This document shows, piece after piece, positions 1 to 64,000 of a stretch of DNA of 64,000 nucleotides. The DNA lies in assembly GCA_947632615.1 (NCBI GenBank), contig CANRPW010000011.1, positions 1-64,000 on the forward strand, in the 5' to 3' direction. Under the pieces are notes generated by a model that did not search any database, was not told the origin of the DNA, and saw nothing but the letters and a program-made list of their open reading frames with translations. A program made the position numbers and the translations under genes. Position 1 is the stretch's first letter, and each line of letters begins with the position of its first letter. This DNA is from an uncultured Clostridia bacterium. Lineage in GTDB: Bacteria; Bacillota; Clostridia; Lachnospirales; CAG-274.

Positions 1-112
1 TTTTCGCTTTGTAATTCTTTTAAGGAATTACGGGTTATTGTAATTTCGTCTTTCTTTTATTCGGTTTTCAATGTTCAGAAATGCTGTCATAATTCTTAGC
101 GACAGCTTAATT
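1..112 (-). other. leader region, probably of an rRNA operon beyond the left edge
   Basis: On the minus strand, downstream of the promoter at 113-141, there is no open reading frame. A 6-bp hairpin (GCTGTC/GACAGC at about 85-108) is followed by GAACATTGAAAACCGAATA, which resembles the 'TTTGAAAACTGAA' stretch found in Firmicutes rRNA leaders and spacers. I infer that a 16S rRNA gene lies just left of position 1, transcribed leftward. The gene itself is not in the window. Confidence 0.45.
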
Positions 113-141
113 ATAATAGCACAAATAAAAATTCTTGTCAA
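113..141 (-). promoter_or_regulatory. strong sigma-A promoter, leftward
   Basis: Reading the minus strand, the -35 is TTGACA (136-141), the spacer is 17 nt and the -10 is TATTAT (113-118). It points away from aroKQ and out of the window into the presumed rRNA leader. Confidence 0.7.
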
Positions 142-189
142 CACCTTTTTTTCAATTTTTTCAAAAAATAAACCAAAAATTTTAAGGCA

Positions 190-226
190 ATAAAAAAAGC
201 AAAACCGAGGCTTTATTCCTCGGTTT
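190..226 (-). terminator. Rho-independent terminator of the yqeG-aroE-aroKQ operon
   Basis: On the minus strand a CCGAGG stem, a 7-nt loop, CCTCGG and then a T-rich run (about 191-204) overlap the aroKQ stop codon. This marks the end of the operon. Confidence 0.75.
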
Positions 227-1223
227 GTTTCATCATACTTTTAAGTGCTATAAGCCCCAGTTCATAGCCTAAAGAGCCAAAGCCGCACATCTGACCTGCA
301 CACACGGGGGCAGTTACAGAGGTGTGTCTGAATTCCTCTCTCTTATGAATATTACTCATATGCACTTCAATAAACGGTATTTCCGGCACAGAAGCTATGG
401 CATCCCTTATAGCATAGCTATAATGAGTAAATGCCCCGGGATTTATAACAACGCCCTCCACCTTTTCAAAATAGCATTTCTGTATATAGTCTATTATCTG
501 ACCCTCGTGGTTAGACTGGAATATCTCAATGTCATAACCAAGCTCCACAGCCTTATCTCTTGCTCTGTCCATTATCTGTCTGTAGTTGAGATTGCCGTAA
601 ATACCTCTTTCTCTTATTCCCGTAAAATTAATATTGGGTCCGTTTATAATTCTTACCTTCCTGAGTCCGTTTGCTTCGCCGCCTTCGACCTCATTCAGAT
701 ATTCCGCTATGGAGTCGATCACATTCTGAACACATCTGTCAATGTTTCTTTCCGATACGTCCACAATAAGGTCTGCGCTTTCCTCATACATAGGCTCTCT
801 TTCTTCCAAAAGCCTTCTTATCTCACCCAGCTTATCCTCCACATTTAAAAGCGGTCTGTTTTTATCATATTTCGTGTTTTCATAAATGCTCTCGGGCGTG
901 CTCTTTAAATATACTATTATTCCGTTCTTTTTAAGACTTTCTATGTTTTCGGGCTTTTTGACAACTCCGCCGCCTGTGGCAATTACCTTTTTATAAGCCT
1001 TGCCTAAATTTTGGCAAAGTGTGGTCTCCTGCTCTCTGAAAAACTCCTCGCTGTATTCTCTGAAAATGTCGTTTATAGACATATGGTAAAAATCCTGTAT
1101 TTGCAGATCCATATCTATAAATTTTCTTTTAAGTGTCATGGCTATTCTTCTGCCGATCGTGGTTTTGCCGCTGCCCATAAAGCCTATAAGTACAATGTTT
1201 TTTTCCGTGTAAATTCTGCTCAT
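213..1223 (-). CDS. aroKQ: bifunctional shikimate kinase / 3-dehydroquinate dehydratase (type II)
   Basis: This single 336-residue chain joins two shikimate-pathway enzymes. Residues 1 to about 175 are a shikimate kinase: P-loop GFMGSGKTT near residue 14, the DMD shikimate/Mg motif, ATGGGVV, and the NRPLL lid. Residues from about 188 onward are a type II dehydroquinase: INGPNINFTG, RGIYGN with the catalytic Tyr, FQSNHEGQ, INPGAFTH, and EVHMSNIHKRE with the catalytic His. Each half is about the full length of the free-standing enzyme. The ATG overlaps the aroE stop (ATGA), so the genes are translationally coupled. The two activities are steps 3 and 5 of the pathway, and AroE (step 4) is encoded immediately upstream. 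Having no stop between the halves could in principle be an error, but both domains are complete and in one frame. Confidence 0.93.
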   Translation of the reverse strand: MSRIYTEKNIVLIGFMGSGKTTIGRRIAMTLKRKFIDMDLQIQDFYHMSINDIFREYSEEFFREQETTLCQNLGKAYKKVIATGGGVVKKPENIESLKKNGIIVYLKSTPESIYENTKYDKNRPLLNVEDKLGEIRRLLEEREPMYEESADLIVDVSERNIDRCVQNVIDSIAEYLNEVEGGEANGLRKVRIINGPNINFTGIRERGIYGNLNYRQIMDRARDKAVELGYDIEIFQSNHEGQIIDYIQKCYFEKVEGVVINPGAFTHYSYAIRDAIASVPEIPFIEVHMSNIHKREEFRHTSVTAPVCAGQMCGFGSLGYELGLIALKSMMKQTEE

Positions 1224-2107
1224 TTCTTTTTTCCTTCCTTATTAATAAAAATCTCTTTAAGTTCGTTTCTTATTTTATATAAAAATTCTCTGTTGAATTT
1301 TCTTTCAAACCAGATTTCTTCCGCTGCCGCAGCCTGATAAATAAGCATATCAAAACCGTTTATACATTTTGCTCCGGCATTTTCTCCGATTTTTAAAAAC
1401 TCTGTCTGCCATGGAGTATATATGGCATCAAAGCAAACCTCAATTTCGTTGTTTTCAAAAAGCTTTTCAGAAACAGGTGATAATCCCTCATTCTTTTCAA
1501 AACCAAGGGTGGTTCCATTAAAAACAGAGTCAATGCCCTTTACCCCGTCAGCATCTGCCAAAGCTATGGGTATTATTTCCGTGTCAAAGCCCTTAAATCT
1601 TTCCTTAAGCTCCCGGGCCTTAAAAACCGTTCTGTTGGCAATATATATCTTATCTGCCCCGTTTCTTATAAGCGCATAACAAATGGCATCCGCCGCTCCG
1701 CCTGCTCCCAGAAGAAGACAGCTGCGCCCGCTAAGGGTCATTTCTCTTGCCGAAAATGTATATTCAACCCCCACAACATCGGTGTTATAGCCCTTATACC
1801 CTTCAGCCGTATATTTAAGAGTGTTGACTGCCCCTATTTCAGCAGTCGCCTCGTCAATGCCGCATAGATATTTTAAGACCCCTTTCTTGTGAGGAAGTGT
1901 AACATTTATGCCGCATATACCCAACGAATGAGCACCCTTTACAGCCTCTTTTAGTCCCTCGGGCAAAACATGGAAGGGCACATAAACAGCATTTTCGTCA
2001 ATATACTTATATATTAAATTATGTATTTCAGGTGAAAAGCTGTGTCCCACAGGGTCTCCCATTACGCCGTAAACCCTGCTGCCGCCTGTAATGCTATTTT
2101 TTATCAT
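1220..2107 (-). CDS. aroE: shikimate dehydrogenase
   Basis: AroE reduces 3-dehydroshikimate to shikimate with NADPH. The 295 residues show GDPVGHSFSPEIHN (substrate-binding Ser residues), INVTLPHKKG with the catalytic Lys, NTDVVG with the catalytic Asp, a Rossmann LGAGGAADA near residue 130, and NRT for NADP selectivity. The start is preceded by AGGAG at 8 nt and overlaps the end of yqeG. The stop overlaps the start of aroKQ, so three successive pathway steps are made from one mRNA. Confidence 0.95.
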   Translation of the reverse strand: MIKNSITGGSRVYGVMGDPVGHSFSPEIHNLIYKYIDENAVYVPFHVLPEGLKEAVKGAHSLGICGINVTLPHKKGVLKYLCGIDEATAEIGAVNTLKYTAEGYKGYNTDVVGVEYTFSAREMTLSGRSCLLLGAGGAADAICYALIRNGADKIYIANRTVFKARELKERFKGFDTEIIPIALADADGVKGIDSVFNGTTLGFEKNEGLSPVSEKLFENNEIEVCFDAIYTPWQTEFLKIGENAGAKCINGFDMLIYQAAAAEEIWFERKFNREFLYKIRNELKEIFINKEGKKK

Positions 2108-2606
2108 TTTTCAAACTCCTGAAGTAGAAAAAAAGTACGATTTTTTCAAAAGGGCGTTTTACCGCCGTTATCCACTCGTCCCTTTTATCCGCCTTTTTAA
2201 CAAGCACACTGTAAATGCCGTTAAGGTTTCCTACAAGAACATCCGTAAATATCTGATCCCCCACAATAAGACAATGAGAGGGCAAAACTCCCATCCTCTT
2301 AATAAGCTTGTTAAGCCCTTTATTCAGCGGTTTTCTTGCTCTGTAAACATACGGTATATCAAGCCCGCAGATAAAATCCTCGGTTCTCTCCCGTTTGCTG
2401 TTGGATAGTATGCAAACATTTATACCCTCTTTGGCAAGGCTTTCAAAATACTCCTTCACTTCATCCGTCGCTTTTCTTATATAGAACGGAACCAGTGTGT
2501 TGTCGATGTCAAACATAATAGTATCAATGCCAAGCCCCTTGAGCTTTTCGGGTGTCAGCATAAAAACCGACTCAATATATTCTTTAGGATAAAATATTTT
2601 AAACAT
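2094..2606 (-). CDS. yqeG: YqeG-family HAD phosphatase (subfamily IIIA)
   Basis: This is a small cytoplasmic HAD-superfamily phosphatase of about 170 residues, usual for YqeG. Motif I is MFDIDNTLVPF, motif II is ILSNSKRER, and motif III/IV is GDQIFTDVLVGN. The start was moved from an upstream GTG (2615) to ATG 2606, which has GAGGTG six bases upstream. It is the first gene of an operon with aroE and aroKQ. Some Firmicutes YqeG homologues are described as phosphatidylglycerophosphate phosphatases. The substrate here is not visible from sequence. Confidence 0.85.
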   Translation of the reverse strand: MFKIFYPKEYIESVFMLTPEKLKGLGIDTIMFDIDNTLVPFYIRKATDEVKEYFESLAKEGINVCILSNSKRERTEDFICGLDIPYVYRARKPLNKGLNKLIKRMGVLPSHCLIVGDQIFTDVLVGNLNGIYSVLVKKADKRDEWITAVKRPFEKIVLFFYFRSLKNDKK

Positions 2607-2637
2607 AAGCCCCACCTCATAAAGTATATCAAATCAA

Positions 2638-2666
2638 ATTATACTTGTTTTGCTTACAAAAGTCAA
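2638..2666 (-). promoter_or_regulatory. promoter of yqeG-aroE-aroKQ
   Basis: On the minus strand, TTGACT (2661-2666), a 17-nt spacer and TATAAT (2638-2643) lie about 30 nt before the yqeG start. Confidence 0.75.
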
Positions 2667-2679
2667 GTTGCAGGGCGAC

Positions 2680-3597
2680 TCATAAATAAGCCCTTAAAAT
2701 TTCCGCACACCTTTCCGGCAGAACGGAATTTATATAACACCCGGTAGAAAACTCAAACCCCGCCATATTGCCAAGTCTGGGAATAAGCTGCACAAAAAAC
2801 GAAAAACCTTCATAAGAGCGCAGCCCATTTGCCGAGCGCAGCCCATTCGGCGCGCTGTAAAAGCAAATATTATAGCAAAGCCCCTCGTCAAGCCCCTTGT
2901 ACATATTCAGCTGGACTTTCAGTATGTCGCCCAAAGCCCTTAACTCCTCATTATCAAGCTCTGTAAGAGAGCTCTTTTCCGATTTTGAAATAATATGGGT
3001 TTCGTATGTAAACAAGCTGTCATCGGGCACCGCCAATTTAAAATGTTCGTTTTCATAAAGTACAATATATTTTTCAGAAGATGAAAACAGACTTTTGCCG
3101 TATTTCATTTTGTATTCATAAGCCGCTTTCAACATATATTCTATTTTTGGCGGAATGATAGTCTGCGCCCCCATCTGCCAATGAGAATGATAAAGGCTCG
3201 CCCCTGCGCTTAGTCCGTTGTTTTTAAATATCTGTACATATTTTATATTCTCATGCTTCTCAAGGCAAAGGCTTCTATATTTTAAAGCCTTCATTAGCAT
3301 AAACATATGATCCGGGGTATAATCGCATATATTCTCAAAATGGTCCTGGGTGTCAATAACCACCTCGTGATATCCCGAGCCGCTTTTTTTCGATAAAAAC
3401 GGATATAGATTGGGCACTATCCTTATTACTCCGTCATCATACACCGCTTCGGGGGTCATACCCTTGTTTTCCGGGCAAAAGGGACAGCCCTCTTTGCTGT
3501 TTTTATACCTTCCCACATCGGTACGGCTGTGAGGGCGATTAAGTCTTTCCTCAGCATAATACACAATGTTTCCTGTAAGATAATTCTTTTTCATCAT
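2680..3597 (-). CDS. galactose-1-phosphate uridylyltransferase-like protein (HIT superfamily)
   Basis: The 305 residues match the GalT fold. An N-terminal zinc-binding CPFC lies near residue 39, and the active-site HSHWQ is the HxHxQ signature whose second His is uridylylated in GalT. A distal conserved THIISK region is also present. GalT exchanges UMP between UDP-glucose and galactose-1-phosphate. It is not next to galK or galE, so a related nucleotidylyl transfer is possible. AGGAGG stands ten bases before the ATG. It is isolated from its neighbours by repeat element A upstream and the yqeG promoter downstream. Confidence 0.75.
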   Translation of the reverse strand: MMKKNYLTGNIVYYAEERLNRPHSRTDVGRYKNSKEGCPFCPENKGMTPEAVYDDGVIRIVPNLYPFLSKKSGSGYHEVVIDTQDHFENICDYTPDHMFMLMKALKYRSLCLEKHENIKYVQIFKNNGLSAGASLYHSHWQMGAQTIIPPKIEYMLKAAYEYKMKYGKSLFSSSEKYIVLYENEHFKLAVPDDSLFTYETHIISKSEKSSLTELDNEELRALGDILKVQLNMYKGLDEGLCYNICFYSAPNGLRSANGLRSYEGFSFFVQLIPRLGNMAGFEFSTGCYINSVLPERCAEILRAYL

Positions 3598-3635
3598 ACA
3601 AAACCATCCTCCTTCGGGGGTATAATGTATATTTT

Positions 3636-3797
3636 AGCCGACCAACTGCCGGAGGCACGCCGAGGGGCGAAGGTGATGGAGAAGGGAAGAACGGCGACGT
3701 AGGAGCCGTTCTTCCCTTCTCCATCACCTTCGCCCCTCGGCCCCGCGCGTCCGCCCTGAAATACGTCTTGTTAAAGACGTATTTCAGGGTGGGCGAC
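3636..3797 (+). repeat. double-hairpin element, copy A
   Basis: The 5' end GCCGACCAACTGCCGG is followed by HP1, a perfect 36-bp stem (3660-3695 with 3705-3740) whose 9-nt loop is GACGTAGGA. After a GC-rich linker comes HP2, a perfect 15-bp stem (3754-3768 with 3775-3789), then GGGCGAC. Copies K, N and O carry the same HP1 loop. It lies between two leftward genes. Confidence 0.85.
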
Positions 3798-3798
3798 A

Positions 3799-5361
3799 TT
3801 ATTTTTCAAAGCTCCAATTTTCAACACCGGCAAAACAGTTGTTTATATAAGGTATGGTCACTCCCGATATATCCGAAGACGTAAGCAAGACTCCATACCT
3901 AAAGCCTATTCCTATAACGGGAAGCTGGAGAGAAACATACCTCTCCACCTCTTTAAGCGCCGCCTTCTGAGCGTCCTGCCCCACTGCCGCTATTTCGGCG
4001 TTAAGAAGCGTATCCATCATTTCATCACTGAAATTCACATAGTTTGTGCCCGAATAAACAGAAGATGACAACAGAAAATCTCTTAAGTCAAAGCCGCTTC
4101 TGAAGTCCGTTCCCCCAATAAAAGCATCAAACTCATCAGCATTTATAAGCTGCTGATATTCCTCAAATGGCTTTTTAACAACCGAAACCTTCATACCTAT
4201 TCTGTTAAGGTCCTCCGCTATTATCTCTGCCGTTTCTACCCTCTCGGCATTATCCTCATTCACAAGTATAGAAAAGCTGTAATTATAAGGCGACAGCCCT
4301 GCTGACCAAAGAGTCTTAAGCGCCTCGTCAGGGCTATAGTCATAAGCCGCCACACTGTCCTCATTGCTCATATATGCCGTAGGGTTCACAGGTGTAAGTG
4401 AAGCATCCATATTGTCCATATATATGTCACGGGCTATCTCTTCTCTGTCTATAGCATAGGCTATGGCTTGCCTTACACTTTGATTTTTAAACATTTCTCT
4501 CTGATTGTTAAAACCAAAATATTCAAAGCAATTAGTGGAATAAACCACCTTTTCACAGCTGCTTCCCGAAAATCTTCCCAGCCACCGGGAATCTTTAGTG
4601 TTAAAAACAGATGTTATGCCATGCTCAAAAGCATCATAGTCTGTATTTCTGTCAGGTGAAATAATAATTTTTGCACTTGCTATTTTGGGCGTGCCGTTTA
4701 TGCCGGATGCCGCCACAAGGCTATATTCATTAGTGGTGCTGTCCGATATGCTGTAAGCTCCGTCACCTAAGGGGTTAAAGTCCGCCTCATCCTCATTTCT
4801 GTAATAGTGCTTGGGTATCAGCGGAAAACAAAGATTGTAAGAACCCATTGAATATGGCGAATTATAATAAATAACCGCCGTAAGGGAGTCAACGCTTTCA
4901 TACCCCGACACATTTGCAATACAACCCTTATAAATAGAGCTGTCCGATGCTCTTTTTATAGTGTCTAAGCTATATACCACATCTTCAGCGGTTATCGCCT
5001 CTCCGTCATGCCACTTAAGTCCATCCTTAAGGCGCACAGTAAGCTCCGTTCCATCAGGAGAAACAGTAAAGCTCTCCCCTATATTTGAAATAACGCTCTG
5101 TTCCTCGCTTATGTTAAAAAGCGGCTCAAATATGAGCTTCAGGGCGGTGTCCACCGTTGGGTCTTCATTAAGCAGCGGATTAAGAGTAAGGGGCTTTCTC
5201 ATTGAAATAACAAGCTCCCTTTCCGCTCCTGCATTTCCATATTGGTTTTTATCAAGAACAGCTATCCTTGCAGTTTCGTCCCCTGTCTTTATATCTCCCG
5301 AAAAATGTCCGCAGCCGCAAAGAAATATCAAAAGCAAAGCCAAAAAACCTCTAAACTTCAT
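3799..5361 (-). CDS. ABC transporter substrate-binding lipoprotein, family 5 (oligopeptide type)
   Basis: The 520-residue protein starts with a lipoprotein signal peptide (lipobox LCGC, Cys at residue 17). It continues as a family-5 solute-binding protein: LTLNPLLNEDPTVDTALKLI, DGLKWHDGEAITAEDVVYS and AIAYAIDRE are typical of DppA/OppA-type binders. It should sit on the outer face of the membrane and capture peptides or a similar ligand. No permease or ATPase gene lies nearby. The start overlaps the end of the lytic transglycosylase gene by 11 nt, so the two are coupled. Muropeptide binding is a possible role, but that is inference from context. Confidence 0.85.
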   Translation of the reverse strand: MKFRGFLALLLIFLCGCGHFSGDIKTGDETARIAVLDKNQYGNAGAERELVISMRKPLTLNPLLNEDPTVDTALKLIFEPLFNISEEQSVISNIGESFTVSPDGTELTVRLKDGLKWHDGEAITAEDVVYSLDTIKRASDSSIYKGCIANVSGYESVDSLTAVIYYNSPYSMGSYNLCFPLIPKHYYRNEDEADFNPLGDGAYSISDSTTNEYSLVAASGINGTPKIASAKIIISPDRNTDYDAFEHGITSVFNTKDSRWLGRFSGSSCEKVVYSTNCFEYFGFNNQREMFKNQSVRQAIAYAIDREEIARDIYMDNMDASLTPVNPTAYMSNEDSVAAYDYSPDEALKTLWSAGLSPYNYSFSILVNEDNAERVETAEIIAEDLNRIGMKVSVVKKPFEEYQQLINADEFDAFIGGTDFRSGFDLRDFLLSSSVYSGTNYVNFSDEMMDTLLNAEIAAVGQDAQKAALKEVERYVSLQLPVIGIGFRYGVLLTSSDISGVTIPYINNCFAGVENWSFEK

Positions 5362-5911
5362 ATTTTCCTCCGATAACCGACAAAATCAGTTTGTACGCCG
5401 CCATGTGCCTCTTTACCTTATATAAATATTTTTCCGTCTCCGAAAACGGAATGGAGTTAAGGCTTTCGCCATCTTCAAAGCTAAGCCACCTATCAACATT
5501 ACCGCTTCCCGCATTATAGGCACAAAGCGCCGTTTCAAAATTACCGTCATACTTTTTCATAAGACTGCTGAAAAGCCAACAGCCAAGCTCTATATTGATC
5601 TCGGGGTCAGTTATTTTGTCATAAGAATAGTCCTCTAAGCCGGCTTCCTCTGCAGCCCAGTCCGCAGTGCTTTCCATAAGCTGCATAAGCCCCTTTGCCC
5701 CTGCCTTTGAAGTGGCATCTGTCTTAAATCCGCTTTCCGTTTTTATGATAGAACACACCATCTCGGGGTGAAGATCATATTTTTTAGAATATTCATATAT
5801 AAGCCCGGGATATCTCAATGGATAGCATCTGAGAAAAATGCTCACCGCTCCTATCAACAATATCAAACCAACAGCCGAAATCAAACCCAATATTTTTATT
5901 CTGCTGTGCAT
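5351..5911 (-). CDS. membrane-anchored lytic transglycosylase (SLT domain)
   Basis: The 186-residue protein has one N-terminal membrane segment (residues about 5-28) and a compact SLT domain. SIIKTESGF contains the catalytic Glu, followed by SKAGAKGLMQLM and the ALCAYNAGSGNV motif. It should cleave the glycan strands of peptidoglycan with formation of 1,6-anhydro ends, outside the membrane. The length fits the YjbJ-like minimal family. It overlaps the downstream binding lipoprotein gene and follows coaE, from which repeat element B separates it. Confidence 0.9.
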   Translation of the reverse strand: MHSRIKILGLISAVGLILLIGAVSIFLRCYPLRYPGLIYEYSKKYDLHPEMVCSIIKTESGFKTDATSKAGAKGLMQLMESTADWAAEEAGLEDYSYDKITDPEINIELGCWLFSSLMKKYDGNFETALCAYNAGSGNVDRWLSFEDGESLNSIPFSETEKYLYKVKRHMAAYKLILSVIGGKYEV

Positions 5912-5947
5912 AAATTCTTCTCCTTTTAATTTTTTATCTTCCCGGCG

Positions 5948-6047
5948 AGGCGAAAATCAGCGGCGGCGCAGCCGCCGCTGATTTTCGCCTGCCCCCGCCT
6001 GCCTGTTTAATACGTTTCCGTAGAAACGTATTAAACAGGCAGGCAAC
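5948..6047 (+). repeat. double-hairpin element, copy B
   Basis: HP1 is a perfect 20-bp stem with loop GCA (5948-5990). HP2 is a perfect 20-bp stem with a 6-nt loop (5998-6043), followed by GGCAACC, which runs up to the coaE stop codon. The conserved 5' end is not recognisable. The inner 18 bp of HP1 are identical to HP1 of copy L, 43 kb away, but HP2 is unrelated to that of L. Confidence 0.85.
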
Positions 6048-6629
6048 CTATATTTTTTCCTTTACAAATTCAAACATATCCTTTATATCCATATTGCCGG
6101 TGTCAATTATAACATCTGACATACCCTTAAGCTTTTCAAATTCCGTCTGAATTTTAAGCCGCTTATTTAACTGCTCTGCGCTAAGCCCATCCCGCTTCAT
6201 AAGCCTTTTAAGCCTTACCTCAGGCTCTGCATACACCAGCCAGACCTCATCACATTCTTTGTCAAGCCCTGCCTCCGTAAGCAGAGGCGCATCTATAACA
6301 GCGGTCTTTACTCCGCTTTCTTCAGCGCTTTTTAAAAGCTCAAAAATTTCCTGCTTAATATAAAAATGGGTTATTTCCTCAAGCCTTTTCAGCTTTTCGG
6401 GCTCAGAAAACACAATTTCTCCCAAAGCTCTTCTGTTTATGCTCTTATCGGGAAAAAGTATGCCCTCGCCGAAATGAGAAACTATTTCTTTATATGCCTT
6501 TCTTCCGGGCATTATTACCTCATGAGCTATTTTGTCGCAGTCAATTATAAAACAGCCGTTTTCCGAAAGTGCAGCGGCAATAGTAGACTTGCCTGCGCCG
6601 CTTCCTCCCATAAGTCCTATAATTTTCAT
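6048..6629 (-). CDS. coaE: dephospho-CoA kinase
   Basis: CoaE phosphorylates the 3'-OH of dephospho-CoA, the last step of coenzyme A synthesis. The 193 residues carry the P-loop GLMGGSGAGKST at residue 5, DCDKIAHEV, DAPLLTEAG and RDGLSAEQLNKR, all family signatures, at normal length. Its start lies one base after the polA stop, the same polA-coaE order found in many Firmicutes. Confidence 0.95.
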   Translation of the reverse strand: MKIIGLMGGSGAGKSTIAAALSENGCFIIDCDKIAHEVIMPGRKAYKEIVSHFGEGILFPDKSINRRALGEIVFSEPEKLKRLEEITHFYIKQEIFELLKSAEESGVKTAVIDAPLLTEAGLDKECDEVWLVYAEPEVRLKRLMKRDGLSAEQLNKRLKIQTEFEKLKGMSDVIIDTGNMDIKDMFEFVKEKI

Positions 6630-9290
6630 TTACTTGACCTCATACCAGTTTTTGCCGTTGTGGACGTCAACACTTAAAGGCACTTTAAGCTCTGCGGCAT
6701 TTTCCATTTCTTCCTTCAAAAGCTTGTTTATATAATCCACTTCATCCACATGAGCCTCTATAAGCAGCTCGTCGTGCACCTGCAAAAGCAGTCGCGACTT
6801 AAGCCCCTCGGCCTTCAGCCTGCGCCATATCTTTATCATAGCAAGCTTTATAATGTCCGCCGCCGTTCCCTGCACAGGAGCATTCATGGCAGCCCTCTCG
6901 CCAAAGCTTCTCAGATTAAAATTGCTTGCGGAAATTTCGGGTATTTTTCTTATCCTGTTAAACATAGTAACAGAATAACCCTTTTCCCTTGCAGATTTAA
7001 CACAGTTTTCCATAAATGTCTTTATTTTAGGATATTTCTCAAAATATCCGTCAATATATCTCTTGGCCTCTGCCCTTGATATTTTAAGGTCTTCACTAAG
7101 AGCAAAGGCACTTATACCGTAAACTATACCAAAATTAACAGCCTTGGCGTTAGACCTCTGAGCAGGCGTTACTTCATCATAAGGTATGCCAAAGGCCTGA
7201 GATGCCGTAAGCCTGTGTATATCCTCTCCATTTATAAAGGCATTTATAAGTGTTTCGTCCCCTGAAAGATGAGCTAGCACTCTGAGCTCTATCTGAGAAT
7301 AATCTCCGTCAGCAAAAACATATTCCGAAGACGAGGGAACAAACGCCTTTCTGAGCAAATGTCCCAGCTCTAATTTTATAGGGATATTCTGCAAATTAGG
7401 CTCAGTAGAGCTTATCCTTCCCGTTGCCGTGATAGTCTGATTAAAGGTAGAATAAACCTTTCCCGTCTTCTTATCAAGTGCCTCCAGAAGTCCGTCACAA
7501 TAAGTAGACTTAAGCTTAGCATAAGTCCTGTAGGTAAGCACCTTGTCTATAATTTCATCCTTATCTCTCAGCTTTTCAAGCACATCGGCAGAGGTAGACC
7601 AGCCTGTTTTGGTCTTTTTTCCGCCCTTAAGCCCTAACTTTTCAAAAAGTATAACACTTAACTGCTTGGGAGAATTTATATTAAATTCCTCTCCTGCAAG
7701 CCAATATATATCCTTCTGTATTTCCTCCAGCTTTTCATCAAGCTGATTTGAAAACGCCAAAAGCTCGTCCCTGTCTATCTTCATTCCCGCACATTCCATA
7801 TCCGCAAGAACATACACAAGGGGCAGCTCTATTTCATAATAAAGCCATTCTTGTCCGCTTTCCTTTATCTTGTCATTTATAACAGGATAGGTTTTTGCTA
7901 TAACATATACAAAATCGGCAAACACCGAAGCTAACTTTTCCTCATCCGCCTTATAATATGGCGTACGGCTCTTACCCTTTCCAAACACATCCTCAAGAGA
8001 AGGCAGGCTCATACCCAAATAATTAAATGCCGCCTCGTTATATTCATAAGACGATGCCGAAGGATCAAGTATATAAGCTCCCAAAACAGTGTCAAAGGCT
8101 ATATTGTTTATTTCCATTCTCCCATTGAAATATGCAATGTCAGCCTTAGCATCATAGGTCAGCTTTTTTGCTTCTCCCTCAAAAAAGTCCTTGAATGTTT
8201 CTACAAATTCCTTTTCCGTAAATCCCTCTCCAAGAAGACTTATTTCCGTATCCACAAGGACAACGGAAATATTTTCCTCATTGTCAGAAAAGGCACAGCC
8301 ACAGAAAACACCGCCGTCTATAATAGTCTTATAGGCACAAAGTCCCTTAAGCCCCTTCGCAAGCTCAGCAGCCTCGTCCTTTGTCTTTATAATGCTTATA
8401 TTTTCAGCTCTTTTTCCACTGTCTTCTGTTTTAAACATAGAAAGCAGGCTCTTAAAATCATTATAAGCAAAAGCACGACCTGCCTCCTCGTTAAACATAT
8501 CATTTATTTTAAGCTCATCCGGCTTATATTCCACAGGCACATCTGTATTTATAGTAACCAAAAACTTACTGAGCATTGCCTGCTCCTTGAATTCAGCTAA
8601 ATTCTCAGCCGCTCTTTTGGGCTTTATGTCAGAAGCATTTTCTATGGCATTTTCAACGGTCTTATACTCCTGTATTATCTTGATAGCCGTTTTTTCACCA
8701 ATAGAGGGCACTCCCGGCACATTGTCGGAACTATCTCCCATAAGCGCCTTGACCTCAATAAATTCCTTAGGTGTGACTCCGTACTTTTCTTCAACATCCT
8801 TTGCAAAATAGTCCTCCACCTCTGTGCCAAAGCCCTTGGTCTTGGGTATTCTTATTTTGGTCTTCTCCGTAGCTATCTGCAAAAGATCTCTGTCCCCCGA
8901 CACGATAACCGGCAAAACTCCTGCTTCCTCGCTGCGTTTTGCAAGTGTGCCCAATATGTCATCAGCTTCATACCCTTCCATTTCGCACACGGCTATATTC
9001 ATTTTCTTAAGCAGCTCCTTAAGCAGGGGTATCTGCGGACGAAGTTCCTCGGGCATAGGCTTTCTTGTGCCCTTATATGCCTCGTAGGTCTTGTGCCTGA
9101 AGGTAGGAGCATGCACGTCAAAAGCAACGGCAATATGCGTAGGCTTTTCTTCATTCAGAAATTTAAAAAGAATAGTAAAAAAGCCGTATACCCCGTTGGT
9201 ATAGTCACCGTTTTTGTTTGTAAGCGCAGGCAAAGCATAAAAAGCCCTGTTTATAATGCTGTTTCCGTCTATAAGAATTATTTTGTCCAT
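6630..9290 (-). CDS. polA: DNA polymerase I
   Basis: The 886-residue enzyme fills gaps and removes RNA primers in replication and repair. An N-terminal 5' nuclease (about 1-290: LIDGNSIINRAFYA, MEGYEADDILGT, GDRDLLQI, GDSSDNVPGV) is followed by a 3'-5' exonuclease-like domain (about 300-470) and the polymerase domain (DYSQIELRVLAHLSGD, RSNAKAVNFGIVYGIS, LLQVHDELLIE). The exonuclease-like domain lacks the DxE metal-binding motif at its start (TIIDGGVF), so proofreading is probably absent, as in other Firmicutes and Taq-type enzymes. It is followed directly by coaE. Confidence 0.97.
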   Translation of the reverse strand: MDKIILIDGNSIINRAFYALPALTNKNGDYTNGVYGFFTILFKFLNEEKPTHIAVAFDVHAPTFRHKTYEAYKGTRKPMPEELRPQIPLLKELLKKMNIAVCEMEGYEADDILGTLAKRSEEAGVLPVIVSGDRDLLQIATEKTKIRIPKTKGFGTEVEDYFAKDVEEKYGVTPKEFIEVKALMGDSSDNVPGVPSIGEKTAIKIIQEYKTVENAIENASDIKPKRAAENLAEFKEQAMLSKFLVTINTDVPVEYKPDELKINDMFNEEAGRAFAYNDFKSLLSMFKTEDSGKRAENISIIKTKDEAAELAKGLKGLCAYKTIIDGGVFCGCAFSDNEENISVVLVDTEISLLGEGFTEKEFVETFKDFFEGEAKKLTYDAKADIAYFNGRMEINNIAFDTVLGAYILDPSASSYEYNEAAFNYLGMSLPSLEDVFGKGKSRTPYYKADEEKLASVFADFVYVIAKTYPVINDKIKESGQEWLYYEIELPLVYVLADMECAGMKIDRDELLAFSNQLDEKLEEIQKDIYWLAGEEFNINSPKQLSVILFEKLGLKGGKKTKTGWSTSADVLEKLRDKDEIIDKVLTYRTYAKLKSTYCDGLLEALDKKTGKVYSTFNQTITATGRISSTEPNLQNIPIKLELGHLLRKAFVPSSSEYVFADGDYSQIELRVLAHLSGDETLINAFINGEDIHRLTASQAFGIPYDEVTPAQRSNAKAVNFGIVYGISAFALSEDLKISRAEAKRYIDGYFEKYPKIKTFMENCVKSAREKGYSVTMFNRIRKIPEISASNFNLRSFGERAAMNAPVQGTAADIIKLAMIKIWRRLKAEGLKSRLLLQVHDELLIEAHVDEVDYINKLLKEEMENAAELKVPLSVDVHNGKNWYEVK

Positions 9291-9293
9291 AAA

Positions 9294-9752
9294 TCAGTCC
9301 TCTTTCCCTGAGAATTTGACAAGCTCTATATCGCTTTGCATAAGCATATCCTCACTGAGCTTGTCGGGATAGATCCTCTTGGCATAAATTTTGACAATGC
9401 CCGCATTTATGATCTGCTTAAGACACATAACACAGGGCGAGTCGGTGACGTAAAGCACAGCGCCCTTACACGAAACGCCATTTACGGCACACTGAGTAAT
9501 AGCATTCGCCTCTGCATGCACCGCCCTGCAAAGCTCGTGCCGCTCACCGCTGGGCACATTCAGCTCACGGCGAAGACAAGTCCCCATATCACAGCAATTG
9601 GGCAGTCCCTTTGGCGCACCGTTATAGCCAGTTGCCAAAACCTGATTGTCCTTTACAATAACAGCCCCAACCTTACGTCTTAAGCAGGTAGAACGCCTGC
9701 TTGCAAGCTCTGCCATTTCCATAAAATACTCATTCCAGCTTATTCTCTCCAT
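9294..9752 (-). CDS. dCMP/cytidine deaminase family protein (ComEB type)
   Basis: The 152 residues form a zinc-dependent deoxycytidylate deaminase-type domain. HAEANAI supplies the zinc His and the proton-shuttling Glu, and [10 protein letters not shown] the two zinc Cys residues. GYNGAPKG and an extra [15 protein letters not shown] segment are typical of dCMP deaminases, which make dUMP for dTMP synthesis. In Bacillus the homologue is ComEB. It lies three bases before polA in a leftward run of genes for nucleotides and replication. Confidence 0.9.
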
Positions 9753-9767
9753 TTTTAAATATCCCCC

Positions 9768-10112
9768 TTAAGCTTCAGGCAGCCCGAAAATGCAAGTGCT
9801 ATGCTTCGCATCAGCCATAATAGACTCCCTGTTCATTTTGCCAAGCCTTTCTATATATCTTTTAATATCTATCCCAATATTGTTGTGTAATATGTCATAA
9901 ACCACGCCGTCACATACATAAACAAAGTGACAGCAATATTCAAAGCCCTGATCGGTGCCATCCATATTTGCAACAAATATAGGCACGTCCCTGCACTTAA
10001 GACAAAGCACATCTCCTTCGGGAAACGCCATATAAAGTTTAGAGGCATATTCGCTGCAGTCAAGACCTTTTTCCAGCTGTCGGCAAAAATCTTCTATGTC
10101 ACGCCTTTTCAT
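9768..10112 (-). CDS. conserved hypothetical protein, 114 residues
   Basis: I do not recognise this family. The product is small, soluble and rather rich in Cys and Met (EYCCHFVYVCDGVVYDIL, LCLKC). The CCHFVYV..G.VYD pattern faintly recalls cysteine-peptidase-like folds, but no catalytic set can be assigned. An upstream ATG at 10139 is possible. ATG 10112 is preferred because it gives only a 14-nt overlap with the methyltransferase gene and has a GAGG-like site upstream. It sits between that gene and the deaminase in one leftward operon. Confidence 0.6.
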   Translation of the reverse strand: MKRRDIEDFCRQLEKGLDCSEYASKLYMAFPEGDVLCLKCRDVPIFVANMDGTDQGFEYCCHFVYVCDGVVYDILHNNIGIDIKRYIERLGKMNRESIMADAKHSTCIFGLPEA

Positions 10113-10887
10113 AACCACACCTCTGCCTAACAACCTCATATATCAATATTCCGCAGGCAACAGAAGCATTGAGCGACTCAGCCCCGCCAAGAATAGGCAG
10201 CTTTACAAGAACATCCGTATTTTTTGCAGTCGTTTCCTTAAGTCCGTTTGCCTCATTTCCCACATATATAGCGGCAGGCGTCTTAAAGTCAACCTCATAA
10301 GGCGTTATCTTTCCTTTAAGGTGTGCCGATACTGTAAGTATGCCCCTATTCTTAAGAAGCTCAGTTACCTCGTCTATATCTGCCCCCACAATAACAGGTA
10401 CATTAAAAACCGATCCCATAGCGCTCCTTAATACCTTTGGGCTATATATATCCACACAGCCCTTGGTAAGTATAACTCCTGAAGCCCCGCCTGCATCGGC
10501 AGTACGTATTATAGTCCCCAAATTTCCGGGGTCCTGTATATCCTCACACACAACAATAAATGCCGGGGAATTCAAAAAAAGCTTTTCTACATCCGTGCTG
10601 AGCTTCTCACATACACATAATACCCCCTGAGAGCTTACTGTGTCGCTTATTTCCTTAAAAAGCCTGTCTGCAAAAACATACACCGTATGCCCTTCCACAT
10701 CAAAGCCTTTAATAAATTCTTCACTTACCGATTTTCTGAATATATAATATTTTATATTAACATTTTTCGGTATACTTTTAACAAGTCTTTCGCCTTCGGC
10801 AAAAAACAGACCGCTTTTATCTCTGCCTCTTTTTTCCTTAAGCTTAACGACTTCTTTAAATATACTGTTGGATCTGCTTTCTATCAA
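10099..10887 (-). CDS. TrmH/SpoU-family RNA 2'-O-methyltransferase
   Basis: This SPOUT methyltransferase should use SAM to methylate a ribose 2'-OH in rRNA or tRNA. The N-terminal part (about 1-95) is the substrate-binding domain (ESRSNSIFKEVVKLKEKRGR). The C-terminal part carries motif 1 (VVCEDIQDPGNLGTIIRTADAGG), motif 2 (YVGNEANGL) and motif 3 (LPILGGAESLNASVACGILIYE), forming the knot. GTG 10902 opens the frame, but TTG 10887 has GGAGG eight bases upstream and is the likely start. It is the first gene of the operon leading into polA-coaE. Confidence 0.88.
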   Translation of the reverse strand: MIESRSNSIFKEVVKLKEKRGRDKSGLFFAEGERLVKSIPKNVNIKYYIFRKSVSEEFIKGFDVEGHTVYVFADRLFKEISDTVSSQGVLCVCEKLSTDVEKLFLNSPAFIVVCEDIQDPGNLGTIIRTADAGGASGVILTKGCVDIYSPKVLRSAMGSVFNVPVIVGADIDEVTELLKNRGILTVSAHLKGKITPYEVDFKTPAAIYVGNEANGLKETTAKNTDVLVKLPILGGAESLNASVACGILIYEVVRQRCGYEKA

Positions 10888-10923
10888 AGCCTTTACCTCC
10901 ACACCTTATATTTCATCTATTTT

Positions 10924-10952
10924 ATTATAACACAATTTACATTTTGTGTAAA
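10924..10952 (-). promoter_or_regulatory. promoter of the trmH-like/polA/coaE operon
   Basis: On the minus strand, TTTACA (10947-10952), a 17-nt spacer and TATAAT (10924-10929) lie about 37 nt upstream of the TTG start. Confidence 0.7.
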
Positions 10953-10972
10953 CAACAAAGCAAAAAACTTAA

Positions 10973-11135
10973 AGCCGACCACATAGGGCTGAGCTCGGGG
11001 CGAGGGAGTGACAACCAACCCCCAAAGGGCGGGCGGGCCCGCCCTTTGGGGGTTGGTTGTCACTCCCTCGCCCCGACCCGTGGGGGAAAATCCCAACAAA
11101 GCGCCTGCGGCGCTTTGTTGGGATTTTCCCCCACG
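10973..11135 (+). repeat. double-hairpin element, copy C
   Basis: The 5' end GCCGACCACATAGGG is followed by HP1, a perfect 39-bp stem with a 2-nt loop (10996-11075). HP2 is a perfect 27-bp stem with loop TGC (11079-11135). It lies between divergent genes (trmH-like and guaB), so it cannot serve only as a transcription terminator. Confidence 0.85.
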
Positions 11136-11331
11136 GCTCTCCTTTTACTTTACCCGGTCAGAATAATCATATTGTACAAAATAACACTTATAATTATCTA
11201 AAAGTAAAGCAAAACGGAAAATTTGTAAAAAAAGTGATTTTATATTGATTTTATTATTTATTTTTGATAAAATAATTTTTAACTACATCTTCAGAAAATA
11301 AGATAAAATTTCATTTAAGGAGGAAAAAATT

Positions 11332-12840
11332 ATGGCTTATTACTACAGTGAACCGTCTCATACTTTCAGTGAATATTTACTTGTACCCGGTCATACTCCG
11401 AAGGATTGCATACCTTCAGCAGTATCCTTAAAAACTCCCGTTGTTAAATATAAAAAAGGAGAAGAACCCTCACTTACTATGAATATACCTCTCGTTTCCG
11501 CCATAATGCAATCCGTTTCTGACGATAAAATGGCTGTCGCTCTTGCAAAGGAAGGCGGCATCTCATTTATATTCGGCTCTCAGACTATAGAGCAACAGGC
11601 TGAAATGGTAAGAAAGGTCAAAAACTATAAGGCAGGCTTTGTTACCAGCGACTCAAACCTCAAGCCCACAGATACTCTCAAGGACGTTATAGACCTTAAA
11701 GCAAAGAACGGTCATTCCACCATCGCCATAACTGAAGACGGCACAGCAATGGGCAGACTTGTGGGTATCGTAACAAGCAGAGACTACAGAATAAGCCGTA
11801 TGGAAACTACAACAGCAATTTCCGACTTCATGACTCCTATTGAAAAAATAATATCCGCTCCCGAAGGCACAAGTCTTAAGGAAGCAAACGATATAATTTG
11901 GGATCACAAGCTCAACTCACTTCCCATAATAGACAAAGAAGGCAGACTTGTAGCCTTCGTATTCAGAAAAGACTACGCTTCTCATAAAGACAATCCTTTA
12001 GAGCTTCTTGACTCTTCAAAGAGATATATCGTAGGCGCCGGCATAAACAGCCGTGACTATGAGGAAAGAGTTCCTGCACTTGTAGAAGCAGGGGCAGATG
12101 TGCTCTGCATAGACTCATCTGAAGGCTATTCCGACTGGCAGGCTATCACAATTGCTTGGATAAGAGAAAAGTACGGCGACAGTGTAAAGGTAGGCGCCGG
12201 CAATGTAGTAGACCGCGACGGTTTCAGATTTTTAGCAGAAGCAGGAGCTGACTTCGTAAAAATAGGTATAGGCGGCGGCTCTATATGCATCACAAGAGAA
12301 ACAAAGGGCATAGGCAGAGGACAGGCCACAGCAGTTATAGAAGTTGCAAAGGCAAGAGATGAATACTTTGAAGAAACAGGCATTTATGTGCCCATCTGCT
12401 CTGACGGCGGCATAGTACACGACTATCACATAACACTTGCCCTTGCCATGGGCGCTGATTTCTGCATGCTGGGAAGATATTTTTCAAGATTTGAAGAAGC
12501 TCCGACTCATAAAATAATTGTAAACGGCAATTATATGAAGGAATATTGGGGCGAAGGTTCTGCAAGAGCCAGAAACTGGCAAAGATATGACATAGGCGGA
12601 GCAGGCAAGCTTGCCTTTGAAGAAGGCGTAGACTCATATGTGCCGTATGCAGGCTATCTCCACGACAATATCGTAACAACACTTTCTAAAGTAAGGCACA
12701 CCATGTGCAACTGCGGCGCTTTAACTATTCCGGAACTGCAGCGTAAAGCAAAGCTCACTCTTGTATCATCTACAAGTATAGTCGAAGGCGGAGCGCATGA
12801 CGTTGTACTTAAGGACAAGAACATATCTACAGATAAATGA
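11332..12840 (+). CDS. guaB: inosine-5'-monophosphate dehydrogenase (Tritrichomonas-like subtype)
   Basis: GuaB oxidises IMP to XMP with NAD, the committed step to GTP. The 502 residues have the TIM barrel interrupted by a CBS pair (about 95-215), the catalytic loop [12 protein letters not shown] with Cys 319, the SDGG phosphate site, and the flap with ARNWQRYD (Arg-Tyr). Loop and flap ([45 protein letters not shown]) match, from memory, the enzyme of the protozoan Tritrichomonas foetus, even to the Cys number. They differ from the ordinary bacterial GPGSICTTR form. AAGGAGG precedes the ATG. It is monocistronic, flanked by elements C and D. Confidence 0.95.
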
Positions 12841-12849
12841 TAACTGCCC

Positions 12850-12988
12850 GCCATTTTTGTCTAACATCGCGTATGCGATGTCGACAAAAATGCCGACCAA
12901 TGGGCGCGGGGCGTAAAGCCAAAAAGCAAAGGGAGAGGACAAGTCCTCTCCCTTTGCTTTTTGGCTTTACGCCCCGCGCCCATTGGTC
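12850..12988 (-). repeat. double-hairpin element, copy D (inverted)
   Basis: In + coordinates an imperfect 20-bp hairpin (12850-12894, the HP2 side) precedes HP1, a perfect 46-bp stem with loop AA (12895-12988). The GCCGACCAA end motif is here absorbed into the HP1 arm. It lies between convergent guaB and the ACT-domain gene and could act as a bidirectional terminator. Confidence 0.8.
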
Positions 12989-13024
12989 AGCTACCCGGCT
13001 TTGTCGACCCGATTTTTAGCATTG

Positions 13025-13390
13025 TCAAAAAAGGTCATAACCGTGGTCACCCAGAAGATCTAAGGCAATTTCAAAATTTTCTTCTTTAGTAAAAATGTAA
13101 TCCGTATTATATGTAGACACGGCAAATATACCTATGCCATTTTCGGCAAGCAGGTTGGATATATCAGCAAGTATGCCCGTAAGAGAAAAATCAAGCACAG
13201 CATCTATTCTAAAACATTTCCAGCCGTCCTCTCTTTTTTCTGTATTTTCAGGCACATTTTCCGTAGGGCAGACCAGCGACAATTCCTCATCCGTTTTTGC
13301 AAAAAAGCAAAATTCATCATCAAAATCCACTTCGGAAGCATCCTTAAGCCTACAAACCGTAAAATCAATATCAAACGCCTTTAAATACAT
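13025..13390 (-). CDS. ACT-domain protein (small-molecule-binding regulator)
   Basis: The 121-residue product has a short N-terminal part and a C-terminal ACT-type domain (FRIDAVLDFSLTGILADISNLLAENGIGIFAVSTYNTDY, split here for reading: the segment FSLTGILADISNLL is typical). It resembles the YkoF/CASTOR-like ACT proteins that bind amino acids. The ligand is unknown. ATG 13390 is preferred over 13429 because AAGGGG lies eight bases upstream and it no longer overlaps the preceding lipoprotein gene. The two genes are 4 nt apart and probably share a transcript. Confidence 0.7.
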   Translation of the reverse strand: MYLKAFDIDFTVCRLKDASEVDFDDEFCFFAKTDEELSLVCPTENVPENTEKREDGWKCFRIDAVLDFSLTGILADISNLLAENGIGIFAVSTYNTDYIFTKEENFEIALDLLGDHGYDLF

Positions 13391-13394
13391 CACA

Positions 13395-14030
13395 TTACCC
13401 CTTATTAAAGCTGTCTGCAAGATTTTCAAGCTGAGGCCTTATAGAATTGTCGTCCCCGCCCATACACATATCCATAACAGCTGTAAGTCCATCTCTCATA
13501 GGCACAAAATAGAATTTATGACTTTCCGTTCCTTTTTCTGTTTCTTCGGTATAACTCCACACTTCACAGTCATAGCCGCCTATCTTAGCGCTATCACTCT
13601 TGGCACTGTGACTGTCCAGATCTGTTTTGACACCATCAACTCCATAATCCGACATAACGCCTACACTCAGATATACAGGGACTCCTTCATCATCAAAGCC
13701 TCGTCCCTTGTAAATGAAATAAACGCCTTCCTCACCGTTAACGCTTTTTTCAAACACATCGCCGTCGTACTCCATTGTAAAGCCATACTCGTTTGTGTAA
13801 GTATACAGATTTTTTGCAGGTGCACTTGTTTCGGCATTATCATTTGGCTTTTCTGTGTCTGCCGGCTTGGTTTCCTCCACAGTTGTAAGCTCTTCTGTTT
13901 CAGTTTTGGTGGTTTCTTCAATTACAGCATTTGCGGCAGCTTCCACCTCGGTTTTTTCGCCGCTATTATTACAGCCGCAAAGCGAAACGGCCATAGCGCA
14001 TATAATAAATGCACAAATATTCCTTTTCAT
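13395..14030 (-). CDS. putative lipoprotein, unknown function
   Basis: The 211-residue protein begins with a lipoprotein signal peptide (lipobox LCGC, Cys at residue 20). A Thr/Glu-rich linker (about 24-72) is followed by a folded domain of about 135 residues (YTNEYGFTMEYDGDVFEKS, then beta-rich). The linker suggests surface display with a spacer through the cell wall. I recognise no family. GGGAGG lies upstream of the ATG. It is cotranscribed with the ACT-domain gene and divergent from recA. Confidence 0.7.
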   Translation of the reverse strand: MKRNICAFIICAMAVSLCGCNNSGEKTEVEAAANAVIEETTKTETEELTTVEETKPADTEKPNDNAETSAPAKNLYTYTNEYGFTMEYDGDVFEKSVNGEEGVYFIYKGRGFDDEGVPVYLSVGVMSDYGVDGVKTDLDSHSAKSDSAKIGGYDCEVWSYTEETEKGTESHKFYFVPMRDGLTAVMDMCMGGDDNSIRPQLENLADSFNKG

Positions 14031-14060
14031 AATATCCCTCCCCTTTTATTCTGTATATTA

Positions 14061-14089
14061 ATATTACCACATAACACTATTCATTTCAA
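14061..14089 (-). promoter_or_regulatory. promoter of the lipoprotein/ACT operon
   Basis: On the minus strand, TTGAAA (14084-14089), a 17-nt spacer and TAATAT (14061-14066) lie 30 nt before the lipoprotein ATG. Confidence 0.55.
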
Positions 14090-14107
14090 TTATTTTTAAA
14101 AAACCCA

Positions 14108-14136
14108 TTGTAAAAAAAGTATTAATATAATATAAT
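14108..14136 (+). promoter_or_regulatory. promoter of recA
   Basis: TTGTAA (14108-14113), a 17-nt spacer and TATAAT (14131-14136) lie 65 nt before the recA ATG. I see no clear GAACnnnnGTTC LexA box of the Bacillus type nearby. Confidence 0.65.
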
Positions 14137-14201
14137 TAATGTAGATTTTTTTACATTGGCGTTCTTTATAATTATAAAAAAAGAATAAAGGAGTTTTACA
14201 T

Positions 14202-15380
14202 ATGGCAGAGAAAAAAACAAAAAAAAGCGTTATGGATAATTTAGAAATGGGAAAGGAGAAAGCCCTTAAAGCGGCTCTCACCACTATAGAAAAGAATTAT
14301 GGCAAGGGCGCCATTATGAAGCTTGGGGATACGGCGAAATATCTTTCTTCAGATGTAATTCCCACAGGCTCCTTAAGCTTAGACATAGCCCTTGGTATAG
14401 GCGGACTTCCCAAAGGCAGAATAGTTGAGATCTACGGGCCCGAATCAGGCGGCAAAACCACAACAGCCCTTCATATAATTGCCGAAGCGCAGAAAAAAGG
14501 CGGCATTGCAGGCTTCATAGATGCAGAGCACGCTCTCGACCCCGTTTATGCTGCAAAAATAGGTGTAAATATAGACGAGTTATACGTTTCTCAGCCTGAC
14601 AACGGCGAGCAGGCTCTCGAAATATGCGAAACAATGGTACGTTCAGGCGCTGTGGATGTTATAGTAGTAGACTCTGTTGCAGCCCTTGTTCCTAAGGCAG
14701 AAATAGACGGTGAAATGGGCGACTCACATATGGGTCTTCACGCCCGTCTTATGTCGCAGGCTCTCAGAAAGCTTGCAGGCGTTGCTGCAAAGAGCAACTG
14801 CGTGGTTATATTCATAAACCAGCTCAGAGAAAAAATCGGCGTTATGTTCGGAAACCCGGAAACAACCACAGGCGGACGTGCGCTTAAGTTCTATGCTTCT
14901 ATAAGAATAGACATAAGAAAGGCAGACCCTATTAAAAACGGCTCCGAGATAATCGGCTACAGAACAAGGGCTAAAATAGTTAAAAACAAGGTAGCTCCTC
15001 CGTTCAAGACTGCCGAATTCGACCTTATGTTTGGCGAGGGCATATCCAGAATAGGCGACATTCTCGATCTCGCAGCAGAGGTAGACATTGTCAAAAAAGG
15101 CGGCGCATGGTATTCCTACAATGACGAAAGACTTGGTCAGGGTAAGGAAAACGCAAAGAAATATCTTGCAGAGCATCCCGACATTTGCGATGAAATAGAA
15201 AGAAAGGTCAGAGAACATTTTGGTCTTGTAGACGACGGAACAAAGTCCGAAGAGGCTAATGCTGACGAAGACAAGACTGCTGCACCTAAAAAAGAAGCCG
15301 CAGCAGCCGGTGATGTTGATTTTAACGATGATGATGCTTTTACCTTTGATGACGAAGCATTTGATGATATTGACGAATAA
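14202..15380 (+). CDS. recA: recombinase RecA
   Basis: RecA forms the ATP-dependent filament on single-stranded DNA for strand exchange and SOS induction. The 392 residues carry Walker [10 protein letters not shown] near residue 79, Walker [11 protein letters not shown], the L2 region [22 protein letters not shown], and the KVAPPFK segment. The C-terminal tail is long and acidic (Asp/Glu/Ala-rich from about 345), which is common and modulates DNA binding. The start has AAAGGAG upstream. recX follows after 3 nt, the standard pairing. Confidence 0.98.
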
Positions 15381-15383
15381 AAA

Positions 15384-16025
15384 ATGATAATAACGGATAT
15401 ACAAAAACAAAAGCACAATGATAAGCGTTTCTCTGTCTTTCTTGACGGAGAATACGCTTTTTCAGTAACCGATATAGACCTTTTATATTATAAGCTAAAG
15501 ACAGGCGAAGCTATCACAGCAGAAAAGGTAAATGAAATACTTTACAACAATGCTGTGGCTTCTGCAAAAAAAATAGCCCTTAACTTTTTAGGCTATAGAA
15601 TGAGAAGCCGTAAGGAAATTGTTGATAAGCTTAAAAGCAAGGACTTTTCAGATGAGATCATAGATTACACCTTAGATTTTTTAGAAAATTACGGTTACAT
15701 TGATGACAAGGAGTTTGCAAAGGCATATATAAATGATAAGAAAAAACTCAAGGGCTTCGGAAGCATAAAAATTCGTTATGAGCTTTCAGGTCTTGGCATA
15801 GACAGCCGAATACTTAACAGCCTTGATGAGCTTTTATGCGATGATACCGACGACATAAAAAAGGTAATAGAAAAAAAGCTCAAAGGACAAATAATAACCG
15901 ACAAGCGGGAAATACAAAAGCTATATTCATATCTTTACGGACGTGGTTTTCCATACGAGCGCTCTAAAGAGGCATTCGATGAATATATTTTTGAAAAAAA
16001 TCAAGAGGAGGATGTTGATTACTGA
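15384..16025 (+). CDS. recX: regulatory protein RecX
   Basis: RecX caps or destabilises RecA filaments and limits recombination. The 213 residues show the usual three-helix repeats (LGYRMRSRKEIVDKLKSKDF, LENYGYIDDKEFAKAYINDK, LYGRGFPYERSKEAF). The N-terminal extension (ITDIQKQKHNDKRFSVFLDGEYAFSV) is typical of Firmicutes RecX. It is coupled to recA upstream, and its TGA overlaps the ATG of the next gene. Confidence 0.92.
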   Translation: MIITDIQKQKHNDKRFSVFLDGEYAFSVTDIDLLYYKLKTGEAITAEKVNEILYNNAVASAKKIALNFLGYRMRSRKEIVDKLKSKDFSDEIIDYTLDFLENYGYIDDKEFAKAYINDKKKLKGFGSIKIRYELSGLGIDSRILNSLDELLCDDTDDIKKVIEKKLKGQIITDKREIQKLYSYLYGRGFPYERSKEAFDEYIFEKNQEEDVDY

Positions 16026-17296
16026 TGGCGGTAAATTCAGATATAAACAGACTTTTGAAAAGCTTTAAAGAATATTGGGAAAATGAAGAATATGAAAAAA
16101 TAAAACCCACAAGCGACAAAATAATTGAATATTATAAAAGAAATAATATGACAAAGTCAGAAAGCTATGCCTGCCATCTCTATAATCTTTGTCTGTATTT
16201 TGTAGACATAGAAGATTATACATCCGCCATATTATCAGGCAAAGAAGCTGCCGACATAATGGAAAGCTCAAAAGACCCTATTTTATACACCTCCTTTATA
16301 AACAACCTCGCCGTAGCCTACTCTCTGAAGGGAGAAAAGCAAAGAGCTATGGAGCTTTTTAAAAAGAGCTACAGCATACGTATAAATGAGTTAGACCACG
16401 ACGATCTGAGGGTTTGTGATGCTCTTCTTAATATAGGCAGCACATATTATGAGCTTGGCAAATATGATGATGCGCTCAAATTTCACAGAGATGCTCTGAT
16501 GCGCCGCAGCGATATAGGCAGCGAAGAATATATAAACAACCTAAACCTTGTAGGTTATGACTGCGAAAAAGTCAAGCGTTATCCCTCGGCGATCAACTAT
16601 CTTAAAAAAGCCGTCAAGCTTATGATGTCAAACAATGCCGACAAAAATGACTATGTCGCAAATATATGTTATCTTGCCTCTGTTTATAAAAAAAATATGG
16701 AGTATGACAATGCTCTTACTTATTATGAAAAGGCTCTGTATATATTAAAGAAAGAAAAGCTCGACAAAGAGCCCTATTGCGGCGAAATAATGAACAAAGC
16801 AGCCGAGCTGTATCTTGAAATGGGAAATGACCAAAAGGCATTAGAGCTTCGTATTAATGCCCTTAATATATTTGAGGCACAGGTGGGAAGCAAAAATATG
16901 TTTTATGCCAACTGTCTGAGGGAAATAGCCAAAATATATAAAAAAAACAACGCCTATGGCGATGCTATAACCTATCTTCAAAGAGATCTTGATATAAAAA
17001 GCTCTGTGATCTCCGTAGATGAAAAAGAATATTTAGACGATGCCATGCTATTGGCTTCAGTTTATCAGCTCAATTCACAAACAGACAAGTCAAATGATGT
17101 ATTGGAATATATTTTAGAAAATATAACCCCTAAAAATCCACAATACAGCAAAATAATACTGACTCTCACCTCAAGATATTCTGAAAGCGGAAACATGAAT
17201 AAGCTATATTCTCTTTATGATAAATATAAGCTGTATGACCCCACCATCACCTTTGATGAAATGCTCATACTCGCTGATAATAAACCTATTTTCTGA
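16025..17296 (+). CDS. tetratricopeptide-repeat protein
   Basis: The 423 residues are almost entirely TPR helices (about eight repeats, e.g. NNLAVAYSLKGEKQRAMELF, LNIGSTYYELGKYDDALKFH, CYLASVYKKNMEYDNALTYY). There is no signal peptide, no membrane segment and no added enzymatic domain. Such proteins are scaffolds or peptide-binding regulators in the cytoplasm. The ATG overlaps the recX stop by one base, so it is made with RecA/RecX. The link to recombination is positional only. Element E begins at its stop codon. Confidence 0.8.
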   Translation: MAVNSDINRLLKSFKEYWENEEYEKIKPTSDKIIEYYKRNNMTKSESYACHLYNLCLYFVDIEDYTSAILSGKEAADIMESSKDPILYTSFINNLAVAYSLKGEKQRAMELFKKSYSIRINELDHDDLRVCDALLNIGSTYYELGKYDDALKFHRDALMRRSDIGSEEYINNLNLVGYDCEKVKRYPSAINYLKKAVKLMMSNNADKNDYVANICYLASVYKKNMEYDNALTYYEKALYILKKEKLDKEPYCGEIMNKAAELYLEMGNDQKALELRINALNIFEAQVGSKNMFYANCLREIAKIYKKNNAYGDAITYLQRDLDIKSSVISVDEKEYLDDAMLLASVYQLNSQTDKSNDVLEYILENITPKNPQYSKIILTLTSRYSESGNMNKLYSLYDKYKLYDPTITFDEMLILADNKPIF

Positions 17297-17455
17297 CCAA
17301 GCTGCGTAGTCTGCGCGGTGTCGGGACGTGACAACCAACAAAAGAGAGAGGGCGCGTATGCGCCCTCTCTCTTTTGTTGGTTGTCACGTCCCGACACCGC
17401 CCCGCGGGCACCCCCAACCAAACCATCTGCGATGGTTTGGTTGGGGGTGGCTAAC
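17297..17455 (+). repeat. double-hairpin element, copy E
   Basis: The 5' end GACCAAGCTGCG is followed by HP1, a perfect 40-bp stem with loop GTAT (17316-17399), and the linker CCCGCGGGC. HP2 is a perfect 18-bp stem with loop TGC (17410-17448), then GGCTAAC. HP2 arms are identical to those of copy G. It is the first of three tandem copies between convergent genes. Confidence 0.87.
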
Positions 17456-17514
17456 ATATCAAAATAAATACACTTGCCAATAATAAAGTGTTCCCAAATA
17501 AATCTAAGGTGACT

Positions 17515-17655
17515 GCTCGGTGCCGGGGCTTGGCAAGCGGTAAAGGAGAGATGGCGCAAATGCGCCATCTCTCCTTTACCGCTTGCCAAGCCCCGGCACC
17601 GACCCGCGGGCGCCCCTGTCAAACCATCTTCGATGGTTTGACAGGGGCGGCAAAC
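17515..17655 (+). repeat. double-hairpin element, copy F
   Basis: HP1 is a perfect 41-bp stem with loop AAAT (17517-17602), linker CCCGCGGG. HP2 is a perfect 18-bp stem with loop TTC (17611-17649), then GCAAAC. The loop-proximal half of HP2 (AAACCATC) is shared with copies E and G and the outer half differs. Confidence 0.87.
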
Positions 17656-17671
17656 ATCTTCATCACAAGTC

Positions 17672-17812
17672 TGCTCGGGGTCAGGGCGTGACAAGCAACA
17701 AAAGAGAGGGCACGAATGTGCCCTCTCTTTTGTTGCTTGTCACGCCCTGACCCCGAGCCGCGGGCACCCCCAACCAAACCATCTACGATGGTTTGGTTGG
17801 GGGTGGCTAACA
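17672..17812 (+). repeat. double-hairpin element, copy G
   Basis: HP1 is a perfect 40-bp stem with loop GAAT (17674-17757), linker CCGCGGGC. HP2 is a perfect 18-bp stem with loop TAC (17766-17804), then GGCTAAC. It is the third tandem copy. HP2 arms equal those of copy E while HP1 differs. Confidence 0.87.
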
Positions 17813-17838
17813 TATCTTTACGGATCGGTAAAAACTTG

Positions 17839-18549
17839 TTATTCTCCCAGATAAGCTTTTTTGACCTGTTCATTATCCATAAGCTCTTTTGCATCTCCGG
17901 ATAACACTATTTTTCCCGTTTCAAGAACATATGCTCTGTCAGCGATAGATAAAGCCTTTTTAGCATTCTGCTCTACCAGAAGGACTGTTGTTCCTTCTTT
18001 GCTTACCTTTTCGGTTATATCAAATATTTCATTTACAAAAATAGGCGAAAGACCCATTGAAGGCTCGTCCATAAGAAGAATGTCAGGCTTTGACATAAGC
18101 GCCCTGCCCATAGCGAGCATCTGCTGTTCGCCGCCGGAAAGTGTACCTGCCGGCTGTGACTTTCTTTCTTCAAGACGAGGGAAGCGTTCATATACCATTT
18201 TCAGACTTTCTTCTATTTCCTTCTTATCAGTTCTTGTATATGCTCCCATTTTAAGATTGTCGAGTACGGAAAGATTGGCAAATACTCTTCTTCCCTCCGG
18301 CACATGAGCCATACCCATACCAACTGTTTTATAGCCGGGGATTTTGGTAATGTCCTTGCCGTTAAACATTATCTTTCCGCTTTGGGGGCGTATAAGTCCC
18401 GTTATGGTTTGGAGTATAGTAGTCTTTCCTGCTCCGTTTGCTCCTATAAGAGCAATAACCTCTCCCTTGTTGACCTCAAAGGAAACTCCCTTGATAGCCT
18501 GTATCATACCGTAATAAACCTTCAAATCCATTACTTCAAGCATAGCCAT
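17839..18549 (-). CDS. livF: branched-chain amino acid-type ABC transporter ATPase LivF
   Basis: This is one of the two ATPases of a HAAT-family importer. The 236 residues have Walker A GANGAGKTT near residue 35, the LivF-type LSGGEQQMLAMGRAL signature, Walker B ILLMDEP and the switch His replaced by the usual VEQNAKKA. AGGAGG precedes the ATG. It is last in the deoD-livHMGF operon. Substrate cannot be read from the ATPase. The usual ligands are Leu/Ile/Val, but see the operon context. Confidence 0.93.
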   Translation of the reverse strand: MAMLEVMDLKVYYGMIQAIKGVSFEVNKGEVIALIGANGAGKTTILQTITGLIRPQSGKIMFNGKDITKIPGYKTVGMGMAHVPEGRRVFANLSVLDNLKMGAYTRTDKKEIEESLKMVYERFPRLEERKSQPAGTLSGGEQQMLAMGRALMSKPDILLMDEPSMGLSPIFVNEIFDITEKVSKEGTTVLLVEQNAKKALSIADRAYVLETGKIVLSGDAKELMDNEQVKKAYLGE

Positions 18550-18563
18550 AGCAGTTTCCTCCT

Positions 18564-19322
18564 TTATTCACCGAGATAGGCTGTTATAACCTTGGGGTCG
18601 TTAAGAACCTTCGCCGTATCTCCCTGTGCAAGAATCTGTCCGAAATTAAGCACTGTAAGTCTTTCGCATATTCCCGAAACAAGCCTCATATCATGCTCAA
18701 TAAGCAAAATGGTCATATCAAAGGTATCTCTGACAAATTTTATAGTATCCATAAGCTCTGCGGTTTCATTTGGGTTCATACCCGCTGCCGGCTCATCCAA
18801 AAGAAGCAGCTTGGGGTCTGTTGCCAATGCTCTTGCAATTTCCAGCTTTCTCTGCTTACCGTATGGCAGGTTAGATGCAAGTACATCCGCTTCCTCATCA
18901 AGCTCAAAAACCTTAAGAAGCTCATGAGCCTTTTCATTCATGCTTTTTTCATTTTTAAAATAGCTCGGCAAGCGGAATATTCCTGCAAAGGTAGAATATT
19001 TAAACTCATTATGAAGCCCTGCCTTGACATTGTCGAGAACAGAAAGCTCCGAGAAAAGACGTATATTCTGGAAGGTTCTTGCGACGCCTGCCTTACATAT
19101 ATCTGCCGTCTTCTTTCCCGTTATGTTTTCGCCGTCAAGTATGATGTGTCCGTCTGTGGGCTTATATACCCCTGTAAGTAAATTGAATATAGTTGTTTTG
19201 CCGGCTCCGTTAGGACCTATAAGTCCATAAAGCTGACCTTTTTTTATTATAACATTAAAATCGTCAACGGCCCTTAAACCGCCGAAGGATATACCCAGTC
19301 CTGTAACTTCCAAAAGCGCCAT
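18564..19322 (-). CDS. livG: branched-chain amino acid-type ABC transporter ATPase LivG
   Basis: This second ATPase has 252 residues: Walker A GPNGAGKTT near residue 35, the LivG-specific signature LPYGKQRKLEIARAL, Walker B LLLLDEP with AAGMNPNE, and LLIEHDM switch His. It should pair with LivF as a heterodimer under the LivH/LivM channel. Its ATG follows the livM stop directly, so expression is coupled. Confidence 0.94.
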   Translation of the reverse strand: MALLEVTGLGISFGGLRAVDDFNVIIKKGQLYGLIGPNGAGKTTIFNLLTGVYKPTDGHIILDGENITGKKTADICKAGVARTFQNIRLFSELSVLDNVKAGLHNEFKYSTFAGIFRLPSYFKNEKSMNEKAHELLKVFELDEEADVLASNLPYGKQRKLEIARALATDPKLLLLDEPAAGMNPNETAELMDTIKFVRDTFDMTILLIEHDMRLVSGICERLTVLNFGQILAQGDTAKVLNDPKVITAYLGE

Positions 19323-20372
19323 TTAAGATACCCCCTTTTTCTTCTTGAACAAAAAGCCAAAGTATCTTTCTCTGAAGGCTTTAGCCGTAGGACTCCAGCT
19401 TATTATCATAACCGCTATCAATACAATAGAATATATGAGCATTCTGTATTCATTAAGACCTCTCAGAAGCTCCGGCAAAAGCGTAAGCACAACAGCGGCT
19501 ATTACTGAGCCTCTTATATTTCCCATTCCGCCCAAAACTACAAATACCAATATCATAATAGACATATTATATCCGAAGTTTTTAGGAAGGGCTGTAAGAG
19601 ATGAAAGGTTATGAGCATATAATACCCCTGCTATACCTGCAAAGGCTGCGGATATAGTGAAGGCAAGAAGCTTATACTTTGTTATGTTTATGCCTATAGA
19701 CTCTGCGGCTATCCTGTTGTCGCGAATTGACATGATAGCTCTGCCTGTTCTTGAATGAATGAGGTTGAGAGTAACAAACAATGTAATAAGCACAAGTATA
19801 ACGCCTATGGTAAAGTTAGAGTTTGTAGGCGTTCCCGATATGCCCTGAGCGCCCTTTATTATTATACGTCCCGAGTCGGGATCTAAGCCAAGAGCTGCTG
19901 CATTCTGAGTGGATAAATGAAATCCGTTATCGTCAACTCCCAAATAAAGTATGTTTATTATATTTTTGATTATCTCGCCAAAAGCAAGTGTAACTATAGC
20001 AAGATAGTCGCCCTTCAGCCTTAAAACAGGTATGCCTATGATTATGCCGAAAATCGCCGCAACCACAGCTCCTATTATAATAGCAATAAAAAATCTTAAG
20101 CCTCCATTCATAGAGTCGCCTATTATCTGTGTGAATATAGCTCCCGAAAAAGCGCCTACGCACATAAAGCCGGCGTGTCCCAAAGAAAGCTCGCCCAATA
20201 TTCCTACAGTTAAATTAAGTGAAACGGCAAGAATTACATAAACACAAAGGGGCACTAAAAGTCCCTTCATAAGACTTGAAAGGTGTCCTGTATTTATAAG
20301 AACTTCAACAAGTATGTATGCCAATATGACTATGATATATGTACTGTTGTCCTTTGTAAATATTTTCTTCAT
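19323..20372 (-). CDS. livM: branched-chain amino acid-type ABC transporter permease LivM
   Basis: This polytopic permease (349 residues, about ten membrane segments) contains the BPD_transp_2 signature GELSLGHAGFMCVGAF and the cytoplasmic coupling region IHSRTGRAIMSIRDNRIAAESIGIN (shown in part). A GTG at 20381 opens the frame, but ATG 20372 has GAGGTG six bases upstream and is preferred. It follows livH by about 10 nt. Confidence 0.93.
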   Translation of the reverse strand: MKKIFTKDNSTYIIVILAYILVEVLINTGHLSSLMKGLLVPLCVYVILAVSLNLTVGILGELSLGHAGFMCVGAFSGAIFTQIIGDSMNGGLRFFIAIIIGAVVAAIFGIIIGIPVLRLKGDYLAIVTLAFGEIIKNIINILYLGVDDNGFHLSTQNAAALGLDPDSGRIIIKGAQGISGTPTNSNFTIGVILVLITLFVTLNLIHSRTGRAIMSIRDNRIAAESIGINITKYKLLAFTISAAFAGIAGVLYAHNLSSLTALPKNFGYNMSIMILVFVVLGGMGNIRGSVIAAVVLTLLPELLRGLNEYRMLIYSIVLIAVMIISWSPTAKAFRERYFGFLFKKKKGVS

Positions 20373-20382
20373 ATACCCCACC

Positions 20383-21264
20383 TCAAACCTTTTCCTGAAC
20401 TTCTTTGCCTAAAAGACCTGTAGGCTTTACAAGCAAAACTACGATAAGAACTGCAAAAACTATAGCATCAGCCATCTGAGATGAAATATATGCTTTACCC
20501 AAAATTTCTATTATACCAAGCAAAAGTCCGCCTATAAATGCCCCGGGAATAGAGCCTATTCCGCCAAATACTGCGGCAACAAATGCCTTTATGCCGGGCA
20601 TAGAGCCTGTATAGGGTGTAAGAGAGGGGTATGATGAGCAAAGCAGAACGCCTGCAACAGCCGCAAGAGCCGAGCCAATGGCAAATGTCAGGGCGATAGT
20701 TCCGTTTACGTTGACACCCATAAGCTGTGCTGCCCCTGCATCCTCAGATACGGCAAGCATAGCCCTGCCTGCTTTTGTATATTTGATAAACAATGTAAGC
20801 ACTATCATAATAATAATGCAGGCTGCTATAGTAACCACCGTTTCTCCGGTTACGTTTATACGACCGTCTGCAAGCGTAAAGCCTTTAAAGCTTACTACAG
20901 ATGTGAATGACTTTGTGTCAGCACCGAATATAAGAAGCGCAACATTCTGAAGGAAATAGCTTACGCCTATAGCCGTTATAAGTACGGCAAGCTTCGATAC
21001 CTGCAAAAGAGGTCTGTATGCGATCATCATTATAAGTACACCCGCAGCCGTACATACGGCAACAGAAGCAAATATACCTATAAGCGGAGCAAGACCCAGT
21101 CCGCTTACCAACACAAAAACAACATAAGCGCCCACCATTATTACATCACCGTGAGCAAAATTAAGCATTTTTGCAATACCGTAAACCATGGTGTAGCCAA
21201 GAGCAATAATAGCATATACCGCCCCTAAGCTAAGTCCGTTTATAATATAAGAAATAAAACTCAT
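20383..21264 (-). CDS. livH: branched-chain amino acid-type ABC transporter permease LivH
   Basis: The partner permease has 293 residues and about eight membrane segments. The family signature MVYGIAKMLNFAHGDVIMVGAY lies near residue 27 and the coupling motif TKAGRAMLAVSEDAGAAQLMGVN in the middle. The ATG follows the deoD stop with no gap. No periplasmic-type binding protein gene (livJ/livK) is present in the cluster, unusual for this importer class. Confidence 0.94.
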   Translation of the reverse strand: MSFISYIINGLSLGAVYAIIALGYTMVYGIAKMLNFAHGDVIMVGAYVVFVLVSGLGLAPLIGIFASVAVCTAAGVLIMMIAYRPLLQVSKLAVLITAIGVSYFLQNVALLIFGADTKSFTSVVSFKGFTLADGRINVTGETVVTIAACIIIMIVLTLFIKYTKAGRAMLAVSEDAGAAQLMGVNVNGTIALTFAIGSALAAVAGVLLCSSYPSLTPYTGSMPGIKAFVAAVFGGIGSIPGAFIGGLLLGIIEILGKAYISSQMADAIVFAVLIVVLLVKPTGLLGKEVQEKV

Positions 21265-21993
21265 TTATTTCACTGCTCCTTCCCTCTTTGTAAGAACTGC
21301 CGTTTCAAGGGCAGCCTCTATCATTTCGTTAAGCGAAGTTTCTCTTTCTGCCGCGCTAAGCTCCTCGGTTTTATACAGATGGTCTGATACTGTGAGCAGA
21401 GAAAGCGCTCTTGCCCCATATCTTGCTGCCGTCATATAAAGGGCTGCGGTTTCCATCTCTACGCCAAGAATTCCCATCTTCTTCCAGCTGTCGCTTTCGT
21501 TTGTGTCGGAATAAAATGTATCACTTGTAAGCACGCTGCCTACTACAGGCTTTATACCCTTTATTTCGCAAGCCTTTACCGCATTTTGAACAAGCTCAAA
21601 GTCGGCAACGGCGCTGTATGAGCCTCTTAAGCCATACTGCCCTGCAAATGCCGAATTGGTAGATGCCCCTAAGGCAATAACTAAATCTCTTACATTAAGA
21701 CTCTCTGCATAGCCGCCCATGCTGCCTATGCGAATGAGGCTTTTTACTCCAAAAATATTAATAAGCTCGTAAGAATATATGCCCATAGACGGTATTCCCA
21801 TGCCCGTGCCGAACACGGAAATATTTACATCTTTATATTTGCCTGTAAAGCCCAAAGCTCCCCTTATGCGATTGAAGCATTTGCTTTCTAAAAGATATTC
21901 TCTTGCTATAAATTCCGCTCTCAGAGGGTCTCCGGGGAGCAGGCATATATCGCTTATTTCAGCCGTTTGATTAATATGCGGTGTATTTTTCAA
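21265..21993 (-). CDS. deoD: purine nucleoside phosphorylase, DeoD type
   Basis: DeoD phosphorolyses purine nucleosides to base and (deoxy)ribose-1-phosphate in the cytoplasm. Motifs are LLPGDPLRAEFIA, GTGMGIPSMGIYSYEL, GSMGGY, GVEMETAALY and TVSDHLYK with the catalytic Asp. An ATG at 22128 opens the frame, but the extra residues are not family-like. TTG 21993 gives 242 residues (the E. coli enzyme has 239), begins LKNTPHINQ, and has GGGAAGGGGA just upstream. It leads the livHMGF operon. Confidence 0.92.
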   Translation of the reverse strand: MKNTPHINQTAEISDICLLPGDPLRAEFIAREYLLESKCFNRIRGALGFTGKYKDVNISVFGTGMGIPSMGIYSYELINIFGVKSLIRIGSMGGYAESLNVRDLVIALGASTNSAFAGQYGLRGSYSAVADFELVQNAVKACEIKGIKPVVGSVLTSDTFYSDTNESDSWKKMGILGVEMETAALYMTAARYGARALSLLTVSDHLYKTEELSAAERETSLNEMIEAALETAVLTKREGAVK

Positions 21994-22020
21994 AGCGATC
22001 CCCTTCCCTTTGCAAAATAT

Positions 22021-22056
22021 AAAAAAACATTCTTGCTTCCACAAAAAAGCAGAATG
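22021..22056 (-). terminator. leader hairpin with T-run upstream of deoD (possible attenuator)
   Basis: On the minus strand CATTC-TGCTT pairs with AAGCAAGAATG (one bulge), followed at once by seven T (22021-22027). It lies inside the deoD leader, after the promoter and before the TTG start. An upstream TTCTTG (about 22068-22075) can pair with the CAAGAA of the terminator arm, which would be an antiterminator. Confidence 0.5.
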
Positions 22057-22078
22057 ACAATGATCCACAAGAAGCCAA

Positions 22079-22095
22079 TTAGTAAACATTACTAA
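22079..22095. promoter_or_regulatory. operator-like dyad at the deoD transcription start
   Basis: TTAGTAA and TTACTAA form a perfect 7-bp inverted repeat with a 3-nt centre. It sits just downstream of the -10 box, where a bound repressor would block initiation. The regulator is unknown. Confidence 0.5.
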
Positions 22096-22099
22096 ATAT

Positions 22100-22128
22100 A
22101 TTATATTATTTTCTCTATGACCTGTCAA
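22100..22128 (-). promoter_or_regulatory. consensus promoter of deoD-livHMGF
   Basis: On the minus strand, TTGACA (22123-22128), a 17-nt spacer and TATAAT (22100-22105): a perfect sigma-A consensus. Confidence 0.8.
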
Positions 22129-22170
22129 GATTTTTCACTTAAATTAGGTAAATCAGCAATTTAAAAATAG

Positions 22171-22348
22171 GGTTGCCCCCTGCACTCAAACAGCCGAAGG
22201 CTGTTTGAGTGCAGGGGGCCGCGGGGTGGCGTGGGCGAGGGGGTGAGGGCGGAGCAAAGAGGCAAGGGAGAGGGCAAGCCCTCTCCCTTGCCTCTTTGCT
22301 CCGCCCTCACCCCCTCGCCCACGCCACCCAAACCGCAAGTTGGTCGGC
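22171..22348 (-). repeat. double-hairpin element, copy H (inverted)
   Basis: In element orientation: GCCGACCAACTTGCGG, then HP1, a perfect 52-bp stem with loop TT/AA of only 2 nt (22224-22329), a CGCG linker, HP2 a perfect 21-bp stem with a 3-nt loop (22175-22219), and GGGGGCAACC. It lies between the divergent deoD and hpt promoters. It has the longest perfect stem in the window. Confidence 0.88.
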
Positions 22349-22384
22349 GAAAATCAAAAAAAGTACATATTTTTTGTAAAATTG

Positions 22385-22413
22385 TTGAAAACATACGAAA
22401 ATCGTAGTATAAT
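22385..22413 (+). promoter_or_regulatory. promoter of hpt
   Basis: TTGAAA (22385-22390), a 17-nt spacer and TATAAT (22408-22413), 46 nt before the GTG start. Confidence 0.75.
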
Positions 22414-22459
22414 TAAAGCGTATTAAATTAGCACACAGCTTTTTGGGAGGTGTTTCTTA

Positions 22460-22990
22460 GTGGCAGAAAGCGTATCTGTTTTAATTTCGGAAGAGAATGT
22501 TCAAAAAAGAATAGACGAGGTAGCGGCTCAGATAAACAAGGATTATAACGGAGAAAGCATCATACTTTTAGGCATACTTAAAGGCTCGGTATTTTTTATG
22601 ACTGACCTTGCAAAGAGGCTTACTATGCCTGTTCAGATGTGTTTTATGGATGTATCCAGCTATTATGACGGAACAGAGTCTGCGGGCGACGTTAAGATCA
22701 ACCTCGACCTTGACATATCCATCAAAAACAAGCATGTTCTCATAGTAGAGGACATAATCGACACAGGCAGAACTTTATATATGCTTATGGATAGATTGGA
22801 AAATAGAAAGCCCAGCTCTATAAAACTTGCGGCTCTTTTAAACAAGCCCGTAAGAAGAGATTTTGAAATAAACGTCGATTATGTCGGCTTTGAAATACCC
22901 AATAAATTTGTTGTGGGCTATGGACTTGACTATGCTCAGAGATATCGCAATCTCCCATTCATAGGCTCATTAAAATTCTCAGAAGATTAA
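22460..22990 (+). CDS. hpt: hypoxanthine-guanine phosphoribosyltransferase
   Basis: Hpt salvages hypoxanthine and guanine with PRPP to IMP and GMP. The 176 residues carry the PRPP-binding motif VLIVEDIIDTGRTL near residue 95, the GILKGS loop and the base-binding region VDYVGFEIPNKFVVGYGLDY. The start is GTG with GGGAGG nine bases upstream. It is divergent from deoD, whose product frees these bases. The gene is monocistronic, ending at hairpins 23000-23075. Confidence 0.95.
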   Translation: MAESVSVLISEENVQKRIDEVAAQINKDYNGESIILLGILKGSVFFMTDLAKRLTMPVQMCFMDVSSYYDGTESAGDVKINLDLDISIKNKHVLIVEDIIDTGRTLYMLMDRLENRKPSSIKLAALLNKPVRRDFEINVDYVGFEIPNKFVVGYGLDYAQRYRNLPFIGSLKFSED

Positions 22991-22999
22991 ACATATATC

Positions 23000-23027
23000 T
23001 GCGGCTTAAAATGCCGCAAACTTTTTT
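23000..23027 (+). terminator. terminator of hpt
   Basis: TGCGGC, a 7-nt loop, GCCGCA and then AACTTTTTT, nine bases after the hpt stop. Confidence 0.75.
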
Positions 23028-23042
23028 GAAAGATATAGCAAC

Positions 23043-23075
23043 AAAAAAATCCATCCATATAGGACGGATTTTTTT
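23043..23075. terminator. bidirectional terminator between hpt and the invertible segment
   Basis: ATCCATCC and GGACGGAT pair with one mismatch. A run of A precedes and a run of T follows, so it can stop transcripts from both sides. It would stop a leftward transcript if the adjacent promoter segment were inverted. Confidence 0.65.
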
Positions 23076-23080
23076 AATAT

Positions 23081-23107
23081 GCAGCACATTATATTATTGT
23101 GTTGCAT
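23081..23107 (+). repeat. left inverted repeat / putative recombination site
   Basis: TATATTATTGTGTTGCAT (23090-23107) is a perfect 18-bp inverted copy of 23253-23270. The site itself is a dyad: GCAGCACA (23081-23088) and TGTGTTGC (23098-23105) around a 9-nt AT-only centre, the layout expected for two recombinase-binding arms flanking a strand-exchange core. Confidence 0.75.
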
Positions 23108-23252
23108 ATATAGGGTAGATTTTCGGCAGTTTTCTCATAAAATTAAAATTGACATTTCATAAGTTTTATATTATAATATTATAAGTTGAATTAATGATTT
23201 AAAAGTTTTGTTATATTTCTCGGCAAAAAAGCTATTATGTATAAAAATCTCA
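23108..23252. promoter_or_regulatory. putative 145-bp invertible promoter segment
   Basis: This segment is bounded by the 18-bp inverted repeats and contains a perfect consensus promoter facing the recombinase gene. Inversion would turn the promoter toward the terminator at 23043-23075. It carries no ORF. It also holds ATTTTCGGCAGTTT (23119-23132), repeated directly at 23986-23999. Confidence 0.7.
23149..23177 (+). promoter_or_regulatory. consensus promoter inside the invertible segment
   Basis: TTGACA (23149-23154), a 17-nt spacer and TATAAT (23172-23177). In the orientation seen here it reads into the recombinase gene 125 nt away. Confidence 0.8.
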
Positions 23253-23270
23253 ATGCAACACAATAATATA
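23253..23270 (-). repeat. right inverted repeat / putative recombination site
   Basis: ATGCAACACAATAATATA is the exact reverse complement of 23090-23107. The outer half of the dyad seen at the left site is only half conserved here (TTAGTTTA at 23272-23279). It ends 31 nt before the recombinase start. Confidence 0.75.
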
Positions 23271-23301
23271 TTTAGTTTAGCTGATGCAGGAGGTAAGCCG
23301 T

Positions 23302-23874
23302 ATGAAGATGACTGATCCTATTAAAAACAAAAAGGACGTAAACAGACTATTAAATTATTATTTGACGGAGGAAAACTTCAACCTGAGAAATCATCTCCTC
23401 ATTACAGTTGGGTTGTTTACTGCCTTTCGCATAAGCGATATTCTCAGCATGAGGTGGAGTGATGTTCTTAACGATGATGGAATGGTTGTGGACATGATAA
23501 CCATAAGGGAGAAAAAGACTAAAAAGTACAACTCCGTATATGTAAATAAAACGCTTGAAACAGCAATCGCACAATTTGCCACAGAAGAAGATGACAAAAC
23601 AGGCTTTATATTTAAAGGCAGGTCAGGTTGTCTTCACCGTACACAAGCATACAGAATAGTTAAAAAGGCAGTTGATGCCCTTAAAATAAGGGGCAGAATA
23701 AGCTGTCATTCACTGAGAAAAACCGTTGGCTATCACCTTTATCTTAAAGGGGAGTCGCAGGTTCTTCTTATGAAAATATATAACCATTCTACCTTTGAGA
23801 TAACGAAAAGATATTTATGCATAGATCAGCTGGAAAAAGACAAAGCCTTTTCAGACTTATCTTATGTATATTGA
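23302..23874 (+). CDS. small tyrosine recombinase (catalytic domain only)
   Basis: The 190-residue protein consists of a tyrosine recombinase catalytic domain without the N-terminal core-binding domain. It has Arg I in TAFRISDILSM, the beta-hairpin Lys in REKKTKKYNSVYV, the HxxR box CHSLRKTVGYH, the second His in IYNHST, and the nucleophile Tyr in KRYLCID, so all catalytic positions are present. Size and layout are those of FimB/FimE-type invertases. An ATG at 23284 is open, but AGGAGG (23288-23293) lies eight bases before ATG 23302, so that is the start. The promoter lies in an invertible-looking segment directly upstream. I infer that the enzyme flips that segment. It may also act on distant sites. 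Confidence 0.88.
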   Translation: MKMTDPIKNKKDVNRLLNYYLTEENFNLRNHLLITVGLFTAFRISDILSMRWSDVLNDDGMVVDMITIREKKTKKYNSVYVNKTLETAIAQFATEEDDKTGFIFKGRSGCLHRTQAYRIVKKAVDALKIRGRISCHSLRKTVGYHLYLKGESQVLLMKIYNHSTFEITKRYLCIDQLEKDKAFSDLSYVY

Positions 23875-23896
23875 GCATATACAAAAAACTCTTCCT

Positions 23897-23960
23897 GACA
23901 GAAAAGCGGTAAAAAACCCCGAATAATGGTCCTTAAAACGACCCAAACCGCAATTCTGTC
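23897..23960 (+). other. dyad downstream of the recombinase gene
   Basis: GACAGAAAAGCGGT (23897-23910) and ACCGCAATTCTGTC (23947-23960) pair with two mismatches around a 36-nt loop. It has no T-run, so it is a poor terminator. It could be an mRNA 3' structure or a protein-binding site. Nothing else was seen in 23875-24030. Confidence 0.4.
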
Positions 23961-24038
23961 AAAAAACAAAGCACACGTTATGCTTATTTTCGGCAGTTTA
24001 AAGCGTATTTAGATGTCCTAAACTTTTCTATAAAAAAG

Positions 24039-24059
24039 TCCCCGATTTTTTTTCGGGGA
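24039..24059 (+). terminator. hairpin between the recombinase gene and tuf
   Basis: TCCCCGA, eight T, TCGGGGA, followed after GA by another eight T. It can terminate rightward transcription from the recombinase gene and, with A-runs on the left, possibly leftward read-through as well. Confidence 0.55.
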
Positions 24060-24072
24060 TGATTTTTTTTGC

Positions 24073-24102
24073 AAAAAAATCCCCGGAAGACCTTCCGGGG
24101 AT
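24073..24102 (-). terminator. terminator of tuf
   Basis: On the minus strand a perfect 11-bp ATCCCCGGAAG/CTTCCGGGGAT hairpin is followed by seven T, 12 nt after the tuf stop. Confidence 0.85.
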
Positions 24103-24113
24103 GAATTTTTTAA

Positions 24114-25301
24114 TTATTCGATGATCTCAGTAACTGCGCCTGAACCAACTGTTCTGCCGCCTTCACGGATAGCGAAACGAAGACCCTTTTCCATAGCGAT
24201 AGGCTGGATAAGCTGTACTTCCATTTCTACGTTGTCACCGGGCATACACATTTCTGTGCCTTCGGGAAGTGTGATAACGCCTGTAACGTCAGTTGTTCTG
24301 AAATAGAACTGAGGACGATAGTTTGAGAAGAAAGGCTTATGACGTCCGCCTTCGTCCTTTGTCAATACGTAAACCTGACCCTTGAAGTGAGTATGAGGTG
24401 TGATTGAACCGGGCTTAGCAAGAACCTGACCTCTTTCGATCTCTGTTCTCTGAACACCACGAAGGAGTGCACCGATGTTGTCACCTGCCTGAGCATAGTC
24501 AAGGAGCTTACGGAACATCTCGATACCGGTTACAACTACCTTACGAGCTTCTTCCTTGATACCTACGATTTCTACTTCTTCAGAAACCTTAAGCATACCT
24601 CTTTCTACTCTACCTGTAGCAACTGTACCACGACCTGTGATTGAGAATACGTCCTCAACAGGCATGATGAAAGGCTTGTCAGCATCTCTCTCAGGAGTTG
24701 GGATCTCTTTGTCAACAACTTCCATAAGTTCGATGATCTTGTCGCCCCATTCGCCTGAGCAGTCTTCAAGTGCCTGGAAAGCTGAACCTCTAACGATAGG
24801 TGAATCTTCAAAGCCGTATTCGTCAAGAAGCTCTGTGATCTCCATCTCTACAAGATCAAGGAGTTCTTCGTCGTCTACCATATCACACTTGTTCATGAAT
24901 ACAACGATCTTAGGAACGCCTACCTGACGAGCGAGAAGGATGTGCTCTCTTGTCTGAGCCATAGGACCGTCAGTTGCAGCAACTACGAGGATAGCGCCGT
25001 CCATCTGAGCAGCACCTGTGATCATGTTCTTTACATAGTCAGCGTGGCCTGGGCAGTCAACGTGTGCATAGTGTCTGTTAGGAGTCTCATATTCAACGTG
25101 AGCTGTGTTGATAGTGATTCCTCTTGCCTTTTCTTCGGGAGCCTTGTCGATGTTGTCGAATGCAACAGCTTCACCAAGGTGATATCTTTCCTGAAGAGTC
25201 TTTGTGATAGCTGCGGTAAGAGTTGTCTTACCGTGGTCAACGTGACCGATTGTACCAATATTTACATGTGGTTTTGTTCTTTCAAATTTAGCTTTAGCCA
25301 T
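24114..25301 (-). CDS. tuf: elongation factor Tu
   Basis: EF-Tu delivers aminoacyl-tRNA to the ribosome with GTP. The 395 residues are canonical: [14 protein letters not shown], the switch [31 protein letters not shown] and NKCDMVD for guanine. AGGAGG precedes the ATG. Although downstream of fusA, it has its own promoter in the 142-nt gap and its own terminator. Codon use is more GC-rich at third positions than in its neighbours, as expected for a highly expressed gene. Confidence 0.99.
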
Positions 25302-25376
25302 TTTGAAGTTTCCTCCTTAAATTAAATAAATTTGATAATAGTTCTTATAGCTTTAACTAAACTAAGCATTTAGACT

Positions 25377-25405
25377 ATTATATTAAATTTTGCAATAAAA
25401 TGCAA
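25377..25405 (-). promoter_or_regulatory. promoter of tuf
   Basis: On the minus strand, TTGCAT (25400-25405), a 17-nt spacer and TATAAT (25377-25382), in the fusA-tuf gap. Confidence 0.7.
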
Positions 25406-25443
25406 GTGTTTTATTGTAATTTAATCAAATTTTAGTAAAAAAA

Positions 25444-27546
25444 TCAAAGTTTACCGGAAGCTATCTTCTCCTGTATGCTCTTAGGAACAGCCTCGTAGTG
25501 ATGAACTTCCATTACATAAGTGCCTCGACCCTGAGTTTTAGACCTGAGATCTGTTGAATATCCGAACATTTCCGCAAGGGGAACGTATCCGTGGATGATC
25601 TGAAGACCGTTTTCAGGTTCCATACCCTCTATTTTGCCTCGGCGAGAGTTCATATCTCCGATAACGTCGCCCATATATGTCTCGGGAACGGTTACGTCCA
25701 CCTTCATAATAGGCTCTAAGAGTACAGGTGCCGACTTTCTCATAGCGTCCTTAAACGCCATAGAGCCTGCAATGTGGAAAGCCATTTCTGAGGAGTCTAC
25801 CTCATGATATGAGCCGTCGTAAAGTCTTGCCCTTACGCCCACAACAGGATAGCCGCCAATAACGCCTGACTGCATTGCTTCCTTTATACCTGCTTCTACA
25901 GCCGGTATATATTCTTTAGGAACAACACCGCCGACTACTTCGTTTACAAATTCAAAGCTATTTTCAGCGTTAGCTTCCATAGTTTCAAATTTAACCTTAA
26001 CGTGACCGTACTGTCCACGTCCACCGGACTGTCTTGCATATTTACATTCAACGTCCACATTCTTGCCGAAGGCTTCTCTGTAGGCTACCTGAGGTGCGCC
26101 TACGTTTGCCTCTACCTTAAACTCTCTGAGAAGTCGGTCTACTATTATCTCAAGGTGAAGCTCACCCATACCTGCGATTATAGTATCTCCCGTTTCCTGA
26201 TTGGTATAAGTCTTAAATGTGGGGTCTTCCTCTGCAAGCTTTGCAAGAGCAATGCCCATTTTATCTCTCCCGGCCTTTGTCTTGGGTTCGATAGCAACCG
26301 AAATAACAGGGTCGGGGAAGTTCATTGATTCGAGAATGACAGGGTGTTCTTCCGTACAGAGCGTATCACCTGTAGTTGTATTTTTAAGACCAACTGCTGC
26401 TGCGATGTCGCCTGCATAAACCTTGTCTATCTCCTGTCTTGTGTTGGCGTGCATAAGAATTATACGTCCAACTCTTTCTTTTCTGCCTTTTACAGAATTA
26501 TATACATAAGAGCCTGACTCAAGCGTACCTGAGTAAACTCTGAAGAATGCCAACTTTCCTACATAAGGATCGTTCATGATCTTGAAAGCAAGAGCTGCAA
26601 AAGGCTCTTCGTCTGATGCGTGCTTCTCGATCTCCGTATCTTCATCTCCGGGAAGATGACCCTTTATAGCAGGTATGTCTGTAGGAGCGGGCATATATTC
26701 CAAAATTCCGTCAAGGAGCTTCTGTACGCCCTTATTTTTATAAGCTGAACCGCAGAACACAGGCACAGCCTCGCAGGCTATACAAGCCTTTCTGAGAGCC
26801 TTCTTCATTTCGGGAATGGAAAGGTCGCCCTCTTCAAGGTATTTATCCATAAGAGCCTCGTCTGTTTCGGCAACTGCCTCAACAAGCTCTGTTCTGTATT
26901 CTTTGGCCTTTTCAAGCATATCCTCGGGGATATCCTTTATTTCTACATCTGTTCCCAGCTTATCCTCATAATAATAAGCCTTCATTTCCATAAGGTCGAT
27001 AACACCTGCAAAGAGGTCTTCTGCGCCTATAGGAAGCTGACATACAACAGGGTTGGCTCCCAGTCTTGTCTTTATCATGTCTACAACACGATAGAAGTCG
27101 GCGCCCATAATGTCCATCTTGTTTACGAACGCCATACGGGGAACGTGATATTTTTCAGCCTGACGCCAAACTGTTTCCGACTGAGGCTCAACGCCGCCCT
27201 TTGCACAGAATACCGCAACAGAACCGTCAAGAACTCTTAAAGATCTTTCAACCTCCACTGTAAAGTCAACGTGTCCCGGTGTGTCTATTATGTTGATGCG
27301 GTGCTTAGGGCCGTCGCCTATATGCCACATAGTCGTAGTAGCGGCGGAGGTGATGGTAATACCTCTTTCCTGCTCCTGTTCCATCCAGTCCATTACGGCA
27401 GTACCCTCATGAGTATCGCCTATTTTATAGGTTCGTCCCGTATAATAAAGTATACGTTCCGTAAGAGTTGTTTTTCCGGCATCAATGTGGGCCATAATAC
27501 CAATGTTACGTGTGAGTTCCAGTGGTACTTGTCTGTTCTCTGCCAC
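25444..27546 (-). CDS. fusA: elongation factor G
   Basis: EF-G drives translocation on the ribosome. The 700 residues show [18 protein letters not shown], switch [42 protein letters not shown] and the domain IV/V region of family length. It follows rpsG by 34 nt with GGAGGAA upstream, giving the conserved str operon order rpsL-rpsG-fusA. Confidence 0.98.
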
Positions 27547-27580
27547 CCAAATTCCTCCTTAAATAACTGACAAGGACAAA

Positions 27581-28051
27581 TTAAAATCTGAAATGACTGA
27601 AGGCCTTGTTAGCCTCTGCCATTCTGTGAGTTTCGTCCTTCTTCTTGCATGCGCCGCCTTCTGATTTAAGGGCGTCCATAATTTCGCCTGCAAGTCTTAA
27701 GTCCATAGTTTTTTCGCTTCTTTTTCTTGCATAGAGAGTAAGCCATCTGAGTCCTAATGTAAGACGTCTTTCAGCTCTTATTTCCATAGGTACCTGATAA
27801 GTAGCACCGCCCACACGGCGAGCCTTTACCTCAAGCACGGGCATAATGTTGTTTAAAGCTGTTTCAAAAGCTTCAAGACCCGGCTTGCCTGTCTTGTCTT
27901 CTACGATAGAAAATGCACTGTACACGATTTTCTGTGCAGTACCCTTCTTGCCGTCAAGCATAATTGAATTTATAAGCTTAGTAACCGTCTTGCTGTTGTA
28001 CATAGGATCGGGCAGTACTTCTCTTTTTGAAACATGTCCTTTTCTTGGCAC
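27581..28051 (-). CDS. rpsG: 30S ribosomal protein S7
   Basis: S7 nucleates assembly of the 30S head. The start is GTG 28051 (reads [15 protein letters not shown] after the first residue), with GGAGGG seven bases upstream. The open frame reaches 28072, but the extra seven residues are not family-like. The resulting 156 residues equal the Bacillus length. [18 protein letters not shown] is typical. Confidence 0.97.
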
Positions 28052-28224
28052 GGTTCTTCCCTCCTTAATCACAAAATATTAATTCATAGGTACTCTCAGG
28101 TGATCATTCACCTGCGTTCATGCCCTGTACTGTCCCTGCCTTGTACTTTATGATCTATATATAATGACAAAAGTATAAGCCGACAGCTTTTGCTGTCAAG
28201 GGAGATACATGGCAAATTTAGTTA
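28052..28224 (-). promoter_or_regulatory. rpsL-rpsG intercistronic region with two hairpins
   Basis: This 173-nt gap is long for the str operon. It holds GACAGC-TTTT-GCTGTC (28172-28187) and the perfect CAGGTGA-4 nt-TCACCTG hairpin (28097-28114). On the minus strand a TTGACA overlapping the first hairpin could also belong to a promoter (TTGACA-18-TACTTT). In E. coli S7 represses its operon by binding this intercistronic region. Whether that applies here is untested. Confidence 0.4.
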
Positions 28225-28641
28225 TTATTTTTTCTTGCCGCGCTTAGCGCCATACTTTGAACGAGCCTGCTTTCTGTCTGCAACGCCCGCTGTATCGAGA
28301 GTACCTCTGATGATATGATAACGTACACCGGGGATATCCCTTACTCTTCCGCCCCTGATAAGAACAACGCTGTGCTCCTGAAGGTTGTGACCTTCGCCCG
28401 GGATGTAAGAAGTAACTTCGATGCCGTTTGAAAGACGTACTCTGGCGATCTTTCTCATAGCCGAGTTAGGCTTTTTGGGAGTAGCTGTTTTTACAGATGT
28501 ACAAACGCCTCTCTTCTGAGGAGAAGTTGTATCTGTCTGCTTTTTCTTTAAGGTATTAAGACCCTTAAGTAAAGCAGGAGCGGTTGACTTAGTAACCTTT
28601 GTGCTTCTACCCTTTCTTACTAACTGATTGAATGTAGGCAA
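28225..28641 (-). CDS. rpsL: 30S ribosomal protein S12
   Basis: S12 sits at the decoding centre and controls accuracy. The frame opens at 28677, but TTG 28641 begins [11 protein letters not shown] as in all S12 proteins and has AAGGAGG nine bases upstream, giving 138 residues. [20 protein letters not shown] and [19 protein letters not shown] contain the residues where streptomycin-resistance mutations occur in other species. First gene of rpsL-rpsG-fusA. Confidence 0.97.
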
Positions 28642-28706
28642 TTTCCTGCACCTCCTTAAAAAAAATACTTTTGTCATGCTTAAATCTGAACATTAAACAC
28701 CCAACA

Positions 28707-28735
28707 ATTATATATCCTAAGTAAAAAATTGTCAA
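28707..28735 (-). promoter_or_regulatory. consensus promoter of the str operon
   Basis: On the minus strand, TTGACA (28730-28735), a 17-nt spacer and TATAAT (28707-28712): a perfect consensus. Confidence 0.8.
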
Positions 28736-28760
28736 GGGTTTTTTAATGCAAATTAAAATA

Positions 28761-28792
28761 AAAAAAGCCGGCATTAAACAGTCGGCTTTTTT
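28761..28792 (-). terminator. terminator of yidC-jag
   Basis: AAAAAAGCCG and CGGCTTTTTT flank a 12-nt loop, 28 nt downstream of the jag stop. The symmetry of the A and T runs makes it bidirectional. Confidence 0.8.
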
Positions 28793-28819
28793 CGTCCCTT
28801 TTGTTTTGGGGCGGGATAT

Positions 28820-29719
28820 TTATTTATATTTTGGGGAGATGACTACGTGTCTGTAGGGTTCTTCTCCTTCGCTGAAGGTGGTCACATAGCGGTCGTTCTG
28901 AAGAGCTGAATGGATTATACGGCGTTCGTATGGGTTCATAGGCTCTAAGGTTACGTTACGTCTTATGTGCTTTGCCTTTTTGGCAAGGTTTTTAGCGAGG
29001 TTTTCGAGAGTTTCCTTTCTCTTCTTTCTGTAGTCTTTTGTGTCAAGGTGTACGCTTATATATGGGCTGTTTCCTTTATTTACAATAAGGTTTGTAAGAT
29101 ATTGGAGAGAGTCGAGAGTCTGTCCTCTTTTTCCTATAATAACTCCCATATCGTCACCTGTAAGGTTAAGATAGAGCTGACGTCCGTTTTCGTCCTGCTT
29201 TTCCACATCTACATCAAGGTTCATTGTTTTGAATACCTCTTTAAGAAATTCAGATGCGTCTTCAACTGCCTTGTCGGTATTTATCTTTGGCTCTTCTGCC
29301 GCAAGCGCCGGCGCTTCGTCATTTACGGGCTCAGGGCTATTCTGAGCCTTTTCAGCTTCCTTCTTTGCTTTATCGGCTGCTTTTTTTGCAAGCTCTGCTT
29401 CCTTTTCCTGATGCTTCTTTGCAAGCTCGGCTTCCTTCTCAGCCTTCTTCTTTGCAAGCTCAGCCTCTTTCTCCTGCTGTTTCTTTAATTTTTCGGCTTC
29501 TTTCTTAGCCTTTTCTGCCTTTTCTCTTTTAGCCTTTTCTACATCAAAGCCCAATCTCTTTACAAGAACTCTGGCAGGCTTTGCGCCTATGCCAAAAACG
29601 CCCTTTCTCGGTTCTTCCAAAACCTCGTAGTCAATTTCATCATAGCCCAAACCGAGAACCTCTTTGGCATTATCTACTGCCTCGTTTATGGTTTTCCCGG
29701 TCATTTCGATATAATCCAT
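28820..29719 (-). CDS. jag: Jag/KhpB-family RNA-binding protein (SpoIIIJ-associated)
   Basis: The 299 residues contain the Jag N-terminal domain (1-50: GKTINEAVDNAKEVLGLGYDE, FGIGAKPARVLV), a charged Lys/Glu/Ala-rich linker (about 58-130), a KH domain (about 150-230, with VIIGKRGQTLDSLQYL containing the GxxG loop) and a C-terminal R3H domain (MNPYERRIIHSALQ). KhpB with KhpA is a global RNA chaperone in Gram-positives. The ATG overlaps the yidC stop. The linker contains near-repeats of EKEAELAKK and is predicted helical. Confidence 0.95.
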   Translation of the reverse strand: MDYIEMTGKTINEAVDNAKEVLGLGYDEIDYEVLEEPRKGVFGIGAKPARVLVKRLGFDVEKAKREKAEKAKKEAEKLKKQQEKEAELAKKKAEKEAELAKKHQEKEAELAKKAADKAKKEAEKAQNSPEPVNDEAPALAAEEPKINTDKAVEDASEFLKEVFKTMNLDVDVEKQDENGRQLYLNLTGDDMGVIIGKRGQTLDSLQYLTNLIVNKGNSPYISVHLDTKDYRKKRKETLENLAKNLAKKAKHIRRNVTLEPMNPYERRIIHSALQNDRYVTTFSEGEEPYRHVVISPKYK

Positions 29720-30798
29720 TATATTATCCCCTCCTTGATCTTGTCCTTTTCGGCAAGTCTGTCAAAATACACATTAAAAAGCTGCTGCTGAATAACCATA
29801 AATATATTACCTACTATCCAATATAAGCCAACACCTGCGGGCAGCGATATTGTTATCCATGCCATCATAAGAGGCATAATGATATTCATTATTTTCTGCT
29901 GCTGTGCAAGCTGGGCATTGTCTACACTGTTTTTGCTTGTCATAAGATAGCTTGAAAACCATGTAGTTGCGCCTGAAAGAACAGGTATTATCAGCTTAAG
30001 GTTTTTAACGTCTGTAAAGTTTGTAAAAAGATTTCCTATATCAAAGCCTACCCTTTCGGTCATTCTTATGCCCAAGAAGGTTTCAATGCTTGACTGCTGT
30101 GCGTAGAGGCTGTTAAGGCTCTCGGTCACTGATGAGGGAAGAGCGTTTACAATAGCCTTCCACTGGTCAGGGTCTATTTTATTGAGAAGCTTGCAAAGAT
30201 CCGACGGGTTGGTAAGCACGTGGAAGTTTGCCTGAAGACTTTCGGGGACTTTGGAAAGGGTTATGCCCTTCAAAACGTTGTCGAAAAAGTTTTGGTCTGC
30301 GTTGGATATTATTATATTTGCGATCTGGTTGTAAATATCCGATATATGGTTTATATAAAGGAAAGCATTTTGCATAATATAATAAAGCGCAAAGAATATA
30401 GGAAGCTGAATTATAAGAGGCAGACAGCCGCCAAAGGGATTATACTTATGCTTGCTGTATATTTTCTGAGTTTCTACAGCCAGTTTTTTCTGTACTTCGG
30501 GGTCGTTTGAAGCATTTGCATATTTCTTCTGAAGCTTATTTATCTCAGGCTGGATCTTTCTCATTACATACATAGACTTCTGCTGCTTGTAGGCAAGGGG
30601 TGTCATAAGTATTCTTGCAACAAGTGTGAAGAAAATTATGGTAAGACCCAACGAATTTTTTTCGCCAAACACTAAGTAAATGCCATTATAGATCCAATTC
30701 ATAAGTATGCCGAGCACATAGGCTATAGCGCCTGTAAGCGTACCGGGGTCTTTTTGAACCATTCCTCTCAACAGCTGTAGGGTAATTTGAATATACAT
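29719..30798 (-). CDS. yidC: membrane protein insertase YidC/SpoIIIJ
   Basis: YidC/Oxa1 proteins insert membrane proteins with or without SecYEG. The 359 residues include an N-terminal membrane segment, the conserved hydrophobic core (FTLVARILMTPLAYKQQKSM with the groove Arg, PIFFALYYIMQNAF) and the C-terminal GVGLYWIVGNIFMVIQQQ. There is a longer than usual hydrophilic insertion around residues 150-235. There is no rnpA-rpmH next to it, so this pair is not at the usual oriC-proximal cluster. Confidence 0.95.
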   Translation of the reverse strand: MYIQITLQLLRGMVQKDPGTLTGAIAYVLGILMNWIYNGIYLVFGEKNSLGLTIIFFTLVARILMTPLAYKQQKSMYVMRKIQPEINKLQKKYANASNDPEVQKKLAVETQKIYSKHKYNPFGGCLPLIIQLPIFFALYYIMQNAFLYINHISDIYNQIANIIISNADQNFFDNVLKGITLSKVPESLQANFHVLTNPSDLCKLLNKIDPDQWKAIVNALPSSVTESLNSLYAQQSSIETFLGIRMTERVGFDIGNLFTNFTDVKNLKLIIPVLSGATTWFSSYLMTSKNSVDNAQLAQQQKIMNIIMPLMMAWITISLPAGVGLYWIVGNIFMVIQQQLFNVYFDRLAEKDKIKEGII

Positions 30799-30942
30799 CT
30801 GATTCCTCCTAAAGTATGCCGCACCTTTCGGGCAGTAATTATTATTATTTTACAACATTTAATTAAAAATTTAAAGTCTTTTTTTCATTTTAAGCTTATT
30901 TTGTTATATTTTTTTATAAAGGATAGTAAATATCCCAAGTTT

Positions 30943-31860
30943 TCAGTTTAAAATCATATACTGTCCAAATATAAGAACTATTGATAAAAGAACATAAACA
31001 TCTAAAAATTTATGCTCTGTCTTTAAAAACGGCTGTGCGTTACCTGCGTTTTTGTTATATCTTATAAAGCTCCTTAGCATAAGAGCCAAAAGCCCGCCGA
31101 ATATTATTATGCCTATGCCATAGACTATCAATGCTTCCGGTGTGAGTGCCAATGCTTCCTGAGATGACTGAAGCTCTGCGCCTGCAGCCCCTGACATTGA
31201 ATAATAAGACAACACCTGAGAGCCGTTTATAATAAGATGAACTATTGATGAAGCTATCAGGCTGCCCGTATAATATACCACCAAGGCAAGAATTATTCCT
31301 GCGAAAAAGGCATAGGGCAGTTGATATGGGTTCATATGTAAAAGCCCGAAATAAAATGCAGAAAGCATAATGGCTTTTTTTGTGCCAAACCTTTTTAAAG
31401 AGCCGAAAATAAAGCCTCTGAATATAAACTCCTCCATTATGGCAGGACACACCGCCATTATAATAAAGCCCATTACAGGGGGAGCACTTAATATTTCGGC
31501 AGTGATCTCTGCATTACTGTCAGGCGCAAAATATGATGTCAGCACAGCTATAATTGTCATTAAAGGCATAGTAAGAAGCGCCGTCATAACGACAAATATC
31601 ACATTCCAGGCTGAAATAGGCTTTATGGGTATTATCTCGTGTATATCTCCCGAAAACTTAAATGTCAGCAGGGCTATAGGCAGCGCCAGCAGTATAACAT
31701 CCTGCACTATTACAAGAGCCACATACATATTGGAGGTCGGCAGGTTTGGCATAAGCAGGGCTATCAGCAGACTTGCCGCCAAAATAGCTATATTGCCTAT
31801 AGTACAGACAAACAGTATATACAGAAAAATCAATTTGTTTATTTTTTTAGGGCTGCTCAT
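30943..31860 (-). CDS. CPBP-family intramembrane metalloprotease
   Basis: The 305-residue polytopic protein has the CPBP (Abi/CAAX-protease-like) motifs EEFIFRG (catalytic Glu pair and Arg), the FGLLHM His motif and VHLIINGSQ (second His/Asn). Some homologues protect against bacteriocins or process peptides. The substrate is unknown here. It overlaps the AI-2E family gene by 14 nt and is last in the glmM-to-CPBP run. Confidence 0.88.
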   Translation of the reverse strand: MSSPKKINKLIFLYILFVCTIGNIAILAASLLIALLMPNLPTSNMYVALVIVQDVILLALPIALLTFKFSGDIHEIIPIKPISAWNVIFVVMTALLTMPLMTIIAVLTSYFAPDSNAEITAEILSAPPVMGFIIMAVCPAIMEEFIFRGFIFGSLKRFGTKKAIMLSAFYFGLLHMNPYQLPYAFFAGIILALVVYYTGSLIASSIVHLIINGSQVLSYYSMSGAAGAELQSSQEALALTPEALIVYGIGIIIFGGLLALMLRSFIRYNKNAGNAQPFLKTEHKFLDVYVLLSIVLIFGQYMILN

Positions 31861-33037
31861 ATTCCGAGCCCTCCTCTGTTTCTTCGGCTGTCAAATTTAT
31901 CTTTTTTTCTATTTTAGAGTCAATATAGGTATTCAGTGTCTTTGAAATGACCGCAAACACGGGCACGCCGAAAAACATTCCCATAACGCCGAAAAGACCT
32001 CCGCCCACAAGTATGGCAAATATAACGCCAAGGGGCTTTATGCCTATAGAGTTGCCTAAAACTCTTGGGCCTAATATATATCCGTCAAACTGCTGAATTG
32101 CAAATATAAATATGGTCATCCATATAGCGGAATAGGGAGCTTGCAACAGACAAAGGGCAACAACAGGCACACCGCCTATAAACGGACCGAAATAGGGTAT
32201 CATATTGGTTATGCCTATTACGCAGGCAAAAAGCAAGGCGTAGTCTTTATTTATAAAGCAGCAGCCGCAGAAGAAAATAATGGCTATTATAAGAGAGTCT
32301 ATAGCCTTGCCTATGAAAAAGCTTTCAAAGGTGCGGTTTGTTTCGTTCATAAAGCGACCGAAAGCCCTGTATGTTCCCGGGTTCATAACAAGATAGGATA
32401 TTTTCTTGACAAGATTTATAAGATTATCCTTACTTATTATCATATATATGGATATTATAAGCCCTATTATCATATTGAGAAGCCAGCTTGCTACGTTATA
32501 TGTGCTTTCTACAAGTGTAGAAACAACGTCGCTTAAGTTGTTTACAAAGGTGTCAAAGGCTGTGGTAAACGTCTGATTTATGCCTTCATACAGCTTGTTT
32601 GCCGTCTGGTCGTGTCCCTCAAACTCTGCAAGCAGATTGTGCAGCAGATCAGTAAGCCTTGGAGGCAGCGTAAACAGATAATTTATTATTTTCTGAGAGC
32701 TTGAAATTATCTGAGGTATAATGCTGACTATCATAAAATATATGATGGCAAAAAGCAAAAAATAAGTCAGCAGCATCGATATACCCATGGCAATACTGTC
32801 TTTGCCCTCAAGAACCTTTATTTTTGAAAAAAGATTGTTCTTAAAAAACCTTATAACAGGGTTTAATATATATGCTATAACAATGCCGTATATAAAAGGC
32901 TTCATAAGCACAACTATCCAGCTGAAGGTATTATTGATGTCAAAGTCTTCGGTGGATCTGTATAAAATTATGGCAACAAATATAATAACTATAAGACCTA
33001 AATATTTTTTAATGCCTTTTTTAATTACATCTAACAT
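31847..33037 (-). CDS. AI-2E (PerM/YtvI) family membrane transporter
   Basis: The 396 residues form seven to eight membrane segments with the family signature GVIFAILVGGGLFGVMGMFFGVPVFAV (in part) and GPFIGGVPVV near the middle. The family includes the E. coli AI-2 exporter TqsA and Na+/H+ antiporters, so the substrate cannot be fixed. It starts 15 nt after mtnN, whose product makes S-ribosylhomocysteine, the AI-2 precursor. That neighbourhood is suggestive only. Confidence 0.88.
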   Translation of the reverse strand: MLDVIKKGIKKYLGLIVIIFVAIILYRSTEDFDINNTFSWIVVLMKPFIYGIVIAYILNPVIRFFKNNLFSKIKVLEGKDSIAMGISMLLTYFLLFAIIYFMIVSIIPQIISSSQKIINYLFTLPPRLTDLLHNLLAEFEGHDQTANKLYEGINQTFTTAFDTFVNNLSDVVSTLVESTYNVASWLLNMIIGLIISIYMIISKDNLINLVKKISYLVMNPGTYRAFGRFMNETNRTFESFFIGKAIDSLIIAIIFFCGCCFINKDYALLFACVIGITNMIPYFGPFIGGVPVVALCLLQAPYSAIWMTIFIFAIQQFDGYILGPRVLGNSIGIKPLGVIFAILVGGGLFGVMGMFFGVPVFAVISKTLNTYIDSKIEKKINLTAEETEEGSEYEQP

Positions 33038-33052
33038 TTTTCTCCTCCGTGC

Positions 33053-33748
33053 TTATACTAAACACTTAGCCATAAAGCTTACGATTTTTTCGGAATTTTG
33101 CGCAGCAACAGCCTTAAATGCAGGGTAGTCAAGGTCTCCCGAGCTGTCGGCAGAGTCTGATATTGCCCTTATAATAACAAAGGGTATTTTGTTTAAATAG
33201 CAGGTGTGGGCTATAGCTCCGCCCTCCATTTCGCAGCATACAGCTCCGAAAGTGTTTTGTATGTAGCTTTTCAGCTTATCATCAGCCACAAACTTATCTC
33301 CGCTTGCCACTCTGCCTATAACGCCGCCTATGCCGCAGGAAACAAGAGCTTCTCTTGCTATCTCCACAAGCTCCTTATCAGCCTCAAATAAAGAGGTCGT
33401 CATATCGGGTATAACTCCCGGGGCATAGCCCAAGGGAGAAACGTCCATATCGTACTGCATAGCCTCTGATGATATAACAATGTCGCCAATTTTCAGCTGA
33501 GGGCTTAAAGAACCGCCAACACCCGTATTTATAATAAGGTCTACAGCGTACATATCTATCATTACCTGAGTACAGACTGCGGCATTTACCTTGCCAATTC
33601 CGCACATAACAAGTACACAGTTTAGTTCTCCCAGCTTGCCGAAAATAAAGTCCATACCTACTATGTTTTTAACGGAAATAACGCTCATATCTTGGCGTAT
33701 TTTCTCTATTTCAAGGTCCATTGCGCCTATAATTCCTATGGTTTTCAT
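33053..33748 (-). CDS. mtnN: 5'-methylthioadenosine/S-adenosylhomocysteine nucleosidase
   Basis: MtnN (Pfs) removes adenine from MTA and SAH in SAM recycling. The 231 residues show IGIIGAMDLEIE, GVGGSL near residue 78, CCEMEGGAIAHTC with the substrate-binding Glu, and RAISDSAD with the catalytic Asp. Length matches the E. coli enzyme. It is 14 nt downstream of glmS. Confidence 0.95.
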   Translation of the reverse strand: MKTIGIIGAMDLEIEKIRQDMSVISVKNIVGMDFIFGKLGELNCVLVMCGIGKVNAAVCTQVMIDMYAVDLIINTGVGGSLSPQLKIGDIVISSEAMQYDMDVSPLGYAPGVIPDMTTSLFEADKELVEIAREALVSCGIGGVIGRVASGDKFVADDKLKSYIQNTFGAVCCEMEGGAIAHTCYLNKIPFVIIRAISDSADSSGDLDYPAFKAVAAQNSEKIVSFMAKCLV

Positions 33749-33762
33749 AACAAACCTCCGAT

Positions 33763-35604
33763 TTATTCTACCGTTACGCTCTTAGCAAGGTTTCTGGGCT
33801 TATCCACATCGTTGCCAAGACCCACAGCCATATAATAAGCAAAAAGCTGTTGAGGTATATTGGCAAGAAGCGGAGTGAGTATGGGGTGAGTCTTTGGTAT
33901 GAAAATATAGTCGTCGGCAATTTCCTTTACTTCGTTATTGCCTTCCATAGCTATCATAAGCACTCTTGCCCCTCTTGCTTTTACTTCCTTAATATTGCTT
34001 AAGGTCTTTGTGAAAAGCTCCTGCTGTGTGGCAACGCCTATAACTAAGGTGCTTGGCTCTATCATGGCGATAGGACCGTGCTTAAGCTCCCCTGCTGCGT
34101 AGGGTTCGCTGTGGAGGTAAGCTATTTCCTTAAGTTTTAAAGAGCCTTCTCTGCATACTATATAGTCAAGCCCTCTGCCTATGTAAAATACATTCTTCGA
34201 GCCTATATACTTCTCCATAAAGCGCTTTATAATGGGCTCTTTGGCAAGTATAGTATTTATATGAGAGGGCAAAAGCTCCATTTCGTGTTTTATATTCTTA
34301 AATTCCTCCAAGCTCATTTTGCCTGCTTCCATAGCTATATGAAGTGTAAGAAGGAACATTGCGGTAACCTGAGCCGAAAATGCCTTTGTTGAAGCAACGG
34401 ATATTTCGGGGCCCGCCATTGTGTAGAGCACATCTCCCGCTTCTCTTGCTATGGTAGAGCCTACCACATTTACTACTGCAAGCACTTTAGCACCCTTGCG
34501 CTTTGCAAGCCTTACGGCTTCAAGAGTGTCGGCCGTCTCGCCTGACTGAGATATGGCAAGAACAAGCGTGTTTTCATCAATAAGAGGATCTTTATATCTG
34601 AACTCGCTGGCAACATCCGAATTAACGGGTATCCTTACCAGCTTTTCCATAAGGAACTTGCCTACAAGACCTGCGTAATAAGCTGTTCCGCAGGCAACAA
34701 CGTATATTTTGTTTATGTTTTTAAGCACTTCGGAGTCAAGGTTTATGCCGTCAAGATAGACCCCCGTGCCGTCAGACTTAAAGCGGTGGTTGAGATTGTC
34801 CGATACTACCTTGGGCTGCTCAAATATCTCCTTGAGCATAAAATGGTCGTAGCCGCTTTTTTCTGCTGCTTCTATAGACCAGTTTACAACATAGACCTCT
34901 TTTTCGACTTCTTCTCTGTCTAAGTTGTATATTTTAACATCGTCATTATATATTACCGCTACTTCGTCATCTTCAAGAACATAGGTATTTCTTGTATATT
35001 TAAGTATGGCGGTAATATCTGAGGCGATAAAGTTTTCGTTTTCTCCAAGCCCTACGATAAGAGGGCCGTTTTTCTTTGCTGCTATTATTCTGTCGGGGAA
35101 GTCTTTACAGATAATACCCAAAGCATAAGAGCCGTCTATTTTTTCAAGAGCCCTGAATACGGCGTCCATTATGTCGCCTGAGTCATTATAGAAATATTCT
35201 ATAAGCTGAGCCACGGTTTCGGTGTCTGTTTCTGAAACGAACTCATAGCCCTTAGACTGTAAAATTCCCTTTAGCTCCATATAATTTTCGATAATGCCGT
35301 TATGCACAACAGCCACCTTGCCCGAGCTTGAAAAGTGTGGGTGAGCATTTATGTCAGAGGGCACACCGTGAGTAGCCCAGCGAGTATGACCTATGCCCAG
35401 CTTGCCCTTTATGGGATTGTCATAGAGCTTGTTTTCAAGATTTTCTACTCTGCCCTTTGCCTTTGTGACTACTATTTCGCCGTCGCTTTCGCTGTATACT
35501 GCCACGCCCGCAGAGTCATAGCCTCTGTATTCAAGCTTTTTAAGCCCCTGCAAAAGAACGGGCACCGCGTTTTTATTACCGATATATCCTACTATTCCGC
35601 ACAT
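33763..35604 (-). CDS. glmS: glutamine-fructose-6-phosphate aminotransferase (isomerising)
   Basis: GlmS makes glucosamine-6-phosphate from fructose-6-phosphate and glutamine, the first step to UDP-GlcNAc. The 613 residues have an N-terminal glutaminase (catalytic Cys 2 in MCGIVGYIG, GHTRWATHG) and two SIS domains (ISQSGETADTLEA, STKAFSAQVTAM) with the conserved C-terminal KSVTVE. It starts 24 nt after glmM, too close for a glmS ribozyme, so the usual GlcN6P feedback switch of Firmicutes is absent. Confidence 0.97.
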   Translation of the reverse strand: MCGIVGYIGNKNAVPVLLQGLKKLEYRGYDSAGVAVYSESDGEIVVTKAKGRVENLENKLYDNPIKGKLGIGHTRWATHGVPSDINAHPHFSSSGKVAVVHNGIIENYMELKGILQSKGYEFVSETDTETVAQLIEYFYNDSGDIMDAVFRALEKIDGSYALGIICKDFPDRIIAAKKNGPLIVGLGENENFIASDITAILKYTRNTYVLEDDEVAVIYNDDVKIYNLDREEVEKEVYVVNWSIEAAEKSGYDHFMLKEIFEQPKVVSDNLNHRFKSDGTGVYLDGINLDSEVLKNINKIYVVACGTAYYAGLVGKFLMEKLVRIPVNSDVASEFRYKDPLIDENTLVLAISQSGETADTLEAVRLAKRKGAKVLAVVNVVGSTIAREAGDVLYTMAGPEISVASTKAFSAQVTAMFLLTLHIAMEAGKMSLEEFKNIKHEMELLPSHINTILAKEPIIKRFMEKYIGSKNVFYIGRGLDYIVCREGSLKLKEIAYLHSEPYAAGELKHGPIAMIEPSTLVIGVATQQELFTKTLSNIKEVKARGARVLMIAMEGNNEVKEIADDYIFIPKTHPILTPLLANIPQQLFAYYMAVGLGNDVDKPRNLAKSVTVE

Positions 35605-35628
35605 TTACAGCACCTCCCGGAATGTCTT

Positions 35629-36978
35629 TTAACCGAGCTCCTCTATTATTATCTGAGCTAATTTTTCAGCCTCTGCGGTGATAAGCTCCTGGTCTCTACC
35701 TTCTATCATAACTCTTACCAAAGGCTCAGTACCCGATGGGCGAATAAGCACTCTGCCGTCAGAAGCGAATTTAGCCTCAAGCTCCTCTACGGCTTTTTTT
35801 ATCCTATCATTTTCCATATATGTATGCTTGTTTTGGTTGTTTACTCTTGCATTTACAAGAACCTGCGGAAGAACCTCCATAATGCTTGCAAGCTCTGAGA
35901 GCTTTCCGCCGGCTTTTTTATATGTCATAAGTAATGTAACTGCCGTAAGCAGGCCGTCGCCTGTAGTGTTTTTGTCAAGATTTATTATATGACCCGACTG
36001 CTCGCCGCCGAAATTATACCCGCTTCTGAGCATTTCTTCAAGAACATATCTGTCGCCTACCGTGGTGACTGCCACATTAAGCCCCTGCTCCTTTGCCATG
36101 AGCTTAAAGCCTAAGTTTGTCATAACCGTAGCAACTACAGTATCCTTTTTGAGCTTGCCCCTTGCCTTAAGGTCGCAGGCTATCATTGCCATTATCATAT
36201 CTCCGTCAACAACATCGCCCTTTTCATCTACACAAAGGCATCTGTCGCCGTCACCGTCAAAAGCTATGCCTATGTCTGCCCCTACTTCCACAACTGTTTT
36301 TCTTAAATTGTCAAGATGAGTAGAGCCGCAGTTTAGGTTTATGTTTGTTCCGTCAGGCTCGGCGCTGAGATAGGTCACATCTCCCCCAAGCTTTTCAAAC
36401 ACGAGCTTTGCTGCCTTGTATGTGGCGCCGTTTGCGCAGTCAACAACAATTTTAAATCCGTCAAGCTTATCATCGGCACAGCCTGCAATAAAGTCGGCAT
36501 AGTCGTATACTGCCTTTTCGCAAACACTTCTTCTGCCTACCTCTACGCCTATGGGCGTGGGAAGCTCGCTTTCATCTCCCAGCATAACAGCCTCTATTTC
36601 TTCTTCTGTTTCGTCGCTTAATTTAAAGCCGTCGCCGTTGAAAAACTTAATGCCGTTGTCTTCTACGGGGTTGTGTGAAGCCGAAATAACAACGCCTGCA
36701 TCAGCCTTGTAAAGTCTTACAAGATAAGCCACTGCCGGTGTAGGCACTACGCCTAAGCTGACGACCTCTGCGCCTACCGAGCAAATGCCCGCAGTAAGAG
36801 CTGCCTCAAGCATGCCACCCGATATTCTTGTATCCATTCCTACGATTATTTTTGCCTTATGATTATTTTTCTTTGCAAGAACATAAGCCCCCGCTCTGCC
36901 CAGCTTGTATGCGAGAGGACAGTTAAGCTCTGTGTTAGCAACGCCTCTTACACCGTCTGTGCCAAAAAAAACTCCCAT
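35629..36978 (-). CDS. glmM: phosphoglucosamine mutase
   Basis: GlmM converts glucosamine-6-phosphate to glucosamine-1-phosphate. The start was moved from 37020 to ATG 36978 (GVFFGTDGVRG follows), with GGAGG eight bases upstream, giving 449 residues as usual. Motifs are the phospho-Ser loop ISASHNPVEDNG, the metal loop AFDGDGDRCL, the sugar loop GGEQSGHI and RPSGTEPLVRVM. glmS follows directly, so the order places the second enzyme first. Confidence 0.96.
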   Translation of the reverse strand: MGVFFGTDGVRGVANTELNCPLAYKLGRAGAYVLAKKNNHKAKIIVGMDTRISGGMLEAALTAGICSVGAEVVSLGVVPTPAVAYLVRLYKADAGVVISASHNPVEDNGIKFFNGDGFKLSDETEEEIEAVMLGDESELPTPIGVEVGRRSVCEKAVYDYADFIAGCADDKLDGFKIVVDCANGATYKAAKLVFEKLGGDVTYLSAEPDGTNINLNCGSTHLDNLRKTVVEVGADIGIAFDGDGDRCLCVDEKGDVVDGDMIMAMIACDLKARGKLKKDTVVATVMTNLGFKLMAKEQGLNVAVTTVGDRYVLEEMLRSGYNFGGEQSGHIINLDKNTTGDGLLTAVTLLMTYKKAGGKLSELASIMEVLPQVLVNARVNNQNKHTYMENDRIKKAVEELEAKFASDGRVLIRPSGTEPLVRVMIEGRDQELITAEAEKLAQIIIEELG

Positions 36979-37036
36979 TTGTAAATCCTCCAAATCTATG
37001 CGCATACTACATTTTTGCATACTTTCTGATTTTAGT

Positions 37037-37065
37037 ATTATAACACCTATCTGCCTTTATGTAAA
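37037..37065 (-). promoter_or_regulatory. promoter of glmM-glmS-mtnN
   Basis: On the minus strand, TTTACA (37060-37065), a 17-nt spacer and TATAAT (37037-37042). The -35 box lies within the last codons of the upstream membrane-protein gene. Confidence 0.65.
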
Positions 37066-39266
37066 CACAATTTGCCCGATTTTTTTAAGCTCATCACTAT
37101 AAACAGTATTATCGTCAGAACACTTACGACCTCGCACATTCTGTATAAAATGCCCTCAGAATATTCGACCCTGACAAAACCTTCCGTAATATTTCCCGGC
37201 AACTCAAACTCAAGCTGGTATGCATCCTTGTCTATGTCTACCTCTTTATCGTTCACATATACTCTGTATCCCCTGTAATTATAATACGGAAGCATAACCT
37301 TTAAGTCCTCATGTCCTTTTTTGAAGCTGAAATCCAAATCGGAAAGCCAACGGGAATAATTGCTTATATCAAGCTCTCCACCCTCTGTGGTGACCAGATC
37401 TCTGTTTTGCTTAAATGTGCTTGTGTTGAAGGCTTTATCATAATAAAATCCTATAGTAACATTTTCAAAAGCCTCATTTCTGCTTTCCTGAACCTCAGAC
37501 ATATCCAAAACCGTACTGTCTATAATATTAACAGAGGCAACCAAGCATATGCCCGTCAGAAGGCACAGAATAATCTTTCTTTTCTCCTCATAGAGTTTAA
37601 ACAGTACCACAGCGGAAACGACTGTCAGGAAAAAGCCCGAAAAGCTGTTCATTCTGGAAGCAAACTGCATAACATTAAAAACTTTTGACAAGAGTCTGCT
37701 TTTGTCTATAAGCTCCCATGGGAATAATGTCGTTGCCATATAACAGCTGAATATGCCGAATATGAGAAACAGATCCGCAAGCCTTTCGATCTCAGGTCTA
37801 AATTTTTTCTTTGATATAAACCTATAATATATGTATATAAGGGCGCATATAAGAAGTATTATTCCTATTGAATACGGTCTTTCATCCGCCGACATAATAT
37901 TCCGCATTGTTCTGCCGTGCATTTTTATAAATGTTGCGAAAAGCTGCCATATAAATATTGCCGTTCCGCTTATGCTTGATGATGTGGCAATATATATATC
38001 CCGTCCGCTGAGCATTTCAATAACGAAAGGCACTAAAAACCAAAGATTAAGAGCCAGTGTCACAACAAGAGCCTTTCCTATGGAGATCCATCTTCCCACA
38101 GATTCCCGTCCTATAAGATTTTTCAGGGAAACAAGTACAAAAACAGCCACAAACATAGCCGCCATTTCAGTTGTGAGAATATGGCTTTGGAGTACACCCG
38201 TTGCGCCAAGAACGGATATGAGCCATTTTCTTTCATCACCGTATATTATCTCGTAAACGCCGTAAAACAAAAGCGGCAGAAATACAAGGGCAAGAGCCTC
38301 GCCCAATGCCTGTCTCTGATAAAGGTCAGCAAGGCGGTAAGGCTGCACAATATAAAGAACCGCACACAAAAGCCCCTTCTTTTTCGATTTTAACAGTCCC
38401 GTAAAGCTGTAATAGCCTATAAACGCCGTCATAAAGTTTATAAACAATATAAACAGCTTATAAAATATCATGGGAGAAACCCCAAGAACACCAAGTATTG
38501 CGGGCAAATATAAAAACAGTTCGGGATAATATGTAGACGAACCGTCGCCGGTGCCGTAAAAGAAATAATAATTTAATCTGGGAGGTATGTTTCCCGCTCT
38601 CAGGTTATCTCTTATTCCTATAATTCTGTTTATATGATAGGTCCAGTCCTGACCCGATATACCGAGGAGCTTTTCATAATAGAATGGCACGGTCATTACC
38701 ACAACAATGGCAGTAAGAAGCAGATAATCCTTTCTGCCCTTTAAAATGCACCAATATATAAAAAGCCCTATTGCCACTACTGTAATATATATGAATATCC
38801 AATCGGTAAAATCATCATCAACAAGAGATACCTTTGCCGCCGCCTTGTCCGAAAATTCTATTTTGTCATCATCTGTCACAAATATGACGCCTATATTGGT
38901 TGATGAGTTATCCACCGTAAGATGCGTATGAAGCGACTCCGCTCCCTCGGCAATACTGCCCTCCGCAAGAACCAGTCCGCTTCTGTTATATCCGTCATTT
39001 CTGTTGAGGTCAACTATTCTGTAGTCCATATTCTCTTTGGCAGAAAAGTCTGTCACATCAATATTGTAGTCGCCCTTTTCAAGTGAAAATTTCGCCGCAA
39101 TAATGCCGTTTGTCCCTTTGGGAGATAACTCCCTCTCCTCAAGATTTTCTCTTAAATCGGTCACCTTATGGGAATAGCTGTGACAAAGCTCATTCAGAAA
39201 TATGACCAAAAAAGCTATTATAAGAAATATAACTATATTCAGTACGTTTTTATTTATTCTTTTCAT
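37047..39266 (-). CDS. large polytopic membrane protein, GT-C glycosyltransferase-like
   Basis: The 739-residue protein has an N-terminal membrane anchor, an extracytoplasmic beta-rich domain (about 35-145), a block of about eleven membrane segments (about 160-580), an extracytoplasmic C-terminal domain and a last segment near the C-terminus ending KSGKLCLHKGR. The pattern ISGQDWTYHINRIIGIRDNLRAG after the first segments, with Asp and His, resembles GT-C/YfhO-like enzymes that use polyprenyl-phosphate sugars. The substrate is unknown. GGAGG precedes the ATG. Confidence 0.7.
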   Translation of the reverse strand: MKRINKNVLNIVIFLIIAFLVIFLNELCHSYSHKVTDLRENLEERELSPKGTNGIIAAKFSLEKGDYNIDVTDFSAKENMDYRIVDLNRNDGYNRSGLVLAEGSIAEGAESLHTHLTVDNSSTNIGVIFVTDDDKIEFSDKAAAKVSLVDDDFTDWIFIYITVVAIGLFIYWCILKGRKDYLLLTAIVVVMTVPFYYEKLLGISGQDWTYHINRIIGIRDNLRAGNIPPRLNYYFFYGTGDGSSTYYPELFLYLPAILGVLGVSPMIFYKLFILFINFMTAFIGYYSFTGLLKSKKKGLLCAVLYIVQPYRLADLYQRQALGEALALVFLPLLFYGVYEIIYGDERKWLISVLGATGVLQSHILTTEMAAMFVAVFVLVSLKNLIGRESVGRWISIGKALVVTLALNLWFLVPFVIEMLSGRDIYIATSSSISGTAIFIWQLFATFIKMHGRTMRNIMSADERPYSIGIILLICALIYIYYRFISKKKFRPEIERLADLFLIFGIFSCYMATTLFPWELIDKSRLLSKVFNVMQFASRMNSFSGFFLTVVSAVVLFKLYEEKRKIILCLLTGICLVASVNIIDSTVLDMSEVQESRNEAFENVTIGFYYDKAFNTSTFKQNRDLVTTEGGELDISNYSRWLSDLDFSFKKGHEDLKVMLPYYNYRGYRVYVNDKEVDIDKDAYQLEFELPGNITEGFVRVEYSEGILYRMCEVVSVLTIILFIVMSLKKSGKLCLHKGR

Positions 39267-39283
39267 AATTTCCTCCTTAAATT

Positions 39284-39400
39284 TTACAGAATGTACATAA
39301 TGTATATAACAGACAACACATAAATGGCAATAAGCATAACCGGCCCTTTGCCCTTTGAAACCGTATTTATAGGGCCGCCGTCACATTCTTTTTTTACCAC
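39284..39400 (-). CDS. small membrane ORF, probably frameshifted at an A7 tract
   Basis: From GTG 39400 this frame encodes 38 residues: a basic/polar N-terminus (VKKECDGGPINTVSKGKG) and one hydrophobic helix (VMLIAIYVLSVIYIMYIL), ending 17 nt before the large membrane-protein gene. The good ribosome binding site (AGGATGA) serves instead an ATG 22 nt upstream (39422) whose frame reads MKDRGGKKRM and stops. That frame would join the membrane frame if the seven-A tract (39389-39395, T on +) lost one base. Transcriptional slippage, phase variation or a sequence error could each explain it. Confidence 0.45.
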   Translation of the reverse strand: MVKKECDGGPINTVSKGKGPVMLIAIYVLSVIYIMYIL

Positions 39401-39524
39401 CTCTGTCTTTCATAATTCATCCTATGTATAGATAGTAATAGTTTACAATATATCATCATATAAAGTCAAGCTATTTATATTAACATAGATTTGAAAAAAG
39501 TTCAAAAAAAAATATATTTGTATA

Positions 39525-39553
39525 TTGAAAAAATCTTTGGGATATATTATAAT
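39525..39553 (+). promoter_or_regulatory. promoter of the probable 6S RNA
   Basis: TTGAAA (39525-39530), a 17-nt spacer and TATAAT (39548-39553). No open reading frame follows. The interval 39420-39520 upstream is AT-rich and shows nothing else clear. Confidence 0.7.
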
Positions 39554-39559
39554 TATAGT

Positions 39560-39766
39560 ACAGAGTAAAGTTAATAACCTAAGATGTGCGCTAACCTTTT
39601 TTATATTGAACCTACAGAACAAATACGGGATTCTTACATCCCGGCGACAATGTCGGGCCCCAAGCTAATTCCCTTTGGGCGGGGGAGGGCAAACTCGTCG
39701 GTGCGGAAACCCACCTATCACATGATAGGTTGTCAATATTAGGGAATGGCATCTTGGGTTTTTTTA
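39560..39766 (+). ncRNA. ssrS: probable 6S RNA
   Basis: From the predicted start to a T-run (39759-39765) lies a non-coding stretch of about 205 nt closed on itself. ACCTAAGATGTGC near the 5' end pairs with GGCATCTTGGGT at the 3' end. This closing stem carries the AGATGT..GC and GGCATCT signature of 6S RNA (E. coli has GAGATGTTCGC and GGCATCTC), and the interior can fold as a rod with a large central bubble. 6S RNA binds sigma-A RNA polymerase as an open-promoter mimic. RNase P RNA and SRP RNA lack this signature. I rate the identity as likely, not proven. Confidence 0.65.
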
Positions 39767-39933
39767 TGCCCGCCTCTCCAAGCGGACTAAAGTCCGCTAT
39801 TACGAGGCGACCCGCGGGGCGAGGGGGCAGAGGCGGACAGGGGAGAACGGGCGAGAGGGCGACAAGCACCCTCTCGCCCGTTCTCCCCTGTCCGCCTCTG
39901 CCCCCTCGCTTCGGTTCTCCGCAGGTCGGTTGC
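39766..39933 (-). repeat. double-hairpin element, copy I (inverted)
   Basis: In element orientation: GCAACCGACCTGCGGAG, then HP1, a perfect 40-bp stem with a 9-nt loop (39820-39908), a CCCGCGGG linker, and a decayed HP2 (about 39769-39811: GCGGACT/AGTCCGC core), then GCGGGCAT. It abuts the 3' end of the 6S RNA and precedes the fba promoter, so it lies upstream of genes on both sides. Confidence 0.8.
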
Positions 39934-39972
39934 AAACTCTTAATTTATATGTCTGATAAATGTGATTTACTC

Positions 39973-40001
39973 TTGCAAAAATTTTCAATTAATAGTATAA
40001 T
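39973..40001 (+). promoter_or_regulatory. promoter of fba
   Basis: TTGCAA (39973-39978), a 17-nt spacer and TATAAT (39996-40001), 40 nt before the fba ATG. Confidence 0.75.
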
Positions 40002-40041
40002 AAGACTATAAGAAATTTATACCGATAGGAGGAATTTACAA

Positions 40042-40989
40042 ATGGCATTAGTTACTACAAAAGAAATGTTTGATAAGGCGTTTGCCGGCAAATATGCCAT
40101 CGGCGCATTCAACATCAACAACATGGAGATCATTCAGGGCGTAACAAGAGGAGCCGCAGCTCTTAACTCGGCTTGTATTCTTCAGTGCTCAAAGAGCGCT
40201 CTTAAGTATGCTACTCCCAGATATCTTAAGGGTATGGTAGATGCGGCTGTTGCGGAAACAGGCATCGACATCGCACTTCACCTTGACCACGGTCCTGATC
40301 TTGACACTGTTAAGGAATGTGTTGAAGCAGGCTTTACATCGGTTATGTTTGACGGCAGCCACTATGACTATGACGAAAACGTAGCAAAGACAAAGGAAGT
40401 TGTTGAATATGCTCATGCCCACGGCGTAGTTGTTGAGGCAGAGCTTGGTAAGCTTGCAGGCGTTGAGGACGACGTAAAGGTTGACTCAAAGGACGCTATC
40501 TACACAGACCCCGACGAAGCTCTTGACTTCGTACAGAAGACAGGCGTTGACTCACTTGCTATCGCTATTGGTACAAGCCACGGCGCATATAAGTTCAAGG
40601 GAGAGCCTAAGCTTGCTTTTGACAGACTTGAAAAGATAACAGAACTCCTTGAAGGAGCAGGCTATCATAACTATCCTATCGTTCTTCACGGCGCATCATC
40701 AGTAGACCCCGCAGTTATTGAAATGTGCAATAAGTACGGCGGAAACCTTAAGGGCGCAGCAGGCATACCCGCAGAAATGCTCAGAAAGGCAGCTTCTATG
40801 GCTGTATGTAAGATCAATATGGACACAGACATCCGTCTTGCTATGACAGCAGCTATCAGAAAGTCATTCGTAGAACAGCCTGAGGCATTCGACCCCAGAG
40901 GATATTGCGGACTTGCAAGAGATATGATCCAAGAGCTTGTAGAAGGCAAGATCAAAGACGTTCTCGGTTCAGCAGATTCAATGAAATAA
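40042..40989 (+). CDS. fba: class II fructose-1,6-bisphosphate aldolase
   Basis: This zinc aldolase cleaves fructose-1,6-bisphosphate to DHAP and glyceraldehyde-3-phosphate. The 315 residues carry LHLDHGPD (catalytic Asp and first zinc His), FDGSHYDYDENV, EAELGKLAG, IGTSHGAYKF (zinc His), and LHGASSV (third His). KINMDTDIR binds substrate phosphate. AGGAGG precedes the ATG. It is monocistronic with its own promoter and terminator. Tagatose-bisphosphate use is possible within the family, but length and motifs favour Fba. Confidence 0.93.
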   Translation: MALVTTKEMFDKAFAGKYAIGAFNINNMEIIQGVTRGAAALNSACILQCSKSALKYATPRYLKGMVDAAVAETGIDIALHLDHGPDLDTVKECVEAGFTSVMFDGSHYDYDENVAKTKEVVEYAHAHGVVVEAELGKLAGVEDDVKVDSKDAIYTDPDEALDFVQKTGVDSLAIAIGTSHGAYKFKGEPKLAFDRLEKITELLEGAGYHNYPIVLHGASSVDPAVIEMCNKYGGNLKGAAGIPAEMLRKAASMAVCKINMDTDIRLAMTAAIRKSFVEQPEAFDPRGYCGLARDMIQELVEGKIKDVLGSADSMK

Positions 40990-41002
40990 TTAAAGCTAAA
41001 TA

Positions 41003-41036
41003 CGGGTCGGCTCAAATTGAGCCGACCCGCTTTTTT
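41003..41036. terminator. bidirectional terminator between fba and the aminotransferase gene
   Basis: A perfect 13-bp stem CGGGTCGGCTCAA/TTGAGCCGACCCG with a 1-nt centre is followed by CTTTTTTATTT. It serves convergent genes. Confidence 0.85.
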
Positions 41037-42225
41037 ATTTACCGTATTCTTCTTTTACAAATTTTTCAAGCACATCAAGGCTTCTTACAACCTTTTCCGT
41101 GTCTATGCAATATGCCATTCTGAAATAACCCTTTACGCCGAAGTTGTCGCTTGGCACGAGTATGAGGTCGTATTTTTTAGCCTTCATACAGAAAGCGTTT
41201 GCATCTTCTTCCAATGCCTTGGGGAAGATGTAGAATGTTCCGCCAGGTCTTACAACCTCGAAGCCCAATTCTTTCAGCTTGTCATATATAAGGTTCATAT
41301 TGCGCTCATATACAGATAAGTCGCTTGTTTTGTCTATCACCTCTGCAACTGCAAGCTGTATGGATGAAGGCGGACAGTTGTGACCTATTCCCCTGCTTAT
41401 CTGCCCGAAAATAACCGAGAGTATCTCGGCATCTCTGCACTTGGGATTTACGGCAACATAGCCTATTCTCTCGCCGGGAAGGCTGAGGCTTTTTGAAAAT
41501 GAATAGCAGGAAAGGCTGTTGTCATAATATGCGCCGGGGTATGGACAGGTTATGCCGTCAAACAATATTTCACGGTATGGCTCGTCGCTTATAAGGAAGA
41601 TGTCGTGCCCGTATTCCTTCTGCCTGCGGGTAAGTATGTCAGCAAGCTTTTTAATTGTTTCTTCGGAATAAACTATGCCCGAAGGGTTGTTAGGTGAGTT
41701 TATAAGCACTGCCGCCGTATTTTCATTCAGCATTTCTTCAAAGGCATCAAAGTTTATCTGAAAATTCTCTGTATTTGCGGGCACCAGCTTAAGTATAGCC
41801 CCTGTTTTGTTTATATATTCGTTATATTCAGGGAAGTAGGGCGCAAATGTGAGCACCTCGTCACCGGGTTTGGTAACGCACCTTACGGCATGGGCTATTG
41901 CGCCTGCGGCTCCTGAAGTCATAAATATATGCTCTGTTTTGTAGTCTACACCAAATCTCTTTTTAAGGCTTTCGGCTACCGTATGTCTTACGCTTGTAAT
42001 ACCAAGTGAGGGGCTGTAGCCGTGTATAGCCACGGGGTCTTTTTCTTCAAGCATTTTTATAAGAGCCTTTGTAAAATCGGGATGGCAGGGCACGCTGGGG
42101 TTTCCCAGGCTATAGTCAAATACATTTTCATAGCCTATTTCCTTGCCTCTTGCCGTTGCATATTCACTAAGCTCTCTTATTACGGATTTTCCGCCAAGCA
42201 TTGCCTTGTAGGTTTCATTTATCAT
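41035..42225 (-). CDS. PLP-dependent class I aminotransferase
   Basis: The 396 residues belong to the aspartate aminotransferase fold type I. NSPNNPSGIVYSEE is the substrate region, SDEPYREI the PLP ring contact, and SFSKSLSLPGERIGYVA contains the Schiff-base Lys. FRMAYCID near the C-terminus supplies the substrate carboxylate Arg region. The 18-nt gap to leuA suggests cotranscription from the leucine T-box promoter, so a branched-chain or 2-oxo-acid substrate is plausible. The family alone does not define it. Confidence 0.88.
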   Translation of the reverse strand: MINETYKAMLGGKSVIRELSEYATARGKEIGYENVFDYSLGNPSVPCHPDFTKALIKMLEEKDPVAIHGYSPSLGITSVRHTVAESLKKRFGVDYKTEHIFMTSGAAGAIAHAVRCVTKPGDEVLTFAPYFPEYNEYINKTGAILKLVPANTENFQINFDAFEEMLNENTAAVLINSPNNPSGIVYSEETIKKLADILTRRQKEYGHDIFLISDEPYREILFDGITCPYPGAYYDNSLSCYSFSKSLSLPGERIGYVAVNPKCRDAEILSVIFGQISRGIGHNCPPSSIQLAVAEVIDKTSDLSVYERNMNLIYDKLKELGFEVVRPGGTFYIFPKALEEDANAFCMKAKKYDLILVPSDNFGVKGYFRMAYCIDTEKVVRSLDVLEKFVKEEYGK

Positions 42226-42243
42226 ATAAAAACTCCCTTTCCG

Positions 42244-43914
42244 TTATACCTCTATTTTCTTATCCTTGATTATAAGGTTGAGAGCGCTGAGAATTGCTCT
42301 GAAGGATGCTTTTGCAGTATTGGTTGAAATACCTACGCCATAATATGAATTCTGGTTTTCATCATAAATATGGATGTAGGTAATAGCTCTTGACTTATTA
42401 CCGTAGTCAAGAGAGTGCTGAGAATAAGTAACAATATCAAAGTCTATGCCAAATTTGTTCTTCACTGAGTCGCAGAAGGCATCTATCACACCGTTACCCT
42501 TGCCGGTAATGTTGGAAAATTCGCCGTTTATGAGTATATCAGACTTTATGATAATGTTTTCACCGCTGCCCGACTGATAATAATATTTAAGACTTATAGG
42601 GGAGCTTACTGCGTAGGTTTCAAAGAAGAGGTCGTAAATTTCTTTAAATGTAAGCTCTCTGTTCTGCTTGTCGGACTCCCCGGTAACAACAAGACTGAAT
42701 GCCTGCTGTATAGAGCGTGGCACAGTAAGCCCGTAATTGTGCTCCAAAATGTAAGATACGCCGCCCTTTCCCGACTGGCTGTTTATTCTTATAATAGGAT
42801 CGTAGCTTCTGCCAACGTCTGCGGGGTCGATATGAAGATAAGGCACTTCCCAGCGGTCGGGATGCTCCTCCAGGCGCTTCATACCCTTCTTTATAGCATC
42901 CTGATGAGAGCCTGAAAAGGCTGTGAATACAAGGTCGCCTACATAAGGATGACGTGGGTCTACGCTCATGCCTGTGGAATTTTCGTAAATTTCGATGGTA
43001 GGCATTACATTTGAGAAGTCAAGCTCGGGGTCGATGCCCTGTGTGAACATATTAAGAGCTACCGTCATTATATCGCAGTTGCCCGTACGTTCGCCGTTTC
43101 CGAAAAGTGTTCCCTCAACTCTGTCAGCCCCTGCCAGAAGACCAAGCTCTGTTGCAGCAATGCCCTCGCCTCTGTCGTTGTGAGTGTGAAGGCTTAAAAC
43201 TACGTTTTCTCTGTATTTAAGATTTCTGTGGCAATATTCTATCTGATCTGCATATACGTTAGGTGTAGCCATTTCAACGGTTGAAGGAAGGTTGATGATA
43301 ACCTTTCTGTCGGGAGTTGGCTGCCATACATCAAGCACGGCGTTGCACACCTCAACGGCATAATCAGGCTCTGTGCCTGTGAAGCTCTCGGGGGAATATT
43401 CATAAAGCAGCTTATCCTTTCCGTATTCCTCTGCAAGCTCGTCAACAAGCTTTGCGCCGAAAACGGCAAGCTCCTTTATTTCCTCCTTGGATTTATTAAA
43501 TACAACATCTCTCTGAAGAGTTGAAGTGGAGTTGTAAAGGTGTACTATAGCCTTGGGGCAGCCGTCTATTGCCTCAAATGTTTTTCTTATAATGTGCTCT
43601 CTGCTCTGTGTGAGGACCTGTATAGTCACGTCGTCAGGTATAAGTTTTTTCTCTATAAGGGCGCGGCAAAACGCAAACTCAGTATCGCTTGCAGCGGGGA
43701 AGCCCACCTCTATTTCCTTAAAACCCAGCTTTACAAGGTGCTTGAAAAACTCTATTTTCTGATCCAAATTCATAGGATTTTCAAGTGCCTGATTTCCGTC
43801 ACGAAGGTCTACCGAACACCAAACAGGCGCTTTTGTAATTTCGTTGTCGGGCCATGTCCTATCCTTTAAATTAATAGGCTTGTAAGGACGGTATCTGTAA
43901 TAATTCATTGCCAT
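42244..43914 (-). CDS. leuA: 2-isopropylmalate synthase
   Basis: LeuA condenses acetyl-CoA and 2-oxoisovalerate, the first step to leucine. ATG 43914 (AMNYYRYRPYKP follows) has GGAG nine bases upstream and is preferred over 43944, which falls in the attenuator T-run. The product has 556 residues, the longer LeuA2-type. Motifs are SVDLRDGNQAL (metal-binding Asp), EVGFPAASDTEF, LSLHTHNDRGEG (metal His pair) and GNGERTGN. The C-terminal LeuA_dimer domain (about 430-550), the leucine feedback site, is intact. Expression is controlled by the T-box upstream. Confidence 0.95.
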   Translation of the reverse strand: MAMNYYRYRPYKPINLKDRTWPDNEITKAPVWCSVDLRDGNQALENPMNLDQKIEFFKHLVKLGFKEIEVGFPAASDTEFAFCRALIEKKLIPDDVTIQVLTQSREHIIRKTFEAIDGCPKAIVHLYNSTSTLQRDVVFNKSKEEIKELAVFGAKLVDELAEEYGKDKLLYEYSPESFTGTEPDYAVEVCNAVLDVWQPTPDRKVIINLPSTVEMATPNVYADQIEYCHRNLKYRENVVLSLHTHNDRGEGIAATELGLLAGADRVEGTLFGNGERTGNCDIMTVALNMFTQGIDPELDFSNVMPTIEIYENSTGMSVDPRHPYVGDLVFTAFSGSHQDAIKKGMKRLEEHPDRWEVPYLHIDPADVGRSYDPIIRINSQSGKGGVSYILEHNYGLTVPRSIQQAFSLVVTGESDKQNRELTFKEIYDLFFETYAVSSPISLKYYYQSGSGENIIIKSDILINGEFSNITGKGNGVIDAFCDSVKNKFGIDFDIVTYSQHSLDYGNKSRAITYIHIYDENQNSYYGVGISTNTAKASFRAILSALNLIIKDKKIEV

Positions 43915-43944
43915 AGCTTCATTCTCCTTTTTTGTTTTTAGCAT

Positions 43945-44230
43945 AAAAAAAGCTCCCGTTTCTTAAAGAAACGAAAGACTACACTTTACTTCCGCGGTAC
44001 CATTCTTATTCATCCTTAAAAAGATGCACTCAATGTCGGGTACTTTCATACCCTGCCGATAAATAACGGACGGCTTTCCGTCAGAGCCTACTCATTTTTC
44101 AGCCCTGCCACTCAAAGGCGAGTTCGATCATCTTTCAGCAATATCTTCCACCAACCGATATCTCTCTTGAGCTTTCCGACAACCTACTATTCCTTTTCTT
44201 CGTGTTTTCATATGGTCTAAAATTAACATT
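43945..44230 (-). ncRNA. T-box leader, leucine specific (specifier CUC)
   Basis: On the minus strand the 285-nt leader contains the stem I elements (AGAGAGATATCGG, TTGGTGGAA), a specifier loop GAACTCGCC with CTC at 44122-44120, the T-box AATGGTACCGCGGAAGT (about 44005-43988) that pairs with the uncharged tRNA acceptor end, and a terminator hairpin CTTTCGTTTCT/AGAAACGGGAG followed by seven T (43946-43952). CUC is a leucine codon, agreeing with leuA next door. Uncharged tRNA-Leu would stabilise the antiterminator and switch leuA and the aminotransferase on. Confidence 0.93.
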
Positions 44231-44236
44231 TGTATA

Positions 44237-44266
44237 ATGATAACATACCCCAAGGCTTTTTGTCAA
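44237..44266 (-). promoter_or_regulatory. promoter of the T-box/leuA operon
   Basis: On the minus strand, TTGACA (44261-44266), an 18-nt spacer and TATCAT (44237-44242). Confidence 0.7.
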
Positions 44267-44314
44267 TACCAAAAAAATAATTTTCTGATTGTCTTAGGGC
44301 AACAAATGTTATTC

Positions 44315-44343
44315 TTGACCAACCACACCCCTGTGCATATAAT
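44315..44343 (+). promoter_or_regulatory. promoter of the CDF transporter gene
   Basis: TTGACC (44315-44320), a 17-nt spacer and TATAAT (44338-44343), 61 nt before the ATG. It is back to back with the leuA promoter. Confidence 0.7.
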
Positions 44344-44403
44344 ATAAGAAGTATATATACGGCTTTGGGGACAGACAGCCCCCGCTGAAAGGAAAGAAAT
44401 AAT

Positions 44404-45285
44404 ATGTCAAATAAAGAGTCGGAAAATAAGAGGCTGGCACTAAAAACTTCATATATATGTATAGTTGTGAATGTTCTGCTTTCACTTGTAAAGCTTATAG
44501 CGGGAATACTGGGCAATTCTCAGGCAATGCTTTCCGATGCGCTTCATTCCCTTTCGGATGTATTCAGCACTTTCGTTGTTATAATAGGCATAGCCTTAGC
44601 ATCGGAAAAGTCTGACGGCGACCATCTTTACGGACACGAAAGGCTTGAATGTGTTGCGGCTGTCATACTCTCCGTATTTCTGTTTATGGCAGGGCTTGGT
44701 ATAGGGGCTTCTGCCGCAGCTAAAATATCGGAGCATACAGATAATATTTCGACACCTACAATGCTTGCTCTTTTCGGCGCTTTGATATCAATAGTTGTAA
44801 AAGAGCTGATGTACAGATATTCGGCATATGTGGCAAAAAAAGTAAATTCGGCGGCGATAATGGCAGATGCGTGGCACCATCGCTCCGATGCCCTGTCATC
44901 AATAGGCAGTCTTATAGGTATAGGCGGGGCAATGCTTGGCTTCCCTATTTTAGACCCCCTTACGGGTATTATAATCTGCGCCTTTATAATAAAGGCTTCG
45001 TTTGATATATTTAAGGATGCTGTTGACAAAATGGTGGATAAATCATGCGATAGAGAAACGACCGAGCTTATGAAAAAAGCTGTATTGGAAACCGATGGCG
45101 TTTTAGGGCTAGACCTTATAAGAACACGTCTTTTTGGCTCAAGAATATATGTTGATATTGAGATTTCTGCCGATAAAGACTTAAAGCTTACAGACTCTCA
45201 CAACATAGCGGAAAGAGTCCATAAAAAAATAGAAAATCAATTTCCTTTGGTAAAGCATTGCATGGTTCATGTAAACCCCAAATGA
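44404..45285 (+). CDS. cation diffusion facilitator family metal exporter
   Basis: The 293 residues have six membrane segments and a C-terminal cytoplasmic domain. The metal site motif in TM2 is SDALHSLSDVFS and in TM5 ADAWHHRSDALSS, the HxxxD pattern of CDF proteins. DHLYGHERLE is the conserved loop. The C-terminal domain (about 205-293) should dimerise through metal. Substrate is Zn, Mn, Fe or Cd. The first TM2 Asp plus downstream His favour Zn or Mn but cannot decide. Confidence 0.92.
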   Translation: MSNKESENKRLALKTSYICIVVNVLLSLVKLIAGILGNSQAMLSDALHSLSDVFSTFVVIIGIALASEKSDGDHLYGHERLECVAAVILSVFLFMAGLGIGASAAAKISEHTDNISTPTMLALFGALISIVVKELMYRYSAYVAKKVNSAAIMADAWHHRSDALSSIGSLIGIGGAMLGFPILDPLTGIIICAFIIKASFDIFKDAVDKMVDKSCDRETTELMKKAVLETDGVLGLDLIRTRLFGSRIYVDIEISADKDLKLTDSHNIAERVHKKIENQFPLVKHCMVHVNPK

Positions 45286-45288
45286 GTT

Positions 45289-45477
45289 TGGGCACGCACG
45301 CCCGCCGCCTATGGCGGCGGGCGGGCGTGCCCACGCGGGGGCGAGGCAGGGGGATAGAAGGAAGAAAGGGCGGCTTCGCCGCCCTTTCTTCCTTCTATCC
45401 CCCTGCCTCGCCCCCGCAAGCCCCACCCCGCAACAAAAGCCGCCGCTTGCGGCGGCTTTTGTTGCGGGGTGGGGCTT
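45289..45477 (+). repeat. triple-hairpin element, copy J
   Basis: Three hairpins in series: 45289-45333 (about 21-bp stem, one mismatch, in place of the usual 5' end), HP1 45335-45417 (perfect 40-bp stem, loop TTC) and the HP2 position 45418-45477 (perfect 29-bp stem, loop TT), ending GGGGCTT. It follows the CDF gene and precedes recD2. Confidence 0.83.
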
Positions 45478-45578
45478 ATTTTGGCATGGTCTTAAAAATT
45501 TTTGGTTGAAAGAATAAGTAGTAATATAGTATAATAGCATTAACATTATTCCTCTATTGATGATAAACGGTGATAAAT

Positions 45579-47828
45579 ATGGAAAATGCTCCGACAACCC
45601 TCACCACCGAGGGCGTTATTGAAAATATAATATATTTTAATCCCGAGAACGGATACTGCGTTTTTTCCATGGCGGACGATGAAAGTGAAAACGACAGAGA
45701 GCTTGTGTGCGTAGGCTATCTGCCCGATGCTCATGAAGGAGAAAGCATAAAGGTAACAGGGAATATAATAAACCACCCCACCTATGGACGACAGCTCAGT
45801 GTCAGCTCTTACACCAAAACTCTGCCCAAAACCGAACGAGGAATGGAAAAATATCTTGGCTCAGGGCTTATAAAGGGCATAGGGGCGGGTCTTTCAAAGA
45901 GAATAGTCAAAAAATTCGGTGACAAAACCTTTGATGTTATCGAAGAAAATCCCTTAAAGCTTGCTGAGGTAAGAGGTATAACCAAAGAAAAGGCAATGGC
46001 TATAGGTGCTGTTTTTCACGAACAGGCAGAGCTCAGGCGAGTTGTTGTTTATTTTGACAAATATGGCATAAGTCCTGTTTATGCCATAAAAATTTTCAAT
46101 CGCTTTGGTGAAAGGACTATTGAGACCGTAGAGCAGAACCCTTACAGGCTTGCTGATGAAATTCAGGGCATAGGCTTTAAGACTGCCGATATGATAGCCT
46201 TTAAAATGGGAACAGCCGAAAACTCTCCCAACAGAATAAAGGCAGGCATAAGATATGTGCTAAATCTTGCAGCTCAGAATGGACATACTCACCTTCCGTT
46301 GGAAAGTCTTATAAGAAATACAGGCACCATATTAAATGTAGACGAAGACATGATAAGAGATATGACAGCCCAGCTTGCTGCCGAGCAAATGGTATATTGC
46401 GAAAAAAAGGATGATATGGTAAGGGTCTATCTCAACATATATTATTATGCCGAAAACTACACTGCAAGAAAGCTTTTAGAGCTTAATAAAACCGCCCAGA
46501 GTGTCCCCTTTGACTTCAAAGAGGATATGGCATATCTTGAAAACACCTATGGCATAAAGCTTGCTTATGAGCAAAAAACGGCTGTTAAGGAAGCTATGGA
46601 GCAGGGCGTGGTCGTTATAACAGGAGGCCCCGGAACGGGCAAGACCACCACCATAAATGCCATTATAAAGCTTTTGGAAACGGAAAAGTATGAAATAGTG
46701 CTGGCAGCGCCTACGGGCAGAGCAGCAAAGCGAATGTCGGAGGCTACCGGGCTTGAGGGGCAGACCATACACAGACTTTTAGGCACTTCATATATAGCTG
46801 AAAATAACAGCCGCCAGATATTTGAAAAAGACGAAGACAACCCTATAGAGGCAGATGTGCTTATTATAGACGAGTGCTCTATGATAGACATTCTTCTTAT
46901 GTACAATCTGTTAAAAGCAGTGCCCCATGGCACAAAGGTAATAATAGTAGGTGATAAGGATCAGCTTCCCTCTGTGGGGGCAGGAAGTGTTCTTAAGGAC
47001 ATAATCGGTTCGGGCTGTATAAAGTCTGTTGTACTCAGCGAGGTATTCAGGCAGGCGGCAGAGTCTGATATTGTGCTTAATGCGCATAAGATAAACCGCG
47101 GAGAATATCCCGACCTTACCAAAAAAAGCTCAGACTTTTTCTTTATAAAGAGATCGGATATAAATGATGTTGTAAATGAAATTGTGGGGCTTAACAAAAC
47201 AAGACTCCCTAAATATCTGGGTTGTGATGCAATAAAGGACATACAGGTTTTGACGCCTATGAAAAAATCGCCCCTTGGTATCGGCAATCTCAATGTTGTG
47301 CTGCAAGAGGCATTTAATCCCAAAAGCCCCTATAAAAACGAAAGAGAGTTCAGAAATACTGTTTTTCGTGAGGGCGACAAGGTTATGCAGGTAAGAAACG
47401 ATTATAACCTTATTTGGAATGTGATAGAAAACAGCATAGAAAAGGACAGCGGCACAGGGGTTTTTAACGGCGATGAAGGCATTATAAATAAAATAGACCC
47501 TGTGGGGGAATATGTTGAGGTGGTATTTGACGACAACAAATATGTGAAATATGACTTTTCTCAGCTTGACGAGCTGGAGCTTGGATATGCCGTCACCATA
47601 CACAAATCACAGGGCAGCGAATATAAGGCCGTCATAATCCCCGCATTTAACGGTCCCGCCCTTCTTTTGTCGAGAAATCTGCTTTATACAGCAGTGACAA
47701 GGGCAAAGGAGCTTTGTGTTATTGTGGGAAACGCCGATATTATCAAAAAAATGATAGACAACAACAACGAAGTAAACAGATACTCTACACTTATTGACAG
47801 ACTTAAGGAATTAAACGAATACATTTAA
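45579..47828 (+). CDS. recD2: ATP-dependent RecD2-like DNA helicase
   Basis: This SF1B 5'-3' helicase acts in repair in bacteria with or without RecBCD. The frame opens at GTG 45570. ATG 45579 has GGTGA five bases upstream and is preferred, giving 749 residues. The N-terminal half is the RecD2-specific domain with helix-hairpin-helix repeats (GIGAGLSKRIVKKFG, GIGFKTADMIA). The helicase core has Walker A GGPGTGKTTT, motif II IIDECSM, GDKDQLPSVGAGSVL and the C-terminal TIHKSQGSEYKAV and YTAVTRAK. comF follows after 2 nt. Confidence 0.95.
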   Translation: MENAPTTLTTEGVIENIIYFNPENGYCVFSMADDESENDRELVCVGYLPDAHEGESIKVTGNIINHPTYGRQLSVSSYTKTLPKTERGMEKYLGSGLIKGIGAGLSKRIVKKFGDKTFDVIEENPLKLAEVRGITKEKAMAIGAVFHEQAELRRVVVYFDKYGISPVYAIKIFNRFGERTIETVEQNPYRLADEIQGIGFKTADMIAFKMGTAENSPNRIKAGIRYVLNLAAQNGHTHLPLESLIRNTGTILNVDEDMIRDMTAQLAAEQMVYCEKKDDMVRVYLNIYYYAENYTARKLLELNKTAQSVPFDFKEDMAYLENTYGIKLAYEQKTAVKEAMEQGVVVITGGPGTGKTTTINAIIKLLETEKYEIVLAAPTGRAAKRMSEATGLEGQTIHRLLGTSYIAENNSRQIFEKDEDNPIEADVLIIDECSMIDILLMYNLLKAVPHGTKVIIVGDKDQLPSVGAGSVLKDIIGSGCIKSVVLSEVFRQAAESDIVLNAHKINRGEYPDLTKKSSDFFFIKRSDINDVVNEIVGLNKTRLPKYLGCDAIKDIQVLTPMKKSPLGIGNLNVVLQEAFNPKSPYKNEREFRNTVFREGDKVMQVRNDYNLIWNVIENSIEKDSGTGVFNGDEGIINKIDPVGEYVEVVFDDNKYVKYDFSQLDELELGYAVTIHKSQGSEYKAVIIPAFNGPALLLSRNLLYTAVTRAKELCVIVGNADIIKKMIDNNNEVNRYSTLIDRLKELNEYI

Positions 47829-47830
47829 CA

Positions 47831-48499
47831 ATGAAACAAACATTACAACTTCTTATAGACATAATATACCCAAAACGTTGCTTGCTTTGCGGCAATATAA
47901 TAAGCTTCGGCGACAAAGGTCCGATCTGCGAAGACTGTATGAAGAATGTCGCCTATGCAGACCCCTCTTTGCAAACCGACAGAGGATTTTCTCTATTTGA
48001 ATATAAAGGCGAAATAAGAAAAGCCATATTCCATCTCAAATATGACGGAAACAAGGCTCTCGGCAAGTCTTTTGCCACTCTTTTATATGAGGCATTTATT
48101 AAAAACAAAATGCCTATAGATTTTGATGAGATAGTGCCTGTGCCTATCAGCGAGAAAAGACTTAAAGAAAGAGGCTATAATCAGACGGAGCTTATTGCCC
48201 GTGAGCTTAGCGCCCTTACTAAAATACCCTATTCATCGGGTCTTATAAGGATAAAGGAAACTGCGCCTCAGAACGATCTTGGCATTTCTGAGCGAGCCGA
48301 AAATGTAAAGGACGCTTTTGATACGAAAGGCTCTTTTGAGGGCAAACGCATTTTACTTATCGACGACATTTTTACAACAGGCAGCACTATAAACGAATGT
48401 ACCCGTATGCTTTTAAAAGCCGGTGCTGCCGATGTAAAATATTGTACTGTTGCTAAAGCTATGTTAAGAAATATGCCCCACCTTTCCAACCGTCTCTGA
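47831..48499 (+). CDS. comF: ComF-family phosphoribosyltransferase-like protein
   Basis: The 222 residues have an N-terminal four-Cys zinc site (CLLCG, CEDC) and a PRTase domain with VPVPISEKRLKERGYNQTELIA and RILLIDDIFTTGST. In competent bacteria ComFC assists DNA uptake. No comFA is nearby, and the gene is joined to recD2, which favours a role with DNA repair or uptake. The last six residues (HLSNRL) and the stop codon are encoded by repeat element K, so the C-terminus was rewritten by the element's arrival. Confidence 0.9.
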   Translation: MKQTLQLLIDIIYPKRCLLCGNIISFGDKGPICEDCMKNVAYADPSLQTDRGFSLFEYKGEIRKAIFHLKYDGNKALGKSFATLLYEAFIKNKMPIDFDEIVPVPISEKRLKERGYNQTELIARELSALTKIPYSSGLIRIKETAPQNDLGISERAENVKDAFDTKGSFEGKRILLIDDIFTTGSTINECTRMLLKAGAADVKYCTVAKAMLRNMPHLSNRL

Positions 48500-48587
48500 C
48501 GAGAAGGTTGGAAAGGCGGACCACCGGGGGCAGAGCAGCGGCTCCTACGTCGCCGCTGCTCTGCCCCCTGACCGCAGTTTGGTCGGT
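48475..48587 (-). repeat. double-hairpin element, copy K (inverted), overlapping the comF end
   Basis: In element orientation: ACCGACCAAACTGCGG, HP1 with a perfect 17-bp stem and loop GACGTAGGA (48526-48568), then HP2, a 16-bp stem with one mismatch and loop GTCA (48481-48516), then GGTGGGGCA. The comF stop TGA (48497-48499) lies in the HP2 loop. HP1 is homologous to those of N and O. Confidence 0.87.
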
Positions 48588-48684
48588 AAAAGCCTTAACT
48601 GATACAAACCAGCAGTTTCTATAAAGTAAACAAATCACTCCCGAAAGCATATATTTTATTAGATGCAATTTGGGAGTGATCTTT

Positions 48685-49401
48685 TTGTATTACAGAACCT
48701 CACGTCGCAGAAGCTATATAACAAACAGCATAGATAAATGGTTAAAGGATGGTAAAATATCCCCTGAAATGGGCAGAGGCATATCCTCCTCCGAGCTTAG
48801 AAACGGAGATGACCTTATAAGAGGCTTTAACAATTATACGCAATTCAGTCAGGAAAACAACGCAGAGGCGCCGATCCCCGATGGGCTCGGGGGCTATGTT
48901 CCAAACGGCGGCACGCCCTTTCCCCCTTCTGAAGAAAGAAGCAGGCTTACCCCTATGAATTATGACGGCATATATGAAAGAGATATCAGGCTCATGCACA
49001 ACCTTTACGGTGATATAAACTCATTTTTATACCCTATAGTAGTGAGCGAGCTTAACAATATGGAATTTTCGGGAAGCTCTGTATACGACTACAGCCTGGC
49101 TGAAAGACAGTCCATGGCAAACGGCAGCATAAGAGATGAAGAGCTTGACAGAGAGTCATTAAGTCAGATCGTAAATTCCATATACGACAAGGCGGTTATG
49201 GCAGATGACGGAACAAACGAAATAATGCTGGACGACAATTCGGCTTTGGCGGGACGCAGCCGGGAAGATCTTTTAAAGGCGGCAATAGAAAGTCTTGTGC
49301 TTACGGAACTGTTTTTGTCAAGACGGCCGTTTTACAGAGATACTTCTGATGCCTACAGATATTTTAACGGAAGATATGACGGTATAAACCCCACAATGTA
49401 G
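48685..49401 (+). CDS. hypothetical protein, 238 residues
   Basis: I do not recognise this protein. It is soluble and acidic. The N-terminal part (RTSRRRSYITNSIDKWLKDGKI) is basic and helical, followed by a low-complexity Pro/Gly stretch (about 65-90) and a C-terminal helical part ending SRRPFYRDTSDAYRYFNGRYDG. TTG 48685 has GGGAG eight bases upstream and is preferred to TTG 48670 or GTG 48676, which lie in or before that site. Element K lies upstream and element L touches its stop. Confidence 0.55.
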   Translation: MYYRTSRRRSYITNSIDKWLKDGKISPEMGRGISSSELRNGDDLIRGFNNYTQFSQENNAEAPIPDGLGGYVPNGGTPFPPSEERSRLTPMNYDGIYERDIRLMHNLYGDINSFLYPIVVSELNNMEFSGSSVYDYSLAERQSMANGSIRDEELDRESLSQIVNSIYDKAVMADDGTNEIMLDDNSALAGRSREDLLKAAIESLVLTELFLSRRPFYRDTSDAYRYFNGRYDGINPTM

Positions 49402-49404
49402 AAA

Positions 49405-49498
49405 GCGAAAATCAGCGGCGGCGCAGCCGCCGCTGATTTTCGCCCCGCGGGTCCCTCCTGAGTGACGATTTTTAATCGTCACTCAGGAGGGGGCAACC
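49405..49498 (+). repeat. double-hairpin element, copy L
   Basis: HP1 is a perfect 18-bp stem with loop GCA (49405-49443), the linker CCCGCGGGT, HP2 a perfect 18-bp stem with loop TTT (49453-49491), then GGGGCAACC. HP1 is identical to the inner part of HP1 in copy B. HP2 differs. It lies between the hypothetical gene and hpf. Confidence 0.87.
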
Positions 49499-49552
49499 TT
49501 TTTCATAAAATTATACAAAAAACTTTAATATAAAAAAGGAAATTCATAAGTT

Positions 49553-49582
49553 TTGACTAATATATTAATAAGGAGATATTAT
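49553..49582 (+). promoter_or_regulatory. promoter of hpf
   Basis: TTGACT (49553-49558), an 18-nt spacer and TATTAT (49577-49582), 35 nt before the ATG. Confidence 0.55.
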
Positions 49583-49617
49583 AATATCTTCCACTAACCA
49601 ATGAAGGAGTTGATATT

Positions 49618-50160
49618 ATGCGTTTTAATTTTGTAGGTAAAAATATCACTATATGGTCCTCAATAAAAGAAAAGGTTGAAACAAAGGTAGGCAAACTTGA
49701 AAAGCTGCTTCCGGCTAATTCTGTAGTAAATGTTGCAGCTTCAAATACAAAGGGCACAAATAAGCTCGAGATCACCATTCCTCTTTTCAATAAGAGAATA
49801 TTAAGAGCAGAGGCAATTGACAACGATATGGCTACAGCTGTAGACTTAGTTGTTGACAAGCTTGAAAGACAGCTTAAAAAATACAAGGGTCGCCTTAAGG
49901 ATAAAAGCAAAAAGGCAGTTGATTTTGCCGAAGAGCTTAAAACCTTGCCCGCAGATGAAATTCTCCCCGACGAATCGGCTAAAATATCAAAAATCAAGGA
50001 GTTCCCTGTTAAACCTATGGATCCTGAAGAGGCAATTATTGAAATGGGTCTTTTAGGTCATAACTTCTATATTTTCAAAAATTCTGAAAATGACGAAACC
50101 TGTCTTGTTTATAAAAGAAATAACGGAACATACGGTCTGCTCGTACCTCAGATCGACTAA
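49618..50160 (+). CDS. hpf: ribosome hibernation promoting factor, long form
   Basis: Long HPF pairs 70S ribosomes into 100S dimers in slow growth. The 180 residues comprise the S30EA/YfiA domain (1 to about 100, with the basic KLERQLKKYKGRLK) and the C-terminal dimerising domain (about 120-180: KPMDPEEAIIEMGLLGHNFYIF, VYKRNNGTYGLLVP). The presence of both domains defines the long form typical of Firmicutes. AAGGAG precedes the ATG. Confidence 0.96.
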   Translation: MRFNFVGKNITIWSSIKEKVETKVGKLEKLLPANSVVNVAASNTKGTNKLEITIPLFNKRILRAEAIDNDMATAVDLVVDKLERQLKKYKGRLKDKSKKAVDFAEELKTLPADEILPDESAKISKIKEFPVKPMDPEEAIIEMGLLGHNFYIFKNSENDETCLVYKRNNGTYGLLVPQID

Positions 50161-50169
50161 AATAATATT

Positions 50170-50191
50170 GACCGCTGCTTAAGCAGCGGTC
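50170..50191 (+). terminator. hairpin after hpf
   Basis: A perfect 22-bp palindrome GACCGCTGCTT/AAGCAGCGGTC with essentially no loop is followed by TTAATTTATT, nine bases after the hpf stop. It is a likely terminator although the T-run is weak. Confidence 0.6.
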
Positions 50192-50334
50192 TTAATTTAT
50201 TAAAACTAAAAATAAACTTAAATATCCACTTTACATTAAGAGAAAAAAACTTTATACTATTAATAAGGTCGCAGGAAATGCAATATAAGAATAAAATTAA
50301 TAATAGGCGGCCATAAAAAGGATGTGAATATTTA

Positions 50335-50994
50335 ATGAAGATGGAAAAAATAAGTGACACCCAAATCAAATTTACACTGACAGCCAAAGACCTTATAGAC
50401 AGAAATATCAACATTACCGACCTTACATACGAATCAGAAAAAACAAGAAAGCTTTTCAGAGAAATATTGGACGAGGCAAAAAACACCTGCAATTTCAGAC
50501 CCGACAACACGCCCCTTATGATAGAGGCAATGCCTGTTGAAGACGGTATAATGATAATCATATCAAAGGTGAAAAACACAGAAAATCTTAAAAGCGGGCT
50601 GGACCTTCGTCCTGACAGCAAAGGCATAGGACGATATAAGTTAGATGATTTTTTAGATGTTAAAGACGTTGTAAAAGAAAACACAGACAGCAAAAACTCT
50701 AAAATCACCATATACAGCTTTGAAACAATGGACAATGCCGCTGACAGCGCAAAAAGAATACATCCCGTTTTTTCAGGAAAAAGCTCTCTTTATAAAAACA
50801 AAGACCATTACTATCTTATACTCATCAGACCCTTAAGCGGAACAGGCATAGGCACTGACAATATTGAAGCTATGCTCTCAGAATATGGCACAAAGCAGGT
50901 TTCAGGGCCTGTGGCAAAGGCATATATAACCGAACACGGAGAAGCTATTATAAAAGACGATGCTGTAAACATTCTTTCCAACATATTTGCATAA
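50335..50994 (+). CDS. mecA: adaptor protein MecA
   Basis: MecA recruits substrates to the ClpC unfoldase for ClpCP proteolysis. The 219 residues have the N-terminal substrate-binding part (MEKISDTQIKFTLTAKDLIDRNI) and the C-terminal ClpC-binding domain (YSFETMDNAADSAKRI, YYLILIRP, LSEYGTK) separated by a short charged linker. ComK, its Bacillus target, is not visible here. Element M follows directly. Confidence 0.92.
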   Translation: MKMEKISDTQIKFTLTAKDLIDRNINITDLTYESEKTRKLFREILDEAKNTCNFRPDNTPLMIEAMPVEDGIMIIISKVKNTENLKSGLDLRPDSKGIGRYKLDDFLDVKDVVKENTDSKNSKITIYSFETMDNAADSAKRIHPVFSGKSSLYKNKDHYYLILIRPLSGTGIGTDNIEAMLSEYGTKQVSGPVAKAYITEHGEAIIKDDAVNILSNIFA

Positions 50995-51007
50995 GCTCAT
51001 AGCTGTT

Positions 51008-51135
51008 GCCCCGCTTTTCCAAACCGTCACAGACGGTTTGGAAAAGGCGGAGCCGTGGGCGAGGGGGAAGGGCGGCGCAGCCGCCCTTCCCCCTCGCCCC
51101 ACGGCTCCGCAGCACGGTCTTAAAGACCGTGCTGC
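51008..51135 (-). repeat. triple-hairpin element, copy M (inverted)
   Basis: Three hairpins: 51014-51046 (HP2, perfect 15-bp stem, loop ACA, flanked by GTTGCCCC, the reverse of GGGGCAAC), 51047-51110 (HP1, about 31-bp stem with a single-base bulge, loop GCA) and 51109-51135 (12-bp stem, loop TAA) at the place of the usual GCCGACC end. It shares this layout with copy J. Confidence 0.82.
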
Positions 51136-51214
51136 GAAGCAAAAAAATACTATTCCATTTTTATACAAAATATGTTATACTTATATCACTACTATATGAA
51201 AAGGAGATACATTA

Positions 51215-51733
51215 ATGTTTAAACTACCTATATTACTTACCAATGTAACAGAAGCTGCCGAAGCTGCTTCTAAAGGCTTTCACCTTTCGGGCACAGACAT
51301 ACTTCTTATTCTTGTAGTCGTTCTTGCCGCTCTTTTAGCAGGTCTGTTCTTCCTTAACAGATGGGCAACCACCAAATATGACGACCAGCAAGAGCAGATC
51401 TCACGAATGAAGGAACGTGTGACGATGTATGTTATAGATAAAAAGCACGACAACATCAAAAATGTAAATCTTCCCAAAATAGTAAAAGAAAACACTCCTA
51501 AGCTCAGCAAAGCAATGAAGATGTATTTTATAAAGGCAAAGGTAGGTCCGCAGATAGTCACATTTTTTGCAGACAAAAGCCTTTACAATGCAATACCTAC
51601 CAAAAGAACATTAAAGGCTGAGGTGGCAGGGCTTTATATAGTTTCATTTGAAGGTTATAAAACCCCTCAGGAAATGAAGGAAAAAAAGAAAGAAAAGAAA
51701 GAAAAGGCAAAGGCTGAAAAAAAGGCTAAATAA
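51215..51733 (+). CDS. small membrane-anchored protein, unknown function
   Basis: The 172 residues begin with an extracellular stretch, one membrane segment (about 29-48: LLILVVVLAALLAGLFFLNR) and a cytoplasmic domain (about 50-150) ending in a Lys/Glu-rich tail (KEKKKEKKEKAKAEKKAK). The positively charged tail could touch membrane lipids or nucleic acid. I recognise no family. AAGGAG precedes the ATG. It stands alone between element M and a bidirectional terminator. Confidence 0.7.
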   Translation: MFKLPILLTNVTEAAEAASKGFHLSGTDILLILVVVLAALLAGLFFLNRWATTKYDDQQEQISRMKERVTMYVIDKKHDNIKNVNLPKIVKENTPKLSKAMKMYFIKAKVGPQIVTFFADKSLYNAIPTKRTLKAEVAGLYIVSFEGYKTPQEMKEKKKEKKEKAKAEKKAK

Positions 51734-51748
51734 TAAATACAAAAAACA

Positions 51749-51790
51749 GCTTCCGTTTATATCAATATATAAACGGAAGCCTTTTTTATT
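51749..51790. terminator. bidirectional terminator between the small membrane protein gene and murC
   Basis: A perfect 14-bp stem GCTTCCGTTTATAT/ATATAAACGGAAGC with loop CAAT, A-run on the left and T-run on the right. Confidence 0.85.
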
Positions 51791-51794
51791 TGAT

Positions 51795-53162
51795 TTAATT
51801 TTTTACAAGCTCGTCGGCAATTTTAAATACCGTGCCTGCACCTATGGTGAGAAGAAGGTCGCCCTCCTTAAGGTCTGACTTAAGGCTTTCTATACAGGCG
51901 TTAAAGCTCTCGCTATATCTGGAAACCTTACCCATAGCCCTGAGTTTATGGGAAAGCTGGCTTGAATGTATATTTCCGGGATCTTTTTCTCTTGCGGCAT
52001 ATATATCTATAAGATAGGTTTCATCTGCAAGAGAAAGAGCGTCTGCAAAGCCGTCAAACAGATCTTTGGTTCTTGTGTAGGTATGAGGCTGGAATACAGC
52101 AATAACTCTGTCATAGCCCATTTCCTTAGCCGCTGAAAGTGTGGCGGCTATCTCCGTTGGGTGATGCGCATAGTCGTCAACCACAACTGCTCCCTTATAC
52201 TCGCCTTTTTTCTCAAAGCGTCTGCCTGTTCCCGCAAACTTCTTAAGTCCGTCATGTATTGCCTTGGGGCTTATGCCAAGCTCTATGCAAAGTGCAACAG
52301 CGCCTAAGCTGTTGTATACATTGTGCCTGCCGGGTACTGAAAGCTCTACCTCCATTACCTTTTCGCCGTTTAAGCAGGCTGTGTATTTGCCAAAGCCCTT
52401 TACCATCTGCAGGTCTTCAAAGGTCCAGTTTGCGCCTTCCTTGCCGTAGGTTATTACTTTGCCCTTAAAGCCCTCTGTTATTTTATCCATATTGGGTATC
52501 TCGTTGTTTATAACGAGAAAATCCGTTATCTTCTTTACAAAAGTGTTGAATGAAGCATACATCTGCTCCATTGTCTTAAAATAGTCGGTATGATCTCTGT
52601 CTATGTTTAATATGATAGCGCAGGCAGGATTAAACTTTAAAAAGCTGTCCCTGTATTCGCAGGTCTCCAAAACGATATACTTATTGCTGCCAAGACGGTA
52701 ATTACTGTGTATGGAGGGAAGTATGCCGCCTATAGAAACGGTGGGGTCTGCTTCTGCTGCCATTAGAATTTCGGCTATCATAGAGCTGGTGGTGGTTTTG
52801 CCGTGAGTGCCCGCTATAGAAACGGGACAGTCATATTCTTTCATAAGCCAGCCTATAAGCTCTGCCCTGTCTATTTCGTCTATACCCCGTCTTTTGCCCT
52901 CTTGTCTTTCCGGGTTGTCTTCTCCTATAGCTGCATTATATACTATAAGGTCGGTGACGTCAGAAATGTTCTTTTCATCATGACCGAAAAATACATTTAT
53001 GCCAACGCTTTTTAAATGCTCTGTCATATCAGAGGTCTGAAAATCTGAGCCTTGTACGTTATAGCCTCTTGTATTAAGTATTTCAGCAAGAGCCGACATA
53101 CTTATACCGCCAATTCCTATAAAGTGGATGTTTTTATATTTTTTAAGATCCATAAGCTTCAT
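51795..53162 (-). CDS. murC: UDP-N-acetylmuramate-L-alanine ligase
   Basis: MurC adds L-Ala to UDP-MurNAc, starting the peptidoglycan stem peptide. The 455 residues show the N-terminal IHFIGIGGISMSALAEIL, the P-loop GTHGKTTTSSM near residue 117, NIDRDHTDYF, and VVDDYAHHPTEI of the C-terminal domain. Length is normal. It stands alone rather than in the dcw cluster. Confidence 0.97.
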   Translation of the reverse strand: MKLMDLKKYKNIHFIGIGGISMSALAEILNTRGYNVQGSDFQTSDMTEHLKSVGINVFFGHDEKNISDVTDLIVYNAAIGEDNPERQEGKRRGIDEIDRAELIGWLMKEYDCPVSIAGTHGKTTTSSMIAEILMAAEADPTVSIGGILPSIHSNYRLGSNKYIVLETCEYRDSFLKFNPACAIILNIDRDHTDYFKTMEQMYASFNTFVKKITDFLVINNEIPNMDKITEGFKGKVITYGKEGANWTFEDLQMVKGFGKYTACLNGEKVMEVELSVPGRHNVYNSLGAVALCIELGISPKAIHDGLKKFAGTGRRFEKKGEYKGAVVVDDYAHHPTEIAATLSAAKEMGYDRVIAVFQPHTYTRTKDLFDGFADALSLADETYLIDIYAAREKDPGNIHSSQLSHKLRAMGKVSRYSESFNACIESLKSDLKEGDLLLTIGAGTVFKIADELVKN

Positions 53163-53346
53163 TCCTTATTAATATAATATTCTACTCGGTAGTCACATAC
53201 CGCTAATCATATTATGATACAAATTTTGTTAAAAATCAAGCCCCATATTATATCAATTTATCTGTATTTTGTATATAAATTATCACATTATAATATTTTG
53301 CTTGCCACTTTTTCACAATTATAATAAAAAATTCTAATATTACTTG

Positions 53347-53375
53347 TTGTAATTTACTAAATAATATGTTACAAT
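53347..53375 (+). promoter_or_regulatory. promoter of glgC-glgD
   Basis: TTGTAA (53347-53352), a 17-nt spacer and TACAAT (53370-53375). A second candidate, TTGCTT-16-TATAAT, lies at 53298-53325. Confidence 0.55.
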
Positions 53376-53419
53376 AAACCTAAGGTAAATATTATATATA
53401 TTTTCAAGAGGTGATAATA

Positions 53420-54700
53420 ATGCGTAAAAAAGAAATGTTGGCTATGCTTTTAGCCGGCGGACAGGGCAGTCGTCTGGGCGTGCTTACTACAGACAAGGCA
53501 AAACCCGGTGTTGCATTTGGTGGTAAATACCGAATTATTGACTTCCCTTTAAGTAATTGTATCAATTCTGGCGTAGACACGGTGGGCGTTCTTACTCAAT
53601 ATCAGCCCCTTACACTTAACCAGCACATCGGTATAGGTACACCGTGGGATCTTGACGGTTTAAACGGCGGCGCCACTATACTTGCCCCTCATCAGAAAAC
53701 AGGTGAGGCGGGCGATTGGTATTCGGGCACTGCTAATGCCATCTATCAGAATATAAGCTATATAGACCACTATAATCCGGAATATGTGCTTATTCTCTCC
53801 GGCGACCATATATATAAAATGGACTATTCCGAAATGCTCAGTTTCCATAAAAAGAACAAATGCGACTGTACAATAGCCGTTATGGAAGTTCCCTGGGACG
53901 AGGCAAGTCGTTTCGGCATTATGAATGCTGACGAAAACGACAAGATATATGAGTTTGAAGAAAAGCCGGCTAATCCCAAGAGCAATCTTGCTTCCATGGG
54001 TATTTACATATTCACATGGTCTAAGCTGAGAGAAGCCCTTATTGCCGACAATAAGATCCATGCTGACTCTGACTTCGGTATGCATATCATTCCCGCATTC
54101 TTAAATTCAGGCAGCATACTCTATGCTTGGAGATTTAAAGACTATTGGAAGGACGTAGGAACAATCGACTCATATTGGAGAGCTAATATGGAGCTTATCG
54201 ACACCGTTCCCGAGTTCAACCTTTACGAAAAATTCTGGAGGATCTACACAAAGAACGATCATCAGCCGCCTCAGTACACAGCAGCAGACGGTGACATCAA
54301 GCGTTCTCTCATTTCAGAGGGATGTCAGATCTACGGCACAGTTAAAAACTCCGTACTTTCAAAGGACGTTCTTGTAGAAGAAGGCGCTGAGGTTCATGAC
54401 TCCATCATTATGGAAAACTGCGTAGTCAAGGCAGGCACAAAGATCTATAAGTGCATCATCGACCAGAATTCCGTTATCGACAAAAACGTAACTATGGGCG
54501 TAGGCGAAAACATTGTCAATGAGGACAAGCCGAATATTTATAACACAGGCATAACCGTTGTAGGACAGGATTCATATGTTCCCGAGGGAGTTAAAATAGG
54601 TAAAAACTGCGTGATCTACGGAGCTTCAAAGGCTTCAGACTATGAAAACGGCGAACTTCCCAGCGGAAAATCATGCGTGGTTGAGAAGGAGGAATTATAA
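53420..54700 (+). CDS. glgC: glucose-1-phosphate adenylyltransferase, catalytic subunit
   Basis: GlgC makes ADP-glucose for glycogen. ATG 53420 (AGAGGTGA at five bases) is preferred over the GTG at 53411. The 426 residues have the nucleotide loop [21 protein letters not shown] with catalytic Arg and Lys, the FEEKP motif, the [10 protein letters not shown] metal Asp, and a C-terminal left-handed beta helix (about 300-410). glgD overlaps by one base. The related GlgD subunit probably forms a heterotetramer with it, as in other Firmicutes. Confidence 0.96.
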
Positions 54701-55812
54701 TGAAGGCCATAGGTATTATTCTTGCCGGAGGTAATTCCGACAGATTAGGCGACTTATGCAAGGAAAGAGCAGTTGCCGCAATGCCCATCGGGGGCAGCTA
54801 CAGAGCCATTGACTTTTCACTTTCAAATATGACAAATTCGGGCATAAATAAGGTTGCTGTTATCACACAGTACAATCTTCGCTCCCTTCAGGATCATATT
54901 TCGGCTTCAAAATGGTGGGACTTCGGCTCTAAAAAGGGTGGACTTTTCGTATTCTCCCCATACCCCAGCGGAACAGATCAGAACTGGTATAGAGGCACAG
55001 CAGACTCTATCTATCAGAACATAAGCTATCTTAAAAAGTCTAACGAACCTTATGTTGTTATAGCATCAGGCGACGGCATCTATAAGATGGATTTTAACGA
55101 TATAATCAACTATCATGAAGAAAAGGGTGCTGACATAACCATAGCATATAAAGACCTTGCAGGCACAAGCAAACAGCCCAAGCGCTATGGTATACTCGAT
55201 ATGGACGATGACGGCAGAATAGTAGAGTTTGAAGAAAAGCCCGAAAACCCAAAGAAAACAACAGCTTCTATGGGTATTTACGTAATGCGCCGTGACGTGC
55301 TTATTGATATGCTTGAAAAGAAGATACCCGAGGGTAAATATAACCTTGTTAAAGACATCATCATGGCAGGCAAAAACACCCTCAAGATATACGGCTTTGA
55401 GTATAAGCCATATTGGGTAACTCTTAACAGCACAAAGGCTTATTTTGACGCAAACATGAAGTTCCTCGACAGAGATACTCGTATGCTTCTTCTTACAGAG
55501 CCTTACATCTACACAAAGCCAAAGGACGATCCGCCGGTTAAATATAACGTATCAGCTGACGTAAAACATTCGCTTATTTCAGGCGGAACAATTATCGACG
55601 GCACTATCAAAGATTCAGTTGTATTCCGTAAGGTAAAGGTTTCTGAAGGCGCTGTTGTTAAAAATTCTATAATTTTAGAGTCTACTCATATCGGAAAAGA
55701 CTGTGTTATAGAATATGCTATTATTGACAAGGAGGTTATCATCTCCGACGGTAAGGTAATCAAGGGAACACCTGAAGAGCCTGCTGTAATTGCCAAGGGC
55801 AGCGTAATCTGA
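54700..55812 (+). CDS. glgD: glucose-1-phosphate adenylyltransferase, GlgD subunit
   Basis: The 370-residue paralogue of GlgC keeps the fold, but its nucleotide loop is ILAGGNSDRLGDLCKERAVAA (the usual Gly-Ser-Arg changed) and the catalytic SGDHIYKMD reads SGDGIYKMD, as in regulatory GlgD proteins that have little activity alone. The C-terminal beta helix is shorter than in GlgC. The start overlaps the glgC stop (TAATG). No glgA, glgB or glgP is in the window. Confidence 0.95.
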   Translation: MKAIGIILAGGNSDRLGDLCKERAVAAMPIGGSYRAIDFSLSNMTNSGINKVAVITQYNLRSLQDHISASKWWDFGSKKGGLFVFSPYPSGTDQNWYRGTADSIYQNISYLKKSNEPYVVIASGDGIYKMDFNDIINYHEEKGADITIAYKDLAGTSKQPKRYGILDMDDDGRIVEFEEKPENPKKTTASMGIYVMRRDVLIDMLEKKIPEGKYNLVKDIIMAGKNTLKIYGFEYKPYWVTLNSTKAYFDANMKFLDRDTRMLLLTEPYIYTKPKDDPPVKYNVSADVKHSLISGGTIIDGTIKDSVVFRKVKVSEGAVVKNSIILESTHIGKDCVIEYAIIDKEVIISDGKVIKGTPEEPAVIAKGSVI

Positions 55813-55831
55813 TAAATAAACAAATATAATA

Positions 55832-55868
55832 AGCAGAGAGCAAACATTCATCGGCTCTCTGCTTTTTT
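55832..55868 (+). terminator. terminator of glgC-glgD
   Basis: AGCAGAGAGC and GCTCTCTGCT around a 12-nt loop, followed by TTTTTTG. Confidence 0.85.
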
Positions 55869-55869
55869 G

Positions 55870-55898
55870 TTGACAACTTGTAAAAATTGGTGTAGAAT
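55870..55898 (+). promoter_or_regulatory. promoter of the RpiB-like gene
   Basis: TTGACA (55870-55875), a 17-nt spacer and TAGAAT (55893-55898), directly after the glgD terminator. Confidence 0.7.
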
Positions 55899-55976
55899 TA
55901 AAATACGGTTAGAAGGCTTAAGGCTTTCTCTTCGGTCAAATTGGAAAAAAACGAAAAAATCAAAACGAGGTGTAAT

Positions 55977-56615
55977 ATGAAGATAGCATTAATAAACGAA
56001 AACAGTCAGGCAGCAAAAAACAGTCTGATCTGCGATACTTTAAAAAAGGTTGTTGAGCCTATGGGTCATACCGTATACAACTATGGTATGCTTTCGGCAG
56101 AAGACGAAAATCAGCTTACTTATGTGCAGGCAGGTCTTCTTACAGCCATACTTATTAATTCAGGGGCTGCGGATTTTGTTATTACAGGCTGCGGCACAGG
56201 CGAAGGCGCTATGCTCGCCTGCAATGTTTTCCCCAAGGTTCTCTGCGGACACATTGTAGACCCTTCTGATGCTTTTATGTTCTCACAGATAAACGCAGGC
56301 AATGCTGTTGCCATACCCTTTGCAAAGGGCTTTGGCTGGGGTGCCGAGTTAAATCTTGAATACATATTTGAAAAGCTCTTCTCTACAGAGCCCGGCGGAG
56401 GATATCCTAAGGAAAGAGTTGTGCCTGAACAGCGTAATAAAAAGATACTTGACAACGTAAAGGAAATAACTCATAAGGATATTATGACTATACTTAAAGA
56501 GATAGATAGAAATCTGCTTAAAGAAGCGGTTTCAGGCGAACCCTTTAAAAAATATTTCTTTGAAAACAGTAAGTCCGAAGAGATCAGCGCTTACATCAAA
56601 AAGGTTTTGGCATAA
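55977..56615 (+). CDS. RpiB/LacA/LacB-family sugar-phosphate isomerase
   Basis: The 212 residues begin with an RpiB-like domain (about 1-145): ITGCGTGEGAMLACNVFPKV contains the active-site Cys/Gly loop, and NAGNAVAIP replaces the usual HNDANVL. A C-terminal extension of about 60 residues is absent from RpiB. Substrate could be ribose-5-phosphate or another aldose/ketose phosphate. ATG 55977 has GAGGTG at five bases and replaces the open start at 55941. Confidence 0.8.
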   Translation: MKIALINENSQAAKNSLICDTLKKVVEPMGHTVYNYGMLSAEDENQLTYVQAGLLTAILINSGAADFVITGCGTGEGAMLACNVFPKVLCGHIVDPSDAFMFSQINAGNAVAIPFAKGFGWGAELNLEYIFEKLFSTEPGGGYPKERVVPEQRNKKILDNVKEITHKDIMTILKEIDRNLLKEAVSGEPFKKYFFENSKSEEISAYIKKVLA

Positions 56616-56622
56616 TTTAAAA

Positions 56623-56660
56623 AGCTGTCGCAAAAGCATATTGCGACAGCTATTTTTTTA
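56623..56660. terminator. bidirectional terminator between the RpiB-like and NUDIX genes
   Basis: A perfect 11-bp stem AGCTGTCGCAA/TTGCGACAGCT with a 7-nt loop, then ATTTTTTTA. Confidence 0.85.
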
Positions 56661-56663
56661 CTT

Positions 56664-57284
56664 TTAATCAAATATAGTCCCACTGTTTATGTCATTGTGC
56701 TGAGCAAAGCTCATTCTCACCTGTTCAGCCGTTGTTTTCTTTTTATCCATTTCGGGCAGCTCGTCGGGCGAAAACCAAGCAGCGGCAATAGTTTCGGAGT
56801 TTGGCTTAAACTCTCCGGAAACATACCTGCAATCCACATAAAATTTAATGTGACCGTAAGGCATTATAGGCTCGTTGTGCCTGTTTCTGTCCTCTACAGC
56901 AAGTATTCTCTCACAGACCACCTCCATGCCGGCTTCCTCCCGCACTTCCTTTACAGTGTTTGAGCCCACAGATTGGTCGACATCACACCAGCCCCCGGGC
57001 ATAGTCCAAAGTCCGCTGTTTTCCTGCACAAGGAGTATCTTGCCATCCTTTATAACCACAGCCCTTGTAGATACCTTAGGTGTCTGATAGCCTGTTTCGT
57101 TGCAGAATATATCCTTTACCTTTTCAAGAGGAATGTCCCCCTTAAAGCTGAGCATTTCTGCGGCTATCTCTCTTATTCTTTCATATCTTTCTCTTTCATA
57201 AACGCTTTTGGTATATGTCAAGCCATTCTGAGCAAGAGCCTGAAGCTCCACAGCCCAGCCAAGCCACGGCTCCGTAATAGACAT
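56664..57284 (-). CDS. NUDIX hydrolase with Nudix_N_2 domain
   Basis: The 206 residues comprise the helical Nudix_N_2 domain (about 1-65: WAVELQALAQNGLTYTKSVYERERYERI) and a NUDIX fold with the box GGWCDVDQSVGSNTVKEVREEAGMEV (Glu residues bind metal). This pairing is typical of ADP-ribose or nucleoside-diphosphate-sugar pyrophosphatases. Exact substrate unknown. It ends 13 nt before the RNA methyltransferase gene in + coordinates, i.e. it follows it on the same transcript. Confidence 0.88.
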   Translation of the reverse strand: MSITEPWLGWAVELQALAQNGLTYTKSVYERERYERIREIAAEMLSFKGDIPLEKVKDIFCNETGYQTPKVSTRAVVIKDGKILLVQENSGLWTMPGGWCDVDQSVGSNTVKEVREEAGMEVVCERILAVEDRNRHNEPIMPYGHIKFYVDCRYVSGEFKPNSETIAAAWFSPDELPEMDKKKTTAEQVRMSFAQHNDINSGTIFD

Positions 57285-57297
57285 ATAAAAACCTCCT

Positions 57298-58656
57298 TTA
57301 CTGCATAAGCCAGCCCTGTAAATATTTGTTTTTCATTCTTCCTTTAATTATTTTTCCCCAGCCAAGAGGATATTTATCAATGCAAATAAGATTCCATCCG
57401 TCATTTGCCTCTACTTCAAAGCTTTCTCCCTTTAAATACCTGATTACTTCCCTGCTGCCTACAGAAAATGAAATCACATTTTTTACATCCTCGGGTTTAA
57501 GTGTCATAGCAAACGCCTGAGAAGGCTCAAAGCGGTTTTTCTTAAGCTCTCCCAGATAAAGCCCGCTACGCTGAAGCCTTATTCCCTTAAAATCAATATT
57601 TGCAGGGATCTTAAAAAGACTTGTGCCATGAATTTCAAAACAGCCTTCCATGCTTATGTTGAGATATTCACTGCAAAAATCATAAAAATCCTTGAGCTTC
57701 TTTTTGTTGGGCGGCGGAAAAGCCTCGGGCTTAGGCTCGGCTTTTTCTCCTGATTTTTTAAGAAGTGCCAAAAAATGCCCCTCGCCCAAAACCTTATGAG
57801 GAAAAAGCCTTCCGCACTTTTCAAGCTCCCCTCTTCCGTTTGCTATCCATTCCGGTCTGCCCCTGTCAAAGCCTAAAGACTTGTCTGCTTCCACAAGAGA
57901 AAAATCCGGATTATTGTCTAAAAACTCCTGTATAATAGCCTCGTTTTCTTCGGGAGCAAAGGTGCAGGTGGAATAAGACATCATCCCGCCGGGAGCAAGC
58001 ATTTCTGCGGCATTTTTTATAATGTCACGCTGAAGCCCTACGCACATTTCCGTTTTGTGAGTCCCCCAGCTTTTAACTGCCTCAGGGTCTTTCCTGAACA
58101 TGCCCTCCCCGGAGCAAGGCGCATCAATAATTATTTTGTCAAAAAAGCAAGGAAACTTCTCCCTAAGATGTTCAGGCGTTTCGTTTGAAACTACAGCGTT
58201 GGGAACTCCATTTACCTCTATATTTTTAACAAGGGCGCGACATCTGCTTGCGCTGATGTCATTTGTTATAAGAAGCCCCTCGCCCTTAAGCTTTGCCGCT
58301 GCCTGAGTGCTCTTTCCTCCCGGCGCAGCGCACAGATCAAGCACCCTGTCCCCGGGGCTTATAGGCAAAAGAGAAGCCGCACACATTGCAGAAGGCTCTT
58401 GTATATAATAAAGCCCGGCATAATAAAGGGGACTTTTGGATGGGCGCTTACTGCCATCAAAATAAAAGCCCTCTTTACACCATTTTACAGGGCTAAGCTC
58501 GATATCAATAATATTCTTAAGCTCCTCAGGGGAAATTTTAAGAGTATTGACCCTTAAACCATAGGCTCTCGGCTCGTCAAGGCTTTTAAAATACTCCTCG
58601 CTTTCATCCCCCAAAAGCTCGCTCATTTTTTTAATATATTCCTCAGGCAGCTTCAT
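57298..58656 (-). CDS. RsmF-type rRNA cytosine-C5 methyltransferase
   Basis: The 452 residues are a NOL1/NOP2/Sun-family enzyme: SAM motif LDLCAAPGGKST, motif IV IIDAPCSGEGMFRKDP with one catalytic Cys, motif VI SYSTCTFAPEENE with the other. The C-terminal RsmF-like domain (about 320-450, RNA binding) supports RsmF/YebU over RsmB. It should make m5C in 16S rRNA. The NUDIX gene follows by 13 nt. Confidence 0.9.
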   Translation of the reverse strand: MKLPEEYIKKMSELLGDESEEYFKSLDEPRAYGLRVNTLKISPEELKNIIDIELSPVKWCKEGFYFDGSKRPSKSPLYYAGLYYIQEPSAMCAASLLPISPGDRVLDLCAAPGGKSTQAAAKLKGEGLLITNDISASRCRALVKNIEVNGVPNAVVSNETPEHLREKFPCFFDKIIIDAPCSGEGMFRKDPEAVKSWGTHKTEMCVGLQRDIIKNAAEMLAPGGMMSYSTCTFAPEENEAIIQEFLDNNPDFSLVEADKSLGFDRGRPEWIANGRGELEKCGRLFPHKVLGEGHFLALLKKSGEKAEPKPEAFPPPNKKKLKDFYDFCSEYLNISMEGCFEIHGTSLFKIPANIDFKGIRLQRSGLYLGELKKNRFEPSQAFAMTLKPEDVKNVISFSVGSREVIRYLKGESFEVEANDGWNLICIDKYPLGWGKIIKGRMKNKYLQGWLMQ

Positions 58657-58785
58657 TATATTTCCTCCATTTCAAATTATACTTATTCTATCACATATTA
58701 TAAGGGTTGTAAATCCATCAGGTTATAATTTGGTGTTGAAAAATAAACAGCGGTATGTTATGATTTTCAGACGGAGGTGTTTTTT

Positions 58786-59319
58786 GTGAATACTTTAATA
58801 ATTAACGGAGCCGTCAAAGAAAACGGCGAATGTAAAAAACTTATAGAAATGTTTAATAAAGACCTGAACGCCGAGGTCATTGACATATATAAACAAAACC
58901 TTTCGCCCTGCCAAGACTGCGGAAAATGTCAAGCCACAGGGGCGTGCATTATAGATGACAACATGAAAGACATCTACGAAAAAACAATAAACGCCGATGT
59001 TATTGTTTTTGCCTCTCCCATATACTATTCCTCAATGACGGGGGTAATGATGAATTTTCTGTCGAGATATCAGCTTTTCTATCTCAGCGAAAAAAAATGC
59101 AAAAACAAAAAGGCTGCCCTTCTCTTAACCGGCGGAGGAGCAACAAAAAGGCTCGACCTTATAGAGCATCAGCTAAAGCTTGTGCTTAGAATAATAAATG
59201 CCAAATACGAAGGCCTTGTAGCCTACATAAACACCGACAACCAAAGCATCACAGGATCAACCGATACGATCAAAAAATTAGATAATTTGAAAAAACGATT
59301 GTTTGATCAAGCTTTATAA
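58786..59319 (+). CDS. flavodoxin-like NADPH-dependent FMN reductase family protein
   Basis: The 177 residues have a flavodoxin-like fold: an N-terminal LIINGAVKENG, CQDCGKCQATGACIIDD carrying four Cys of the type seen in iron-sulfur flavoproteins and NAD(P)H:FMN reductases, and ASPIYYSSMTGVMMNFLSRYQ (FMN phosphate loop). It probably moves electrons with FMN. GTG 58786 has GGAGGTG six bases upstream and is preferred over GTG 58777, which lies in that site. Confidence 0.88.
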   Translation: MNTLIINGAVKENGECKKLIEMFNKDLNAEVIDIYKQNLSPCQDCGKCQATGACIIDDNMKDIYEKTINADVIVFASPIYYSSMTGVMMNFLSRYQLFYLSEKKCKNKKAALLLTGGGATKRLDLIEHQLKLVLRIINAKYEGLVAYINTDNQSITGSTDTIKKLDNLKKRLFDQAL

Positions 59320-59328
59320 AATCAACAA

Positions 59329-59390
59329 ATACGGAAACTGCAAAACCGCTTTTGGAAATTTTGCAGCTTTTCCGTATTTTTTTTTGCCCC
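59329..59390 (+). terminator. terminator of the flavodoxin-like gene
   Basis: AATACGGAAA-CTGCAAAA pairs with TTTTGCAG-CTTTTCCGTATT, followed by nine T. This leaves element N directly downstream. Confidence 0.75.
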
Positions 59391-59496
59391 ACCCTCAATA
59401 TCGTTTCTTTGGAAACGATATTGAGGGCGGACCGTCGGGGCAGAACAGCAGCTCCTACGTCGCTGCTGTTCTGCCCCTGCCCGCAGTCTGGTCGGC
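59386..59496 (-). repeat. double-hairpin element, copy N (inverted)
   Basis: In element orientation: GCCGACCAGACTGCGGGC, HP1 with a perfect 16-bp stem and loop GACGTAGGA (59437-59477), then HP2, a perfect 16-bp stem with a 4-nt loop (59392-59427), then GGTGGGGCA. HP1 arms differ from copy K at two positions, both compensated in the opposite arm. Confidence 0.88.
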
Positions 59497-59582
59497 TAAG
59501 ACTTTTATATATTGGGGAATTTTAAAAATTCCGTGTTTTTGGCATAATATATTTCACTATGGAAAAAACGATGTTTAAGTGG

Positions 59583-59697
59583 TTGCCCCGCCTCCAATAT
59601 CGTTCCTTTGGAAACGATATTGGAGGCGGACCGTCGGGGGCAGAGCAGTGACTCCTACGTCGCCACTGCTCTGCCCCCTGTCCGCAGTCTGGTCGGC
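59583..59697 (-). repeat. double-hairpin element, copy O (inverted)
   Basis: In element orientation: GCCGACCAGACTGCGGAC, HP1 of 17 bp with one G-T pair and loop GACGTAGGA (59636-59678), then HP2 with a 15-bp-plus stem and one mismatch (59590-59627), then GGCGGGGCAACC. It lies 86 nt from copy N in the same orientation. The 86-nt gap shows nothing. Confidence 0.88.
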
Positions 59698-59740
59698 TAA
59701 AAATTAATGTTATTGCAATATTTGCAAATCAAAAAACTAC

Positions 59741-59842
59741 CGGCAAGGTGATATTTACCTTTGCCACGGCAGTACAACATGAACCCCCTGCACAAGCTTT
59801 CGGCAAGGTGATGTTTATCTTTGCCACGGCGGTACAACATGA
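59741..59842 (+). repeat. two 42-nt direct repeats with a 60-nt period
   Basis: Copies at 59741-59782 and 59801-59842 share CGGCAAGGTGAT, TTTGCCACGGC and GTACAACATGA and differ at three positions. Each copy contains an inverted GGCAAGGT/ACCTTTGCC. A shorter piece (CAGTACAACTTTCGGCAA) recurs at about 59938-59955. They are unlike elements A to O. No gene is seen in 59843-60018 apart from the terminator. Confidence 0.75.
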
Positions 59843-59960
59843 GAGGGGTGGGTGGGCGGGCAGGTGCGCCAACAGGCTGCACTTGGCGAAAATCTTTACG
59901 GACGGCAAAAAAGTGGGGCGAGGCACGGGCGGCTATACAGTACAACTTTCGGCAATATAA

Positions 59961-59992
59961 AAGGGCGGCTCCCAACTACAGGAGCAGCCCTT
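59961..59992 (-). terminator. hairpin after the pectate lyase gene
   Basis: AAGGGCGGCTCC pairs with GGAGCAGCCCTT (one mismatch) around an 8-nt loop, 27 nt beyond the stop on the minus strand, followed by a short T-rich stretch. Confidence 0.6.
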
Positions 59993-60018
59993 AAATTTTG
60001 CCACAAGCTTAAATTATA

Positions 60019-63000
60019 TTATGAAGCCTTAACATATTTATACGATGCTCTGAGCACCTTTTTCATTATTTGCTCTGCATCTGCACTGTTTACAACACCA
60101 TTGCGGTCAACATCGCCCTTCTTAACGCTCCAGTCGCTGTTCTGTGCGCCTGACTCAATGCGATAAGCAATAGCTGCATCATTACTTGTTACAATACCGT
60201 CGCCGTCTATATCTCCGTCAGGATCAGTTACAAATTCGCCGTTGCCTTCAAGATCTATATCAAAAAATCTGACCTTGTTATACTTTTGGATATATGTTGT
60301 GTCCTGAGCTGCATCAACAGCAAAGCCAACATAGCATGTTGTCGGAAGAGTTGTTATATAATCGGCAAGCTTTGTCCAATTAGCAGTAGTTGCTGAAGCT
60401 GCATTGTAAGAGCAGCCATACATTGTAATGATCTGACCCTGTCTTACAAGTCTGAGCCAAGGATAGTTAGGCTCTTCGCCCTGCCTTGTCTGAAGCACGC
60501 TCATAAACTTGCTTATGTCTGTGCTTCCCTTAGTTATTGTAGAAACATTGATTCCATTTTCAGTTCTTACAAACGGTCCCATATTCTTAGCGCGTATAGG
60601 ATTTCCGTCTGAGCCAACATTGCTTTCAAAATCCTCACCCTTAAGATATGTCACTGCATTCATATAAAACTCAGGCTTTGCATCTGTAAGTGATGCCCTT
60701 ACCATAAGACCTGCCTTCTGTGTATAATCTATCTTTGCCCAGGTGTCAACCTTTGCGCTTATATCGAAGTCGCCATCCATCTCCTTATAGTCAAAGAAGA
60801 ATGAGTCATTTCCCTGAGTGCCTGTTGAATCGGGTCTGCCTATAACTCCGCTGCCCTGAACAATAAGTGAACCGTTATCATATGATACGCTTCCCTTACT
60901 TTTTCCTATATTAGCAGCCGTAAAGCCATCTACATTGGTATTTTTAGATTTAACAACTGTTATCTGTATAGGCTCCGACAGAGTAATAGGTGCATAACTA
61001 TTATTTGATGCCGCCTTATATTTAACGATAAGGCTATGCGCTCCTATGTCTGTAGGCGCTGTAAACGTAAGTGACTCAGCCACCTTCTCTCCGTCTATAA
61101 GCACGCTGCAATTTTCCTCGGAAACGCTGCCGGCTATACCGATAGTATATTCCGTTCCCGCAATAATATCAGTGTTTAAATCATCGAAGGCTTCGCCTTC
61201 CTCACCCTTTACACTTGTTATATCAAGCTGGCTGCTTAAAACCGTTCTTTTAGCCGTGTCTCTCTTAACACCAAGACCATTTCTGCCCCATGCGCCAAGT
61301 ATATCGTTAATATAAACCTCAAGATATGTATATCCGTAGAAAGGACTTGCCTCATCTGTAATAAGAGTGGTTGACTTAGCGCCGGCAGGCATATTGAGTT
61401 TTGCTTCATAAGAATCCTCTATACCGTTCTTATCCACATCAGAATTGTCAGTATAAACCTCATCCTCATATCCGCCGGCTTCCTTCTCACTGTTTACAAA
61501 TGAGCCTGTGCCGTTCTCTACTTCTTCAATAAGTCTTGCATCCTGAGCATCTCTTACATAGCTTGCGCCAACTCCGTTAAGCACTGCATCGTATGCAGCC
61601 GGTGCAGAGGTTGCCTTATAATCATTTGTAAGAGCAAATCTTGTATCGACAAAATTAGCCAAACTCTTCTCATACCATGCAAAGGCATCTCTGTCATCTG
61701 CCGCTTGGCCGCTAATATAGTTTCCGCTTAAATAGTATGTACTCTTTGAAGTTTCAGAAGAGTCAAAGTCCATTATTCTGCGAATAACCTTTTCAAGAGT
61801 ATTAGGCCCTTCCTTATAATAGTTGCCCTCAAAGTTCACCTGAGCGTTGCCTCTTTCACCGCCGTATGAAGAATTATGACCCCAGTTATATACAACATTG
61901 TTTGCATAAGTCATAAGGTTGTCATATTTCTTTCCGCCATACTCAAAGCCACCCTCAAATCTTGGGTTTCTTGTTCCGTTGTGCGCCCAAAGGTTATGAG
62001 TTATAGTAGTTTCATAGCCGTTCAGGAGAGAGCCCATGCCGTGCTTAAACTCGTTTTCTCCTGCTAAAAGCTCGGCATCAGTGTTGTTTGCGCCGTTCTT
62101 ATTTACCATAGCAAGACCGCTTGAAATTATATTATAAGAAATAGTAGAGTCAATAAGCTCCTTTGCGCTGAAGGTCTCGTCAACACCCCAGCCAAAGCTG
62201 CAGTGATCTATAACTATATTCTTGCCCGATGCGGTAGCGCCGTCTATCTCATATCCCTCGCCTGTACGGAAACGAACATATCTCATAATTATGTTCTCCC
62301 CTGATACATTACAAGTTCCTCCTGCAATAGTAATTCCGCCGCCGGGAGCTGTCTGTCCTGCGATAGTCGTATTACTGCCTATATCAAAACGTCTTTGGGA
62401 TTTTGTAGCCTTAGGGTCTATATGTATGGTTCCGCCTACTGAAAATACAATAGTAAGGGGAACATTCTCGCTTCCCTTGACTTTTCTGTGCTTAAGTCCG
62501 TAGCGAAGGGAACCGGGGATATCTTCAGAAACGCTGTCCTCAAGATTTGTTACTACATAAACCTCTCCTTCAGTAGACATTGTGGAACGTCCGCCGCTTG
62601 CATATCTTCCGCCGCCCTCAACTCCGGGGAAGGCATCAACCTTTATAACATCGCTTCCACTTGCCGTAAATTCTGTTGTAAAGCCGTCTTCTATTGAAGG
62701 ATCAAGTGTAATGGGTTTTCCTGCGCTGTCAAGAGGAACTACCTTTACAACATAAGACTTGCCCTCTTCAAGAAGACTGTCAGCTTTGGGGAATTCCTCA
62801 ACCATCTGATTTACAAGGAAAACACTGTTCTTGCCGTCCTCTATATATGTTTTTCCGTTCATATCGGTTTTTGTGCTTGTTCCGTCCGGGTCGGGGAAAC
62901 GAAGCTTCTTCTGATGAAGCGGCACAGACAATGTATCAGCCGTCTTAAATGTACTTCCGTTGTCATCTGAATATTGTATCTCATATTTTAAAGCAAAGCC

Positions 63001-63510
63001 ATTAGATACCACCGTAGTATCAATATAACCCGTAGTACCCGTCAGATAATTGGGGCCTTGACCATAATTGGCATAATCCAAAACCTCAGGCGCATCTGCG
63101 CTTGGCTTTTCGTCTACAATACCCATTATAACATTCTCTGCTCCCGTAACATTTACAGAAGCTGAGCCTGAATTTCCTGCCTGCCAGCCATTATAAGCAA
63201 TAAGCATTCCTCTGTAAGGCACAGACCAGCTTGCCATAGGGTCTTTAGCATCTACAGGCGTTTGAGTTTCTTTCATGGCATAAGCCTTAAGCGGATTTTC
63301 ATTTAATAAATGCTGTCCGTCTGCACTGACTACAGGCCATGTAAGAACAACCTTAGTCCCAACATTATCGACCTCAACGCCTGTAGTTGTTCTGTAGTCA
63401 TATTCGTCCTCTGTTACGCTTGCCCTTGCATAGGTAGCTACAGCCGTCTGAACAAACATTCCGCAGACCATTACGGCAGACATCAAAGCCGCCAAAAGTC
63501 TCTTTTTCAT
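60019..63510 (-). CDS. secreted pectate lyase-like protein with dockerin
   Basis: The 1163-residue extracellular protein starts with a signal peptide (about 1-30). A beta-sandwich region (about 40-285) is followed by a parallel beta-helix (about 290-620) with AFPGVEGGGRYASGGR, VIDHCSFGWGVDETFS and LWAHNGTRNPRFEGG, as in family PL1-like pectate lyases. Then come a calcium-type DVDKNGIEDSYE stretch, an Ig-like domain (about 745-855), a DUF1349-like lectin fold (about 865-1085) and a C-terminal type I dockerin (about 1096-1163) with two repeats DIDGDGIVTSND and DVDRNGVVNSAD. It should cleave pectin and dock to a cohesin. No scaffoldin is in the window. Confidence 0.9.
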   Translation of the reverse strand: MKKRLLAALMSAVMVCGMFVQTAVATYARASVTEDEYDYRTTTGVEVDNVGTKVVLTWPVVSADGQHLLNENPLKAYAMKETQTPVDAKDPMASWSVPYRGMLIAYNGWQAGNSGSASVNVTGAENVIMGIVDEKPSADAPEVLDYANYGQGPNYLTGTTGYIDTTVVSNGFALKYEIQYSDDNGSTFKTADTLSVPLHQKKLRFPDPDGTSTKTDMNGKTYIEDGKNSVFLVNQMVEEFPKADSLLEEGKSYVVKVVPLDSAGKPITLDPSIEDGFTTEFTASGSDVIKVDAFPGVEGGGRYASGGRSTMSTEGEVYVVTNLEDSVSEDIPGSLRYGLKHRKVKGSENVPLTIVFSVGGTIHIDPKATKSQRRFDIGSNTTIAGQTAPGGGITIAGGTCNVSGENIIMRYVRFRTGEGYEIDGATASGKNIVIDHCSFGWGVDETFSAKELIDSTISYNIISSGLAMVNKNGANNTDAELLAGENEFKHGMGSLLNGYETTITHNLWAHNGTRNPRFEGGFEYGGKKYDNLMTYANNVVYNWGHNSSYGGERGNAQVNFEGNYYKEGPNTLEKVIRRIMDFDSSETSKSTYYLSGNYISGQAADDRDAFAWYEKSLANFVDTRFALTNDYKATSAPAAYDAVLNGVGASYVRDAQDARLIEEVENGTGSFVNSEKEAGGYEDEVYTDNSDVDKNGIEDSYEAKLNMPAGAKSTTLITDEASPFYGYTYLEVYINDILGAWGRNGLGVKRDTAKRTVLSSQLDITSVKGEEGEAFDDLNTDIIAGTEYTIGIAGSVSEENCSVLIDGEKVAESLTFTAPTDIGAHSLIVKYKAASNNSYAPITLSEPIQITVVKSKNTNVDGFTAANIGKSKGSVSYDNGSLIVQGSGVIGRPDSTGTQGNDSFFFDYKEMDGDFDISAKVDTWAKIDYTQKAGLMVRASLTDAKPEFYMNAVTYLKGEDFESNVGSDGNPIRAKNMGPFVRTENGINVSTITKGSTDISKFMSVLQTRQGEEPNYPWLRLVRQGQIITMYGCSYNAASATTANWTKLADYITTLPTTCYVGFAVDAAQDTTYIQKYNKVRFFDIDLEGNGEFVTDPDGDIDGDGIVTSNDAAIAYRIESGAQNSDWSVKKGDVDRNGVVNSADAEQIMKKVLRASYKYVKAS

Positions 63511-63552
63511 GTATTTACCTCCCTGTCATATAATCTTTTGATTTATGTTAAT

Positions 63553-63558
63553 ATTATA
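63553..63558 (-). promoter_or_regulatory. extended -10 promoter of the pectate lyase gene
   Basis: On the minus strand, TGGTATAAT gives an extended -10 (TATAAT at 63553-63558) 43 nt before the ATG. No good -35 stands at 17 nt. Confidence 0.5.
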
Positions 63559-63612
63559 CCATAATTGTAAGTCAAAAGAAACAACTTTTTTATATTTTTG
63601 ATAAGCAATATA

Positions 63613-64000
63613 CTATAAAATATCATAAAGCACTAGCCCGCCTCTGCGGCTATAGCCTGTGTCCCACAACACGTCAAAATCAAGCCACTGCCAATTGCCA
63701 TAGGTCACAGCCTTCACCATAAACTTATCTTCATACTCTTCATAACCGTTTAGCAAATACCAATGCCACACATAATCTTCCATATTTTTGTTTCTGTGAT
63801 GAAGTGTAAGGCTCGCCACGGGAAACCCCCTGTCTATACTATCCTTAACTGTCCTCTTGGCATCATCCACGCTTTCGTTGCCCTCAAAGGGATAAAGAGA
63901 TAAGCCCCTGTCTACTCCCATATCTTTTACATATTCCATAAAACCGTCAATATATATGTCCGTTCTGTTTATACCCGTCATACGAGGGCTTAAATATGGC
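63613..64000 (-). CDS. C-terminal part of an unknown protein (cut by the window edge)
   Basis: The frame stays open to position 64000 (reading PYLSPR before the first in-frame Met), so 63981 is probably an internal Met and the gene begins outside. The visible 129 residues include GFPVASLTLHHRN, YVWHWYLLNGYEEYE and VTYGNWQWLDFDVLWDTGY. The spacing of a His in a Trp-His-Trp strand before a Gly-Tyr recalls C39/papain-like folds, but the Cys half would lie outside. Function unknown. Confidence 0.6.
   Translation of the reverse strand, partial: PYLSPRMTGINRTDIYIDGFMEYVKDMGVDRGLSLYPFEGNESVDDAKRTVKDSIDRGFPVASLTLHHRNKNMEDYVWHWYLLNGYEEYEDKFMVKAVTYGNWQWLDFDVLWDTGYSRRGGLVLYDIL

Follow-up and report, generated by a model that had tools for sequence, protein, structure and literature searches.

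Is the short segment upstream of a small tyrosine recombinase gene an invertible promoter, and does it control the very enzyme that turns it? The locus lies in the window, the whole stretch of 64,000 nt that was analysed, which belongs to an assembly (G000) of 2.42 Mb in 65 contigs with 98.3% completeness. It is best read, with good confidence, as a phase switch: the recombinase flips the promoter segment from which its own gene is transcribed, together with the surface-protein gene that follows in most relatives of the genus. The locus comprises the following elements.

23043-23075: bidirectional-looking intrinsic terminator outside the left site, which would block leftward transcription in the OFF state
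23080-23106: putative left recombination site, TGCAGCACA - core TTATATTAT - TGTGTTGCA; the inner part is the 18-bp repeat, and the inner arm and core type recur in relatives
23108-23252: 145-bp putatively invertible segment, now ON; homologous to the segment of genome G024 only as the reverse complement, with a promoter that mirrors those of 26 OFF relatives
23149-23177, + strand: promoter TTGACA-17-TATAAT (12/12), facing the recombinase
23253-23280: putative right recombination site; inner arm and core form the perfect repeat 23253-23270, and the outer arm is degenerate
23288-23293, + strand: ribosome-binding site AGGAGG, assigned from sequence
23302-23874, + strand: 190-aa catalytic-domain-only tyrosine recombinase (PF00589, AlphaFold2 and PDB matches)
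24038-24060, + strand: terminator 3´ of the recombinase, before the convergent tuf gene (24114-25301, - strand)

The repeat arms (23090-23107 and 23253-23270) comprise 18 nt each, lie 145 nt apart and are 100% complementary. When the 330 nt 5´ of the gene were shuffled 1000 times under a dinucleotide model, no shuffle reached the inverted-repeat score of 18 that these arms have (maximum 16, mean 9.0). The enclosed promoter, with TTGACA at 23149-23154 and TATAAT at 23172-23177 separated by a 17-nt spacer, matches the consensus at 12/12 positions on the + strand, which was observed in only 0.06% of Markov shuffles of such segments. The window therefore displays the inverted repeats around a promoter that are expected of an inverton. 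The 18-bp left repeat forms the inner half of the dyad at 23080-23106, in which 8/9 arm bases pair. The terminator is composed of two arms (23043-23056 and 23062-23075) that are 93% complementary and flanked by A7 and T7. A first-pass annotation had described a perfect 18-bp repeat around 145 bp, a perfect promoter aimed at the recombinase, a left repeat that is a dyad around an AT core in the form of a recombinase site, and a bidirectional terminator, and all of these elements were recovered. A 14-bp exact direct repeat, ATTTTCGGCAGTTT, was also observed within the segment (23119-23132) and behind the recombinase (23986-23999), above the chance expectation for the window. Elsewhere in the window, three ~100-nt repeats at 17311-17816, located between the genes for a TPR-like protein and an ABC transporter, form perfect 41-42-bp palindromic hairpins and are REP- or MITE-like, and a T-box leader occupies 43964-44209 on the - strand (Rfam RF00230, 132 bits).

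The complete recombinase gene starts with the ATG at 23302, 31 nt past the right repeat, and its stop codon ends at 23874, consistent with the 190-residue, catalytic-domain-only enzyme of the first-pass annotation. An alternative in-frame ATG at 23284 would yield 196 aa; the ribosome-binding site and the homologues favour 23302 as the probable start. The protein matches the PF00589 profile (E = 2.9e-21, profile positions 5-166 of 172) with 76.5 bits, far above the curated cut-off of 27.1. The catalytic set R-K-H-R-H/W-Y is intact (R43, K72/K75, H136, R139, H162 and Y171) and conserved across the clade. The AlphaFold2 model has a mean pLDDT of 94.0, and the best PDB matches are XerH (5jjv) and XerA (5hxy). 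An N-terminal core-binding domain, which is usual in Xer proteins and phage integrases, is absent; small DNA invertases likewise lack this domain, and the invertase subgroup needs none. The FimB/FimE-type invertase models NF007370 and NF007371 yielded only 26.7 and 33.9 bits against cut-offs of 221 and 222, and the protein is therefore not filed as a member of the FimB/FimE family.

The recombinase was found in 18 of the 48 genomes of the window's GTDB family, often in multiple copies; across the order, 47 of the 392 genomes sampled contained it. At each locus the same procedure was applied: the best ungapped inverted repeat in the upstream 330 nt and the best promoter on either strand of the segment were recorded, and repeats that scored at least 14 were considered strong (shuffle means were 8-10). 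Twenty-nine of 36 usable family cassettes reached this score, with segments of 119-152 bp. A promoter that matches at 11/12 or more positions was present in all but one of them (28/29), compared with 2.6% of Markov shuffles. These counts are based on one genome per species and include the near-duplicate cassettes L062/L063 and L067/L068. A leftward terminator outside the left site was present in at least 19 of the 29 relatives, as well as in the window (pair I4); this number is a lower bound because the scan misses stems flanked by A/T runs, the window's among them. The arrangement of repeat, promoter and recombinase is thus conserved among the family relatives. Many left flanks in the family (e.g. 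L066, L073, L076 and L089) bear TGTCGC or TGTCAC followed by ACTTTGTCAC just outside the left site, which is possibly an accessory binding site; the motif is absent in the window. One family member, L090 (G012:C30:17964-18512), lacks the promoter segment. Its ribosome-binding site is immediately preceded by the left-flank motif and one site, which looks like a loss of the segment.

Evidence for inversion comes from the closest relative, G024, which belongs to the same genus and whose cassette directly adjoins tuf as in the window. The G024 locus has cargo genes and hpt is elsewhere, so that synteny is limited to the tuf side. The two segments align as reverse complements (z = 8.5) and not in the forward direction (z = 0.2). 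Two further genus segments show the same preference relative to the window (z = 3.8 versus 1.1 and 4.4 versus 0.9). On these alignments, the comparison shows that the segment inverted between the window and G024 while the flanks and the gene kept their orientation. The event would date from after their common ancestor, as shown by a comparison between species, not within a population. The segments of distant relatives are too diverged to give an orientation signal in alignment, and the orientation of these cassettes rests on promoter position. Of the 29 family cassettes, 26 have a promoter directed away from the recombinase (OFF), two have one directed toward it (ON; the window and L089) and one is undecided, which is a bias across species and not a within-population ratio. 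Measured from the nearer repeat, the -35 element of the OFF cassettes begins at 25-54 bp, mostly at 33-45 bp. The two ON cassettes mirror this exactly, with distances of 41 and 38 bp to the opposite repeat. Both ON cassettes are placed apart in the recombinase tree, each amid OFF cassettes. The opposite orientations expected of an inverton were thus observed between species, for G000 versus G024 and as 26 OFF to 2 ON. These data agree with the first-pass annotation in that the segment is invertible and the present orientation is ON. They also support its expectation that inversion would silence the gene by directing transcription leftward into the terminator.

In the assemblies of relatives, contig ends within 400 nt of the recombinase occur 15 times upstream, at the switch, versus two times downstream (6:1, p = 0.13, and 9:1, p = 0.02), which weakly hints at mixed orientations or repeats. 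Flipping presumably continues within populations. Alternatively, the window copy could be a relic that inverted in the past and is now locked ON as an ordinary promoter-gene unit without output. The assembled ON state, the missing cargo gene behind the recombinase and the degenerate outer half of the right site are all compatible with such a relic. However, the 18-bp repeat and the core are still perfect, the catalytic residues are intact and weak outer halves are also found in several relatives, and we therefore regard a locked copy as improbable.

Each cassette carries two sites of dyad-like form. In the genus they follow the pattern TGCAACACA-core-TGTGTTGCA and elsewhere TGTAACACA-core-TGTGTTACA, and the inner arm and core of the left and right sites are identical or nearly so. 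Left and right sites share 96% identity within a cassette, a value biased upward by the selection of cassettes for repeats, compared with 65% between cassettes, which suggests that the cores change together. Such cassette-specific cores match what matched-core strand exchange predicts and may reflect this mechanism. In the window, an identical 8-bp core is common to 23080-23106 and 23253-23280, and strand exchange at this core would therefore invert 23108-23252. The recombinase probably acts on these adjacent sites, a pairing drawn from proximity and co-conservation.

Another recombinase of the cell could instead flip the promoter, with the gene at 23302 merely one of the controlled genes and its product acting elsewhere in trans. 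The genome encodes eight further PF00589 proteins, and RecV of C. difficile works on a switch that is distant from its own gene (PMC2784873). Against this stand the variation of arms and core among cassettes along with the adjacent recombinase, the presence of a separate recombinase in each cassette of relatives that have several, and the failure to find a second inverted-repeat pair with these arms in the genome. Control by another enzyme is accordingly given only a small chance. The same search bears on the proposal of the first-pass annotation that the enzyme is a master switch acting on other sites in trans. In the window's own genome, the 18-mer with up to three mismatches has 12 matches, compared with 10 for the control, which is background level, and no good inverted partner was found for any near match. 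When these arms were searched with a gap of 140-170 nt, only this locus was found. Within the scope of these arms and this spacing the master switch was rejected; the switches of the relatives have a surface or EPS gene in cis as their output.

This output differs among cassettes. In the genus, the recombinase is usually followed by a same-strand gene for a secreted protein with BspA-type leucine-rich repeats (LRR_5), dockerin, GLUG, RCC1-like or Cu-amine-oxidase-N domains, and the recombinase would therefore be the first gene of an operon under its own switch. In the rest of the family, the next gene encodes a cohesin/lectin protein or a beta-helix protein, or belongs to an EPS cluster led by a Wzz/Wzc-like P-loop protein (EPS-type P-loop kinase). 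A crude test detected a hydrophobic N-terminal segment in 21 of 27 same-strand neighbours. Several cassettes, that of the window among them, are solo and are followed by a convergent gene. The interval between the window recombinase and tuf contains neither a cargo gene nor a visible remnant of one. Either the switch in the window has lost its output, or the module exists here as an autonomous copy. The earlier statement that the only cis target of the switch is its own invertase consequently holds for the window but not for the genus, where a surface gene usually follows.

Cassettes are also dispersed and multicopy, with six in G219, seven in G161 and five in G007. Such copies, the solo copies beside unrelated convergent genes and the distant homologues in phages and plasmids could indicate that the cassette is mainly a small mobile element, in which the repeats serve as recombination sites for moving the unit and promoter inversion is a by-product. 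Both repeats, however, are located upstream of the gene and do not bound it, and no unit ends or target duplications were found in the copies that were read. Selfish movement also leaves the conserved promoter orientation, spacing and downstream surface cargo unexplained, and a mainly mobile element is thus very unlikely. Distant homologues of the recombinase occur in IMG/VR as well. As a specificity control, an upstream inverted repeat was found in just 4 of 76 viral homologues, and the exact window site was not found in the viral contigs searched. A phage origin of the layout was rejected on these two results.

The phase switch controlled by its own recombinase would operate as follows. In the ON state, which is the assembled state, the promoter would transcribe the recombinase, and the accumulating enzyme would push the segment to OFF. 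In the OFF state, the promoter would fire into the terminator at 23043-23075, the recombinase would drop to a leak level and the return to ON would be rare; leak, read-through and other recombinases are candidate routes back. Since the recombinase is the first gene transcribed in ON, this state should be self-limiting, and a mostly OFF population with short ON pulses would be expected. If the flipping rate follows the recombinase level, the steady-state ON fraction would be 1/(1 + r_on/r_off), and the 26:2 distribution across species would fit a ratio of ~13. The term self-limiting in the first-pass annotation is thus reasonable and fits the counts of 26 OFF to 2 ON across species; the negative-feedback kinetics is what we infer. 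The ON state of the window itself counts against it, as a strongly self-extinguishing switch would make ON uncommon.

Beyond the window's family, cassettes of this recombinase clade often retain a pair of inverted repeats, with an intrinsic terminator in the segment where the window's family has a sigma-70 promoter. These loci (L109, L110, L116, L120, L123, L127, L131, L135, L138, L139 and L140) belong to other families of the order. In 15 such segments, the terminator lies on the strand away from the gene in 10 and toward the gene in two (L120, and L140 with both); the corresponding figure for the window's family is 1/29. The terminator-type cassettes are mostly solo and sometimes dispersed, with 6-7 copies per genome (G219 and G161). 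They would correspond to cwpV-like invertible terminators that precede the recombinase gene itself. A wider generalisation, which we consider slightly more doubtful than probable, is a Clostridia-wide family of self-extinguishing pulse switches, in which the recombinase is first in the inverted operon. ON would be transient by design, with a fraction set by the ratio of leak to full expression, and the switch would rely on either an invertible promoter or an invertible terminator, combined with interchangeable surface genes or kept alone as a solo oscillator.

Most known promoter switches keep the recombinase apart from the output. With the recombinase as the first output, negative feedback would be built into the DNA, which predicts transient ON pulses and would provide a compact natural part for the study of bet-hedging. 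The ~30 natural enzyme-site pairs with distinct cores are useful for understanding site choice by small tyrosine recombinases without an N-terminal domain, and the cargo suggests that dockerin, lectin and BspA-type surface proteins are phase-variable in uncultured gut Clostridia.

At the DNA level, the switch in the window would work in the same way as fimS of E. coli and the RecV switches of C. difficile. The fimS element also has short inverted repeats around a promoter, and FimB and FimE are small catalytic-domain-only tyrosine recombinases, as in the window. In contrast, fimB and fimE are transcribed from separate promoters of their own and not from the invertible one, with feedback exerted via transcript termination. 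As cited in PMC2784873, orientation-dependent feedback on FimE biases the fim switch to OFF (Joyce and Dorman 2002; Hinde 2005), so that feedback on a recombinase has precedent. At the C. difficile switches (cwpV and flgB), a clostridial tyrosine recombinase likewise flips a short stretch of DNA that precedes surface genes. The cwpV switch employs an intrinsic terminator in the OFF state (PMC2784873), which the sister families of the window's family appear to resemble. Unlike the window recombinase, recV is neither near cwpV nor under the control of the cwpV switch (PMC2784873). Gut invertons from PhaseFinder-type surveys are similar in that invertible promoters lie beside genes for surface proteins and EPS, and a recombinase is often encoded nearby. 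They differ in that the invertase is the first gene driven in the window's family. A survey of a defined human gut community reported that invertases in the vicinity of invertons generally lie where the invertible promoter could not drive them; group 145 is the one possible exception (PMC11892184). No described family with the invertase as the leading gene of the operon under its control turned up in a literature search that covered few subscription journals. The window's family is best described as a variant of the known invertible promoters, with the recombinase first and the cargo second.
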